Positions 1 to 55,520 of a stretch of DNA of 55,520 nt are shown here, piece by piece. Where the stretch lies: NCBI GenBank assembly GCA_017609625.1, contig JAFCDN010000006.1, forward strand, positions 1-55,520, read 5' to 3'. The DNA comes from Candidatus Iainarchaeum sp. GTDB lineage: Archaea; Iainarchaeota; Iainarchaeia; Iainarchaeales; 1-14-0-10-31-34. A program made the position numbers and the translations under genes. Below the pieces are notes generated by a model, which saw only the letters and a program-made list of their open reading frames with translations, did no database searches and had not been told where the DNA came from. How positions within the stretch are numbered: the first letter of the stretch is position 1; every line of letters begins with the position of its first letter.

Positions 1-3000
1 AACCTGGCAAACCAAAGAATTTATTGGAACACAGTGCAACAAAAAAGAAAACCAATGCTATCAGCAAACTAACAAAAACACAATAATTAGGTTTTAATAT
101 AAATACGCCTCCTAATTCAAAACAGTGTCTGCTGAATCTTGAATAAGCAAAAGCCGCTGCAATAAAAGACAAAAGCAGAACAATTGGAATAACCAGAGGG
201 TTTGTTTGCTCTGGAGAACCAAAGAAAAATTCTGCAACTAAAAAAATTATTGGGTGTTCTGCCTGTTCTTCTGAAACAACTTTGAAAGAATCTTCAAATA
301 AAGCTGATTTAATTGAAGAACTTACTTTATACACTCCAATTTCTTCAACCAAAAAATTAACGCTTCCATCAGGGCCGGTGAAAAAATCAAACTTTTCGTT
401 GTTTGGAGAAACAACTGTTATTTTTTCTTCTGCCATTGGGCCGAAAACTGAATGATACAAAACAATCTTTTGCATTTTTCCTAAAACAATCTCTTTTTGC
501 ATTACCTCTAAAATAAACTGGCTTTTTAGCGCATCATCGCTTACAAAAACAAAGTTATCTTCAGGACAGCCTTCATCCACCAACCCATCTAAATCATCGT
601 CTGCATTGTTATAGCATTTTTCTATTAAGTAAGAGTAAAGGTTAATTGAAACCATGTTATTTAATTCATCGTCTTCTTCTATTTTATTCAATGAATCCAA
701 TTCAACGAAAATGCTTCCTTTTATTTCTTCAAAAAAATCAACTGCAAAAGTAATTTTGTCTGTTCTTCCGCTTTTTAAGGAAAAGCCTGAAATTGAATTT
801 ATTACCTGTTTTGAGTTTTTATGATCATAGTAATATACTTCAATTGAAAAGTTTTCTGCATCTAAAACCCCTTTGTTTTGCATTTCCAATTCAAGCAGCA
901 CTTCCTCGCCTAAATCAACCGACAAATTATTAATCGGTTTCAAGTAATTAACAGTCAAATCTGCTTTAGTGGAAACCAAGAAAAATATTTCTTTGCAGTT
1001 TTCAGGTTCAATTTCTGAACCATCTTCAGAAAAAGAAATGCACACATTATAACTGCGGTTTCCAATCAAATCTCCTGGAACAATATAATCATAAGCCAAA
1101 GTAACAGTTGAAAGGTCTTCAAACTCAAGCTCTGAACTGGAAAACAAAATTTCTTTAATTTCATTTGCTTTTAGTTCCTGAAGGTTTATTCCTGCTTTAA
1201 GATTTGATACTTTAATTGAATCAACTATTTCATTTGAAAAAGAATCTTTTACTATAACAAAAAAACCTGAAGAATCAACAAAACCATTATTTTTTATTTT
1301 TGCAGTTAATTCTACAGCAGAGCCAGGAGAAACAATTTCCCTGTCAAACTTTGCTTCAGTTATATCCAGACTTACTATTTCAGAATACTTAAATAAAATA
1401 GAGGATCGTTTATTGTTATTTTCATTTGATTCAGCAAAAGAGTTTTCATAATCCAAAACTGCAATTACCTTATTCTTGACTTCAGGAAAAATTTCAAACC
1501 CAAGGTCAAAAGAAAATTCTTTTGTTTTGCCTTCAGGGATTGAACCAATGTTTTCAGAAAAAAGCAGGTTTCTTTCTGCTGGTTCTTCACTAAACAAACT
1601 TAATTTTACCTGAGGAGAAACAAATTCCCCGTTGTTTTTTATCTTAAAAAATGCTTTGGCATTTTCTTCTTTCAAAATGATTTTTGAATCAAAATAAAAA
1701 TCCTGAAGTATTAAATCAAAACCATCATCTATTATTCCGTCGTCATCGTCATCTATTCCATTATCTTTTTCTTTTGAAACAACTTTTACTTTCAATGAAT
1801 CAAAATCATTTGAAGTGTCTGCATCATTATCCAGACCGTAACAGTCTGAAGTTACTGAAATCTCAAATTCTCCTGAATCAAAACCCAAAAGTTTTGGGTT
1901 AAAATAAAAACCTGAATTTTCTTTTGAAGAAAAAGTCCAGGAATAAAGAGAAGCCAGATAAGATTCAGGCAGTTCTTTTTTTTGCCCATTTAAAGTCCAG
2001 GAATAAGAAAAAGAAGTCTGATAAAAATCAATGAAATCCAAAAAAGAATCTTGAGCTGAAAGTGAAAGCCCTTTTGGGTCAGCTGAAAAAACAAAGATTA
2101 ATTCATTGTTTCTGTTTTTTTCTGAAATGTAAACACAAAATTCTTTATTGCTGAATTCAGAGAAAGAATCCTTGTTTTCCCCTAATTTTACACCCAAATC
2201 AAACGGAACAACAAAAAAAGAAGGCAGTTGGAGGGAATCAAGCCTGTATTTGCTTTTACCCGAAACATCAAACATCGGAAAAATTTTTTCTCCAGAAGAA
2301 GAAACAAGGTAATTTTTTAATTCAACTGAATAATCCGGTTTACACCCTTCATCAATCAAGCCATCTGAATCATCGTCCATGTTGTTAAAGCATTTCTCTA
2401 AAAGAACAGGATTATCTGAAACAACATTAAAAGAAAAATTTTCTAAATTGTTTTCTTTTGAAAGTTCAATAACTGAATTTACTCTGTCAACTGAAACAGA
2501 AAAGTCTGTCTGCCCGCTGAAACCAGAAGAAGAAAAAGAAAAAGAAACTGTTTTTTCTTCTCCTGAATCCAATCCATAAACAATTTTTGAACCCAAAACT
2601 TTTCCTTCAGAATCATAAACTGAAACAATAAAATTTTCTGAAACATTTTCCAGACCATTGTTTTTTATTTTTGCTGAAACAGGAATGCTTTCATCCTGCT
2701 CTATTGAAGAAAGAAAATCAAGAGAAATAATAACTAAATCAGGATAATCAGAATAAGCTGAAAGCAAAAGATTCTCCTGAACTAAATTGTTGTTTTCATT
2801 TTGTTCTTCTACAGAAAAAGAAGAATCAACCAATGCTTCAAAAAAGTATTCTCCTGGAAACAAAAGAGAAGAATCAACAAAAAATTCAACTTCTGCAGAA
2901 GAATTCTGCAGCAAAGAAACAACCTTTTTTTCTCCTGCAAGAATTTTTCCCGGAGAAGAACCTTCAAACTGGATTATGCTTTCCTCAGAAATAGGAATTA

Positions 3001-3613
3001 ATTCAGGAAGGTAATTGATATATAAAGCTGTATTAAAAGAACCGGAATCCCTTAAACCAGAATTCAAAACACTTACCTTAACAGGAATTTCATCTCCTAA
3101 AAAGTTTTCTTCAGGAAACTGAACTGAAGAAATACTCAAATCAGGCTTGTTTGTGGCAACCTGTAATGCTCCGACTTTAGACTGAAATACAGCAGGCTTA
3201 TCATTTATGTCAAACAGCATTACATGAAGGGTATAAGAACCGTCTTTTGCATCAGCAGAAATTCCGCATACATCTTCAATTACATCTGAATCAGAAGTAC
3301 TTGTGCAGATTAGTCCAGAATAAGTGTTTGAAACAATCCAGCCCATTCCAGACACTCTCTTAGTGCATATTGAATTTGAAAGATCATTATCTTTGTATAT
3401 GTCAATAGTGTAACTTTGCGGACAAGAATAATTATAAGAAAACTTCACCGGAACTTCTTCTCCTGCAGAAAAAGGAGTATTATAAGAAGAAGTGATATTC
3501 AAAGGAGCATAAATGCTTGTTCCAGAAACCTCTACCAAAGCAAAAGCATTTGAAATCAAAAAAAGAAACGCAACCAGAAAAAATTTTTTGTTCATATTTT
3601 TCATATTTTTCAT
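1..3613 (-). CDS. Large secreted/surface protein with repeated CARDB/Ig-like domains and Ca-binding-like 'NNxDDDxDGLIDEGC' motifs (C-terminus runs off window)
   Basis: Continuous open frame on the minus strand up to ATG at 3613 (in-frame ATGs also at 3604 and 3595). GGTGG RBS just upstream. Signal peptide MNKKFFLVAFLFLISNAFA. Motifs EKCFNNMDDDSDGLIDEGC and EKCYNNADDDLDGLVDEGC. TM segment near the window edge. Absent from the ORF track, presumably because it is open at the edge. Confidence 0.8.
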   Translation of the reverse strand, partial: MKNMKNMNKKFFLVAFLFLISNAFALVEVSGTSIYAPLNITSSYNTPFSAGEEVPVKFSYNYSCPQSYTIDIYKDNDLSNSICTKRVSGMGWIVSNTYSGLICTSTSDSDVIEDVCGISADAKDGSYTLHVMLFDINDKPAVFQSKVGALQVATNKPDLSISSVQFPEENFLGDEIPVKVSVLNSGLRDSGSFNTALYINYLPELIPISEESIIQFEGSSPGKILAGEKKVVSLLQNSSAEVEFFVDSSLLFPGEYFFEALVDSSFSVEEQNENNNLVQENLLLSAYSDYPDLVIISLDFLSSIEQDESIPVSAKIKNNGLENVSENFIVSVYDSEGKVLGSKIVYGLDSGEEKTVSFSFSSSGFSGQTDFSVSVDRVNSVIELSKENNLENFSFNVVSDNPVLLEKCFNNMDDDSDGLIDEGCKPDYSVELKNYLVSSSGEKIFPMFDVSGKSKYRLDSLQLPSFFVVPFDLGVKLGENKDSFSEFSNKEFCVYISEKNRNNELIFVFSADPKGLSLSAQDSFLDFIDFYQTSFSYSWTLNGQKKELPESYLASLYSWTFSSKENSGFYFNPKLLGFDSGEFEISVTSDCYGLDNDADTSNDFDSLKVKVVSKEKDNGIDDDDDGIIDDGFDLILQDFYFDSKIILKEENAKAFFKIKNNGEFVSPQVKLSLFSEEPAERNLLFSENIGSIPEGKTKEFSFDLGFEIFPEVKNKVIAVLDYENSFAESNENNNKRSSILFKYSEIVSLDITEAKFDREIVSPGSAVELTAKIKNNGFVDSSGFFVIVKDSFSNEIVDSIKVSNLKAGINLQELKANEIKEILFSSSELEFEDLSTVTLAYDYIVPGDLIGNRSYNVCISFSEDGSEIEPENCKEIFFLVSTKADLTVNYLKPINNLSVDLGEEVLLELEMQNKGVLDAENFSIEVYYYDHKNSKQVINSISGFSLKSGRTDKITFAVDFFEEIKGSIFVELDSLNKIEEDDELNNMVSINLYSYLIEKCYNNADDDLDGLVDEGCPEDNFVFVSDDALKSQFILEVMQKEIVLGKMQKIVLYHSVFGPMAEEKITVVSPNNEKFDFFTGPDGSVNFLVEEIGVYKVSSSIKSALFEDSFKVVSEEQAEHPIIFLVAEFFFGSPEQTNPLVIPIVLLLSFIAAAFAYSRFSRHCFELGGVFILKPNYCVFVSLLIALVFFFVALCSNKFFGLPG

Positions 3614-3667
3614 ATACACCACCTATTATTCTGTTTTGAAATTAATAAATTTTTCCTAAACCTTTTT

Positions 3668-4882
3668 TCACCTTATTTCCTGTTTTTTCTCCAGCGAATA
3701 TATTTTTTGTTCTATTCCATCCAATTCATGTTTATAATCATCATACTGCTCTAAATAAACAGTTCTTGCAATAAGCTGTTTGTTAAAATAATCATCCTGC
3801 AGTTTTTTCATTAAAATCAACAGCTTTTTTCTTTTTCTTTTAAGCAAAAGCCTGTTAACAAAAGTCCTTCCTTCTTTGAAAGAAACAAAAATCACATAAA
3901 TTATAAATAAAACCGGAAAAACATAAACAATTGCATTCTGTGCAATAATATAATAAAGATGGCCTTTTGGTTCAAGGTTTAAAGAAAGGCTTCCTGTGTT
4001 TCCAAAAGCATCTTCAACTAAAAGGTTTACATAAAAAATTTCTGCATTCAAATCCTCTGTAGCAATTATAATGTAATGCTCTCCGTTTTCTTTTTCTTTT
4101 AACGTATATTTTTCGCTGTTGTATTCTGCTCTAACCACTGCATCAAAAGCAAGACTGCCATCAGGATAAACAGGCTTTACTATTATTTCCAAAGACTGTC
4201 CAAAATTAAATTCCCTTACAGCAGGCTTTATTACTTCAAGAGTTATCGGAACGCTTCTGACCTCAAAAGAAACTTTATTGCTTCCGCCGTTTTTTTCTTT
4301 GGTTCCGGAAACCGCAGTAACCATTAATTCAAATTCTTTTATTTCTGCATCAACCGGGATCCCGATGTCTTCAAAGAAATAAATTCCATTTCCCTGATTA
4401 TACAGGCGTTTTTTGTTTCCGTTAAAATCCCAAAAATAAGCTTCTGCATTTTCTACATTTTTTCCTGCATCAGTTATTTTAACTCTTACATCAAATTTTT
4501 CGGTTCTATAATAAGAAGAACTTGAAGGGTCAATAAAATTAACCCTTAAATACTCGCATTTAACAGAGCTTTTCACATTAAACATTTTTTCTATAGTTTC
4601 ATTTGAGTCAAAAAAAGAAATCGTCCAGTCCCCTAAAGGATCAGTACAGGGAATAAAACGCCTGAAAAAGAAAAAATTGTTTTCATCTGGCTGGACTACA
4701 GCCTCAAAAACCTTTTTTTCCCCAGGAAAAGCAGAAACAAAAATATTCACGCTTCCGGAAGAAAAGCCATTAACATCAAAAAATTCTCCTTTAGTAAAAC
4801 TTCCCTGAGACAATTCAAAAGATAAAGAAAAAACAAAAGAAAACAAAAACAAAAAGAAAAGCAAAAACAATATTTTTTTCAT
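3668..4882 (-). CDS. Membrane-anchored Ig-like-fold surface protein with C-terminal TM and cytoplasmic coiled coil
   Basis: ORF 3668..4960. Internal start MKKILFLLFFLFLFSFVFS (signal peptide) at 4882 is more plausible. C-terminal TM followed by KKLQDDYFNKQLIARTVYLEQYDDYKHELDGIEQKIYSLEKK. Confidence 0.75.
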   Translation of the reverse strand: MKKILFLLFFLFLFSFVFSLSFELSQGSFTKGEFFDVNGFSSGSVNIFVSAFPGEKKVFEAVVQPDENNFFFFRRFIPCTDPLGDWTISFFDSNETIEKMFNVKSSVKCEYLRVNFIDPSSSSYYRTEKFDVRVKITDAGKNVENAEAYFWDFNGNKKRLYNQGNGIYFFEDIGIPVDAEIKEFELMVTAVSGTKEKNGGSNKVSFEVRSVPITLEVIKPAVREFNFGQSLEIIVKPVYPDGSLAFDAVVRAEYNSEKYTLKEKENGEHYIIIATEDLNAEIFYVNLLVEDAFGNTGSLSLNLEPKGHLYYIIAQNAIVYVFPVLFIIYVIFVSFKEGRTFVNRLLLKRKRKKLLILMKKLQDDYFNKQLIARTVYLEQYDDYKHELDGIEQKIYSLEKKQEIR

Positions 4883-4886
4883 TAAA

Positions 4887-7136
4887 TCACTCCCACAAGT
4901 CATCCTCTTTTTTTTCCTTAACTGTTTTCTTTTCTTCTTTTTCTTCCTTTTTTTGCTCAAGCTTTTTTTCTAAAAAAGGTTGTTTTTTTACATCTTTTTT
5001 TTCAACGGTTTTTTGGTCAAGCTTTTGTTTTGATAAATCTTTTTCTAAAAGATTTGAAGGTTGTTTTGTTACACCTTTTTTTGAAGAAGATTCTGTTTGT
5101 GTTTTTTGGTCAGAAGTTTTTGTTACACCTTTTTTTGAAAAAGGTGTTTTTGGAAAAGAAAACAAGCCTGGAACTTCTTCTTCTTCATAAACATGGCTTT
5201 TTTCTTTTCCTTTTACTTTAAACATTGAACGCATTTCCTTGTCATCAAAAAAAGTTTCTTTTTTTCCAAAAACATCACTTTCTTCTTCTGCTTCCTGAAT
5301 TTCTTCTCCTTTTTCTTCTGAAGCTTTCTTGAAAGCTTCAATTGCAGATTCAATGTCTCTTAATTCAGTGCTGTACTGGGAAAGCAAAGAATAATATTGT
5401 TCATTGCTTATTGAACCTAAATTAAAATATTTTTCCTGTAAATCGCTTTTAAGCCTTTCAAGCTCTTTTTTTCTTCTGTTCAAAGAACCCAGTTTATTCA
5501 TTCTTTTCCTTAAAATAATCAATACAAGGATTATGAAAACAAAAGAGAAAATCACTGAAAGAAACAGCAAAGGGTTTTCCCTGAAATAATACTCTAAAGT
5601 TAATTCTCCTGTAACCTCAAATAATTCACTGAAAGAAACACTGTTGTTATATGAATCAACTGCCTCTACTGTCAAAAGCAGCTGCCTTGCTTCAGAAAAC
5701 TTTTCATTTACAACAATATAAGAAAAATAAAATATTCCCTTCTCTTTTTCTGTTACAGCAATTGTTTCATCGTTTATTTTAACAAAAACCGTTGCATTGC
5801 TTAAAGGATTTCCGTTTGCATAATTAAGTTTCAGCCTGAAATTAAGCTCTTCCCCTAAAGCCACTATTTGTTTTTTTGGCTCAAGCAGTTCTGCATTAAT
5901 CTTTGCATTATCAATTGTAATATTCAGTTTATTTGAACCGCCATATTTAACAGAGCCAATTGTTTTTTTTGCATTAATCAGAATAGTTTGTTCCCCTAAA
6001 GGAAAATCAAAAGGAAGCATATAAGAAAGAGAATACTTGCCTAAAGAAACCATTTTTAATTCAGCTTCTTTTCCGTTTGGAAGCAGAGCTTTAACTTCAG
6101 CATTATCTACTGGTTCTTCATCGAATGAAACATCAGCTAAAATCTTTAACTCCTGGCCTCTGTTATAAAGTTCATCGTAATCAGAAGAAAAAGCCACGTC
6201 CATAAAAATTGTTCCTGCTTCCTTGCTGACCAAAACAGATTTTTCCATTAAACCTTCATTTGCATAATTGTCTGAACCAGAAACCTCTAAATGCCATTTT
6301 CCTTCAGGATAGATTAAGCTTGTTCTCTGCTCAAAAGAAAAAAAGCCGTTTTCATCTGACCTGGTTTTGGATTCAAAAATTTTTTCCCCTTTATTTAAAG
6401 CCTTTAAAGTAATAATCGCTGAAACAGGCTTTCCTCTTTTCAGCAAAGTTCCCTCCAAAAAAATAATGTTCCCTAAAACAACATTATTTTTGTCAACAGA
6501 AAAATCCATTTCCAGAGAAGGGTCAACTTTTACAGTAAAAACCTCTATTGTGGTAACTCCTAATTTTTCTGCGTAAATCTCTGAAGAATAATCATCTTTT
6601 CCTGTAAGCTCTGAAACAAGAAAACTCACTCCATAAATTCCATCATTTGCTTTGGCGTCTGAATGGTTTCCGTCATCATACATTGGAATGTCCCCTGCAA
6701 AAGTCCTTACCCTTACATTTGCATTTTTTGCAGCAATGCCGTCTGCCTTAACTTTTGCCCTGAAAGTAATTTCATCTCCTCTCATAAAAACATTTTCATC
6801 AGCAGGTTCAAGGAGTTCAGCAGTCAGTTCTGTCGGCGCACAGTCTGCTTCACAGTTGGAAAAATCTTCTCCAGATTCACAGATATGGTTTCCGCAGCAG
6901 TAATATTTTATTTGTGCCCTGCACAAGCCGGTTAAACAACTGTATTCTTTACAGGATTCATTTGGAACATCTCCAGTGCATTCCCCGCAGTCATTAGAAC
7001 AAGTGCATTTATCTTCACCTGAATCACACATCCCATCATTGTCACAAACAGCAAAACTCCAAAGAGAAAATTCTTCTGAATAAGCAAAAGGGAAAAAAAA
7101 AAGCAAAACCAGTGAAAAAAAAATTAACTTTTTCAT
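4887..7136 (-). CDS. Membrane-anchored multi-Ig-like surface protein, Cys-rich N-terminus, C-terminal TM, coiled coil and K/E-rich tail containing hairpin-encoded repeats
   Basis: Signal peptide MKKLIFFSLVLLFFFPFAYS. CDNDGMCDSGEDKCTCSNDCGEC. TM LLFLSVIFSFVFIILVLIIL. Tail TPFSKKGVTKT...PFLEKKLEQKK. Confidence 0.8.
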   Translation of the reverse strand: MKKLIFFSLVLLFFFPFAYSEEFSLWSFAVCDNDGMCDSGEDKCTCSNDCGECTGDVPNESCKEYSCLTGLCRAQIKYYCCGNHICESGEDFSNCEADCAPTELTAELLEPADENVFMRGDEITFRAKVKADGIAAKNANVRVRTFAGDIPMYDDGNHSDAKANDGIYGVSFLVSELTGKDDYSSEIYAEKLGVTTIEVFTVKVDPSLEMDFSVDKNNVVLGNIIFLEGTLLKRGKPVSAIITLKALNKGEKIFESKTRSDENGFFSFEQRTSLIYPEGKWHLEVSGSDNYANEGLMEKSVLVSKEAGTIFMDVAFSSDYDELYNRGQELKILADVSFDEEPVDNAEVKALLPNGKEAELKMVSLGKYSLSYMLPFDFPLGEQTILINAKKTIGSVKYGGSNKLNITIDNAKINAELLEPKKQIVALGEELNFRLKLNYANGNPLSNATVFVKINDETIAVTEKEKGIFYFSYIVVNEKFSEARQLLLTVEAVDSYNNSVSFSELFEVTGELTLEYYFRENPLLFLSVIFSFVFIILVLIILRKRMNKLGSLNRRKKELERLKSDLQEKYFNLGSISNEQYYSLLSQYSTELRDIESAIEAFKKASEEKGEEIQEAEEESDVFGKKETFFDDKEMRSMFKVKGKEKSHVYEEEEVPGLFSFPKTPFSKKGVTKTSDQKTQTESSSKKGVTKQPSNLLEKDLSKQKLDQKTVEKKDVKKQPFLEKKLEQKKEEKEEKKTVKEKKEDDLWE
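5035..5147 (-). repeat. In-CDS hairpins AAATCTTTT-TCT-AAAAGATTT and ACACCTTTTT-TTG-AAAAAGGTGT
   Basis: 5035-5055 and 5125-5147, inside the K-rich tail of CDS 4887..7136; a half-copy at 5071-5080. Confidence 0.85.
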
Positions 7137-7137
7137 A

Positions 7138-7995
7138 TCACCACAAAATTTCTTCAGATTTTGGTTTGTCTTTTACTTTCTCTAAAGTAATTCCTTTGTC
7201 TGTAATAGAATAAGGAATCAGATTTTTTGAATGGTTACAGCAACGCATTTTCAGTATTTCCATTGCCCTTCTTCTAATATTGCCGGATTTTACATTGTAA
7301 AGAACTATTACCCCGTCGCCTAGGAATTCTTCTATTCCAGTCCTTGAATAAATTCCAGGGTCTTGTTCTGTTTCAGAAATAATAAAATTAACTGAATCAT
7401 ACTGATTCAGAGAATCAAACATGTGTTTGATGTAATACCTGTAGTTTTCTGAGTTGCCCATAAAAGCAACACTCAAAGAAGACAAAGAATCAACTGCAAT
7501 TTTATCCGGAACAAAAGGCAGTTCTAATTGTTCAACCTGAACCAATAAAGCTCTTCTCTGCTTTAGCAAAGAAGCTTCAACACTTCTTGCAATTTTAAAT
7601 GGATTGATTTTCAGCATTGCAAATCTTTCTTCTTTTTCAAATTTTTCCAGATTCCATCCATAATTGTTTTTCATATGCCTTTTCAGCTTTTCTGCTGACT
7701 CTTCAAACAAAATATAAACTGCTTTTTCTCCTTTTAATAATCCGTGATAGATTGACTGCATGCAAAAAGTGCTTTTTCCTGTTCCGCAACCCCCTGAAAT
7801 CAAAATAGTAGAGCCTCTTTCAATTCCGCCTGCATCCAAAAATTTATCAAACCTGTCAACACTAACTGGAAGAAACTCAATTTTTTCTTTAAGCTTTTTT
7901 CTTAATTTCCTGTCCCGCATATCCTCTAATTCTTCTTCTTCAATGCTTCCAGGCTCAATCTCAGTTTTTCCGGCAAACTTAATTCCAAACGGCAT
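7138..7995 (-). CDS. KaiC/RadA-like RecA-superfamily ATPase
   Basis: Walker A GGCGTGKST; 'FDKFLDAGGIERGSTILISGG' KaiC-type N-terminus; Walker B-like KIAVDSLSSL. Confidence 0.8.
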   Translation of the reverse strand: MPFGIKFAGKTEIEPGSIEEEELEDMRDRKLRKKLKEKIEFLPVSVDRFDKFLDAGGIERGSTILISGGCGTGKSTFCMQSIYHGLLKGEKAVYILFEESAEKLKRHMKNNYGWNLEKFEKEERFAMLKINPFKIARSVEASLLKQRRALLVQVEQLELPFVPDKIAVDSLSSLSVAFMGNSENYRYYIKHMFDSLNQYDSVNFIISETEQDPGIYSRTGIEEFLGDGVIVLYNVKSGNIRRRAMEILKMRCCNHSKNLIPYSITDKGITLEKVKDKPKSEEILW

Positions 7996-8174
7996 TTTAC
8001 ATCAACCAGAACTATTTTAGTTAAACTCCTATATAAACCTATCCCAAAAAAATACAAAAAGTATATAAATAATATATAAAATCAGCATCTTGCTATAAGG
8101 CGAAAATAACCGGCAGACAAGCTTCAAAAGGTTATTAAGCCAGTTTGTTTAATTTTTATGGGAAGCTGAAAAAT

Positions 8175-8525
8175 ATGCAAAATAAATTTAAGCTGGATTA
8201 TGATTTTGAAGAAGATCTGCTTTACTTGTATAATGAAAACAAGAAATCCAAAGGAAGCATTGAGTTAGGAGAATTGATAGTGGATTTAGAGAAAAAAGGA
8301 GAAGTTGTAGGATTAGAAATATTTGAAGCTTCAAAATATTTAAGTGAACTGACCAACAAAAAAATCTCTAAAGAAAGCCTGAAAAAAATAGAGAAAGCTT
8401 CTATTTCTTTTATTTCAAAAAAAGGCACAATATTAATCAAAATCCTTCTTCCAATCAAAAAAACAGAAATTCCTGCTACAATCGCAATACAAAACATAAA
8501 ATATAAAAGCCCTGTAACTGCTTAA
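8175..8525 (+). CDS. DUF2283-like small protein
   Basis: Sequence KLDYDFEEDLLYLYNENKKSKGSIELGELIVDLEKKGEVVGLEIFEASKYL matches the DUF2283 pattern as I recall it. Start MQNKF at 8175 within ORF 8145..8525. Confidence 0.6.
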   Translation: MQNKFKLDYDFEEDLLYLYNENKKSKGSIELGELIVDLEKKGEVVGLEIFEASKYLSELTNKKISKESLKKIEKASISFISKKGTILIKILLPIKKTEIPATIAIQNIKYKSPVTA

Positions 8526-8769
8526 ATTAGAAAACGCCAAAACCAAGGCAAAAAATAGCCAGCACTAAACAGACCTTAAAGATTTTTTCCATTTGCATAT
8601 GCATAAACCACGGCAAAAGGAAAACAAAAAACACTATCAAAAAAAATTCAGACTGCATCAACTCTGTATGTCTAGATTTTTTTTTAAAGGTTTTCAAAAA
8701 ACCAGTTTTAAAATAAGCCAAATTCCTGCATAACACTTAAATACAACTTTTTCATATAAACATTCTTAA

Positions 8770-9345
8770 ATGGAAAACCCGAAAAAAAAACACAGATTCA
8801 GAATCAGAGGAAACCCTTTATTTAAGCGTCATCTTATTCCACAAAAAAATAGAAAAACAATGCTTAAAATACTTCAAAAAAAATTAAATGAAAAATTTTT
8901 TGATTCCCTTCCCAAATTACAAGATTATAATCCTCAAATAAGAGTTTGCAAATATAACGGCAAAAGAGTTATAATCAAAGATACAAAAGGAAACCAAGAT
9001 GAAGGATTCAATTTTCAGGAATTAAGAAATTCTTTTCTTGAACACCAGAAATCCGCAAGACAAAAAGCAATTAATACAGATTCTTATATTCTCAGAAGCC
9101 CAAAAATCTATGGAAGAATCGGAAACTATTTAGTCATGGAATTAATTGAAGACAAATACGAAGAAATATATTCTTCTCGCCCTGAACTCAGAAACAAAAT
9201 GGTTATGGCATTCAACCAATTAAGAAGAAATTTCAGGAAATTGAAATCAGACAAGTTAATTAAGAGAATTCCACAATTATATCCCATGATTACAGGAATA
9301 GAAAACAGCAGATGGGTTTTTTATTTAAGCTATGATTACCTTTAA
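8770..9345 (+). CDS. Hypothetical protein
   Basis: 191-aa ORF, archaeal-like composition, no confident family. Confidence 0.55.
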   Translation: MENPKKKHRFRIRGNPLFKRHLIPQKNRKTMLKILQKKLNEKFFDSLPKLQDYNPQIRVCKYNGKRVIIKDTKGNQDEGFNFQELRNSFLEHQKSARQKAINTDSYILRSPKIYGRIGNYLVMELIEDKYEEIYSSRPELRNKMVMAFNQLRRNFRKLKSDKLIKRIPQLYPMITGIENSRWVFYLSYDYL

Positions 9346-9390
9346 TTAAAAACAATTCTTATTATTAAATTTGCTTTCTTTATTTCTTTG

Positions 9391-10545
9391 ATGACAGTAG
9401 AAAAAATTAAATCTGCAGACAAAGAGATTGTTCTTATTGGAACAGCGCATATTTCAGAGAAAAGCGTTGAATTAGTAAAAGAAACAATAGAAAAAGAAAA
9501 ACCAGATTCAGTTGGAATAGAACTCGATTACCAGAGATTCAAACAATTGCAGTCAGGCAATAAATGGCAGAACACTAATGTCTCTCATATAGTTAAAACA
9601 GGCAAAACTTATTTGTTTTTGATTAATTTAATGCTCTCAAATATGCAGCGCAAATTAGGACAAGAACTTGGAGTAAAGCCCGGCGCAGAAATGATTGCAG
9701 CATATAAAATAGCAAAAGAAAAACAGCTTGCAATTGAACTGCTTGACAGAGATGTGCAGGTTACACTCAAAAGAGCTCTGGCTTTCACCGGACTCCGCGA
9801 AAAAATCAAGATTTTATTTCATATTGTTTCAGGTTTTTTTTCTGAACAAGAGCAATTAACAAAAGAAAAAATTGAATCACTAAAACAACAGGATGTAATG
9901 ACAGAGTTAATGAAAGAATTGTCTGACATTGCCCCTACAGTGAAAAAAGTTCTTGTGGATGAAAGAGATTTATTTATTGCAAACAGAATCCTTCAGTCTA
10001 AATCAAAAAAAATTGTTGCAGTAGTCGGAGCAGGGCATTTAGAAGGAATAAAACAAGGATTAAAAGAAAAAATTGACTTAAGGCCTTTAATGGTTGTTCC
10101 AAAGAAAAAATCTTTGCTTGGAGCTTTTCTGAAATATTCCATCCCCGCAATCTTTATTGTTTTCCTTGCATTTGCTTTTTACAATAAAGGAGTGACTGCT
10201 TCGCTTGAATTAATCCTTTTATGGATTTTAATTACCGGCGTGTTTTCTGCGCTCGGAGCATTAATTGCAAGAGCGCATCCGGTTTCAATTTTAGTGGCGT
10301 TTTTTGTTGCTCCCCTTACAACACTGCACCCTGCACTTGCAGCAGGCTGGTTTGCAGGAGCATCAGAAATAAAATTCAATTCCCCTAAAGTAAAAGACTT
10401 TGAATCCTTAAACAAGCTTGATTCTATTGGAAGTTTTTATTCAAACAAAGTCACAAAAATCCTGTTAGTAACTGCGCTTACAAATATCGGTGCGACAATC
10501 GGGGTAGTTATTGCACTGCCTTATATTCTTAGCGTTTTAGTATAG
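9391..10545 (+). CDS. TraB/PrgY family membrane protein
   Basis: IVLIGTAHISEKSVELVKETIEKEKPDSVGIELDYQRF, GAGHLEGI, C-terminal TM helices. Confidence 0.85.
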   Translation: MTVEKIKSADKEIVLIGTAHISEKSVELVKETIEKEKPDSVGIELDYQRFKQLQSGNKWQNTNVSHIVKTGKTYLFLINLMLSNMQRKLGQELGVKPGAEMIAAYKIAKEKQLAIELLDRDVQVTLKRALAFTGLREKIKILFHIVSGFFSEQEQLTKEKIESLKQQDVMTELMKELSDIAPTVKKVLVDERDLFIANRILQSKSKKIVAVVGAGHLEGIKQGLKEKIDLRPLMVVPKKKSLLGAFLKYSIPAIFIVFLAFAFYNKGVTASLELILLWILITGVFSALGALIARAHPVSILVAFFVAPLTTLHPALAAGWFAGASEIKFNSPKVKDFESLNKLDSIGSFYSNKVTKILLVTALTNIGATIGVVIALPYILSVLV

Positions 10546-10547
10546 CT

Positions 10548-10826
10548 TTAACGCCTGTCAGCTGGAGTTCCTTTTTTAGTTCTATGATTAAAGACCAACT
10601 GTGAATCTGGTCTTCCAGCTTGTTCTGCACGACCATATTGTCCTTTCAAAACTTTATACTCCTTTCCATCAAAATAACGCCTGAGTGACGGGCTTACTCC
10701 CGGTCTTCTTTTAGCATTTATTTTATTTTTTCTGCTTAACCTAACTGGCTGGCCTGTGAATCCCTCTGCATTATATCTTTTCTCATTTTTATTCTTTTGC
10801 TTTAAAGTTTTCCGCATTTCCTGCAC
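10548..10826 (-). CDS. Small basic hypothetical protein
   Basis: 92-aa ORF rich in K/R; overlaps the 3' end of gdhA by 25 nt. Confidence 0.3.
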   Translation of the reverse strand: MQEMRKTLKQKNKNEKRYNAEGFTGQPVRLSRKNKINAKRRPGVSPSLRRYFDGKEYKVLKGQYGRAEQAGRPDSQLVFNHRTKKGTPADRR

Positions 10827-11917
10827 TGCTCTTTTACCCTGTCCAAAGCAATTTCTCTTGCAGCATGCCTTGGATAAGTTTTTTCATCTCTTGCTTTTTC
10901 CAGCACAGTTTTGGTGTTTTTCTCTATTTTTTCTTTTACTGTTTTGAACATTTCTTCTTTTGTTCCGCCAATGTATTCAACATAAGAAGAAATTACTCCG
11001 CCGGCGTTTGCAACAAAGTCTGGAACAACTAAAACGTTTCTTTCATGCAAAACTCTTTCAATATGGGTTTTCATCGGAATATTGCTTCCCTCTACAAGCA
11101 GTTTGGCTTTTACTTTGTTTACATTATCTGATTTGATTACATTTGGAACTGCAGCAGTAATCAATACATCCACAGGCAGTTCAAACAATTCCCTGTCATA
11201 CATTTTTTTTGCATCTCCATATCTATAGATTGTTCCTGTTTCTTCACTTACTTTAACCAGTTTTTCATAATCTAATCCTTTTTCATTATAGATTGCTCCA
11301 TTGATGTCTGAAACAGCATGGATTGTTGCTCCTTCTTTATGCAGGAATTTTGCAACAAAAGAACCGACATTTCCAAAACCTTCTATTGCAATTTTTGATT
11401 TAGTTAAATCAATTCCAGCGAATTCTGCTGCAACCTTTGCAGCCAAAAACACTCCATAGCCGGTTGAACCCAGTTCATGCGGAAGGCCTCCCATTGAAGC
11501 AGGCTTTCCTGTAACAGATTTCATGCTTCCGTTTGTTTCAGCATAAATCTGCATTTCTTTTTCTCCCATATTAATGTCTGGAGCAGAAACATATTGTTCT
11601 GGAGAAACAACTTTTAATGCTTCAGCAAAAGCTTCAACTATTGCTGCTTTCTTTTCTGGAGTAATTTTTCTTGGGTCAGCTACAATACCAGATTTTGCCC
11701 CGCCAAAAGGCAGGTCTGCTAAAGCATTCTTTAAAGTCATTGTCCTTGCTAACCTGAAAACCTCTTCTGAGGTAACACCAGGAGTCATTCTTGTCCCGCC
11801 TTTTCCTGGCCCAAAAGCAGTGTTGTCTATTACAACAAAACCTTTCATTCCTTCTTTTGGATTATAGACATATAAAACCTTTTCTGGTCCGATTTCATCA
11901 TATGCAAATTCAGCCAT
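10802..11917 (-). CDS. gdhA: Glutamate dehydrogenase (Glu/Leu/Phe/Val dehydrogenase family)
   Basis: GGTRMTPGVTSEEVFRLARTMTLKNALADLPFGGAKSGI; Rossmann IEGFGNVGSF; VPDFVANAGGVISSYVEY. Confidence 0.9.
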   Translation of the reverse strand: MAEFAYDEIGPEKVLYVYNPKEGMKGFVVIDNTAFGPGKGGTRMTPGVTSEEVFRLARTMTLKNALADLPFGGAKSGIVADPRKITPEKKAAIVEAFAEALKVVSPEQYVSAPDINMGEKEMQIYAETNGSMKSVTGKPASMGGLPHELGSTGYGVFLAAKVAAEFAGIDLTKSKIAIEGFGNVGSFVAKFLHKEGATIHAVSDINGAIYNEKGLDYEKLVKVSEETGTIYRYGDAKKMYDRELFELPVDVLITAAVPNVIKSDNVNKVKAKLLVEGSNIPMKTHIERVLHERNVLVVPDFVANAGGVISSYVEYIGGTKEEMFKTVKEKIEKNTKTVLEKARDEKTYPRHAAREIALDRVKEQCRKCGKL

Positions 11918-12080
11918 AAGAAAATTCCCCCCAAAATCTTCATAAAAATTATGAAAAACCGATAAAAAAAGTAAATCAAAATATTTTTAAATCCAAACAA
12001 ACGACAATCAACGCAGGCTATTTAATTATTTTGCCTGTTTTAGTAAGAATCTTTTTAAAGTTTGAAAACATCCTTCTTTT

Positions 12081-12773
12081 ATGCCTGCCAGACTTTCAAT
12101 AAAACCAAAAACTCAGAAAAAAATTCACTTTCTGGACATTTTTTGCGGAGATGCAAGAAGATTAAAAGCAATGGCAAAAAAAAGAAGATGGAAAAATAAA
12201 AAACTGGTTGGAATAGAATTAAAAGAACCCAGTGGAATAAAAAGCAGAAAAGGAAAGTTGAGAAGAATCATTGGAAAAAATCTGAAAATATTTTATACAG
12301 AAGCTTTGAAAAAATTAAGTAAAAGAAAAAGCGCTTCAGTTGAAAACATTAATGTTGATTATCTGCTTGCCGGAGTTCATTCAAATATAAAAGTATCTTC
12401 TGGTCCAATAGATGTTGGCGGTCCCACTCATTATGATAAAGCAGCAGACGAAAGAGCTACAACAACTGCAATAATAAAACAAATCCACAGAGTTTTAACG
12501 CCAAATGGTTCTTTTTATGTTTCAGATTACTACCAAAATATAAATTGGATAATAGAACAAGCAAAAAGGATTGGATTTAAACTTAAAGGTCAGCAGTGGA
12601 TTACCAGAGCAGAACAAGCAAAAACAACTGACTTAAGAGAAAACTTAGCTGAAATAGAAATTCATCGCTGGGCCAGAAAGAAATGGGGGCAACCAGGGGA
12701 TGGAATAACAAAACTAGCTAACAAAATAGAATCAACACACCAGCCTGTCAGATTGGTTTTCAGCAAAAAATAA
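12081..12773 (+). CDS. Class I SAM-dependent methyltransferase-like protein
   Basis: FLDIFCGDARRLKAMAKKRRWKNKKLVGIELKE glycine-loop region; 'RVLTPNGSFYVSDY' late strand. Confidence 0.55.
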   Translation: MPARLSIKPKTQKKIHFLDIFCGDARRLKAMAKKRRWKNKKLVGIELKEPSGIKSRKGKLRRIIGKNLKIFYTEALKKLSKRKSASVENINVDYLLAGVHSNIKVSSGPIDVGGPTHYDKAADERATTTAIIKQIHRVLTPNGSFYVSDYYQNINWIIEQAKRIGFKLKGQQWITRAEQAKTTDLRENLAEIEIHRWARKKWGQPGDGITKLANKIESTHQPVRLVFSKK

Positions 12774-12774
12774 T

Positions 12775-13101
12775 CTAATGAACTTTTGAACCAATCGGAA
12801 GCTCTTTATCAAGAATTACTAAAGCAACTTTTTCTTTTGTTTCTGCTGCCAAAAGCATTCCCTGCGATTCGATTCCGGCAAGTTTTTTTGGTTCTAAGTT
12901 TACCAGCACCACAATAGTCTTTCCTGTAAGCTCTTCTTTTGAATAAAATTCTTTCAGCCCTGCAACTAAAGTTCTTTTTTCGCTACCTAAATCCACTATG
13001 AGTTTGTAGAGCTTGTCTTTTCCTTCTACATCTTTAACTTCAATTATTTTTGCTGTACGCAAATCCAGCTTTAAAAAATCATTAAAAGAAATTGAATCCA
13101 T
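12775..13101 (-). CDS. tRNA-binding OB-fold protein (MetRS beta subunit-like)
   Basis: FLKLDLRTAKIIEVKDVEGKDKLYKLIVDLG...LVNLEPKKLAGIESQGMLLAA: EMAP/MetG-beta tRNA-binding domain. Confidence 0.85.
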   Translation of the reverse strand: MDSISFNDFLKLDLRTAKIIEVKDVEGKDKLYKLIVDLGSEKRTLVAGLKEFYSKEELTGKTIVVLVNLEPKKLAGIESQGMLLAAETKEKVALVILDKELPIGSKVH

Positions 13102-13147
13102 AAAAAAACTTTCTTTGTTAAAGCTTTTAACATTAACTTTTCTGGAT

Positions 13148-13348
13148 TCAGCTTACTTCACTGAATCGAACAATATTAACTTTTACTTTAGAGTTAACTT
13201 CATCAATCATTTCAGAAGCTTTCAAATACCTTACCGCGCGTTTGATTTCTTTTACGCTTAAATTAGTTTTTTCTGCCAACAAAAAAACATCTAATGGCTT
13301 GTTGTCTTTTATTTCTCTGAAGACTTTTAAGTAGTTCACTAGATTCAT
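13148..13348 (-). CDS. Small winged-helix-like protein
   Basis: 66 aa; DVFLLAEKTNLSVKEIKRAVRYLKASEMIDE resembles an HTH. Confidence 0.45.
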   Translation of the reverse strand: MNLVNYLKVFREIKDNKPLDVFLLAEKTNLSVKEIKRAVRYLKASEMIDEVNSKVKVNIVRFSEVS

Positions 13349-13396
13349 CTTGTCACCGAATTCTGCAATAAAAAAACTGCGTTGTTATATATAAAG

Positions 13397-14050
13397 TTAA
13401 TGGCTATTAGGCTTGCCTTTTTTTTGAACAGGCTTTTGCGGGTAATAAGCTTCAAAGTTTGTTGCATCAACCAAAAACAGTTCTCCAATTCCTGTCTTCT
13501 TGTTTATTCTTATTAGCCACTCTCCGTTTGAATAATGAGAGTCAGCATAATAAAAACCTTTTTTCCACATTTTTTCTCTGTATTCAACCATTAATTTGCT
13601 AAGTTGTTGAAAATTTTTTATTGGATTTTTTCTATTAAAGCTGTGCAGGTCGCTTCCTTCAAGAAGAACTGTTCCTTTTTTCCTTAAATCACTCATTTCA
13701 ACAACCCAATAATATCCTTTTTTTCCTTTAACACAGACTGCCTTAAATTTCTTTGGGGCAGGGATGCCCAAACTTTTTGCTGTCCTTAAAACATCCACTG
13801 AATGGTTTGCCAAAAGCAAAGTAATTTTTTCCCATGCTTCAGGAGGAAAACGCTTTAAAGAAGAAGTGTTAATCCATCGCAGTTTTCCTTCCATCACATA
13901 TTTTTTTTTAATCCATTTAGGCCTGAATATTTTATGGATTAATCCTTTTCCAAAAGACCAGACATTTGCTTCTAAACCAAAATCTATAAATCCTCTGTAT
14001 CTTTTTGGATTGGCTGTTGGCTTTCTGGGGTGCACTCTTGTTTTTTTCAT
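13397..14050 (-). CDS. Hypothetical protein, possibly kinase-like fold
   Basis: Start MKKTRVHPRKP at 14050. 'GFYYADSHYSNGEWLIRINKKTGIGELFLVDATNFE' vaguely resembles a degenerate kinase catalytic/Mg loop. Confidence 0.5.
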   Translation of the reverse strand: MKKTRVHPRKPTANPKRYRGFIDFGLEANVWSFGKGLIHKIFRPKWIKKKYVMEGKLRWINTSSLKRFPPEAWEKITLLLANHSVDVLRTAKSLGIPAPKKFKAVCVKGKKGYYWVVEMSDLRKKGTVLLEGSDLHSFNRKNPIKNFQQLSKLMVEYREKMWKKGFYYADSHYSNGEWLIRINKKTGIGELFLVDATNFEAYYPQKPVQKKGKPNSH

Positions 14051-14096
14051 AACCAAATAATGTATTAAAATAATATAATAGTTTGCTTAAAATTAG

Positions 14097-14765
14097 TCAA
14101 AAGTTTTTGGCTTTAAAAAAACCTTTTTTTGCAAAAAAAGTTTTGACGTGAACCATTACAGAACTTCTTTTTCCAGAAACAATTCCTTTTCCTTTTTTCA
14201 AAAGTTTGTGTGCGTCTTCCAAAGAATTTGCTTTTGGGATTTCAACAAAAGCTTTTGCAATTTCATCTGGAAAATGCGCATCGCTTCCTCCGGTTTGGGG
14301 AATTGAATGCGCTAAAGCAAAAGCTTTTGCTTTTGAATTAAAAGAATCAGCATAACAACGGGAGTTAAATGATTCAATGCAATCCACTTTTTTGAATTCC
14401 TGTTTTAGATAAGAAAAATTATTCCGCAAAAAATCAAATGGATGCGGCACTACTATTAATGCATCCTGTTCCCGCAGAGAATCAATTACTTCCAAGTAAT
14501 GCCCTGGTTTTACAAAGTCATTCATAAACAATCCTAAAATGTCGCCGGAAACTTTTTCTTCATCAAAAGTCAAGATTTCTTCTCCAAAAACAACTTTTAC
14601 TCCAGCTTTCTGCCCAAGGGAAGAAAGCTCTTTCCATGCGCGGATTGAATTATGGTCTGTAATTGCAACATCCACTTCAAGCTTTTTTGCCTGATGGATT
14701 ATTGTTTTAGGCATATTAGTTGAATCGCGAGAGCGAAAAGAATGCAAATGAGAGTCTAACTTCAT
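14097..14765 (-). CDS. PHP-domain metal-dependent phosphoesterase
   Basis: MKLDSHLHSFRSRDS, ITDHNS, VPHPFDFL, GGSDAHFPDEI. Confidence 0.85.
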   Translation of the reverse strand: MKLDSHLHSFRSRDSTNMPKTIIHQAKKLEVDVAITDHNSIRAWKELSSLGQKAGVKVVFGEEILTFDEEKVSGDILGLFMNDFVKPGHYLEVIDSLREQDALIVVPHPFDFLRNNFSYLKQEFKKVDCIESFNSRCYADSFNSKAKAFALAHSIPQTGGSDAHFPDEIAKAFVEIPKANSLEDAHKLLKKGKGIVSGKRSSVMVHVKTFFAKKGFFKAKNF

Positions 14766-14837
14766 TTCAAATCACTTAAATTTAACTATTTATTGCAGGT
14801 AAATAATTAAATCTTTCAAGTATAAAAAGGTGCGTGA

Positions 14838-16055
14838 ATGCAGGAGTTAAGAAAGGATTTTCCAGTATTAAACAGAGAAGTTGACGGGAAAAAAGTGATT
14901 TATTTTGATAATGCAGCAACCTCTTTAAAACCTCAAATTGTAATTGATGCAGTAAATGAATACTATTCAGAAGGAACTGCAAACATCCACAGAGGAATAC
15001 ATAAACTAAGCGAAGAAGCTTCAATAAAATATGAAAAAGCACATGACAAGCTTTCAGAATTTTTCGGGGCAAAAAAAGAAGAATTTATTTTGACAAAAAA
15101 CGCAACTGAAGCAATCAATTCAGTAATGTATTCTCTTTTTATTGGAGATTTTTTTCAAAAAGGAGACAAAATTTTGTTAACAGAAATGGAGCACCACGCA
15201 AATTTGGTTCCATGGCAATTATTAGAAAGAAAAGGAATTGTAAAATTAGAGTTTGTTGGATTAAATAAAGATTTTACTCTGAATATGAAAGAACTGGAAG
15301 AAAAAATTGATTCAAAAACAAAATTAGTTTCTGTTGCACATGCATCAAACACTGTTGCAACAATTAATCCAGTAAAAGAAATCGGAAAAATAGCAAAAGA
15401 TAATAAAAGCTTGTTTTTAATTGACGGAGCACAAAGCGCACCGCATACGGAAGTGAATTTCAAAAAACTAAACGCAGATTTTTTTGCTTTTGCCGGCCAC
15501 AAAATGTTAGGGCCAAGCGGGACAGGCGGATTAATTGCAAAAAAAGAACTGTTAGAAAAGCTTGAACCATTTCAGTATGGAGGAAGCATGATTCATTCAG
15601 TAGAGTTTCACAAGAGTTCCTGGAATGAGCTTCCATGGAAGTTTGAAGCAGGCACCCCGCATATTACCGGAATGATTGGATTAGGAAAAGCAGTTGAATA
15701 TTTAAATAAAGTCGGAATGGAAAAAATCAGAAAACACGAAAAAGAATTAACAAAATATGCTTTGGAAAAAATGCAGGAAATTCCTTCAGTAAAATTGTAC
15801 TGCCCAAAAGACGAAGAAAAACAGGCTGGAATAATTTTATTTGAAGCAAAAAACATTGAAGCACACGACCTTGCTTTAACTTTAGATGAGTTTGCAAATA
15901 TTGCTGTAAGAAGCGGAATGCACTGCGCTGAACCATTAGTAAGCAAAATCAATCCAAAAGGATTAGACAGGGCTTCATTCTATTTGTATAACACAAAAGA
16001 AGAAATAGACGAGTTGGTTAAAGCATTAAACACTATTACTGAAAGTTTTAAGTGA
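14838..16055 (+). CDS. sufS: Cysteine desulfurase SufS/CsdA type
   Basis: YFDNAATSLKPQIVIDAVNEYYSEGTANIHRGIHKLSEEAS; FAGHKMLGPSGTGGL (PLP Lys); SGMHCAEP (catalytic Cys). Confidence 0.9.
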   Translation: MQELRKDFPVLNREVDGKKVIYFDNAATSLKPQIVIDAVNEYYSEGTANIHRGIHKLSEEASIKYEKAHDKLSEFFGAKKEEFILTKNATEAINSVMYSLFIGDFFQKGDKILLTEMEHHANLVPWQLLERKGIVKLEFVGLNKDFTLNMKELEEKIDSKTKLVSVAHASNTVATINPVKEIGKIAKDNKSLFLIDGAQSAPHTEVNFKKLNADFFAFAGHKMLGPSGTGGLIAKKELLEKLEPFQYGGSMIHSVEFHKSSWNELPWKFEAGTPHITGMIGLGKAVEYLNKVGMEKIRKHEKELTKYALEKMQEIPSVKLYCPKDEEKQAGIILFEAKNIEAHDLALTLDEFANIAVRSGMHCAEPLVSKINPKGLDRASFYLYNTKEEIDELVKALNTITESFK

Positions 16056-16106
16056 AAATAGGCCAGCGTAAAAATTAAATACCCAAAGCACCTTATTTTA
16101 GCTGAA

Positions 16107-17636
16107 ATGGCTTTTAGTACAGAAGAATTAATCCAGCTAGGATTGATTATTTCAATAATAATAGTGTTTGGTTTAGCAGTATATATTTTTTTGAAAAACA
16201 AAGGCATTCTTGACAGAACAGAAAGAATCCAAAAAAGCCCTGAACCAAAATCTTATTCTTTTGCAAAAAACAGGAAAATGAGAAAACTGGAAAAAGTTAT
16301 TCCAGATAAAAAGTTAAGCAGAAGGCCTAGTTTAATTGAATTAAGAATCGGAGGAAACAACGGGTTATGGGAAGCAGAAGAAGAAACACCTTTTTCAAAA
16401 AAAGGCGTAACAAAAACCACTCCTCCTGCTGAAAAACCAATGCCCATAAAAAAAGAAGAAGAAACAGGCCCTTTTTGGAAGAAAATGATTCCAGAAAAAA
16501 AAGCGCCAATAAAAACAGCTGAACCACAACCTTTTTTAGAAAAAAAGGTTGAACAAAAAACACAAACAAAACCTTTTTTAGAAAAAAAGGTTGAACAAAA
16601 AACACAAACAAAACCTTTTTTAGAAAAACAAACTTTTGAAAAAAGTTTGAACAAAAAGTTTTCGCCAGCCTTTTCTAAAAAGGCTGAGGTTGAACAAAAA
16701 ACTGCGGCGCAGACTGAAAAACCAAAATCAATTTTTGCAGAGCTAAAAGAAAAACTAAAACCACAAGCAAAACCTAAAATAAAAAAACCAGAAGCAAAGC
16801 CAGTGAAAAAAGAAGAACCAAAAAAAGAAAAAATTTTGTTTGAAACAGAAGAAGAAAAGAAAAAAGATGAAAAGAAATTTGTACAGAAAATCCTTGACTC
16901 AGAAGAAGACGAATTAGAAAAAATAAGCAAAGTGATTGAACCAAAAACAGGAAAAAACTGGGAGCAGGAAAAAAAAGAAACAATTGAATCATTAAAAAAA
17001 GAGTTTGAGAATTTGGATAAAAAAGAAAAAAAAGATTTGTGGACAAAAAAAGAGCCAGAAGAACAACCTTTTTTAGAAAAACAAACTTTTGAAAAAAGTT
17101 TGAACAAAAAGTTTTCGCCAGCCTTTTCTAAAAAGGCTGAGGTTGAACAAAAAAAAGAAGGAAAAGAAAGCTTTGATGAAGAAATGAAAAAATTATTTGA
17201 AGAAAAAAGAAAAGCACTGGGAAAACCTATTAAGAAACCTAAACCACAACCTATTTTAGAAAAAAAGGTTGAAAAACCTGCTTTTAAACCTGCTCCGCTT
17301 CCTGAAAAAATTAAACAGAAACCAGAAATAAAAAAAGAAGTAGTAAAACCTAAACAGGAAATAAAGAAACCAGAAGCAAAGCCACAACCTTTTTTAGAAA
17401 AAAAGGTTGAACAAAAAACTAAAAAAGAAAAAAAAGGACTGTTTGCAAGATTTGGATTCAAAAAAGAAGAAAAAATAAAGCTGACAAAAGAAGAAGAAGC
17501 AAAAGCAAAAAAAGTAATGATGGTTTTAAAAGAAAAAAGGAGGGAATATTCAAAAGAAGATATGAAAGAAGCAATGGAAAACTTAGGATATGATGAAAAA
17601 ATAGTTAAAGAGGTTTTGAGAAGGCTGAAAATATGA
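16107..17636 (+). CDS. Single-TM, lysine/glutamate-rich protein with many hairpin-encoded repeats (PFLEKKV, TPFSKKGV, QTFEKSL, PAFSKKAE) and a C-terminal helical domain
   Basis: N-terminal TM LIISIIIVFGLAVYIFL; repeated PFLEKKVEQK; C-terminal LTKEEEAKAKKVMMVLKEKRREYSKEDMKEAMENLGYDEKIVKEVLRRLKI. Confidence 0.75.
   Translation: MAFSTEELIQLGLIISIIIVFGLAVYIFLKNKGILDRTERIQKSPEPKSYSFAKNRKMRKLEKVIPDKKLSRRPSLIELRIGGNNGLWEAEEETPFSKKGVTKTTPPAEKPMPIKKEEETGPFWKKMIPEKKAPIKTAEPQPFLEKKVEQKTQTKPFLEKKVEQKTQTKPFLEKQTFEKSLNKKFSPAFSKKAEVEQKTAAQTEKPKSIFAELKEKLKPQAKPKIKKPEAKPVKKEEPKKEKILFETEEEKKKDEKKFVQKILDSEEDELEKISKVIEPKTGKNWEQEKKETIESLKKEFENLDKKEKKDLWTKKEPEEQPFLEKQTFEKSLNKKFSPAFSKKAEVEQKKEGKESFDEEMKKLFEEKRKALGKPIKKPKPQPILEKKVEKPAFKPAPLPEKIKQKPEIKKEVVKPKQEIKKPEAKPQPFLEKKVEQKTKKEKKGLFARFGFKKEEKIKLTKEEEAKAKKVMMVLKEKRREYSKEDMKEAMENLGYDEKIVKEVLRRLKI
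16386..16686 (+). repeat. In-CDS hairpin elements, first cluster
   Basis: ACACCTTTTT-CAA-AAAAAGGCGT (16386-16408), AACCTTTTTT-AGA-AAAAAAGGTT (16528-16550 and 16570-16592), CAAACTTTT-GAA-AAAAGTTTG (16629-16649), CAGCCTTTT-CTA-AAAAGGCTG (16666-16686). Confidence 0.9.
17065..17408 (+). repeat. In-CDS hairpin elements, second cluster including a 90-bp perfect direct repeat of 16612-16701
   Basis: 17065-17154 reproduces 16612-16701 (offset 453 bp, in frame). AACCTATTTT-AGA-AAAAAAGGTT at 17248-17270; AACCTTTTTT-AGA-AAAAAAGGTT at 17386-17408. Confidence 0.85.
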
Positions 17637-18817
17637 AAAAGATTATGTTTATTTCAATGCTCTTGCTGCTTTTTGCAGGATGCATTAGTCTGGTACAAAA
17701 TGGGGAAGAAACAATTTCAATAAGCTATTTAAAAGACGGTTCAGTTAGATTTGACCATCAAATTAAAGGAGAAAAAGGTTCATTGTATTTAGACTGGGAA
17801 GGAGACTGCACACCAAAAGTAAAACAAATGATTGACACAAACATCAGTTTTATACAAAAAGAAACAAATAACATAAAAAATTCAGGGAATCTTACACAAG
17901 AAGAAAAAGACATTTTGATTGAAGAAAACAACCGAAAAATTAACAATATGCTTTCAATGAAAACAAGTGTTTCCTGCAATTTAAGCGATGACAATTCAAT
18001 AGGAGTTTTAGAGTATGGCTTTAAACTAACAAGCGGGTTTGAAAACATTCAATTGTTTAACAACAACTACAGATTTGAATTAGAAAAAACAGAAGAAACA
18101 ATTGAATCAAAAATAAGGGTTGTTTCAACAGCAAACAATAAAACAGGAAACCTTTTGGGAAAAATAAAAATTTACTCTGAAAGCAAAATAATTTCAATAG
18201 AGCCTGCAGATAAAGTTGAATTAAAAGGAAATTATTATGAAGTGGACATGCAGGGAATGGATGGAAAAGACATTACAGTAAAAATTGAAAGAAAAACAAA
18301 AGCCCAAATAAATGGAAACGGAGATGAAGACGAAGAAGAGCCAGACATTTTTTCTGCTTTTATTCAAGGATTTACTTTAGAGAAAATTTTCAGTTTAGAA
18401 AAAGACAATCCAGTTCAGTGGATTCCAACACTGATTATTGTATTAATTTTGATTCTGGTTATTGCAAAAATAATTTCATCAATTCCAAAGAAAGAAGAAG
18501 ATGAAGAAGAGGATAAAAAAGACACAAAAAAACTAGATAAGAAAACTCTTGAAAACAAAGTTTTGGCAACAAAAGACAAAATACTTACAGGAGCCGTCAA
18601 TAAAAAACATCAGATTACAATGAAAAAAAAGCCAATTCAAGGAAAACCAAAAAAAGAAGAATTCAATTCAGAAGAGAAAAAACAGATTAAAACAATAATT
18701 CTTTCATTAAAAGAAAGCTTCCAGAATTACTCAAAACAAGAAATAAAAAAAGCAGTTCTGGGAAAAGGCTATTCAAACAAAATTGCTGATGAAGTTGCTG
18801 ATTTTTTCTACCCGTGA
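17633..18817 (+). CDS. Lipoprotein-like membrane protein with C-terminal helical domain shared with the preceding gene
   Basis: Lipobox-like MKKIMFISMLLLLFAGC; TM IPTLIIVLILILVIAKII; C-terminal NSEEKKQIKTIILSLKESFQNYSKQEIKKAVLGKGYSNKIADEV. Confidence 0.75.
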   Translation: MKKIMFISMLLLLFAGCISLVQNGEETISISYLKDGSVRFDHQIKGEKGSLYLDWEGDCTPKVKQMIDTNISFIQKETNNIKNSGNLTQEEKDILIEENNRKINNMLSMKTSVSCNLSDDNSIGVLEYGFKLTSGFENIQLFNNNYRFELEKTEETIESKIRVVSTANNKTGNLLGKIKIYSESKIISIEPADKVELKGNYYEVDMQGMDGKDITVKIERKTKAQINGNGDEDEEEPDIFSAFIQGFTLEKIFSLEKDNPVQWIPTLIIVLILILVIAKIISSIPKKEEDEEEDKKDTKKLDKKTLENKVLATKDKILTGAVNKKHQITMKKKPIQGKPKKEEFNSEEKKQIKTIILSLKESFQNYSKQEIKKAVLGKGYSNKIADEVADFFYP

Positions 18818-18993
18818 AACTTTTCCAAAAGTTTCAGCAAAATGCACGACTTCACTTTGTTCAGTCCTGCTGCTTTTCCAAAAGGTTCAACAAAACTGTC
18901 TTTTAATAAAAGGCAAGTTGCCAAAATGCAAGACTCTTAGTCTTGCTAGCACGACTTTACGTCGTGCCTCGGGACTCGCGATCGAAATCGCGA
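18815..18993 (+). repeat. Composite hairpin array A (intergenic)
   Basis: Tandem inverted repeats: TGAAACTTTT-CC-AAAAGTTTCA (18815-18836), GCAAGACT-CTT-AGTCTTGC (18928-18946), GCACGAC-TTTAC-GTCGTGC (18949-18967), TCGCGAT-CGAA-ATCGCGA (18976-18993), plus degenerate units between. Confidence 0.9.
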
Positions 18994-19034
18994 AGACAGA
19001 AACTATTTAAATCTCTAAAAGCATTAATACTGCT

Positions 19035-21110
19035 ATGCAGCCTTTTCTGGAAGACTTGAAGAAACAGATTGAAGGAGCTCCAATAAAACAAGTTATTCCT
19101 GTTTTTTTATTTATAGCAATAATGCTTTTTGCATTATCTTTTTCTCTCCAAGACTCTCCAAACGGAGCAGCAATAAGACAACTGCCAACAGAAAAAGAGT
19201 TGGTTCCTAAAGAACCAACTTGTGTTCCTTCAACTGAAATTTGTGACGGAAAAGACAATGACTGTGATAATTTAATTGATGAAGAAGAAATTTGTAATAT
19301 AGTTGAAATTACAGGAAATTTAGAAGTAATAGCTGTTGATGATTTTGAGAATAACAAATCAGATTATTTGTATTACTTGAATTCTAATGGTAAGAGATAT
19401 GAATTGGAATTTGAGAATAGAACAGTCATAGGTTTAAATGGGAAAGTTATAATCAAAGGAATTATTGAAGGAGATAAGATTATTATAAATGATGCTAAAG
19501 ATATTAAGATATTGGAACCTGCACTACAAAACAATAATATAGGTCCTCAACAAACAATAGTCATTATTGTTCAATCAGAAACATTCTCTGGAATGATTTC
19601 CAATGAAGACGCTGAATATCTTATGTTTAATGATTCAGATTTCACAATTCAAGATTATTATATAAAAAATTCATTTAATAAAACTTACTTAACTGGAGAA
19701 GTTTTAGGACCATATATTATTGATTGCTCAAGCAATAGTCTAAATGAGGCGATTAAAGCTACAGATAATGAAATTTATTATCCAGATTATGATAAAATAT
19801 ATCTTTTTGTTGGATGCGAGCAGATTTCTGGTGGCTGGTCAACTATAGGCAAAACAATTGTCTCCACAGATGATGGAGAGGTTAATATTAGCGTTTCAGT
19901 TTCGCACCATAATGCACTTCCAAACACCTCTGACGTTCTTTCTCTTAAAACCACAATTCATGAATTAGGGCATTCATTTGGATTGCATCACGCAAATAGA
20001 TATGTTTGTTTGAATCCTCAAGGAGAGCAAGTCCCATTTTCTTCAAATTGTACTAGTGTGGATTACGCCGGAAATTATGATGTTATGGGTGCAAGCATAG
20101 GCCATTTAAATGCACCCCATAAAGAAGAAGCTGGATGGTTAGCCCCCCAAAATATTATTCAAGCTTCAGAGGGAACATTTTTTGTAGAACCAATTGAAAG
20201 AGTTGAATCTGTTAATTCTATTCAGACAATTAAAATTCCTATAATTGACCCAAATCATTATGCTTTAAGCCCTCAAGCATATTATTACATAGAATTCAGA
20301 CAGCCATTGGATTTTGATGTATTTTTAACAAGAGATTATGATGAAGTTTTTGAAGGAATTCTTAATAATATCTTTGGAGAACCTCCTGATATTGAAGAAG
20401 ACTGGGATAATGTTACAAATCTAATTGAAATTAACCCTAATGAAAAAATGGGGTTTGCGCTTGAAGTAAATGAAACTTATGCTGATGAATTTAATGATAT
20501 AATAATAACAGTTTTAGATACAAATGAAGACGGCGCGCTAGTAAAAATTGATCCATATTATGGCTGTGGAAATGCAATATTAAACGAAAATGAACTATGC
20601 GATTATGCTGCTCCATTAGGAACCAATAACCCTTTTGGAGACCAGTGCACTGAAAACTGCTGGGTTGATGGAACTGAAAACGGCTGGCTTGGTTGCAGAG
20701 GTTCAGGCATTCATGTTTGTTATGAGCGAATTCCCGCACATTTGCTTGCACAATACTTCCAAGAAAATCCTTTATGCATAATAAATACAACCTGTGGAAC
20801 AGAATTAATACCTGCAAGCTGTAATGAATTCATTTGTCCAAATCCATTAGAAATAGAATCTTGTTACGACAATGACACTGGATTAAATTATACAATAAAA
20901 GGAATAGTTAAAGCCACAAGCAACGGAACACTAACCACTAAAACAGATTACTGCAGCGGTTCAACTGTAAGAGAATATTATTGTAGTGATGACAAAGCCA
21001 TCAAATACAAAGACTACAGTTGCTCTCCAGACTCCTGCTCAAACGGAGCATGCTATGGCGGCAGCACACCCTGCATACCAACACCAGAGAATCCTTGTAA
21101 CATAACCTGA
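19035..21110 (+). CDS. Membrane-anchored/secreted metzincin-type metalloprotease with MopE-like metal-binding motif and Cys-rich tail
   Basis: HELGHSFGLHH zinc motif plus downstream YDVMG Met-turn; ICDGKDNDCDNLIDEEEIC; N-terminal TM. Confidence 0.8.
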   Translation: MQPFLEDLKKQIEGAPIKQVIPVFLFIAIMLFALSFSLQDSPNGAAIRQLPTEKELVPKEPTCVPSTEICDGKDNDCDNLIDEEEICNIVEITGNLEVIAVDDFENNKSDYLYYLNSNGKRYELEFENRTVIGLNGKVIIKGIIEGDKIIINDAKDIKILEPALQNNNIGPQQTIVIIVQSETFSGMISNEDAEYLMFNDSDFTIQDYYIKNSFNKTYLTGEVLGPYIIDCSSNSLNEAIKATDNEIYYPDYDKIYLFVGCEQISGGWSTIGKTIVSTDDGEVNISVSVSHHNALPNTSDVLSLKTTIHELGHSFGLHHANRYVCLNPQGEQVPFSSNCTSVDYAGNYDVMGASIGHLNAPHKEEAGWLAPQNIIQASEGTFFVEPIERVESVNSIQTIKIPIIDPNHYALSPQAYYYIEFRQPLDFDVFLTRDYDEVFEGILNNIFGEPPDIEEDWDNVTNLIEINPNEKMGFALEVNETYADEFNDIIITVLDTNEDGALVKIDPYYGCGNAILNENELCDYAAPLGTNNPFGDQCTENCWVDGTENGWLGCRGSGIHVCYERIPAHLLAQYFQENPLCIINTTCGTELIPASCNEFICPNPLEIESCYDNDTGLNYTIKGIVKATSNGTLTTKTDYCSGSTVREYYCSDDKAIKYKDYSCSPDSCSNGACYGGSTPCIPTPENPCNIT

Positions 21111-21122
21111 TTTATTTACTTA

Positions 21123-22289
21123 TTACAACCCAGCTTCTTTTTTCAGTGCGTCTGCTTTGTCTGTTTTTTCCCAGGTAAAATCCGGATCATCTCTGCCAAA
21201 ATGACCATAAGCTGCAGTTTTTTTATAGATAGGTCTTTTCAATTTTAAATGCTCTAAAATTCCAGCAGGCTTTAAAGCAAAGTTCTTTCTAACCAGTTCA
21301 GAAATTTTTTCTTTAGAGATTTTTTCTGTTCCAAAACAATCTACATTAACTGAAACAGGATCAGGATAACCAATAGCATAAGCTAACTGCACTTCACATT
21401 TTTCAGCCAGACCTGCAGCAACAATATTTTTTGCAATATACCTTGCCATATAAGTAGCGCTTCTGTCAACCTTGCTTGGGTCTTTTCCGCTAAAACAGCC
21501 TCCGCCGTGTCTGCCGATTCCGCCATAAGAATCTACAATGATTTTTCTTCCGGTTAGCCCTGCATCAGCAAAAGGGCCTCCTCGGACAAAAGAACCAGTA
21601 GGGTTAACATAAAATTTTGTGTCTTTGTCAATCCATTTTTTGCAGACAGGCTTAATTATTTTTTCAATTACTTTTTCCTTTAAATCTTCATATTCTACAT
21701 CAGGATTGTGCTGGGCTGAAACAACAATTGCATCAGCTCGCAAAGGTTTTCCTTTTTCATCATATTCTATTGTAACCTGGCTTTTTCCGTCTGGACGCAG
21801 AAAATTCAATCCATTGTTCCTTCTAACCTCTGCAAGTTTTTCGCATAATTTGTGTGCAAGAACTATTGGAAGAGGCATTAATTCCGGAGTTTCATTTGAA
21901 GCATAGCCATACATCATTCCCTGGTCTCCTGCTCCCTGCTCTTTATGCATCCTTTGGTCAGAGTCTACTCCCTGCGCAATATCAGGGCTTTGCTCTGTAA
22001 CCTGAACCCAAACAGAACAGGTTTCATGTTCTATTCCATACTCTGATTTAGTATAACCTATTTCTTTGATTGTTTCTCGAACAACCAAAGGAATATCAAC
22101 ATAGCCTTTAGTGGTAATTTCACCAAAAACATTTACTCCTCCGTTTTTTGTTGCTGTCTCGCAAGCAACCCTTGAATCAGGGTCTTGTTCAAGAATTGCA
22201 TCCAAGATTGCGTCAGAAATTTTGTCGCACATTTTATCTGGATGCCCTTCAGTAACTGACTCAGAAGTCAAAAGAATTTTTTCTGTCAC
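21123..22289 (-). CDS. metK: S-adenosylmethionine synthetase, bacterial-type MetK
   Basis: [85 protein letters not shown] start at 22289 preceded by a GGAGTG RBS (the ORF-track start at 22331 is probably too long). Confidence 0.92.
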
Positions 22290-22303
22290 ATTATCCACTC
22301 CTA

Positions 22304-22326
22304 AAAACTTTTTAGAAAAAAGTTTT
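22304..22326. repeat. Hairpin in metK leader (AAAACTTTTT-AGA-AAAAAGTTTT)
   Basis: 10-bp perfect inverted repeat with 3-nt loop between the metK RBS and the divergent intergenic region. Confidence 0.85.
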
Positions 22327-22398
22327 ATCAAAAAAATATCAAAATTATAACTAAAAAAAGAAATGAAAGATACATTTAAAAGAATAATTTAACTTCAT

Positions 22399-22418
22399 AT
22401 TATTCTTATCAGAATAAT
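22399..22418. promoter_or_regulatory. Candidate operator: inverted repeat ATTATTCT-TATC-AGAATAAT
   Basis: 8-bp arms just upstream of the HTH-CBS start (22433); a third half-site AGAATAAT at 22381-22388. Confidence 0.45.
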
Positions 22419-22432
22419 AGAAAGTGGTTTTT

Positions 22433-22990
22433 ATGCTTCCTGATTTAAATGAAATTAAAATAAAAAGAAAAGAACTTGGACTGACACAAAAAGAACTGTC
22501 AGAAAAATCAAATGTACCGCAGTCAGTTATAGCAAAAGTTGAAAACAAAAAAATGAGCCCTTCATATGAAAGTGCAAAAAGAATTTTTGATGCACTGAAA
22601 ACAGAGATAAGAAAAAAGCAGACAGCAAAAAGCATTATGCGCAGAAATGTTATCTCTATCGGAGAAAAAGAAAAAGTCGGGAAAGCAATTAAACTCATGA
22701 ACAGATACGGGATAAGCCAGCTGCCTGTAATGAGAAAACAGATTCCAATTGGAACAGTAACAGAAAAAACCCTTGTAGAAAAAATCGGCTCAGGAAAAAT
22801 CAGCGGACAAGAAAAAGCTTTTACTATAATGGAAGGCTGTCTGCCAATAATTGAAGAGGATTCAGAAATAGAGGCTGTTTCTGCTCTTTTAAAGCATTAT
22901 TCTGCCTGTCTGGTAAAAGAAAAAGACAGGATTGTCGGGATTATTACACGCTCTAATATAATAAGCAAAGCAATAGGAAAAAAAACCTGA
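22433..22990 (+). CDS. HTH (XRE-type) plus CBS-domain-pair transcriptional regulator
   Basis: IKIKRKELGLTQKELSEKSNVPQSVIAKVENKKMSPSYE; AKSIMRRNVISIGEKEKVGKAIKLMNRYGISQLPV CBS motifs. Confidence 0.85.
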   Translation: MLPDLNEIKIKRKELGLTQKELSEKSNVPQSVIAKVENKKMSPSYESAKRIFDALKTEIRKKQTAKSIMRRNVISIGEKEKVGKAIKLMNRYGISQLPVMRKQIPIGTVTEKTLVEKIGSGKISGQEKAFTIMEGCLPIIEEDSEIEAVSALLKHYSACLVKEKDRIVGIITRSNIISKAIGKKT

Positions 22991-23092
22991 AAAAGGCTTA
23001 AAAAACTGTTCAGTTATATTTAAATATTTGTTTTAACTCTATAGTAATAACAAATATACATAAATTTGTGTATTTTTTGTTGTGGAATTTCA

Positions 23093-23872
23093 ATGAAAAA
23101 AGCAGTGATTTTTGCGGTTATTTTCCTGTGCAGTTTATTCAGTGTAAACGCTTTAGTAGAAGACTCAACTAATTATATTACTTTTCATGAAGAGCCAGTA
23201 AATTTGAGCTTTTTTGTTGAAAATGATTCAGGAAATACACAGGATTTAGAAGTAAAAGTTTTTTCTCCAATAGCTTATGAATTAAACGGCAAGAAATCTG
23301 TTTTAGAAGAGGGGGAAAAAACCCTTATTGAAATTACTTTTTTTCCGAAAAAAGAATTTATTGACTCTATTTGGGACGCAACAATTGAAGTGCGTTTAGG
23401 AAAAGAAATCTCAAGAAAAGAGATTGAAATGAAGTTTTATAAAAGATATTTCAGTCCAGTGGAATTTTCTGCTAAACAAAAAGAAAACAGAATTGAAATA
23501 ACTGCAGTAAATACCTCTAGCATAGCAACGGAATTTGAAATTCTTGGTTTAAAAAACGAGAGCAACTGGAAGATTGTAAAAGAAAGCTTTTCTCTGGAAG
23601 CAGGAGAAGAAAAAAAGTTTTATTCTAACTTAAGCGGAAATGGAAACGAAAAAAATTTTGTTTTGATTTTATGCGATGGATTTACAGAAGAAATTAAAGT
23701 TGAATTAAAAACTTCAGAAATAAACTGGAACACAGTAACCGGCCAGTTTGCTTTAGGCGGATTAGGGGAAGTTTTAGAGCCGATTAATATTGGATTGATA
23801 ATTATTGCAGCAGTTTTGCTGATTGTATTTATTTCAAGGTTTGTGAAAAGATTAAAGGGGGAGGAAAAATGA
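23093..23872 (+). CDS. Secreted/membrane Ig-like protein (COG1470-like)
   Basis: Signal peptide MKKAVIFAVIFLCSLFSVNA; C-terminal TM IGLIIIAAVLLIVFISRFV. Confidence 0.7.
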   Translation: MKKAVIFAVIFLCSLFSVNALVEDSTNYITFHEEPVNLSFFVENDSGNTQDLEVKVFSPIAYELNGKKSVLEEGEKTLIEITFFPKKEFIDSIWDATIEVRLGKEISRKEIEMKFYKRYFSPVEFSAKQKENRIEITAVNTSSIATEFEILGLKNESNWKIVKESFSLEAGEEKKFYSNLSGNGNEKNFVLILCDGFTEEIKVELKTSEINWNTVTGQFALGGLGEVLEPINIGLIIIAAVLLIVFISRFVKRLKGEEK

Positions 23873-26100
23873 ACAAAAATATTCTAACAGTAATACTTTT
23901 ACTAATAGTGATTTCAAGTGCACAGGCATTGATTCAGCCGGAAAAAACAGAGATTTCAATGTCTCCAACAGAATCTTTTTCTATTCCAGTGAAAATAGTA
24001 AATCAATCAGGGGAAAGAGCATTGATTCATTTGAGTTCAGACAGTGTTTTGAACACCGAATTTGCAGCAAATGATTTTTATTTAAACGCAAATGAAGAAA
24101 CAAAAATTGCATTTAATATAATGCCTTCTTACTCAGGAGCATATGAAGTTGAATTAAAATTAGAATACGCTGAAAGAACAGAAAATGCAACTATAATGGT
24201 TGCAATAGGAGATGTTTATCATTTTGGCTCAGTAAAAAACTGCGGAGATAATTTTGACTGTTTTATTGAAGCAACAAAAACCTGCAGTCCGGCAAAATTG
24301 ACTCATACTTTAACAATTAACTGGGAGCCAGTATTTGGATTTACCCAAACCACTTCAGGCTATTACGAAATCAAAGGAATGGAAGCAGGAGAATGTGTGT
24401 TGTATTCAGAACTTGAAAGCATATCTGCAGAGTTCACTGAAGAAATGGTCCAGGAAATGCTTAATGCAGGCGCAACTTTAGAAGAAATTGAGCTGGCAGA
24501 ACAGCAATTAAATGAAGAAATGCAGAAAACAGTTGGAGTAGGAACAACCTGCAGATTCAGCCAGTCAAAGTTAACTGAAACATTCGAGAAAATGAAAATA
24601 GGAAGTTATTCTTCAACTGATTGGGAGACATGCGAAATAGGAAATACAGGTAAAATTAGTTTTTCTGGAGGAATAGAATTAAGATACCAGAAACAAAACA
24701 TCTGCCAGAATAAATTAGACAAACTAACTTTATGGATTAAAAATGACTCTTCAGTTACACAAGAAGTAAAACTGAGTGCAGAATCAACAATTTTTACTCC
24801 AACCATAGAGCCAAACTTTTTGGAATTAGATGCAGGAGAAGAAAGATTTATTCAATTAGAGTTGTATTCAAACAGGACTTTTCCAATAGATGAAGAATAC
24901 TCTGTCATAGTTAACCTTGAAACAGATGATACAATGATTTCAAGGGAGATTTTCTTTAATTTGACTGAATGCATTAAAACAGAAAAACTCTTTAGAGTGG
25001 ATTTGCAGACAGAACACATTTCTTTAAAGAAAGGAGAAGATAAAAGAGTTTATTTTACTGTAGAAAACTTGGATGAAGAAGACAATGAATTGTTTTTTGC
25101 AGTAAAAACTGATTTGAAAAACGAGTTGCAGCAGACAAAAACAGTTTTAAGTAAAGGACAGAAAAGAACTTACTGGATTGAATTAGAAGCACTTAAAACA
25201 AACGATGTAGGAAAGCATAAAGTGGAATTGTTTGCCTTTAATCCATTCTATGATGTAAAAAAAGTCTTTTACGTTGAAGTAAGAGGAATCCATGAAGTAG
25301 AAGTTACTTTAGTAAGCGAAGTTGCAGAAATTGAAAGAGGCGCTTCAGGAATATTCACAATTCTGGTAGAAAACAAAGGAGACTTTGAGGAAAGAATCAG
25401 AACAAACTATGAAGAAAAAGAAAACTTTAATGTAAATATTGCAGATGAAAGCTTTTATCTGCAGGAAAAAGAAAGCAAAAAAATCTATGTTTCAGTTAAC
25501 CCAAATGTTACAGCAGAATTAGGAGAACAAGAAATTGAAGTAAAGGTTAACGGGGAAGAAATCTATTTGAACTTTAAAGTGGTTGAAGGAGAAAACCCAA
25601 GAAAAACAGACGGAGTAGTGGAATTCCTTTCTGTTCCAGAAAAAATCACTTTAAGCCAGGAAGAGACTGAAATAAAGGTACTAATTAAAAACATTTCAGG
25701 GGAAAAAATTGAAAATATAGTCTTCTGGATTGAATCTCTTCCAGAGGGTGTTGTCTTTGAATCAACCACAGTAGAAGAAATTAAAAGCGAAAAAATAAAG
25801 TATGTTGAAGGAAAACTGCTGTTGGATTTGGAGGAAGCAGAAAAAGGAAGTTATGATATAACTCTGGTTGTAGAAAACAGCCAGTTCAGGCAGAAAAAAG
25901 AAATTCAGTTGGTTGTATTAGAACCTGAAAAAGAGGAGGAAGAAGAAGAGGAAGAAAAAGAAAATCCAAATCCTCTTGCAGGATTGTTTTCTTTGGGTTC
26001 AGGTGAGCTGATTGGATTGATTGTATTAGTGTTAATAGTAATAATTTTATTATTAAATCCAGGAAAAGAAAGAAGATTAAACAGAAAAAGGGGGAATTAA
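23869..26100 (+). CDS. Large membrane-anchored surface protein with repeated Ig-like domains
   Basis: Signal peptide; multiple 'L..GE.k...v.v' beta repeats; C-terminal TM; ATGA overlap with the preceding gene. Confidence 0.75.
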   Translation: MNKNILTVILLLIVISSAQALIQPEKTEISMSPTESFSIPVKIVNQSGERALIHLSSDSVLNTEFAANDFYLNANEETKIAFNIMPSYSGAYEVELKLEYAERTENATIMVAIGDVYHFGSVKNCGDNFDCFIEATKTCSPAKLTHTLTINWEPVFGFTQTTSGYYEIKGMEAGECVLYSELESISAEFTEEMVQEMLNAGATLEEIELAEQQLNEEMQKTVGVGTTCRFSQSKLTETFEKMKIGSYSSTDWETCEIGNTGKISFSGGIELRYQKQNICQNKLDKLTLWIKNDSSVTQEVKLSAESTIFTPTIEPNFLELDAGEERFIQLELYSNRTFPIDEEYSVIVNLETDDTMISREIFFNLTECIKTEKLFRVDLQTEHISLKKGEDKRVYFTVENLDEEDNELFFAVKTDLKNELQQTKTVLSKGQKRTYWIELEALKTNDVGKHKVELFAFNPFYDVKKVFYVEVRGIHEVEVTLVSEVAEIERGASGIFTILVENKGDFEERIRTNYEEKENFNVNIADESFYLQEKESKKIYVSVNPNVTAELGEQEIEVKVNGEEIYLNFKVVEGENPRKTDGVVEFLSVPEKITLSQEETEIKVLIKNISGEKIENIVFWIESLPEGVVFESTTVEEIKSEKIKYVEGKLLLDLEEAEKGSYDITLVVENSQFRQKKEIQLVVLEPEKEEEEEEEEKENPNPLAGLFSLGSGELIGLIVLVLIVIILLLNPGKERRLNRKRGN

Positions 26101-26102
26101 AA

Positions 26103-28649
26103 GTGAATAAAAATTTAGTTGCAGTTTTTTTAATTTTGCTGAGTGCTTTTGCCAGTGCTCACACAATAGAAGGAGATTTTGAAGGAATAACTTTTCAGGG
26201 AGAAACAGTTGAAAGCACTTTTTTATTGTGCAATACTTCAGATTCAAGTGAAAACTTTCACATTAATTCAAGCAATCCCTGGATGCAGTTAAGGCCTTTA
26301 TCTGTTTATCTGTCAGGAAATTCCTGTGAAGAAATCTATGCTTTTACTACCCCTGCACCTTATGCTGAATCAGGAGAATATGAAATAGAAGTTACAGCAA
26401 GCGCAGACAAAAGCGTTTCAGAAACTTTTTATTTAGAAGTTGTGGAAGGACACAAAATAAGAATTACACCATTTGATGATGAAATTTCAACAACCCAGTG
26501 TGCGGAAAAAGTTTTTGAATTTGAATTAGAAAACACTGGAATATTTGATGAAAGAGCTTTAATTTCAGTTGAAGGATTAAATGAAAACTGGTTTGAATTA
26601 AGTTCAGAAGAGATTTTGCTTCCAAAAGGAGAAGAAAGAGAAATAGAATTAACAATTAATATTCCATGCAATCAGGAAATAAAAGTTTATGAATTCAAAT
26701 TACTGGTTGAATTAAAAAACACCGGAATAATAAAAGAACAAAACCTTGAATTAAACATAGAAGACGGCCAGGGAATTTTAATTGAAAGCAAAGAATTTGC
26801 TTCATGCAATGACTGGAAAACAGAAAACACTATTGCATTAAACAACGAAGGAATGCTTTCAGACGCATTAACAGTTGAATTACAAGGACTGGATTTTGTT
26901 GTACTAAAAGAAAACAGTTTTTCTTTAGGACCAGGAGAAATAAAAGAACTGAATTTAGAGTTTAATAAAACAGAATTAGAACAAGGAAATTACACTTTTA
27001 AGTTAAGAGTTTATTCAGAAAAATTCAATCAAGTTTATGAAAGAGAATTTGAACTAAAATTAGAAAACTGCTATGATTTAAGCATAGAAAAAGCAGCTTT
27101 CCAGGATTCAGCCTGCATTGAATCAAAACCAGAGGTTTCATTTATTATAAGAAATAATGGAACAAGAAAAACAGAAGTAAGAGCCGGATTAGAAGGAATA
27201 AATGCAGTTCTTGAAAAAAACTCTTTTTCTCTTGAAGCAGGAGAAAGCGTAGAAGTTAGAGTTGAACTTGATTTAGAAGGAAAAACCGGAGAAACAAGCT
27301 TTTTGTTTATAGCAGATTCAGAAGAATTTACTAAAACAATAGAAAACACAATTTCAATAGAAGACTGTTATGAAACAGAATCAACTGTTCCTTCAATAGA
27401 AGTCTGCAGAGAAATTCCCTTGCAGGGAAAAGAAATTGTAATAAGAAACACCGGGACAAGAAAACAGTATTTTAATGTTTCATCTAATGTAGAATGGATT
27501 AAATTAAAAGAAAAAACTTTTGAAATAGAAGGATTACAGGAAAAAGTTATTCCATTAATTATAACTCCAGGAAAAGATGCAAGCGAAGAAAGCTATTCTA
27601 TCCTGACAAAAACAGAAAACAACAGCTATACGATGAAAGCAAGCATTAACTATTTAGATAAAGAAACATGCTTTGGAATAGAAATGACTAATCTGAAAAG
27701 CTTTGTTAATGTAAACGCAGGAGAAGGAGCAATCAATACAATCAAAGTAACAAACAAAGGAAAAACAATTCAGACAGTATACTTTAGAGTTGAACCATTT
27801 AACTGGGTTTACTTTAACCCAAAAGAAATCAACATTGAGAGTGGAGAAACAAAAGAAATCTATGTATATTTTAATCCTCCATTTGATTTCGCAGAAGAAA
27901 CCGCAACTGCAACTGTAAAAGCAGAAACAAACTATGGGTTTACAGCAGAGCAGGAAGTAGAAGTGCATATCTTTGGGGGAAGCGTTATATTGACAATCAA
28001 CCCAGAAGACATTAAAGTAAATCCAAAAGGTTTAGATTTAGAGGACACAAAAGAAAATACAGTTGAAATAAAAATTGAAGTAGAAAACAATACTGAAACA
28101 AACATGAAAATCTTAGGAGTAAAAACTCCTTACACTGAATCAAAATATGTAATAGAAGAACCAGTGATAAAAAAAGGAGAAAAAGGAGAAATTACACTGA
28201 GATTTGTTGCAAGCGAAGAACTTGAATTATCTGGTTTGGAAGTTCCGATTGAAATAATCACAGACAAAGGAACATACTATAAAATTGTAACTCTCCCAGC
28301 AGGAGAAACAGAAGACGAAAAAGAAGATGAAAAGAAAAGCAGGGAAGCAACAACCGGATTTGTATTGTTTGGAGAAGACCAATATGTTCTAGTAATTTTG
28401 ATTGTAGCTGTAGTAATATTGATAATAATGGCTGCAGTTAGAACAGAAAAAGAAGATGAAAAAGAACAAGTGGTTGATTATGGAACAGAAAAAGAATTAG
28501 ATAAAGTGAAAAACCAAATCACCCAAAAAGCTGCTGGAAAAACACCTTTTTCAAAAAAAGGTGTAACAAAAACATCTTCATTTTCAAAAAAAGGTGTAAC
28601 AAAAACATCTTCAAAAAAGAAGCCAGCAAGGAAAAAGAAAAAAAAGTAA
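26103..28649 (+). CDS. Large membrane-anchored surface protein with repeated Ig-like domains and a hairpin-encoded TPFSKKGVTKTSS tail
   Basis: Signal peptide MNKNLVAVFLILLSAFASA; repeated 'SLEAGESVEV' domains; TM; tail TPFSKKGVTKTSSFSKKGVTKTSSKKKPARKKKKK. Confidence 0.75.
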   Translation: MNKNLVAVFLILLSAFASAHTIEGDFEGITFQGETVESTFLLCNTSDSSENFHINSSNPWMQLRPLSVYLSGNSCEEIYAFTTPAPYAESGEYEIEVTASADKSVSETFYLEVVEGHKIRITPFDDEISTTQCAEKVFEFELENTGIFDERALISVEGLNENWFELSSEEILLPKGEEREIELTINIPCNQEIKVYEFKLLVELKNTGIIKEQNLELNIEDGQGILIESKEFASCNDWKTENTIALNNEGMLSDALTVELQGLDFVVLKENSFSLGPGEIKELNLEFNKTELEQGNYTFKLRVYSEKFNQVYEREFELKLENCYDLSIEKAAFQDSACIESKPEVSFIIRNNGTRKTEVRAGLEGINAVLEKNSFSLEAGESVEVRVELDLEGKTGETSFLFIADSEEFTKTIENTISIEDCYETESTVPSIEVCREIPLQGKEIVIRNTGTRKQYFNVSSNVEWIKLKEKTFEIEGLQEKVIPLIITPGKDASEESYSILTKTENNSYTMKASINYLDKETCFGIEMTNLKSFVNVNAGEGAINTIKVTNKGKTIQTVYFRVEPFNWVYFNPKEINIESGETKEIYVYFNPPFDFAEETATATVKAETNYGFTAEQEVEVHIFGGSVILTINPEDIKVNPKGLDLEDTKENTVEIKIEVENNTETNMKILGVKTPYTESKYVIEEPVIKKGEKGEITLRFVASEELELSGLEVPIEIITDKGTYYKIVTLPAGETEDEKEDEKKSREATTGFVLFGEDQYVLVILIVAVVILIIMAAVRTEKEDEKEQVVDYGTEKELDKVKNQITQKAAGKTPFSKKGVTKTSSFSKKGVTKTSSKKKPARKKKKK
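28542..28613 (+). repeat. In-CDS hairpin ACACCTTTTT-CAA-AAAAAGGTGT plus two tandem 33-nt units
   Basis: TTTTCAAAAAAAGGTGTAACAAAAACATCTTCA at 28548-28580 and 28581-28613; the inverted repeat spans 28542-28564. Confidence 0.9.
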
Positions 28650-28670
28650 TTCAAACCAGAGCATTATCAG

Positions 28671-28871
28671 TTAAATCTTCAAGAATTCCTTTATTTCTTT
28701 TATTTTTCTTGGATTAATTGAAACATGCAGTTCATTGGTTGAAGGTTTTGAAAGCAGGAGATTTTCATTTATCAATTCCTTAATTGCTTTTTTTATTGTT
28801 TTTTGCCCTTTTTTGTTGTCTCTGATGTGACCAGGCAATCCTTTGGAATTTTTGGGCGACAACCCGCACAC
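28671..28871 (-). CDS. Small winged-helix-like protein
   Basis: 66 aa GQKTIKKAIKELINENLLLSKPSTNELHVSINPRKIKEIKEFL; overlaps the start of the divergent gene. Confidence 0.45.
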   Translation of the reverse strand: MCGLSPKNSKGLPGHIRDNKKGQKTIKKAIKELINENLLLSKPSTNELHVSINPRKIKEIKEFLKI

Positions 28872-29160
28872 AAAACTTTTGGAGTTTTTGATTACAGGAA
28901 GAGAGTTTGATTACACTTTAACAGACTTGGCTGAAAATGCAGGAATCAGCTGGACCAGTCTTCACAGAATTTTCCCTTTATTTGAAAAAAATCAAATAGT
29001 GGTTAAAACCAGAGAAGTAGGAAGAGCTAAATTATACAAATTAAATCAGAAAAACACTGAAGTAAAAAAACTTATTCTGCTGTATGACAGCATTCTTAAG
29101 AAACAGCTTGAAAAATTGGAAGAAAAAGAAACACAAAAAATGAAAATGCGAGCAAAATAA
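28843..29160 (+). CDS. Winged-helix transcriptional regulator
   Basis: MEFLGDNPHTKLLEFLITGREFDYTLTDLAENAGISWTSLHRIFPLFEKNQIV; TTG start. Confidence 0.7.
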   Translation: MEFLGDNPHTKLLEFLITGREFDYTLTDLAENAGISWTSLHRIFPLFEKNQIVVKTREVGRAKLYKLNQKNTEVKKLILLYDSILKKQLEKLEEKETQKMKMRAK

Positions 29161-29170
29161 TTTTTCAAAT

Positions 29171-29887
29171 TCAAAGTTTTGAGAGGTAGCTTGCAATAAA
29201 AGGGCTTTCAATTAATAAAGCTCTTTCATTTTCTTCTTTTTTTTCATTTAAAAAAAGCAATACTTTTTTGTTGTCAAACACCATAAACCGCGAGTTATTG
29301 CGGGATTTACTTATGTAGAAGTCTCCTAATTCTTTGGATTTTTCGGCTTTAACACTGTTTAAAGCAAACTTTACTTCTACGCCTCTGCCTTTTAATGCCC
29401 TTAATTTAGAGCCAAAAGCACTCATTTTCTTTAAGGCATTGGCTTCTGAGGTCGAAATTACAACGCTTTCTTTGGCGTTTTTTAATGCTGAGCTTATTAT
29501 ATTGTTTATTTGAGCCCCAGAGACACTCCATGCTCCATCAAAGCTTTCTTCAGAGTTTTCTCTGGAAAAATTCTTTTTTAATTCTTCTTTTAGCGAGTTC
29601 ATTTCTTCTAAATCTCTTTCAAATCCTGCTCTTTTCTGGTTTTCATAGTTTGCCAAAGCTTTTTCTGGCTCTATTGCTTTAAAGGATACAGGCCTGCCGA
29701 CTGAAACCATTACAAAACCTTTTTTTTCCAAAGACATTAATACATCATAAACTCTTGCCCTTGGGATTGAAGCTTTTTTGCTTATCTCTGAAGCAGTTAA
29801 AGTTGAACCAGAATTCAGGGAAGAATACACTCTTGATTCATATTCATTTAAGCCTATTCTTTTCAATAAAGCAATAAGTTCCAACAT
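29171..29887 (-). CDS. TrmB-family transcriptional regulator
   Basis: LKRIGLNEYESRVYSSLNSGSTLTASEISKKASIPRARVYDVLMSLEKKGFV; C-terminal PLD-like sensor region. Confidence 0.85.
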   Translation of the reverse strand: MLELIALLKRIGLNEYESRVYSSLNSGSTLTASEISKKASIPRARVYDVLMSLEKKGFVMVSVGRPVSFKAIEPEKALANYENQKRAGFERDLEEMNSLKEELKKNFSRENSEESFDGAWSVSGAQINNIISSALKNAKESVVISTSEANALKKMSAFGSKLRALKGRGVEVKFALNSVKAEKSKELGDFYISKSRNNSRFMVFDNKKVLLFLNEKKEENERALLIESPFIASYLSKL

Positions 29888-29954
29888 CAACCCACCCAAA
29901 AAATAATAGATAAATAATGGTGTTCTACTTTAAATTCTTTTCGGATTAGTCGGT

Positions 29955-32900
29955 TTATTCTGAAGTTTCAAATACTCCTGAAACAAACTTATAGTCAACA
30001 CAAGCTAAGCAAGTTGAAATTGTATTGCATTTCTTGCATGATTCTGGAGTTGGTTTAATGCATTCCGGACTTGTTGGATGTGTAATGCAGATATCTACTG
30101 GTTCAACTACTTTTGTTATTGTCGGCTTACAATAATCAGGATCAGTTGTTTCCAAATCATAGTTTTCTGCAAACACTCTGGCCCAAGCAATTACTCTTGG
30201 AACATGGATTTCTCTTGTATCATCAATCACAATTTTATCGCAATCAACTCTTGAATATAAAGGATCGCCAAGCCCGCTATTATATGCTGCAACAGTTAAT
30301 GCTTCTCCCCAAGTTGCAGTTGCTGCTGAAGCAGTTAAAGGTGTTGATAAAACATCTGAACTGCATCTAGCGTCAATTTGGTTTCTAAATTCAGTAAAAT
30401 GCTTTAATCCTGCTTCAATATTGTTAGCTGGTGTCTGCCACTTGCCGTTTGTTTTCCAGTCCTCGCCAAAATATTTTTCAATATCTCCTTCTACGTCGGG
30501 GTTATCATTAATCTGCATTAAACCATAAGAATATCCTTTTCCATCTGGAGTCTCTAACTCTTCCTTAAAAGAACTCTCTGCATAGATTATTGCTCTAAGC
30601 AAATTCGGATTAACTTCGTATTCAGCTGAATAGTCTTTAATTGGGGTAGCATACTTTTCTTCGTGAGCTTTTTTCATTGCAGCAATACAAGTTTGCCTTT
30701 TCTTTTCTTCAATGTCTTTTCTTTCTGTTTCCTGCTTTGCAACTTCTAAAGAAACTTCTCCTCTTTCTGTCCTGATTGTCTGGGAAAAGTTATTGATTAT
30801 ATAAATTGTATCTCCTTTTTGGATTATTACATCAGGCATTTCAATAATAATTGGTTCTAAAAGCTCTGGTTCTGGCGTTTCCAAACTGAATTTTTTGTTA
30901 AAGTATTCTATTATAAGAATTTTTTTGTCTTCATCCAACACGCATGAATCTGGACCTACAGTTGTTTGAGGCGGGCAAAATTCTTTTTGTGCTTCTTCTA
31001 ATATTTCTTCATCTGAAAGGCAGACTGGTTCAAGAGGCTCTCTTGATATACAAATATCCCTAAAATCTGCTACAGCAATTTCAATCAAAACATCTTTGAA
31101 TTTTGTTATTGTAATTGAAGCTGCTTCATAATTTGGCTCAACAAAAGTAGCTCCGGTTGATTCAACTCCGTTCTTGTAATATGAATCACATTTTCCATCT
31201 CCGGTTTTATCCTGGCAGGCATAAAATTCAAATGTTTCTCCCTGCCAGTTTTTTAAAACAATTTTTTCTCCGTTATAAGAATCAACTGAAAACTTTTTTC
31301 CGTTTTTTATTTCAGCTGAACTTGCATCTAATTCTATTCCTGTTAAAGGCGGAGAAACAGTTAAAGGAATAAACTCTTGAGCTGAATTTGCTTTTGAAGT
31401 GCTTGGCTGGGTAACTTTTCCTTTTTCTCCAACAGAAAAGAAAACAGTTTCTCCTGCTTTATAATCCTGCAAAGTAATTTCAACATTAATTGCAGTCTGG
31501 TTTTCCGGAATGTCTAAATAAACAATATGCGGAGGCTTGTTTTCTTTACATATAAAGTCAGCATTAGTGCATCCTAAGCCATTTACAAGCCCGACTTGGA
31601 AGTCTTTGTATTTTTCTGCAGAAGTTGACAGTCGTACTACTTCTTCTTCATCAAGTACAACTATCGTACGTTCTTCATCAACAACCACAATTTCCTGAAC
31701 TGCATTGGTTGTGTCAGTTGCTGGAACTGAAACAATAACAGTATCTCCTTTTGGCACTGGAAAAGTAATCACTTCCGCTGTTGCAAGGGCATCTGCTGGA
31801 GGCGGCGGATACTGTGAATAAGCTGGAATCTCTATTGGTTTAATTTCTTTTCCTGAATCATCAGTTACTTCTGGAATTATTGGAGCGACAAACCCTGAAT
31901 CTGCATCAATAGTGCCGCTGGAAATAAAAGCCCCAATAACAGGTCCAGGAACAACCACGCCTAATTTATTAGTTTTTATTTCATATATGCCAAACCCTAA
32001 CTGGTCTGCAGGGCCGTTAAGGGAAAAAGTTGAATCCCACAGTCCGGAATCGCTTGCACCAAAAAGTTCTCCTCTTAAATCAACTGTAGAAAACCTTTCA
32101 TCTATTGCTTTAGGATATTTGTAAAATACAGTGTAACCTGATTTTTTTTCTATTGAAAAACTATATTTTTCTCCTTTAACTAATTCAGCTGTAAAGTCAG
32201 ATGTTTTTCCTTTATAATCAATTATTGCAGTTTTTCCACTGGCAGAAGTAAAGTTTACCACATCCCAGCCAGCATTGTTTAATACAGTGTAATTCTCTGG
32301 CCCAATAAGAAAGGTTACAGTAAAAGTTTCTTCTTGAACAACTTCTTTTTCTGGTTCTAATATTTCTCCATCTGAAATTGAAAAAGAATAATCCCTGTCT
32401 ACTGGGACAGTTTTAGTATAAAGTTTGGTTGTTGTTGTTTTAGGAATCCTTAAAGTTAAAGTGTCTCCTGAATCTCCTTTCCATCTGGAAAGAATCAATT
32501 CATATTTTCCTTGTTCTCCTTTAACAGCTCTTTTTTCCACACCATCAGAAAGCGGCAGTTTTGACTGCAATACATCCAAAACTTTTTCTGAAACTTTAAT
32601 TGTTATTTTAACTGTGTCTCTTTCAATATCAATTTTGTCTGAAAGATTAATTGTTTTCGCAGAATAAACTTTGATTAACTCTGACTCCCAATTTTTGTAT
32701 TCAGGATATTTTGGACCAGAAACAGCTTTTAATCTGTAAGAGCCATCAAAAACCTGTGCAACAACAGCATTGTCATAAGAGCTTAACTGCAATTCTTCAT
32801 AGTTTTTTGTGTCCTCGTTATATAACCTTAAATTAACTATTCCTAATCTGTGCCTTTCAAAATTTTCAGGCCCTACAATAATCCTTAACCAATGTTTTGA

Positions 32901-33911
32901 TGGAAGCTGAGGCAATGGAGGGGCTTGAAGTTTACTATAATCTGTTTGAAATCCAACATTGCCAAGGCTTGAACCAGCGCTGTTAAATAAAGTATCTGGA
33001 ATAATCTGACTGACATACTGCGGGGTTGGAACAACATTTGTTACATCAGCTGGAACTGAACTGTCAGGAAAAAACTGTTTATAGCTCTGCTGTACTTCTG
33101 GAGTAACATAAGTAAAAACTGAATCTGATTCAACTGACTCTGAAGCAAAAAAAAGCACTGGATTTTTTATTTCATCAAAAATTCCTGCAGAAAAAGTCAA
33201 AACATAATCTGAATCATAAGGAATGTTTTTGTTTTCAATAATATCCCCTAGACTGTCATCAACATTTAATTCATTTAATTCAAAAGAAACCTTTCCTTCA
33301 TTATCATAAGCTGAACTTTTAAAACTGAAAACAGGAATAAATGCTATCTTGAATTTTCTCTCAATTTTATCAAAATAAACGTATACAGGAAGGCCTTCTA
33401 ATTTGTCTCCAGAGCCTTTTGATTCAACCATGTATTGAAGGGAATCAAACAAAGGGCGTAATTCATTAAAAAACTGTGAAATCTTTTTATCTTCTTCTGC
33501 TTCTTGGTAGCTTATTTTCAAAAAAAGTTTTTCTGATTCTTCTGAAAGATAAACTAATATTTGATTGCGGTTTAAATTGTCTGATAAACAGCTTTGAGGG
33601 TTTCCTTTAGAAACTGCCATTCTCCCGACAGAACCGCATTCAAAAAATTCGTCAAAATCTTCTCCTGCACTTAAATGGTTTTCAAGGCTTTTTTCAAACC
33701 CTAGGGAAAATTCAACTTTATCTGAAGTTACACTCAGAATTTTAATCCAGTAAGGAGAATATTTTTCTGCAGATTCAATTATCCTGAAAGATTCTCCAGC
33801 AGAAAAATTTGTTATAACAGTCTGGCTTGAAGTTGAATCCCAGCCATAATCAGCAGAAAAAACGCTTAAAGAAAAACAAATTAAAAACAACAAAAACAAA
33901 ATTTTTTTCAT
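29955..33911 (-). CDS. Giant secreted protein with C-terminal lytic-transglycosylase-like (SLT/lysozyme-fold) domain
   Basis: Signal peptide MKKILFLLFLICFSLSVFS. C-terminal EVNPNLLRAIIYAESSFKEELETPDGKGYSYGLMQINDNP...NNIEAGLKHF...VAAYNSGLGDP is SLT-like (E-S-S-F, G-L-M-Q-I, A-Y-N-S/A-G). Confidence 0.75.
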   Translation of the reverse strand: MKKILFLLFLICFSLSVFSADYGWDSTSSQTVITNFSAGESFRIIESAEKYSPYWIKILSVTSDKVEFSLGFEKSLENHLSAGEDFDEFFECGSVGRMAVSKGNPQSCLSDNLNRNQILVYLSEESEKLFLKISYQEAEEDKKISQFFNELRPLFDSLQYMVESKGSGDKLEGLPVYVYFDKIERKFKIAFIPVFSFKSSAYDNEGKVSFELNELNVDDSLGDIIENKNIPYDSDYVLTFSAGIFDEIKNPVLFFASESVESDSVFTYVTPEVQQSYKQFFPDSSVPADVTNVVPTPQYVSQIIPDTLFNSAGSSLGNVGFQTDYSKLQAPPLPQLPSKHWLRIIVGPENFERHRLGIVNLRLYNEDTKNYEELQLSSYDNAVVAQVFDGSYRLKAVSGPKYPEYKNWESELIKVYSAKTINLSDKIDIERDTVKITIKVSEKVLDVLQSKLPLSDGVEKRAVKGEQGKYELILSRWKGDSGDTLTLRIPKTTTTKLYTKTVPVDRDYSFSISDGEILEPEKEVVQEETFTVTFLIGPENYTVLNNAGWDVVNFTSASGKTAIIDYKGKTSDFTAELVKGEKYSFSIEKKSGYTVFYKYPKAIDERFSTVDLRGELFGASDSGLWDSTFSLNGPADQLGFGIYEIKTNKLGVVVPGPVIGAFISSGTIDADSGFVAPIIPEVTDDSGKEIKPIEIPAYSQYPPPPADALATAEVITFPVPKGDTVIVSVPATDTTNAVQEIVVVDEERTIVVLDEEEVVRLSTSAEKYKDFQVGLVNGLGCTNADFICKENKPPHIVYLDIPENQTAINVEITLQDYKAGETVFFSVGEKGKVTQPSTSKANSAQEFIPLTVSPPLTGIELDASSAEIKNGKKFSVDSYNGEKIVLKNWQGETFEFYACQDKTGDGKCDSYYKNGVESTGATFVEPNYEAASITITKFKDVLIEIAVADFRDICISREPLEPVCLSDEEILEEAQKEFCPPQTTVGPDSCVLDEDKKILIIEYFNKKFSLETPEPELLEPIIIEMPDVIIQKGDTIYIINNFSQTIRTERGEVSLEVAKQETERKDIEEKKRQTCIAAMKKAHEEKYATPIKDYSAEYEVNPNLLRAIIYAESSFKEELETPDGKGYSYGLMQINDNPDVEGDIEKYFGEDWKTNGKWQTPANNIEAGLKHFTEFRNQIDARCSSDVLSTPLTASAATATWGEALTVAAYNSGLGDPLYSRVDCDKIVIDDTREIHVPRVIAWARVFAENYDLETTDPDYCKPTITKVVEPVDICITHPTSPECIKPTPESCKKCNTISTCLACVDYKFVSGVFETSE

Positions 33912-34522
33912 CAGCACAACCTCTCCAGTTCTTCTAAAACTACTTCATTAAGATACTCTGTTTCAGAAAAACCTGTTTCATCTGCAATAAACGCACCTAA
34001 GTTGGCTTTTTCTTCAAAGCCTGAGTGCAGTTCATTAAAAGCATAGATTAATTTATTCACTAAACGCATTTTTTCATTTAACTCAATTGTTTTTTCCCCT
34101 AAAGATTTCAAGTCTGTTTTGTTTGCACAGAGGTTTACTTCAGAAATGTTTTCTGCTTCCAGAGCATCTTTAGTGTTTTTTACTTCTAAAGCCAAAACCA
34201 GTTCATCAACCAACATTAAATGAATTTCAGTGAAATCTTCTAATGCGCCAGTGTCTTTTGTTTCTTTATAGTCGCTGAGAGATTCCTGGAATAAAGTTAA
34301 ATCATCATTTAATGCCTCTAAATCTGAAACAGAGAATTCAGCTGAACTGTTTCCAGTTAGATAAGAAGAATCTACTCCGTTTTTTTCCCATAAAGAGTTA
34401 ATCTGTTTTACTCCATCAGAGAAAGTTAAGTCTTCTTTTTCTCCTTGCTGGAAAAAAACAAAATAAACTGCAGCTAAAATAATTATCACTGCTGCTCCTG
34501 CAATAATAGTATTATTCTTCAT
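33911..34522 (-). CDS. Small membrane-anchored protein, paralogue of 35745..36341
   Basis: N-terminal TM then acidic helical domain ending in Cys (LERLC). Confidence 0.65.
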   Translation of the reverse strand: MKNNTIIAGAAVIIILAAVYFVFFQQGEKEDLTFSDGVKQINSLWEKNGVDSSYLTGNSSAEFSVSDLEALNDDLTLFQESLSDYKETKDTGALEDFTEIHLMLVDELVLALEVKNTKDALEAENISEVNLCANKTDLKSLGEKTIELNEKMRLVNKLIYAFNELHSGFEEKANLGAFIADETGFSETEYLNEVVLEELERLC

Positions 34523-35745
34523 TTAACCCACGCGCTCCATGTATCACTATCTACCTTAAAAATTTCTTCATAATATTTCTTTAAAATCGCTTGATTTAAT
34601 GCTTTCTGGTTTTCAGTCAAATCTCCTGAAGGAGTTGCTGCAGGACAGCCATCTCCTGGAATATCAATGCAATCGCTCCAGACTCCGTCTTTACATATTT
34701 GTTTTCCTGGACAGCCTTTTATTTTTTCGCAGCCTGTTCTTTCTTCTCCTTTATTTTCACATACTTCACTGTCTTCAGCTGGTTCTGCATCTTTATCAAC
34801 AACTCCTGGGTCTTTAGGGTTTACAAAATACTTAAACTTGTATCCTACTCCTCTGGAATCCTCTAAAGGCTTGTTAGTTGGATTGAGTCCTTCAATTTTC
34901 ACTTCAGCCAAACCACAATTTTCAAATTTTGCATCTTTACCGTCAAAAAAAGCTTCAACTTTGCATAGCTCTTCTTCATTTTCTTCAATGTTTGTTAATT
35001 TAAAAAATGCTTTGTTTTCCTGATAATCTATTCTTTCAAGATTTATTCTAATTACTGTTTCAGGAATAACAAGCAACTTGGCTTGTTCTCTATCAATATA
35101 AACAGTAAATTCCCCTTCCTTGTTTCTTGGGTCTGCTTGGCTGACAATGTTTTTGAATTGCTCGGAAAAATAATTTTTTACTGCATCCTTTTTTACTTCT
35201 ATTTTAATGATTGCTTTTGCCCTAACAGGAACTACTCCTGCATCAATATCTATTTGCTTTGTTGCTCTTTGAATATTCAAAGAAGCCAAAATTTTATCTG
35301 GAGCTCCGGGATTATACCATTTATACCCTACTCCGCAATCTTGCAAATAAGGGAAATTATCCCCGCTTACTGTTGTATGCCCCCCCATCCCTTGCTGTGT
35401 AACTTTTGACTCTAAATCCAAAGTCAGCCCAGGCCAGCTACTGCAGTCAATCTGGTCTGTTTTAGATTTAGTAGAAAGGTAAGCTTGCTCTCTGATAATA
35501 TAAGAATTAATCATTAAAGTGAAAACATCTTTTTTCTCATAAACTCCATTTTTCAGTTCAACCCTTAACTTAAAGCCTTCAAACTCTAAAGGAATATCAC
35601 AATAAGAACTTTCTTTTGGGATTAAAGGAAAATTTGCTGAATAAACATTACTGCCTGCATTGCTTTCAATACAGTTTACTTCTTCATCTGCTGAAACAGT
35701 AAAAGAAAAAAGCAAAACAAACAAAAGCAGAGAAAGTTTTTTCAT
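34519..35745 (-). CDS. Secreted Cys-rich protein
   Basis: Signal peptide MKKLSLLLFVLLFSFTVSA; CEKIKGCPGKQICKDGVWSDCIDIPGDGC. Confidence 0.65.
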   Translation of the reverse strand: MKKLSLLLFVLLFSFTVSADEEVNCIESNAGSNVYSANFPLIPKESSYCDIPLEFEGFKLRVELKNGVYEKKDVFTLMINSYIIREQAYLSTKSKTDQIDCSSWPGLTLDLESKVTQQGMGGHTTVSGDNFPYLQDCGVGYKWYNPGAPDKILASLNIQRATKQIDIDAGVVPVRAKAIIKIEVKKDAVKNYFSEQFKNIVSQADPRNKEGEFTVYIDREQAKLLVIPETVIRINLERIDYQENKAFFKLTNIEENEEELCKVEAFFDGKDAKFENCGLAEVKIEGLNPTNKPLEDSRGVGYKFKYFVNPKDPGVVDKDAEPAEDSEVCENKGEERTGCEKIKGCPGKQICKDGVWSDCIDIPGDGCPAATPSGDLTENQKALNQAILKKYYEEIFKVDSDTWSAWVK

Positions 35746-36341
35746 TAACAGACCACCTGCAGAGATTTAATTAAATCTTCTAATTCTAAAAGATTTTCAT
35801 CTAAAGCTTCTTCTAATTCAAGAGAATCAACTCCAGCTTTCTTTGCTTCCTCTGGATAGGCTTGAGAAAAAGCTTTTAGTTTTGCATTGCAGTTTTCTGC
35901 AGATTCTTTCTGCAAAACAAGGTTTGTCTGCAGTTCTTCTGCTTTATCAATAGAAGAACATAAAACATCAAAATCATAGCCAGTTGAATCAAAATAGTCT
36001 ATTGACTCAAAATTCTCTTTCTGCAATAAAGCATTTGAAACCAAATCCAATTGAGTTTCTGTAAGGAGTTCAAGTTTTTCTTTGTCTTCTGAATCCTGCT
36101 GGGTTTTTAGAGAAGACTGAAAAGATTCTAAATCAGATTTTAATAAAACTAATTTGGATTCTTCTGCTGCATAAACTTTTAACGGAGAAGTTAAATCTAC
36201 AGGCTTTAAATCCTGTTTCTGCCAGAAAGAATCTATTTTTTCCAGACCAGAATCAAAAGTATATTGCTGGCCTGCAAAAAACACAAAGTAAAGTGCTATT
36301 GCAATAATGACTATTCCAACAACTACATAGGCTTTATTCAT
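35745..36341 (-). CDS. Small membrane-anchored protein, paralogue of 33911..34522
   Basis: MNKAYVVVGIVIIAIALYFVFFAGQQYTFDSGLEKIDSFWQKQDL; ends LQVVC. Confidence 0.65.
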   Translation of the reverse strand: MNKAYVVVGIVIIAIALYFVFFAGQQYTFDSGLEKIDSFWQKQDLKPVDLTSPLKVYAAEESKLVLLKSDLESFQSSLKTQQDSEDKEKLELLTETQLDLVSNALLQKENFESIDYFDSTGYDFDVLCSSIDKAEELQTNLVLQKESAENCNAKLKAFSQAYPEEAKKAGVDSLELEEALDENLLELEDLIKSLQVVC

Positions 36342-36475
36342 TTAATCCTCTGAATATAATTTATGTATTAAAACAATATAAAGGTTTTTTCTATTTAAAG
36401 CTTTGCTTAAATTAAACAATAAAAGAAAGAAAGCATTATTAATAACTTAAACACATTATTTTTTCAGGGATTAAA

Positions 36476-37402
36476 ATGCCAAAAAGACCAAATGTTTTTA
36501 AAAGAGCCATCCATAAAATGAGGACCCCAAGAATTAAAAGACAATTAAGTCCAAAACAAATGGACGCAGCAAAAGCAAGAGGCAATGCAGTAAGCACAGG
36601 AGAAATAGGATACAAAAAAGGTGAAGGATTTTATCAGGTGCAAAACAAGAAAACATTGTTTTTAAGAACTCCAAAAAGCGTGGAAAAATTCTGGACCGCA
36701 GATGGAAAAAGAAGAGCTTATACATCAACCCAAGCAAAAAGAGAAACTATTCCAAACAGATTAGAATTAACCAGATCAAAAATAAAAAAAACAGTTTCAG
36801 CAAAATTCGGAAAACAAGGAGAAATGACACAAAAAACTCCAACAACAACTCTTGAAGTGCGCAAACCAACACTTTCTATGGCTGCTTTAGAAAAATCTAT
36901 TGCAACATCAGAAAAAATCAGACCAAATATTGCTAAGAGAGCAATCCATGCAATTAGAACTCCAAGAATTAAAAGACAATTAAGTGATAGACAAATGACA
37001 AGAGCATTTGAAAGAGGCACTAATGTTAGGCTAGGGCAGATAGGATTCAAAAAAGGAGTTGGATATTTCCAGGAAAAAAAAGGAAAAAGCTTGTTTACTA
37101 GAACTGGAAAAACAATTACCAGAAAATGGGGCACTACTGGATTAAGAAAATCACAAGAAAAGGTTTTAGACGAAAGGCGTACAATCCCAAGCAGACTTGG
37201 ATTAACTGATACTAGAAAAACAAAAACAGTTTCAGCAAAATTTGGAAAACAAGGAGAAATGACACAAAAAACTCCTAAAACAGTTTTGCGGACACGCCAG
37301 CTTAGAGTTGCTGCAAAACCTAAAGCTAAAAGAACCACTAAAAAGAAAACAACAAGAAAATCTACTGCTAAGAAAACTACCAAAAAGAAAAAGACCAGAT
37401 AA
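36476..37402 (+). CDS. Basic two-repeat protein with H1-like lysine-rich C-terminal tail
   Basis: Internal repeats KRAIHxxRTPRIKRQLSxxQM and KTVSAKFGKQGEMTQKTP; tail KAKRTTKKKTTRKSTAKKTTKKKKTR. Confidence 0.75.
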   Translation: MPKRPNVFKRAIHKMRTPRIKRQLSPKQMDAAKARGNAVSTGEIGYKKGEGFYQVQNKKTLFLRTPKSVEKFWTADGKRRAYTSTQAKRETIPNRLELTRSKIKKTVSAKFGKQGEMTQKTPTTTLEVRKPTLSMAALEKSIATSEKIRPNIAKRAIHAIRTPRIKRQLSDRQMTRAFERGTNVRLGQIGFKKGVGYFQEKKGKSLFTRTGKTITRKWGTTGLRKSQEKVLDERRTIPSRLGLTDTRKTKTVSAKFGKQGEMTQKTPKTVLRTRQLRVAAKPKAKRTTKKKTTRKSTAKKTTKKKKTR

Positions 37403-37419
37403 AAAATTAAAGTGAGTTT

Positions 37420-37923
37420 ATGCATGTAAGAGATGCAATCCAAGAGAGAAGGTCTATTCGGAAGTATAAAGAAAAAGAAATTGAAGCAGAAAAAATTGAA
37501 TTATTAAAAGAAGCTTTAATCTGGGCTCCGTCTGCTGCAAATTTGCAGGCAAGAAAGTTTTATTTTGTTTCAGGAAAAGCAAAAGAAAAATTGAATGAGG
37601 CGTTTCATCAGGACTGGGTGAAAAAAGTTCCTTTGGTTATAGTGTGCTGCGGGGATAAAAAAATAATTGAAGAACAGTTTGGCGAAGGAGCAGACTTAAG
37701 ATATAATCATCTGGATACAGCTGCAAGCATTGAAAACTTAATGATTCAGGCAGTGGAATTAGAATTAGGAACCTGCTGGATTGGAAAAATAAACAGAGAA
37801 AACGCAAGAGAAATTTTAGAGATTCCTGCATACTTAAATGTAATTTGCGGAGTAGCAATAGGCTATCCTGCAGAAAAAGGAGAAAAAAAAACAAGGAAAA
37901 GCATTTTTGAGGAAAGGAAATAA
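37420..37923 (+). CDS. Nitroreductase family protein
   Basis: AIQERRSIRKYKEKEIEAEKIELLKEALIWAPSAANLQ; DTAASIENLMIQAVELELGTCWIG. Confidence 0.85.
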   Translation: MHVRDAIQERRSIRKYKEKEIEAEKIELLKEALIWAPSAANLQARKFYFVSGKAKEKLNEAFHQDWVKKVPLVIVCCGDKKIIEEQFGEGADLRYNHLDTAASIENLMIQAVELELGTCWIGKINRENAREILEIPAYLNVICGVAIGYPAEKGEKKTRKSIFEERK

Positions 37924-37924
37924 A

Positions 37925-38056
37925 ATGGTCAGCCCATGGGGATTGCTTTTTTTTGGAATGAAGAGAAAAGGAGGAAATCTAAAAAGAAGAGCAAAAAATG
38001 GTTTTCTTGGAATGAAAAGAAGATTTCCAAGACCAAGATTTAGAAGGCCTTTTTAA
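37925..38056 (+). CDS. Candidate 43-aa Arg/Lys-rich microprotein
   Basis: ATG immediately after the nitroreductase stop; MVSPWGLLFFGMKRKGGNLKRRAKNGFLGMKRRFPRPRFRRPF; below the ORF-track length cutoff. Confidence 0.4.
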   Translation: MVSPWGLLFFGMKRKGGNLKRRAKNGFLGMKRRFPRPRFRRPF

Positions 38057-38057
38057 A

Positions 38058-40895
38058 TCATTTAAACTCAAAGTAGAATTCTCTTTCTAATAATTTCTTT
38101 TTTTCGCCAGTTCCAGAAACTATTTTTGTGTTAGTAGATTTTTCAATTTCTTTTTTAAACTTTTCAAAAAATTTTTTGTCTGAACAGTCAAACTTCATTT
38201 TTACAATATCATTTGGATTGAATTTTTTCTTTTTTCTTTCAGACTGAATCAAACGAGTTAGTTCTGAAAGCTCCCATTGTTCTTTTAGTTTTTCATCGGC
38301 TTCAATTTTCAAATAAACTTTAACTTCTTTTAATTCAGCAGGAGAATACTTTCCGGCAGGCTTTGATTTTGAAACTAAGACTTTTTCTACGTTAACCATT
38401 GAAGCCAAAATTTCTTTTGTGTTTTTAAAAGAAAATTTTTCTGACTCTAAAACAACTTCTTTTAGTTTCCAGCGCAAACGCAGTTTTTCTTTTTCTCTTA
38501 AAGAAAGCACAATCTGAGTGATTTCTTTTATTAGAGAAAACTCTTTTTCCAGTTCTTTGTTTATTAGTTTTTTGTTTGGTTCAGGCAATTGCAATAAGTG
38601 GATTGAAGAAGGCATTTTTGTTTTCTTATAATCTTGATATATGTATTCAGTTAAATGAGGCAGAACCGGAGACATTAGCTTGAGCAGATTTGAAAAGATA
38701 TAGTTCATTGTATTGCTTGCAGCTTTGTCTTTTCTGCTTCTGATTAATTTGATGTAAGTTCTGCTGAACTCTTCCAACACAAAATAAGTAATAGAAGAAA
38801 CAACTTTTGAATATAAATAAGAATCAAAAGCTGAAGTTGATTCTTTAACTAAAGAATTAAATTTAGAGAGAATCCATTTATCCTCTATTTTTAAATCCTT
38901 TAAATCTTTTTCTTCTACTAAAGGATTTTTTTCTAAATAGAGGTTTAAGTAGTTGTAAGAGTTGAAGAACACACTGAAAAACTTGTTTATGTCTTTAAAT
39001 GCATTCCAGTCAAAAACAATGTCTTCTCCTTTAGATAAAGAACAAAAATAATAGCGTAAATAATCCCTATTGTATTTTTCTATTACTTCTTGAGGCTGGA
39101 TTGCATTTCCTTTTGATTTAGACATTTTTTTCTTTCCTAAATCCAAAACCATTCCATGAACCATAATATTTTTGTAGGGAGTTTTATCAAAAGCAATAGT
39201 TGAAGTAATCAACTGAGAGTTCCACCAGCCACGAACTTGTTCTGTTGCTTCAATGTTTAAATCTGCAGGCCAGAATTTTTCAAACAGTTCTTTTTTGTGG
39301 GGATAATTTAATGCAGCCCAGGAACTTACACCTGCATCAAACCATACATCTAATACTTCTTCTACTCTGGAGAATTCTCCTCCGCAGTCACAGGAAAATT
39401 TTATTTTATCTATTTCTGGTTTATGCAAATCAATTTTTTCAGGAACTTTAGCTGATTTTTTTAGTTCTGCAATAGAACCAAAAACTTTTTGCTTTTTGCA
39501 TTTACTGCAAAGCCAGATTGGCAGTGGAGTTCCCCAATACCTTGCACGAGAGATCGGCCAGTCGCTTAAAGATGTAATCCAGTTTTTCATTCTTGCATCC
39601 ATCCAGGATGGAATCCAGTTGTTTTTTTCATTTAATTTCATCATTTGTTTTCTGATTGAAGAGACTCTGAAAAACCATTGTGGAACAGAAATCATAAGCA
39701 AAGGAGTTTTGCATCTCCAGCAAACTGGATAATCATGTGTATAAGGGTGCTTGTAGATTAATGCTTTTGATGTTTCTAAATCTGAAACAATTTCTTCATC
39801 CACTATTCGAGCTTTTTTTCCTGCATATTTTCCTGCTTCTTTTTTCATGTCTCCGTTTAATTCAACCGGAGAAATAATTGGAAGATTGTTTTCTTTTCCT
39901 GCTTCAAAATCTTCTTTTCCATGGCCTGGAGCAGTATGCACTAATCCTGTTCCTTCATCTAAATTAACATAGCGGGAGCTTAACACAACTCTATATCCTT
40001 TGCTCATGTCTGGAAGTTTTAAATGTTTAAATAAAGGATTTTCATATTGCCAGCCGTTAAGTTCTTTTCCTTTCCAGACTTTTTTTTCTGTAAAGCCTGC
40101 TTCAATTGATTCCATCAATCCATGCACTAAATCTTTTGCTATAATCCAGCGGTCTCCGTTGCTTAACTCTATCTCTGAATATTCAAATTCAGGGTGAACC
40201 ATTACTCCAGTGTTTGCAGGCAGAGTCCAGGGAGTTGTAGTCCAGATTATCAAAAAAGTGTTTTTCTTTTCTTTTAATGGAAATTTTACATAAACTGAAT
40301 TGTCTGTCTGCTTAATGTATTCTATTTCATTAAATGAAACTGCAGTTTCACATCTGGGGCAGACATGCACAGAATAATCTCCTAAGTAAAGGAGATTTTT
40401 TTCTTCTGCTTTTTTAAAAGTCCACCAGATTGATTCAATATATTCATTTTTTAGTGTAATATAGGAATCATTCCAGTTCATCCACACGCCTAAATTGTCA
40501 AACTCTTGGTTTTGTTTGTCAATGAATTCTGTTGCATATTTTCTGCATTTTTTTATGAACTTTTCTACTCCGAATTTTTGAATATCCTGCTTGTTTTTTG
40601 TTTTAATTTCTTTTTCTACCTGAAATTCAATCGGAGTTCCATGAGTGTCATATCCCGGCCTGTCAAAAACATTAAATCCTTTCATTCTTTTGTATCTGAT
40701 TGCCACATCTTTCAGAATCTTATTAAGGGCTGTTCCCATGTGGATGTGGCCTGTTGCATAAGGAGGGCCGTCCATAAAGTAAAAATACTTTTTTTGTTTT
40801 TCACTTTCTTTTCTGGCTTTTTCTGGAATTTTTTCTTTAACCCAGTATTCTCTGATTTTTTCTTCTTTTTCTAAAGAAAAACTTTCCAAAACCAT
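38058..40895 (-). CDS. ileS: Isoleucyl-tRNA synthetase
   Basis: DGPPYATGHIHMGTALNKILKD; RPGYDTHGTPIE; KMSKSKGNAIQPQEVI. Confidence 0.92.
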   Translation of the reverse strand: MVLESFSLEKEEKIREYWVKEKIPEKARKESEKQKKYFYFMDGPPYATGHIHMGTALNKILKDVAIRYKRMKGFNVFDRPGYDTHGTPIEFQVEKEIKTKNKQDIQKFGVEKFIKKCRKYATEFIDKQNQEFDNLGVWMNWNDSYITLKNEYIESIWWTFKKAEEKNLLYLGDYSVHVCPRCETAVSFNEIEYIKQTDNSVYVKFPLKEKKNTFLIIWTTTPWTLPANTGVMVHPEFEYSEIELSNGDRWIIAKDLVHGLMESIEAGFTEKKVWKGKELNGWQYENPLFKHLKLPDMSKGYRVVLSSRYVNLDEGTGLVHTAPGHGKEDFEAGKENNLPIISPVELNGDMKKEAGKYAGKKARIVDEEIVSDLETSKALIYKHPYTHDYPVCWRCKTPLLMISVPQWFFRVSSIRKQMMKLNEKNNWIPSWMDARMKNWITSLSDWPISRARYWGTPLPIWLCSKCKKQKVFGSIAELKKSAKVPEKIDLHKPEIDKIKFSCDCGGEFSRVEEVLDVWFDAGVSSWAALNYPHKKELFEKFWPADLNIEATEQVRGWWNSQLITSTIAFDKTPYKNIMVHGMVLDLGKKKMSKSKGNAIQPQEVIEKYNRDYLRYYFCSLSKGEDIVFDWNAFKDINKFFSVFFNSYNYLNLYLEKNPLVEEKDLKDLKIEDKWILSKFNSLVKESTSAFDSYLYSKVVSSITYFVLEEFSRTYIKLIRSRKDKAASNTMNYIFSNLLKLMSPVLPHLTEYIYQDYKKTKMPSSIHLLQLPEPNKKLINKELEKEFSLIKEITQIVLSLREKEKLRLRWKLKEVVLESEKFSFKNTKEILASMVNVEKVLVSKSKPAGKYSPAELKEVKVYLKIEADEKLKEQWELSELTRLIQSERKKKKFNPNDIVKMKFDCSDKKFFEKFKKEIEKSTNTKIVSGTGEKKKLLEREFYFEFK

Positions 40896-40913
40896 TCAAC
40901 CACATTTTTTACA

Positions 40914-40971
40914 CAAACTTTTCGAAGAAAAGTTTGCCTTTTTGATAAAACTTTTTGCGAAAAAGTTTTAT
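40914..40971. repeat. Two consecutive hairpins between ileS and tRNA-Ile
   Basis: CAAACTTTTC-GAA-GAAAAGTTTG (40914-40936) and ATAAAACTTTTT-GCG-AAAAAGTTTTAT (40945-40971). Confidence 0.9.
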
Positions 40972-41045
40972 GGGCACGGGAGGATTTGAACCCCCGACAC
41001 TTGGTGTATAAGACCAATGCTCTAACCAGGCTGAGCTACGTGCCC
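40971..41045 (-). tRNA. tRNA-Ile (anticodon UAU)
   Basis: Minus strand GGGCACG-TA-GCTCAGCCTGGTTAGAGC-A-TTGGT-CTTATAC-ACCAA-GTGTC-GGGGG-TTCAAAT-CCTCC-CGTGCCC-A. Cloverleaf complete, T33 present, anticodon TAT at 34-36, no encoded CCA. Confidence 0.9.
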
Positions 41046-41204
41046 AAAAATCATTGAATACAAGATATAATCCACGAATATTTAAATAGTTAATCAAATC
41101 AAAAAAAGAAGCTGGTCTGGCGTATTTGTTCATCCCTTCTCATAAGCAACAATAAGAAAAGAGGAGAAAATTGTTTTTAAAGTTAATGCAAAAACAAAAG
41201 TTGG

Positions 41205-41675
41205 TTAGGGCCTTATTGATTTCACTGTTCTTTTTTTTGCGTGTGGAAACAAACCATGCTTTTGTTTTGCAGCTCTTACTTTTCTCCATCTTTCTCTTGC
41301 CTTTTCGAAATCAAATCTAGAAATCCCTTTTCTAATTTTTCTAACTTCTATTCTTCCTTCAGCTTTCACGGCTTTGGCTCTCCTCTTATCTCTTGCTTTT
41401 ACAGCTTCTTTTACAGCTCTAGCATACCCCACTAAATCATTGTGTTCTTTTCCAAATCCTTTTGCTGCAGAGTATTCAGGCTTTGCCAGCTCTTTCCTAA
41501 GTTCTGGCACTAATTTTTGTGCTTTATCTAATATTCCATTTAATTCTTCTGCACGTTTAGGAAGATCTTTAGCTGATGGATCTCTTTTAAAGTCTTTGTT
41601 ATATTTTTCAAGAGCATCTGGATAATCTACAAAAATCAGGTTACGCAATATATAAAGAGGCGGGCCTTCAACCAT
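41205..41675 (-). CDS. Basic hypothetical protein
   Basis: K/R-rich ORF, start MVEGPPLYILRN at 41675. Confidence 0.55.
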   Translation of the reverse strand: MVEGPPLYILRNLIFVDYPDALEKYNKDFKRDPSAKDLPKRAEELNGILDKAQKLVPELRKELAKPEYSAAKGFGKEHNDLVGYARAVKEAVKARDKRRAKAVKAEGRIEVRKIRKGISRFDFEKARERWRKVRAAKQKHGLFPHAKKRTVKSIRP

Positions 41676-41722
41676 GTTAATCAATTTATTATTGTCTTTC
41701 TTTTAATAAAAGCTTTTCTGTT

Positions 41723-42349
41723 TTAAATTTGTTCTTTGTGTTCAATATAGTGCATTACCAAATCTGCGCCGGTTTTTAATAACAGAAAGAGAACAAGAAC
41801 TGGCAATGAACCTCCAAGTGCATAAAAAGGCAGCCCAAACATTATTATCAAATGCATTGGAAAGATTCTTGCATAAGGAAAAAACATTACTGTTCCAATA
41901 TTGGATTTTTTCTTTTGCTTGTTTTTGAAATACATAAAAGAAAATAAGTGGTTTAAGAAAAAAATTATTGCCATAAGAAAAATATATCCAAAATCAACAG
42001 GAGAAACGCTTTGAGAGACAAAAGTAAAGACTCCTAAAAAAGCTGCGTAAACTAAATGAAAAATACCATAGTGTATTGCAAAAAAGATTGCAATGACAAA
42101 TTTTATGCCTGTTGTTACAGAAGGCTGTCCTTGTACTCCGCTGATTTTCATTCCTTTGGTTGAAAAATCTTTTAAAGAAAGGATTCTTAAAAAATTAAAA
42201 AAACCTATTATAACGCTTTGGCACCAGTAGCCCCATAAAATAATCATTAAACTCCAGCTGAACACAACTGCAAGAATTATTGTAATCACATTAGAGAGAA
42301 TTAAAACTTTAGCTGAAGAGTCTTTTTGCACTGAAGAAAGTAAATCCAT
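41723..42349 (-). CDS. DUF6498-like multi-pass membrane protein
   Basis: Multiple TM helices; ILWGYWCQSVIIGFFNFLRI ... IFFAIHYGIFHLVYAAFL pattern. Confidence 0.65.
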   Translation of the reverse strand: MDLLSSVQKDSSAKVLILSNVITIILAVVFSWSLMIILWGYWCQSVIIGFFNFLRILSLKDFSTKGMKISGVQGQPSVTTGIKFVIAIFFAIHYGIFHLVYAAFLGVFTFVSQSVSPVDFGYIFLMAIIFFLNHLFSFMYFKNKQKKKSNIGTVMFFPYARIFPMHLIIMFGLPFYALGGSLPVLVLFLLLKTGADLVMHYIEHKEQI

Positions 42350-42402
42350 AGTAACAAAAAGAATAAGATATTATTAAAACCTTTTTTTAGGAAAGTTTTT
42401 GC

Positions 42403-43599
42403 ATGGAAAAACCTGCAATTGAAGGCGGAAAAACTTTAAGAAAAAATTTTCTTGTTTTTGGAAAACCAGAGATTTTAGAAGAAGACATAAACGAAGTTGT
42501 GGATTCTCTTAGAAAAGGCTGGATTAGTTCAGGAGAAAAAGTAGAAAAATTTGAAGAAATGTTCAGAGAATATAATTGCTGTAAAAATGCAATTGCAGTT
42601 AATTCCTGCACTGCAGGATTGTTTCTTTCTTTGAGTCTGCTTGGAGTGAATAAAGGAGATGAAGTGATTACTACTCCAATGACTTTTGCGCCGACAGCAA
42701 ATGTAATTGAACACTTAAAAGCAAAGCCTGTTTTTGTTGACGTGGAAAAAGAAACCGGATTAATTGATGCAGAAAAAATTGAAGAAAAAATTTCAGAGAA
42801 AACAAAATGCATTCTGCCGGTTCATTTATATGGAAGGCCTTGTGAGATGGACAGAATAATGGAAATCTCAAAAGAAAAAAAGCTCGCAGTTTTAGAAGAT
42901 TGTGCTCATGCAATTGAAACAGAATATAAAGGAAAAAAAGTCGGCTGTATCGGAGATTTTGGGGCATTTTCTTTTTATGCAACAAAAAATGTTACTACAG
43001 GAGAAGGAGGAATGATTACAACAAACAATAATGAGCTTGCAGAAAAAACAAAGCTTTTAAGAATGCATGGGCTGGATTCAAGCTGCTGGAAAAAGTTTTC
43101 TTCAGAAGAATTCAAACCAACAGATGTTTTATATGCAGGATATAAATTCAATTTAACTGACCTGCATGCTTCACTTGGAATTCATCAGCTTGGAAGAATT
43201 GAAAAAAATCTAAAAGAAAGGAAAAAGCAGGCAAAAATTTATTTAGAAGAGTTTGAAAAAATAGATGAACTGATTTTAATGAATTATTCAGAGAAAAACA
43301 TCCGGCATGCATTTCATTTGTTTGCTGTTTTGCTTGATTTAGAGAAATTGAATGTTGACAGGAATAAATTTGTGCAGGCAATGAAAAAAGAAAACATCGG
43401 GACCGGAGTCCATTTCACTTCACTGCATTTAACTCAATACTATAAAGAAAAATATGGGTTCAAAAAAGAAGATTATCCTAATTCTGCTTTTATTTCTGAC
43501 AGGACTTTTTCTCTTCCAATCGGTCCTGGACTAAGTGAAGAGGATATAATAGACTGCGTAAATGCAGTGAAAAAAATAATCGGGTTTTATAGAAAGTGA
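42403..43599 (+). CDS. DegT/DnrJ/EryC1/StrS family PLP-dependent aminotransferase
   Basis: VVDSLRKGWISSGEKVEKFEE; DEVITTPMTFAPTANVI; VLEDCAHAIETEYKGKKVGCIGDFGAFSFYATKNVTTGEGG. Confidence 0.9.
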   Translation: MEKPAIEGGKTLRKNFLVFGKPEILEEDINEVVDSLRKGWISSGEKVEKFEEMFREYNCCKNAIAVNSCTAGLFLSLSLLGVNKGDEVITTPMTFAPTANVIEHLKAKPVFVDVEKETGLIDAEKIEEKISEKTKCILPVHLYGRPCEMDRIMEISKEKKLAVLEDCAHAIETEYKGKKVGCIGDFGAFSFYATKNVTTGEGGMITTNNNELAEKTKLLRMHGLDSSCWKKFSSEEFKPTDVLYAGYKFNLTDLHASLGIHQLGRIEKNLKERKKQAKIYLEEFEKIDELILMNYSEKNIRHAFHLFAVLLDLEKLNVDRNKFVQAMKKENIGTGVHFTSLHLTQYYKEKYGFKKEDYPNSAFISDRTFSLPIGPGLSEEDIIDCVNAVKKIIGFYRK

Positions 43600-43665
43600 A
43601 CTTTGAGAAGTTTAAAATAAAAAAAAATAGAAATAGAAAAAAAGGAATAAAGTAGAAGAATTTTA

Positions 43666-44310
43666 TTATTCTTTTTTATCTTCTTCTTTTGATTCTTCAG
43701 CTGGAGCTTCTTCAGTTTTTTCTTCTGCTAACTCTTCAGTTTTTTCTTCTGCTGGAGCTGAATCTTCTGCTGCAGCGTCAGCTGTTTCTTCTGAATCTTC
43801 TGCTGAATCCTGTGAATCATCTGCAGATGAGTCTTCTGAAGCTGAATCTTCTGCTGAAGCTGAATCTTCTGCTGAAGCTGAATCTTCTGCTGAAGCTGAA
43901 TCTCTGTCTCTGTTTCCTCTGTTTCTGTTTCTATCCCTGTCGCCAAATCTTCTTGGCCCTCTTTCAAATTCTTTGTCTGAAACATTGTTGTCAGAGTTTA
44001 TTTCAGAAACTTCTTTTTCTGAATCAGTTAATTCTCCGTATCTTCCGATATTCATTCTTAAGCTGTTTTTGAATAAAGAAGTATAGCCGTTTGCTATTTT
44101 GTAAGATTTTTCTACTTCAACTTTGTCAATCATGTCGTCCCATAAAGTTAACAGGATTGTTCCTGAATCGTCTCCAACTAAAACTTCCGTTACTTTATGG
44201 TTTGAGTTGTCAAGTTTTGAAGTGACTTCTCTTACTTCGTTTTTTTCCAATACTTTTACATTTAATTCAACCCTTTTCTGAAAAGGTCTTAATTCTGTTA
44301 TTTTATTCAT
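43666..44310 (-). CDS. RPA/SSB-like OB-fold protein with RG/RD linker and acidic SASAED-repeat tail
   Basis: VNVKVLEKNEVREV...VTEVLVGDDSGTILLTLWDD...YKIANGYTSLFKNSLRMNIGRYGEL OB-fold; DSASAEDSASAEDSASAED tail. Confidence 0.75.
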   Translation of the reverse strand: MNKITELRPFQKRVELNVKVLEKNEVREVTSKLDNSNHKVTEVLVGDDSGTILLTLWDDMIDKVEVEKSYKIANGYTSLFKNSLRMNIGRYGELTDSEKEVSEINSDNNVSDKEFERGPRRFGDRDRNRNRGNRDRDSASAEDSASAEDSASAEDSASEDSSADDSQDSAEDSEETADAAAEDSAPAEEKTEELAEEKTEEAPAEESKEEDKKE

Positions 44311-44397
44311 TTGTAAATCCTCCGGTTAATCAACGAACAATGCTAAAAAAAAAAGCTTAGAATCCGTTAAGGTATAACAGTATTAACACTTGCAAAA

Positions 44398-44609
44398 AAA
44401 CGTTTAAAAAGCAGACGTTTCATCGCGGTTCCGTCCGCGAGTGACGAGGCACGACATAAAGTCGTGCTGGCACAACCAAAGGTTGTGCGTTTTTTGTTGC
44501 ACCTTTTCTTAAAAGGTGCTGGCAATGCATAAAGCTATAAAAAAATAAAGAAAAAGAAGAGGGATTTATCCCTCGTTTTTTTGCTCAAACTTTTTTCGAA
44601 AAAGTTTGA
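44398..44609 (-). repeat. Composite hairpin array B (intergenic)
   Basis: Inverted repeats TCGCGG-TTCCGT-CCGCGA (44423-44440), GCACGAC-ATAAA-GTCGTGC (44449-44467), GCACAACC-AAA-GGTTGTGC (44470-44488), GCACCTTTT-CTT-AAAAGGTGC (44499-44519), GAGGGAT-TT-ATCCCTC (44559-44574), TCAAACTTTTT-TCG-AAAAAGTTTGA (44585-44609). Confidence 0.9.
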
Positions 44610-44616
44610 AAGGTTT

Positions 44617-45300
44617 CTAAAATCCTTTTCTCAATTCCATTACAAAGTTTTTGATGTCTTTTTTGAAGGACAAGCCAAATGCTATTCCAAAGATTAAAGC
44701 AATTACTACAACCAATACTGTAAAAGCTATTCTAAATGCTTCAACCAGGATTGTAGTGTCAAATCCTACATGAGTTAAAGCCATTACAACAACTAAATAC
44801 ATTACCAGTACTTCTGCTAACACGCCAAAAGTGTCTTTCTTTGGATAGCTGGTTTTGTTGATTGTGTTCCTTACATATCTTGCAAGATAAAATCCAACTG
44901 CAAGCAACAGGATTGCACCTAAAACCAATGGAATCTCATGAACTAAAACGCTCATAAAGTCTGCAAGAACATTTAATGAAAGGAATCCTACTGCCTGAGC
45001 CAAAAAGAGAACTAAAACATACCATTTAACCAATTCTCCTATAAGAGAAGAAAAAGAAACACCGCCAATTGCATGAGGCAATTCGTGTGAATCTAAAAAG
45101 TGGTCAATTTTCAGGTATTTGATTATTTCAATTACAACTCTTTTCAGAACCAAAGCAACTACATATCCAATAAATAACAGGATTAATGCAACTGCGATTC
45201 CTGGAAGTACTGCAACTGTTCCATCATATAATGCTTTAACTGAACCCCAAATTCCTTGTCCAAGTAAACCAAAAAAGTCTACTGCTTCTTCACCAACCAT
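44617..45300 (-). CDS. Mechanosensitive-channel-like conserved-TM-helix membrane protein
   Basis: Multiple TM helices; VLPGIAVALILLFIGYVVALVLKRVVIEIIKYLKID; 'VGFYLARYVRNTI' repeat. Confidence 0.65.
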   Translation of the reverse strand: MVGEEAVDFFGLLGQGIWGSVKALYDGTVAVLPGIAVALILLFIGYVVALVLKRVVIEIIKYLKIDHFLDSHELPHAIGGVSFSSLIGELVKWYVLVLFLAQAVGFLSLNVLADFMSVLVHEIPLVLGAILLLAVGFYLARYVRNTINKTSYPKKDTFGVLAEVLVMYLVVVMALTHVGFDTTILVEAFRIAFTVLVVVIALIFGIAFGLSFKKDIKNFVMELRKGF

Positions 45301-45348
45301 AAATTTATCACCTTTAAAAAATGTATTTTCTTAAATAATCTGTCTTTT

Positions 45349-45882
45349 CTATTTAAAAACGTTATACATTAAATCGCTTGTTTTGGCAAATAAATCCTCC
45401 AAAGAAGAATTATTTTCTATTTTATAGTCAGCCAAAGCAAAAATTTTTTTCATTCCTTTTTTTTCTTCATCTGATTTATCCCTTAAATGAAACTCTTTTT
45501 CTTCCTGCGGATCAATTTCACTTCTTCTTTCAAAACGCTTTTCTTCCGGAGTTTTAATCAGCAAAACTTTTGCCTGCGGGAATTTTTCTTTAATTAATTC
45601 AACTTCTTCTAGAGAACGCGGGCCGACAAAAACAATCTTTTCTTCTTCTCTTACTTTCTCTAAAGTTTTTTTTGCAAGCACATTCATTCCAAACTCTTTT
45701 CTTAATTCATCTCCAAGTAATGCCATGCTCTGCTTTGAAACCTCTTTTCCTTTTTCTTTAAGAATTTCTTCCAGCACAGAAGAAAAAACAAACTTTTTGA
45801 AAGCAAATTTTTCTTCTAGAAAGTCTGCTACAGTGTCTTTTCCTGAGCGGGCTTTTCCTAGGAGAATCAAAACTTGTTTCAT
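45349..45882 (-). CDS. P-loop NTPase (dephospho-CoA kinase/AAA_18-like)
   Basis: MKQVLILLGKARSGKDTVADFLEEKFAFKK. The ORF-track extension to 46365 is antisense to the next gene and implausible. Confidence 0.7.
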   Translation of the reverse strand: MKQVLILLGKARSGKDTVADFLEEKFAFKKFVFSSVLEEILKEKGKEVSKQSMALLGDELRKEFGMNVLAKKTLEKVREEEKIVFVGPRSLEEVELIKEKFPQAKVLLIKTPEEKRFERRSEIDPQEEKEFHLRDKSDEEKKGMKKIFALADYKIENNSSLEDLFAKTSDLMYNVFK

Positions 45883-45961
45883 ACGGAAAGAATGAAAGAA
45901 AAGAAATAAAAAGAAAAAGAAAAGAGTTAAGTTTAATAAAAACCAAAAACACTGTTTTGTT

Positions 45962-46660
45962 ATGTCAAAACCAATTTCCGCTTTAGCAAGAAGACAGTCT
46001 GCAATCAGAGCAGAAGTCCAGCAAAGGTTTGCTGCAGGAAAAAAAAGACATCTTAAAATGCTTGCAAGGAAAATGCAAAATATCAGAGAAAGAAAAATTT
46101 CCCCTGAAGAATATAAAAAATTATGGGAAAAAATAGAACAATTGCAATGCGGGTATATGAAAAATGATGTATATGTAATTGAAACAGATTTAGGCAAAAG
46201 AGAGTTTTCTGTTAAAGAACTCAAAGAAAGATTTAATAGAATTAAAAAATTAAGAACAGTGTGCGAAGATGATATGAGAATGGCTGTATCAGACATGCAA
46301 AGTGAAAGCAAAAGAAAGAATGCAAAAGAAGAGTTTGAAAAAGCAAAAAAACTTTTTAAGCGCACTGATAAAGCTCTTTATAAGGTAATGCAGGAACTGA
46401 TTGTGCAGAAAAAAATTGAAGGAAAAGAACAGCCTAAAACAGAAAAAAAACCTAAAACAAGAGCATCTGTTGAGACATTAGCTCAAATAAGAAAAAGAAT
46501 AATAAGGGAATTAATGGAAAAACCGCCTGCAGGTTTTCCTAAAAATTTTGCCAGGCTTAGCAGGACTTCAAGAGAAAAATTTGTACAAAATCAGCGTGAA
46601 TTATTAACAAAACTAGTTAACGATGAAATAGCAAGGCAAAAATCTGAAAGAAAAAGCTAA
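45962..46660 (+). CDS. Coiled-coil hypothetical protein
   Basis: Long charged helices, no recognised family. Confidence 0.5.
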   Translation: MSKPISALARRQSAIRAEVQQRFAAGKKRHLKMLARKMQNIRERKISPEEYKKLWEKIEQLQCGYMKNDVYVIETDLGKREFSVKELKERFNRIKKLRTVCEDDMRMAVSDMQSESKRKNAKEEFEKAKKLFKRTDKALYKVMQELIVQKKIEGKEQPKTEKKPKTRASVETLAQIRKRIIRELMEKPPAGFPKNFARLSRTSREKFVQNQRELLTKLVNDEIARQKSERKS

Positions 46661-46682
46661 AGTTTAAAAAAAAAGAAAAAAA

Positions 46683-46758
46683 GCAAGACTTTAAGTCTTG
46701 CCAGCTCTATCGAGCGCAGCGAAGATAGTGCTTCGCACTCAACTGCCAAAACAGTTGA
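46683..46758. repeat. Composite hairpin array C (between convergent genes)
   Basis: GCAAGACT-TTA-AGTCTTGC (46683-46701), CTATC...GATAG (46707-46728), AGTGC-TTC-GCACT (46727-46739), TCAACTG-CCAAAA-CAGTTGA (46739-46758). Confidence 0.85.
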
Positions 46759-46759
46759 A

Positions 46760-48409
46760 TTACATCATTGGCATTCCGCCCATGCCGCCCATTGCTTCTG
46801 GAGGCATTGGAGGAGCTCCGCCTTTGCTTGAACCTGCAATAATGTCGTCGATTCTTAGAATCATTTCAGTTACTTCTGAAGCTGAAGTGATTGCCTGTGT
46901 TTTAACTGACAAAGGCTCAATTACTTTTTCTGCATTTAAGTCTGTCAGTTCTGATTTGTAGACATCTACTCCAATGTATTTTCCTGAAGCACTTGAGTGT
47001 TTTGAACGCAGGCTTACTAAAGTGTCTATTGGATCCATTCCTGCAGTTTCAGCTAAAGTTCTTGGAATTATTTCCAGGGTTTCAGCAAAAGCATCTATTG
47101 CTAATTGTTCTCTTCCGCCAATGCTTTTAGCATATTCGCGGAGTTTAACTGCAACTTCTATTTCGCTGCTTCCTCCGCCTGCAACAACTTTTCCTACTTT
47201 AATTGCAGAAATAACTGCTCCAAAAGCGTCATTCAAAGCTCTTTCTGCTTCATCCATTATATGGTCTGAACCGCCTCTTACAAGAACTGTAACTGCTTTA
47301 GGGTTTTTGCATCCTTCAACAAAAATCATGTCTTCGTTTGAAACTTTTCTTGAGTTCACGTTTTCTGCGTTGCCTAAATCGCTTGAAGAAAGGTCTGAAA
47401 TTCTTGTAATGATTTTTGCTCCGGTTGATTTTGCTAAAAGACCCATGTCAGATTTTTTTACTCTTCTTACTGCAAGGATTCCGTGTTTTGCCAAAAAATG
47501 CTGTGCTAAATCATCAATTCCTTTCTGGCAGAAAACAACATTTGCTTCTGAAGCTTTTATTTTTTCAACCATGTCGTTAAGCATTTTTTCTTCCTGGTCA
47601 ATAAAAGACTGCAGCTGGTCTGGAGAAGTTATCTGGATTTTTGCATCAGTTTCTGTTTCTTTTATTTCTAAAGCTGAATCAATTAAAGCGATTTTTGCAT
47701 TCTTCATTTTTCTTGGCATTCCTTCGTTTACAATTTCTTTGTCTATTACTACTCCTTTAATTAATTCAGAATCTGTAAGACCTGCTCCGCCTTTTTTTTC
47801 TACTTTAATTTTGTCTCTGTCAACAGAAGTTTTTCCGTTGTCGTCTTCTGAAACAACTGAAACTGCTTCTACAACCAAATCTGCTAATTCAGTTGAAGCT
47901 TCAGCTGCTTTTCCTGTCATTGAAGTTACTGCAATGTCTTTCAAAATTCCTTCATCTTTTATGCTGACTGAATCAGCTAATTCATTATAGAATTCTTTTG
48001 ATTTTTTTGCAGCCATTCTATAGCCGTTAATTATAATTGAAGAATGAATGTCATCGTCAAGCATTTTCTCTGCTTTGTGCAGTAAGTTTCCTGCTAAAAC
48101 CACAACTGTAGTGGTTCCGTCTCCGACTTCATTATCCTGTGTTTTTGCAACTTCTACAAGCATTTTTCCAACCGGATGGTCTATGCTCATTTCGCCTAAA
48201 ATTGTTGCTCCGTCATTTGAAACAGTTACATCGCCTAAATCGTCTACAATCATTTTGTCCATTCCTTTTGGACCTAAAGTAGACTTGATTGCGTTTGCAA
48301 CTGCTTTTGCAATCAAAATATTAATTCTCTGTGCATCCCTTCCTCTGGTTCTTTTTGCCCCGTCAGAAAGAAATACAACCTGTTGGTTCATATTGTCTGT
48401 TTGTGCCAT
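46760..48409 (-). CDS. Thermosome (group II chaperonin) subunit
   Basis: [59 protein letters not shown]-terminus. Confidence 0.93.
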
Positions 48410-48569
48410 AAATTACTCCTCCTAATATAATTGACATTAAAAATAGTACATAAAAATTGATGGATATAAATGTTTATAAATCTTTTTGATAGATATGAAA
48501 GATTATTTGTAAAGCTGTACTTGTTGCAGACTTTGAAAAAGCATACAAACCTTGACAGGTTAAATTCTA

Positions 48570-49193
48570 TCATATTCCTATCATAGGGTTAAACTCTTTT
48601 CCTGCCTCTAACGCTCCTTTATGACCAGAAATCATTGTTCTTACTCTACCATCTATTTCTTCCCTTAATGCATCTGTTAATAAAGCAATCTTTGTTTCTT
48701 TGGGGATATTTTTGGCTCTGCAGATTGCGTCAACAGAAAAAGATCTGACATAAATAGAACCATCATTTATAATTACTCTTTTTATAGTATCAATATCTTT
48801 AGCTCCTTCAATCTCAACCACGCCTTGGAAAGAGAGAAGTCTAATTGTCTCGTCTTTATCAGTTAAAGCAGATTTCTTTAAAGCCTTAACTCCAGCCCTG
48901 CCCCCATGACGTTTTAAACAGTTACATGCCTTCCATCTTGTGTGTTTTTCGGGATGATCAATCAGCACTTTACCCAAAGCCAATACTGCAACTCTCTTTT
49001 GAGTTGACGAAAAATGTCTAAACATTCCTGCCACTGTAGCATACAGTTCTGCAACTCCTTTGCGTCCCTCAAAAACTGCAACAAACTTTTTCACTAAACC
49101 AATTGTTGCTCTTGGTGCTCCAGCACCTCGATCAGTTTTAAGCCACCTAGGTTTTAAAACTCCAGACAATTTTTTTCCTCTAGCTCGACCCAT
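48570..49193 (-). CDS. HEAT-repeat-like protein
   Basis: Repeated helical pairs 'HTRWKACNCLKRHGGRAGVKALKKSALTDKDETIRLLSFQGVVEI'. Confidence 0.55.
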   Translation of the reverse strand: MGRARGKKLSGVLKPRWLKTDRGAGAPRATIGLVKKFVAVFEGRKGVAELYATVAGMFRHFSSTQKRVAVLALGKVLIDHPEKHTRWKACNCLKRHGGRAGVKALKKSALTDKDETIRLLSFQGVVEIEGAKDIDTIKRVIINDGSIYVRSFSVDAICRAKNIPKETKIALLTDALREEIDGRVRTMISGHKGALEAGKEFNPMIGI

Positions 49194-49272
49194 ACTAAAT
49201 AGTATAAAAATACAAATATTTAAAGGCTTTGCAAAAAGAAATCCTGCACTTCATTCCTTAACCTTCTTTTCA

Positions 49273-49542
49273 TTAGAATCTATAAACCTCATCGTGGTGC
49301 TTGAACATTTCAACTGTAACTGTTTTATCTTTTTCCTGAACTGAATAAACCAAAACAAAGCTTTTCATAATGTGGACTCTTCGTAGATTTTTCATTGACG
49401 CTCTTAAAGGCTTAAAGTAAGAGAGATTCTCAAGAATCTGCTTTAGTTTTCTTCTGATTGCTTTCTCCATCTCTTTATTTTTTTTAGCGTGCTTTTTTAT
49501 CTCTTGTTTAGCAGTTTCTTTATACTCCAAAGAATAAACCAT
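49273..49542 (-). CDS. RelE/ParE-family toxin
   Basis: MVYSLEYKETAKQEIKKHAKKNKEMEKAIRRKLKQILENL...LRRVHIMKSFVLVYSVQEKDKTVTVEMFKHHDEVYRF. Confidence 0.75.
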   Translation of the reverse strand: MVYSLEYKETAKQEIKKHAKKNKEMEKAIRRKLKQILENLSYFKPLRASMKNLRRVHIMKSFVLVYSVQEKDKTVTVEMFKHHDEVYRF

Positions 49543-49546
49543 AAAA

Positions 49547-49801
49547 TCACTTGAATAAGTCGTCAATGCTTTTTGCTTTAACAGATTTTTCTTTGCTTCT
49601 CTTAACAAGCTCTTTTACAAACTCTTTCTTTAAAGGCAGTTCATCCACTGGACTGTAATCAACTCCAACCAAATGGTATTCTTTATCCAGTTCAAGTAAA
49701 CCCAACCTGATAGCTTCAGCTCTTGTTTTTACAAGGCCTTTATCAATTGCTTTCTCAATTATTTCTTCTAGATGGCCTTTAAACTCTAAACTCAAATTCA
49801 T
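49547..49801 (-). CDS. Ribbon-helix-helix antitoxin
   Basis: KGHLEEIIEKAIDKGLVKTRAEAIRLGLLEL; immediately upstream of the toxin. Confidence 0.75.
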   Translation of the reverse strand: MNLSLEFKGHLEEIIEKAIDKGLVKTRAEAIRLGLLELDKEYHLVGVDYSPVDELPLKKEFVKELVKRSKEKSVKAKSIDDLFK

Positions 49802-49876
49802 GGTAAATCACCATTAAAATAATGGCATAAATATTATTTAAATGTTGTGGTTTTTAGGAAAAAAAGAAAAAAACAG

Positions 49877-49954
49877 AAGTGGAATTTTATTCCACTTGTT
49901 CGAATTTTGCCTGAAACAAGCAAACTCCTAAAAAAACTTTCATACAAGTTTTTT
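49877..49954. repeat. Hairpins in mtnA leader
   Basis: AAGTGGAAT-TTT-ATTCCACTT (49877-49897) and AAAAAACTT-TCATAC-AAGTTTTTT (49931-49954), 10 nt before the mtnA ATG. Confidence 0.75.
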
Positions 49955-49964
49955 CTGAGCAAAA

Positions 49965-51059
49965 ATGAAAGTAAAAGGAAAACATTTCAGAACCATCTGG
50001 CTGAAAAAAGGAGAAGAAGAGACAGTGCAGATTATTGACCAGAGAAATCTTCCGCACGAGTTTGTAATAGAAGATTTGAAGAACGTGAAAGAAACTGCTA
50101 AAGCAATAAAAGAAATGCATGTGCGCGGAGCTCCGTTGATTGGAGCAACTGTAGGGTTTGGAATATACCTTGCAAGTTTGAGTGCTGAATCAAATAAAGA
50201 GATAGAAGAAGCTGGAGAAAAATTAATTTCCACAAGACCCACTGCAATTGATTTGGGATGGGCAGTAAAAAAACAACTGGAAGAAATCAAAAAAGGAAAT
50301 TCCCTGGAAGAAAAAAGAGAATTGCTGAAAAAAAATGCGCAAAAAATTGCAGATGAATCTGCAGAGCAATGCAGAAAAATAGGAGAGAACGGAGCAGAGA
50401 TAATCAAAAAAATCTCTGAAGAAAAGAATCGAAAAACTGTGAATATTTTAACGCACTGCAATGCAGGCTGGCTGGCTTGCGTTGATTTTGGAACAGCAAC
50501 TGCTCCAATCTATAAAGCATTTGATGATGGAATTGATTTGCATGTCTGGGTTGATGAAACAAGGCCAAGGAACCAGGGGGCAAGATTGACTGCATGGGAA
50601 TTATTAGAACATGGAGTAAAGCATTCAGTTATTGCAGATAATGCTGGCGGGCATTTAATGCAAAAAGGTTTGGTTGATTTGTGTTTAGTAGGAACAGACA
50701 GGACAACTTTTACCGGAGATGTGGCAAACAAAATCGGAACTTATCTAAAAGCTCTTGCAGCAAAAGATAATGAAATTCCTTTTTATGTTGCACTTCCTTC
50801 AAGCACTTTTGACTGGAATTTAAGAGACGGAAAAGAAATTCCAATAGAGGAGAGGGGTGCAGAAGAAGTTAAATTTATTCAAGGACTGCTTAAAGGAAAA
50901 GTGAAAAAAGTTCTGCTTACGCCGGAGAAAAGCATTGCAGTAAATTATGCTTTTGATGTAACTCCTGCAAGACTTGTAACAGGGCTGATTACTGAAAGAG
51001 GAATCTGCAAAGCAGAAGAAAAAAGTGTTTTAAAATTGTTTCCTGAATTCAAAAAATAA
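49965..51059 (+). CDS. mtnA: S-methyl-5-thioribose-1-phosphate isomerase (aIF2B-like superfamily)
   Basis: VRGAPLIGATVGFG; STRPTAIDLGWAV; THCNAGWLACVDFGTA (catalytic Cys); VDETRPRNQGARLTAWEL; VGTDRTTFTGDVANKIGTY; PFYVALPSSTFDW; IPIEERGAEEV. Confidence 0.88.
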   Translation: MKVKGKHFRTIWLKKGEEETVQIIDQRNLPHEFVIEDLKNVKETAKAIKEMHVRGAPLIGATVGFGIYLASLSAESNKEIEEAGEKLISTRPTAIDLGWAVKKQLEEIKKGNSLEEKRELLKKNAQKIADESAEQCRKIGENGAEIIKKISEEKNRKTVNILTHCNAGWLACVDFGTATAPIYKAFDDGIDLHVWVDETRPRNQGARLTAWELLEHGVKHSVIADNAGGHLMQKGLVDLCLVGTDRTTFTGDVANKIGTYLKALAAKDNEIPFYVALPSSTFDWNLRDGKEIPIEERGAEEVKFIQGLLKGKVKKVLLTPEKSIAVNYAFDVTPARLVTGLITERGICKAEEKSVLKLFPEFKK

Positions 51060-51103
51060 AGAGTTTTGATTGTTTTTAATACATTTTCTTTCAAAAATAA
51101 TTC

Positions 51104-52270
51104 ATGGATTTAAGAAAAGAGTCAGTTGAACTGCACAAAAAACTAAAAGGAAAACTTAATATAGAAAGCAAAGTGAAAATTGATTCTCAAAAAATTCTTT
51201 CTCTGGCTTATACTCCTGGCGTGGCAGAGCCCTGCAAAGAAATTGCTTCTAAACCAGAAAAACTGTTTGATTATACAATAAAAGCAGATACAATTGCAGT
51301 AATAACCGACGGAAGCGCAGTATTAGGAATAGAAAACATCGGCGCAGAAGCTTCTCTGCCAGTAATGGAAGGCAAATGCATTTTATTCAAAGAGTTTTCC
51401 GGCTTAAATGCTTTTCCGATTGCAATCAAAACACAAAAAACAGAAGAAATTGTTTCTGTGGTGAAAAATATTGCGCCGGTTTTTGGGGGAATAAATTTAG
51501 AGGATATTTCTTCTCCAAGATGCTTTGAAATAGAAAAACAATTACAGAATTTAGGAATTCCAGTGATGCACGACGACCAGCACGGAGCAGGCATAGTTGT
51601 TTTAGCAGGACTGGAAAATGCACTGAAAATTGTAGGAAAAGAATTAACTGAAATTAAGATTGTAGTTAATGGAGTCGGAGCAGCAGGAACAGGAATAATA
51701 AAAATGATTTTAACAAAAGGAAAACCAAAAGAAATGCTTTTAGTAGACAAAAAAGGAATTTTGTTTGAAGGAAAAGAAAATATGCTGGAACATCATCAGG
51801 AGCTGGCAAAAATTACAAACAAAAACAAAGTGCAGGGTGATTTGAAAGACGCATTAAAAGATGCAGATGTTTTTATCGGAGTTTCAGTTGAAGGAATTGT
51901 AAGCAAAGAAATGGTTTCTTCAATGAAAAAAAAAGCAGTGATTTTTGCTTTAGCAAACCCTAATCCAGAGATTTCACCAGAAGATGCTTTTAAAGCAGGA
52001 GCAGAATTAGTTGCAACAGGAAGAAGCGATTATCCAAACCAAGTGAATAATTTGCTGGCTTTTCCCGGAGTGTTTAAAGGCGCATTACAAGCAAACGCTG
52101 TTGTAATAAATGAAGAAATGAAACTTGCTGCAGCAAAAGCTCTGGCAGAATACATTAAAAAGCCGACAAAAGAAAAGTTTATTCCAAATCCATTGGATAA
52201 AAAAGTTTCTGAAAAAGTTGCACACGCAGTGAAAAAAGCTGCAATAGAATCCGGAGTTGCAAGAAAATGA
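51104..52270 (+). CDS. NAD(P)-dependent malic enzyme
   Basis: LAYTPGVAEPCKEI; VITDGSAVLGIENIGAEASLPVMEGK; PVMHDDQHGAGIVVLAGLENAL; VNGVGAAGTGI. Confidence 0.92.
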   Translation: MDLRKESVELHKKLKGKLNIESKVKIDSQKILSLAYTPGVAEPCKEIASKPEKLFDYTIKADTIAVITDGSAVLGIENIGAEASLPVMEGKCILFKEFSGLNAFPIAIKTQKTEEIVSVVKNIAPVFGGINLEDISSPRCFEIEKQLQNLGIPVMHDDQHGAGIVVLAGLENALKIVGKELTEIKIVVNGVGAAGTGIIKMILTKGKPKEMLLVDKKGILFEGKENMLEHHQELAKITNKNKVQGDLKDALKDADVFIGVSVEGIVSKEMVSSMKKKAVIFALANPNPEISPEDAFKAGAELVATGRSDYPNQVNNLLAFPGVFKGALQANAVVINEEMKLAAAKALAEYIKKPTKEKFIPNPLDKKVSEKVAHAVKKAAIESGVARK

Positions 52271-53130
52271 AAACAGATTTGACTCACGCAATAGTTGAAT
52301 TATATAAAATAACTTCAACCACTCTTCCAGAAGAAGTAAAAGAAAAAATAAATAAAGCAAAAGAAAAAGCAGATGGACTGGAAAAAAAAGCTTTGGATTC
52401 AGTTGTTGAAAACATTGAGATTGCGGAGAAAAAAAGCGTTCCATTATGCCAAGATACTGGTTTGCCTGTATTTTTTGTTTTTTATCCAAAAACAGTTTCA
52501 CAAAAAGAAATAGAAAAATCAATATTACAAGCCACAGAGCAGGCAACAGAAAAAAATATTTTAAGAGCAAATGCAGTTGATTCTTTTACCCAAAAAAATT
52601 TAGGGAATGGAGTAGGAGAAAAGATTCCAACAATTTATTTTGAAGAATGGGAAAAAGATTTTATTAAAATAAATCTGCTTTTAAAAGGCGGAGGAAGCGA
52701 AAATATCGGAAAAACTTATTCCCTTCCAAATCCTGAACTCAAAGCCGGAAGAGATTTAAATGGAATAAGAAAATGCGTTTTAGATGCAGCAATAAAAGCA
52801 CAGGGTTTAGGCTGTCCGCCAAATATTGTTTCTGTTGTAGTTGGCGGTTCAAAAGATGCTGTAGCAGTTGAAGCAAAAAAATTATTTTTTGAAATGCACA
52901 AAAAAAATGAAAAAAAAGAAACAGCAGAATTTGAGGAAAAATTACTTAAAGAAATTAATTCTCTTGGAATTGGCGCAATGGGCTTAGGTGGAAAAACAAC
53001 TGCCTTGGATTTGAAAACAAAATTTCTGGCAAGACATCCTGCAACATTTTTTGTTGAAATTGCTTTTTGCTGCTGGGCAGAAAGAAAACATTCTCTTGAA
53101 TGGAAAAGCGGAGAGGCAAAATATGAGTGA
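52267..53130 (+). CDS. Class I fumarate hydratase (or tartrate dehydratase-like), alpha subunit
   Basis: VPLCQDTGLPVFFV; LLKGGGSENIGKTYSL; GLGCPPNIVSVVVGG. Confidence 0.88.
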   Translation: MKTDLTHAIVELYKITSTTLPEEVKEKINKAKEKADGLEKKALDSVVENIEIAEKKSVPLCQDTGLPVFFVFYPKTVSQKEIEKSILQATEQATEKNILRANAVDSFTQKNLGNGVGEKIPTIYFEEWEKDFIKINLLLKGGGSENIGKTYSLPNPELKAGRDLNGIRKCVLDAAIKAQGLGCPPNIVSVVVGGSKDAVAVEAKKLFFEMHKKNEKKETAEFEEKLLKEINSLGIGAMGLGGKTTALDLKTKFLARHPATFFVEIAFCCWAERKHSLEWKSGEAKYE

Positions 53131-53704
53131 AGTAATTAAACTGCGGACTCCGCTGAAAGAAAAAGAAATAAAAGAATTAAATATCGGGGATTTTGTTGAA
53201 TTAAGCGGAACGCTTTTTTTTGCAAGAGACAGAATACATAAACTTTTAGCAGAAAAAGTGAACCCAAAATTTCAAGAGAAAAGGAAATGCAAAGCGGTTT
53301 ACCACTGCGGGCCAATAGCAAAAAAAGAAAATAAAAAATACAAGATTATTTCCGCAGGACCGACAACCAGCAAGAGAATGGAAGAATTTCAGGAAAAAAT
53401 TCTGAAAGAATATAAAGTAAAAGCAGTTATAGGAAAAGGAGGAATGGGAAAAAACACTCTAAAAGCTTTGGAAAAGTGCGGCGCGGTTTATCTGCTTGCT
53501 GTAGGCGGAACTTCTGCCTTGCTTGCAGAAAAAGTTGTTGAAGTGAAAAATGTTTTTTTTGAAAAAGAGTTTGGCCTGCCAGAGGCTTTATGGGAAGTTG
53601 AAGTAAAAGATTTTCCTTTAATTGTTTCAATGGATTCAAAAGGAAAAAGCCTGCATGAAAAGGTTTTAGAGCAATCGCTGAAAAAACTCAGAGGGATTGA
53701 ATGA
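53123..53704 (+). CDS. Class I fumarate hydratase beta subunit
   Basis: IGDFVELSGTLFFARDRIHKLL; HCGPIAKK; SAGPTTSKRME; VIGKGGMG. Start MSEVIK at 53123. Confidence 0.87.
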   Translation: MSEVIKLRTPLKEKEIKELNIGDFVELSGTLFFARDRIHKLLAEKVNPKFQEKRKCKAVYHCGPIAKKENKKYKIISAGPTTSKRMEEFQEKILKEYKVKAVIGKGGMGKNTLKALEKCGAVYLLAVGGTSALLAEKVVEVKNVFFEKEFGLPEALWEVEVKDFPLIVSMDSKGKSLHEKVLEQSLKKLRGIE

Positions 53705-55014
53705 TTGATGAAAATTATCAGGCAAAATTAGAGGAACTGGATTTGGAAAAATATACTATAACAGAGTATTTGTTTGAATCAACAATTAATCCGGAAAAAG
53801 CTGTTTCAGATTTATGCCAAGAGCAGGCTACAGCACAGCACAGAAGGAGTTTTGTAAAAGAAGATACAAGGCCAAAATATGGGGCAAAAGTTGTCAGCTT
53901 GGATGTACTGGAAAAAGATGCTGACCCAAAATTTGTGTTTGAATTCACCCCAAAAAAAAAAGTTTCTGTTTGCAAAGCAAAAATTGCACAGCCTTGGGTT
54001 AATTTTGGAGCAAAAATTCCAAATATGATAAGCGCATTAGTTGGGGAAGGAATCTTTTATGTTGACGGAATTAACAGCATCAGTGTAGAGAATATTGAAT
54101 TCCCAAAAAGCTTTTTGAAACATTTTAAAGGCCCGCAGTTTGGAGTGGAAGGAATAAGAAAAAAACTGCAAGTAAAAGAAAGGCCTTTAATTTGCAGTGT
54201 AGTAAAGCCAAATATTGGATTGACTCCAGAACAGTTTGCAGAACAAGCATTTAAAGGATTAACAGGCGGGCTTGACATGGTGAAAGATGATGAAATGATT
54301 GCAGACACAGAATACAGTCCACTAAAAAAAAGACTGGAATTGGTAATGGAAAAACTCTATAAAGCACAAGACAAAACAGGAGAAAAAAAAGCTTTCCTTT
54401 CAAACATTACAACAGAAGTAAGCCAATTAGAAGAACTATATGATGCAGTTGCAGAATACAAAGGAGACGCTTTTGCATTGCTTTCTACAATGCCTGTAGG
54501 ATTAAGCGCCTGCAGATGGATTTTAGATAAAGGAAAGTTTCCGGTTGTAGCGCATTTTCCTTTTATTGCTCCATTTACAAGGCATCCTTATTTTGGAATG
54601 AGTTACAAATTAATTACAAAAATGCAGAGAATGGTTGGATATGATGCAATAATAATGCCTGCATTTGGTTCAAGAATGTTTACTTCCCACAATGAATTAA
54701 GAAAAAATATTGATTCATGTTTTGAAGAAAATAGTTTAAAGAAAACTTTGCCTGCTCCAGGAGGAGGCATAAAACCAGAATTTATTCCACAAATGTACAA
54801 AGAATGCAAAACAAAAGACTTTTTGATTATCACCGGAAGAGGTGTTTACAAGCATCCAATGGGCCCAGAAGCCGGGGCAAAAAGTTTCAGGCAGGCAATT
54901 GATGCAATAGAAAAAGGAAAAACACTGGAAGAATATGCAGAAACACATAAAGAGTTAAAAAAAGCACTTGAATGGTTTAAAGAACACCAGACTCATACTG
55001 CGCCTGTTCCATGA
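53701..55014 (+). CDS. RuBisCO-like protein (form IV, probably photo-type clade); unlikely to be a carboxylase
   Basis: RuBisCO fold signatures VVKPNIGLTPEQFAEQAF, GGLDMVKDDEMIAD (K201/D203/E204 equivalents), GRGVYKHPMGPEAGAKSFRQA. Loop 6 is MPAFGSRMFTSHNE with no K334 equivalent; HFPFIA in place of HRAMHA; EQATAQH in place of E..TGTW. Confidence 0.85.
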   Translation: MIDENYQAKLEELDLEKYTITEYLFESTINPEKAVSDLCQEQATAQHRRSFVKEDTRPKYGAKVVSLDVLEKDADPKFVFEFTPKKKVSVCKAKIAQPWVNFGAKIPNMISALVGEGIFYVDGINSISVENIEFPKSFLKHFKGPQFGVEGIRKKLQVKERPLICSVVKPNIGLTPEQFAEQAFKGLTGGLDMVKDDEMIADTEYSPLKKRLELVMEKLYKAQDKTGEKKAFLSNITTEVSQLEELYDAVAEYKGDAFALLSTMPVGLSACRWILDKGKFPVVAHFPFIAPFTRHPYFGMSYKLITKMQRMVGYDAIIMPAFGSRMFTSHNELRKNIDSCFEENSLKKTLPAPGGGIKPEFIPQMYKECKTKDFLIITGRGVYKHPMGPEAGAKSFRQAIDAIEKGKTLEEYAETHKELKKALEWFKEHQTHTAPVP

Positions 55015-55082
55015 AAAACTAAAGAGAAAGATTTGAATGAAGCCGGAAAAATAATGATCAAATACTTTAATGAACTGGTTAA

Positions 55083-55520
55083 ATGAATTTTCCAAAAAAT
55101 TTATCTGAATTTTTAAAAAAAGAAAAACTAAAGCTTGAGAAAAAGATAGCCAAAGGTCATTCAAGCGAAGTTTTTTTAGTGAAAAAAGCAGGGAAAAATT
55201 TTGCCTTGAAGATTGAAAAAGTTAAATCCACTAGAAAGGATATGGCTGAAAGAGAAGCTGAAAACCTGAAAAAAGCAAATTCTGTTGGAGTTGGTCCGAC
55301 ATTGTATGCTTATGACTTGGAGAGAAGGATTATTTTAATGGAATATATTAAAGGAAAAACTTTTTCCGCATGGCTTTTTGGATTAAAAAAAAATAAGTCA
55401 AATAAAAAAAAGCTGGAAAAGTTTACTAAAGAACTTTTACTGCAGGCAGAAAAAATGGATGAAATCAGATTAGACCATGGCCAGCTTGCAGGGCGCGGAG
55501 TGAACATTCTTGTAAGAAAA
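55083..55520 (+). CDS. Predicted Ser/Thr protein kinase (COG2112/RIO-Bud32-like), truncated by window end
   Basis: KIAKGHSSEVFLVKKAGKNFALKIEK...MAEREAENLKKANSVGVGPTLYAYD...ILMEYIKGKTFS; open to window end. Confidence 0.7.
   Translation, partial: MNFPKNLSEFLKKEKLKLEKKIAKGHSSEVFLVKKAGKNFALKIEKVKSTRKDMAEREAENLKKANSVGVGPTLYAYDLERRIILMEYIKGKTFSAWLFGLKKNKSNKKKLEKFTKELLLQAEKMDEIRLDHGQLAGRGVNILVRK

Follow-up and report, generated by a model that had tools for sequence, protein, structure and literature searches.

The stretch of DNA analysed here (55,520 nucleotides from Candidatus Iainarchaeum sp., contig JAFCDN010000006.1, in the following the window) carries runs of distinct hairpins at 18.8 kb and, on the minus strand, at 44.4 kb, for which an earlier note had offered two readings, a modular structured 3′-UTR RNA or a REP/MITE-like palindromic element. 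The question is which of these they are and how they came to lie where they do. Both arrays are real, with the order and positions previously described, and the compensatory arm changes between the two copies proved genuine. These hairpins belong to a family of short double-hairpin DNA repeats that had not been described before and is present in dozens of copies per genome.

Anatomy of the hairpin arrays

The unit common to both arrays is a rigid 45-nt module composed of hairpin B (7-bp stem, 5-nt loop), an 8-nt linker and hairpin C (6-bp stem, 6-nt loop NCGRAA). It is accompanied by AT-rich hairpins with a tail ANCAAAA, here called type 1, which follow the same plan as the module: read from B, a type-1 unit consists of an 8-nt linker, RTTTTGNT, followed by the type-1 stem. 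The features of the arrays are as follows.

18815 to 18836, plus strand: type-1 hairpin TGAAACTTTT-CC-AAAAGTTTCA, beginning on the TGA stop codon and followed by the tail AGCAAAA as far as 18842
18844 to 18870, plus strand: B-like long-loop hairpin GCACGACT-TCACTTTGTTC-AGTCCTGC, one mismatch
18873 to 18895, plus strand: short type-1 hairpin CTTTT-CC-AAAAG, tail AACAAAA
18896 to 18902, plus strand: left arm CTGTCTT of a possible outer closing stem, partner AAGACAG at 18993 to 18999 (read from the sequence)
18900 to 18926, plus strand: type-1 hairpin CTTTTAATAAAAG, GGCAAGTTGCC, tail AAAA
18928 to 18946, plus strand: hairpin A, an inverted B-type hairpin, GCAAGACT-CTT-AGTCTTGC
18947 to 18948, strand not applicable: TA centre of the head-to-head arrangement
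18949 to 18993, plus strand: 45-nt double-hairpin module (63.8 bits; covariance model and geometry search) with B GCACGAC-TTTAC-GTCGTGC (18949 to 18967), linker CTCGGGAC (18968 to 18975) and C TCGCGA-TCGAAA-TCGCGA (18976 to 18993)
44423 to 44467, minus strand: 45-nt double-hairpin module (65.4 bits; covariance model and geometry search) with B (44467 to 44449), linker CTCGTCAC and C TCGCGG-ACGGAA-CCGCGA (44440 to 44423)
44470 to 44488, minus strand: hairpin A, GCACAACC-TTT-GGTTGTGC, with CA between hairpins A and B
44499 to 44519, minus strand: type-1 hairpin GCACCTTTT-AAG-AAAAGGTGC, tail AACAAAA
44585 to 44609, minus strand: type-1 hairpin, tail AGCAAAA, past the stop codon of the MscS-like gene
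46683 to 46701, plus strand: B-type hairpin GCAAGAC-TTTAA-GTCTTGC
46704 to 46757, plus strand: long-loop double-hairpin module adjoining the stop codon of the chaperonin gene (E 2.2e-4), composed of GCTCTAT-CGAGCGCAGCGAAG-ATAGTGC, TTCGCACT and CAACTG-CCAAAA-CAGTTG

A run of hairpins does lie 3′ of the stop codon at 18.8 kb, as the earlier note had it, but the first hairpin begins on the TGA codon itself (18815). The 13-nt spacer CTCGGGACTCGCG that had been placed between the second and third hairpins is an error, because the left arm of the third hairpin is already part of this string; the true spacer is exactly 8 nt. The site at 46.7 kb had been listed as a further copy, and the covariance model indeed identifies it as a long-loop member. 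In the window's own genome (G000), GGCAAGTTGCC is found repeatedly, and in one of the other two genomes of the genus (G001; the third is G002) a near-identical counterpart of the hairpin at 18844 to 18870, with the loop TCACTTCGTTC, occupies the same site.

Complete head-to-head dimers of about 92 bp occur 20 times in the genus, 19 of them centred on TA, an arrangement that places C hairpins at both outer ends; 23 of 30 pairs of neighbouring modules are head-to-head. At 18.8 and 44.4 kb, the left half of the dimer is reduced to hairpin A. At locus L017 (10081 to 10172), a complete dimer apparently lies within another hairpin (CAACTGT ... ACAGTTG), which suggests nested insertion into a loop, and the possible outer stem at 18896 to 18999 of the window resembles that of L017. 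A conserved piece, CRCGCYCAGTTDAYAYGC, is found beside CTGTC or CTGCC (L013 3694, L035 364, L036 1331, L229 898) and often adjoins hairpin A in tRNA introns and flanks. Positions 19035 to 21110 of the window encode a large protein with a match to reprolysin-like (M12) metallopeptidases and a weak MopE metal-binding motif; stretches resembling it occur on other contigs of the same genome.

Copy number, geometry and spread among genomes

The G000 sample comprised 337 kb, about a quarter of the genome; loci around matches were used as well. When these 337 kb were searched with pairing and a minimum stem G+C as the only constraints and no other sequence constraint, the geometry 7-5-7 / 8 / 6-6-6 was found at 18 sites, two of them likely due to chance, as compared to none in shuffled sequence and zero to four sites with other linker lengths. 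A chance origin of the geometry is excluded, and the absence of an excess over shuffled sequence, named in the earlier note as grounds for refutation, was not observed. Tailed type-1 copies are likewise absent from shuffled sequence; there are 52 of them in the G000 sample, and the G003 and G015 samples contain two apiece.

A covariance model was built from 20 aligned modules (16 from G000, four from G001) and used for the scan of the genome and its relatives that the earlier note had proposed. Matches were many, and other species also carry modules: at E ≤ 0.1, the model finds 70 in the whole of G000 and 71 and 60 in the other two genomes of the genus, so that all three genus genomes examined carry them. 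Three genomes from other families of the order yielded 13, 6 and 5 matches. GC-rich G014 was left out of these counts, as its 27 matches may be due to chance. At E ≤ 0.01, 58 of 75 genomes of the order gave no match. An exact-stem search for enriched hairpin loops revealed no clear family in G003, G014 and G015; tRNA flanks in G003 and G015 nonetheless show double hairpins.

The earlier note did not recognise a named repeat family, and this holds: the single match of Rfam 15 to the window that reaches the gathering score is a tRNA, which rules out a known structured RNA family there. Carriage by viruses was considered, and two exact patterns gave no match in viral contigs. A literature search, which was not exhaustive, retrieved no description of such repeats in these archaea.

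Covariation, conserved loops and exchangeable stems

The 20 modules used for the model were aligned without gaps and are 19 distinct sequences. In these, whose members were chosen by stem complementarity, 98% of cells are paired, with 61 two-sided changes and one one-sided change, and the covariation score is 0.70 versus 0.17 after shuffling and at most 0.11 in each slid control. The strong covariation that had been named as a check on the idea is therefore present among the aligned copies, and this result is independent of any fit to the model. Larger alignments, which are biased towards the model because they were fitted to it, comprise 117 distinct modules of the genus (95.9% of cells paired, 434 two-sided changes, score 0.77 versus 0.19 shuffled) and 24 modules from other genera (93.5% paired, 76 two-sided changes).

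That structure rather than sequence is conserved, as had been proposed, is correct for the stems but not for the loops and the linker, which are conserved in sequence. In the C loop, N-C-G-R-A-A, positions 2, 3, 5 and 6 are conserved to 88–100%, as compared to 42–62% at five of the six left-arm positions of the C stem. In the linker, typically CTCGTGAC, a CG core is conserved (C 0.85, G 0.95). B loops fall into the classes TTTAY, TGAAA, CTTGT and a long type (e.g., CGAGCAAAGCGAAG), and the third B pair is mismatched in about a quarter of the modules, chiefly those with TGAAA-like or long loops. The long loops (L210, L185, L183 and 46704 to 46757 of the window) contain GA..GA together with an inner stem of 2 bp that covaries and a loop of 3 nt (GC-AAA-GC, AT-GAA-AT, AC-GAA-GT); the GA..GA is possibly a tandem G.A motif. 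Reassortment of B and C stems is nearly free: 103 modules draw on 45 B and 32 C stems, which they combine in 88 different ways. G.U pairs are rare (17 of about 1,440, or 1.2%, in the 117-module alignment) and in C stems no more frequent than A.C (seven versus eight), so that they lend no special support to selection for an RNA helix.

Copies at tRNAs, rRNA and stop codons

Fifty-three of 120 genus modules are at most 150 bp away from a tRNA, extend across its called end or are located inside one; copies are also found between tRNA genes and, away from tRNAs, between other genes. Copies occupy tRNA 5′ leaders, 3′ trailers and introns as well as the 16S–23S spacer, in both orientations. Modules were found inside introns of tRNAs for Thr, Tyr, Gly and Ala, and other introns (Trp, Arg, Gly) are made of type-1 hairpins. 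In G002 (L033), one B hairpin directly follows the 3′ end of the 16S rRNA. Some tRNA-adjacent loci were picked because they contain modules. In the G000 sample, a hairpin ends within −3 to 0 nt of the tRNA 5′ end in five of 20 cases and of the 3′ end in eight of 20, as compared to zero to four, mostly zero to two, in other 4-nt bins. Intron starts also hold copies exactly. Since the distal hairpin faces the tRNA on either side, abutting 5′ copies are in sense and 3′ copies in antisense orientation. Double hairpins of a similar kind are present at tRNA ends in a distant family (G015). Hairpin starts also peak at stop codons, with 13 in the 6-nt bin of the codon versus zero to seven elsewhere in G000, and nine in that bin in G003.

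ARAGORN calls introns in about half of the sample's tRNA genes, many of them 60–170 nt long and made of repeat hairpins (L013, L011, L016, L019, L021, L023, L179); some anticodon calls, e.g., Ser(aga) in L023, may be misread through unusual intron positions. A second family of tRNA-intron hairpins, CCCTTTTCTTT...AAAGAAAAGTGYARGTTGCCCAAA with a variant ending TCTACGGTCTRTCCAAA, is common to several families of the order (L061, L072, L073 in G003, L090 in G015, L023, L211).

The suggested 3′-UTR RNA is too narrow. A single conserved RNA of this kind is ruled out by the context, i.e., tRNA leaders, trailers and introns, the 16S–23S spacer and intergenic sites in both orientations. Ordinary terminators are ruled out as well, because hairpins occur in tRNA 5′ leaders, introns and open reading frames, often without a T run.

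Differences between species and copies inside proteins

All comparisons of presence and absence were made between species. At 18.8 kb, where the comparison is anchored on the upstream gene, the orthologous stop codon is the start of a hairpin stem in three species, and the hairpin is different in each (TGAAACTTTT...AAAAGTTTCA in G000, TAAACCCTTT...AAGGGTTTA in G002, C-like TAAACTG-CCGCTGT-CAGTTTA in G001). The gene downstream of this array is of no use as an empty-site test because its protein has no clear orthologue in the sister species. The three species also differ in the spacer upstream of the SSB-like gene: G000 has the 44.4 kb array there, G001 a small type-1/B pair and G002 no hairpin of this kind; at the stop of the MscS-like gene (44585 to 44609), G001 has another type-1 hairpin and G002 none. 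At the 5′ end of tRNA-Ile(TAT), the window has no hairpin and G001 a module. The C hairpin 3′ of tRNA-Arg(CCT) reads TCGCGA-TTTCGC-TCGCGA in G000 versus ACCCGC-TTCCGT-GCGGGT in G001, i.e., the stems differ and the loops are similar.

Type-1 copies are also translated. Six long open reading frames in the 337 kb sample contain in-frame copies, each of them on the coding strand; the window holds the following:

16389 to 17416, plus strand: six type-1 copies, in frame, in the 509-aa reading frame 16107 to 17636
28542 to 28571, plus strand: type-1 copy, in frame, in the 848-aa reading frame 26103 to 28649 (TPFSKKGVTK)
4951 to 5147, minus strand: three type-1 copies, read in frame close to the C-terminal end of the 749-aa reading frame 4887 to 7136

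The copies in the 509-aa frame yield peptides such as TPFSKKGVTK, QPFLEKKVEQK and QTFEKSLNKK. The G002 orthologues of the 509-aa and 848-aa proteins lack these copies, and one site of the former holds one copy in G000, three in G001 and none in G002.

How the family may have spread

We consider it more likely than not that the family consists of mobile, non-autonomous, dispersing palindromic elements of this archaeal lineage. The unit comprises a proximal B, exactly 8 nt and, distally, one of two hairpins, C or the AT-rich type 1; GC-rich units are frequently doubled head-to-head about TA to form a 92-bp element with C at both ends. We infer a mobilising enzyme and a mechanism in which an activity would recognise folded hairpins via their loops and linker and ignore stem sequence; the stems would remain complementary because only foldable copies spread, and arm-to-arm correction and shuffling among copies would furnish new ones. 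Insertions beside or within gene products would persist where they are harmless, namely in tRNA leaders, trailers and introns, at 3′ ends and in low-complexity, lysine-rich stretches of proteins. The rigid geometry, absent from shuffled sequence, the covariation with conserved loops and linker, the 88 stem combinations, the dimers, the abutment on tRNA ends, the presence, absence or change of type between species and the in-frame type-1 copies all argue for this reading.

The REP/MITE-like element of the earlier note is accordingly the better of its two suggestions, fitting best with copies that are dispersed, present or absent between species and in frame in proteins, but two hallmarks were not found. 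A direct repeat of at least 2 nt flanks three of 20 dimers, as compared to 2.1 expected, so that target-site duplication does not exceed chance, and no Y1 transposase (PF01797) was found in G000 and G001, incomplete draft metagenome-assembled genomes (92% and 81% complete); it is present in G002 and G003. Mobilisation by Y1/RAYT in G000 was rejected because no such gene was found there. Two further points stand against mobility: loops that are kept while stems vary are the pattern of a functional structured RNA, and the double hairpins at tRNAs in the distant G015 suggest long persistence at such sites.

These very points, together with distal hairpins that directly adjoin tRNA ends and stop codons, speak for a serious, though rather unlikely, alternative, namely that the double hairpins are cis-acting RNAs of the host that insulate or mark mature RNA ends, in tRNA leaders, trailers and introns and at mRNA 3′ ends, with a host protein binding to NCGRAA and the B loops. 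However, many tRNAs and most genes have no copy, the same gene differs between species, G.U is not commoner than A.C in C stems, type-1 copies are translated within proteins and, since 5′ and 3′ copies are oppositely oriented, the RNA would carry NCGRAA at one flank and the complementary sequence at the opposite one. It is quite unlikely, in our view, that the family represents a mobile class read by structure, in which a hairpin-reading activity would sense only loops, 8-nt spacer and stem length and would place copies precisely where gene products end (mature tRNA termini, splice junctions, stop codons), perhaps via an RNA step.

Passive origin during replication, whereby template switching would make and perfect palindromes and gene conversion would spread them without recognition, so that hairpins accumulate wherever sequence is free, would account for near-perfect Watson–Crick stems with few one-sided intermediates, for shuffled stems and for the absence of target-site duplication, but is improbable, as it explains neither the constant linker length of 8 nt nor the 7-5-7 / 6-6-6 geometry, the sequence conservation of loops and linker or the exact centring of dimers on TA. 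Least probable is spread of hairpin RNAs that the tRNA splicing and ligation machinery would join to fresh tRNA ends or splice junctions and that would then be copied into DNA: copies do lie exactly at mature tRNA ends and intron starts, and RNA-mediated ligation and retrotransposition have been suggested for the shuffling of yeast GC clusters (PMC4478555), but neither stop codons nor the interiors of proteins are sites at which RNA is processed.

Comparison with known palindromic repeats

What is distinctive about the family is that structure, loop and spacer are kept, that stems are interchangeable and that copies lie exactly at the ends of gene products. The REP and BIME sequences of bacteria are inverted pairs of imperfect palindromes between genes and are associated with RAYT (Y1) transposases. 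Inverted pairs between genes are also seen here, but Y1 was not found in G000 and G001, stems are variable and copies occur in tRNA introns and proteins.

Rickettsia palindromic elements (RPE) of about 150 bp, each encoding a conserved peptide, reside in non-coding DNA and in frame in unrelated protein genes (PMC10969869). The type-1 copies, palindromes dispersed in one lineage and in frame within proteins, are an archaeal counterpart of these protein-invading elements; the hairpins described here differ in being 20–45 nt long, with variable stems, and in having tRNA ends and introns as major sites. Membership is not claimed because lineage and length differ, and the likeness rests on descriptions.

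Mitochondrial tandem stem-loops in spacers and RNA genes, with copy numbers that vary among relatives, are known as double-hairpin elements (DHE) in Allomyces and repetitive hairpin-forming elements (RHE) in sponges, the latter with conserved stems and variable loops, which the authors contrast with the evolution of structured RNA (PMC2800124). In yeast mitochondria, units of GC clusters merge and shuffle; GC42 has short direct repeats at its flanks and is more conserved in its stems than in its loops (PMC4478555). Like these elements, the archaeal family has hairpin pairs that recur in spacers, RNA genes and introns; in common with GC42, it also has GC-rich palindromes that lie in AT-rich DNA and whose units merge and shuffle. 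Flanking direct repeats of the GC42 kind are absent, and the conservation of stems over loops seen in sponge RHE and GC42 is reversed. The mitochondrial elements belong to another domain of life and are likened by description.

The loops and linker, being conserved, point to a putative binding protein, so that the question of recognition becomes testable, and the family is a concrete source for the many long introns and leaders that tRNAs of this archaeal lineage have. It is probably best read as resembling both RPE and the mitochondrial double-hairpin elements, with membership in neither claimed: the sponge and yeast mitochondrial repeats keep their stems, and the archaeal family does the reverse, genome-wide and with measurable covariation.
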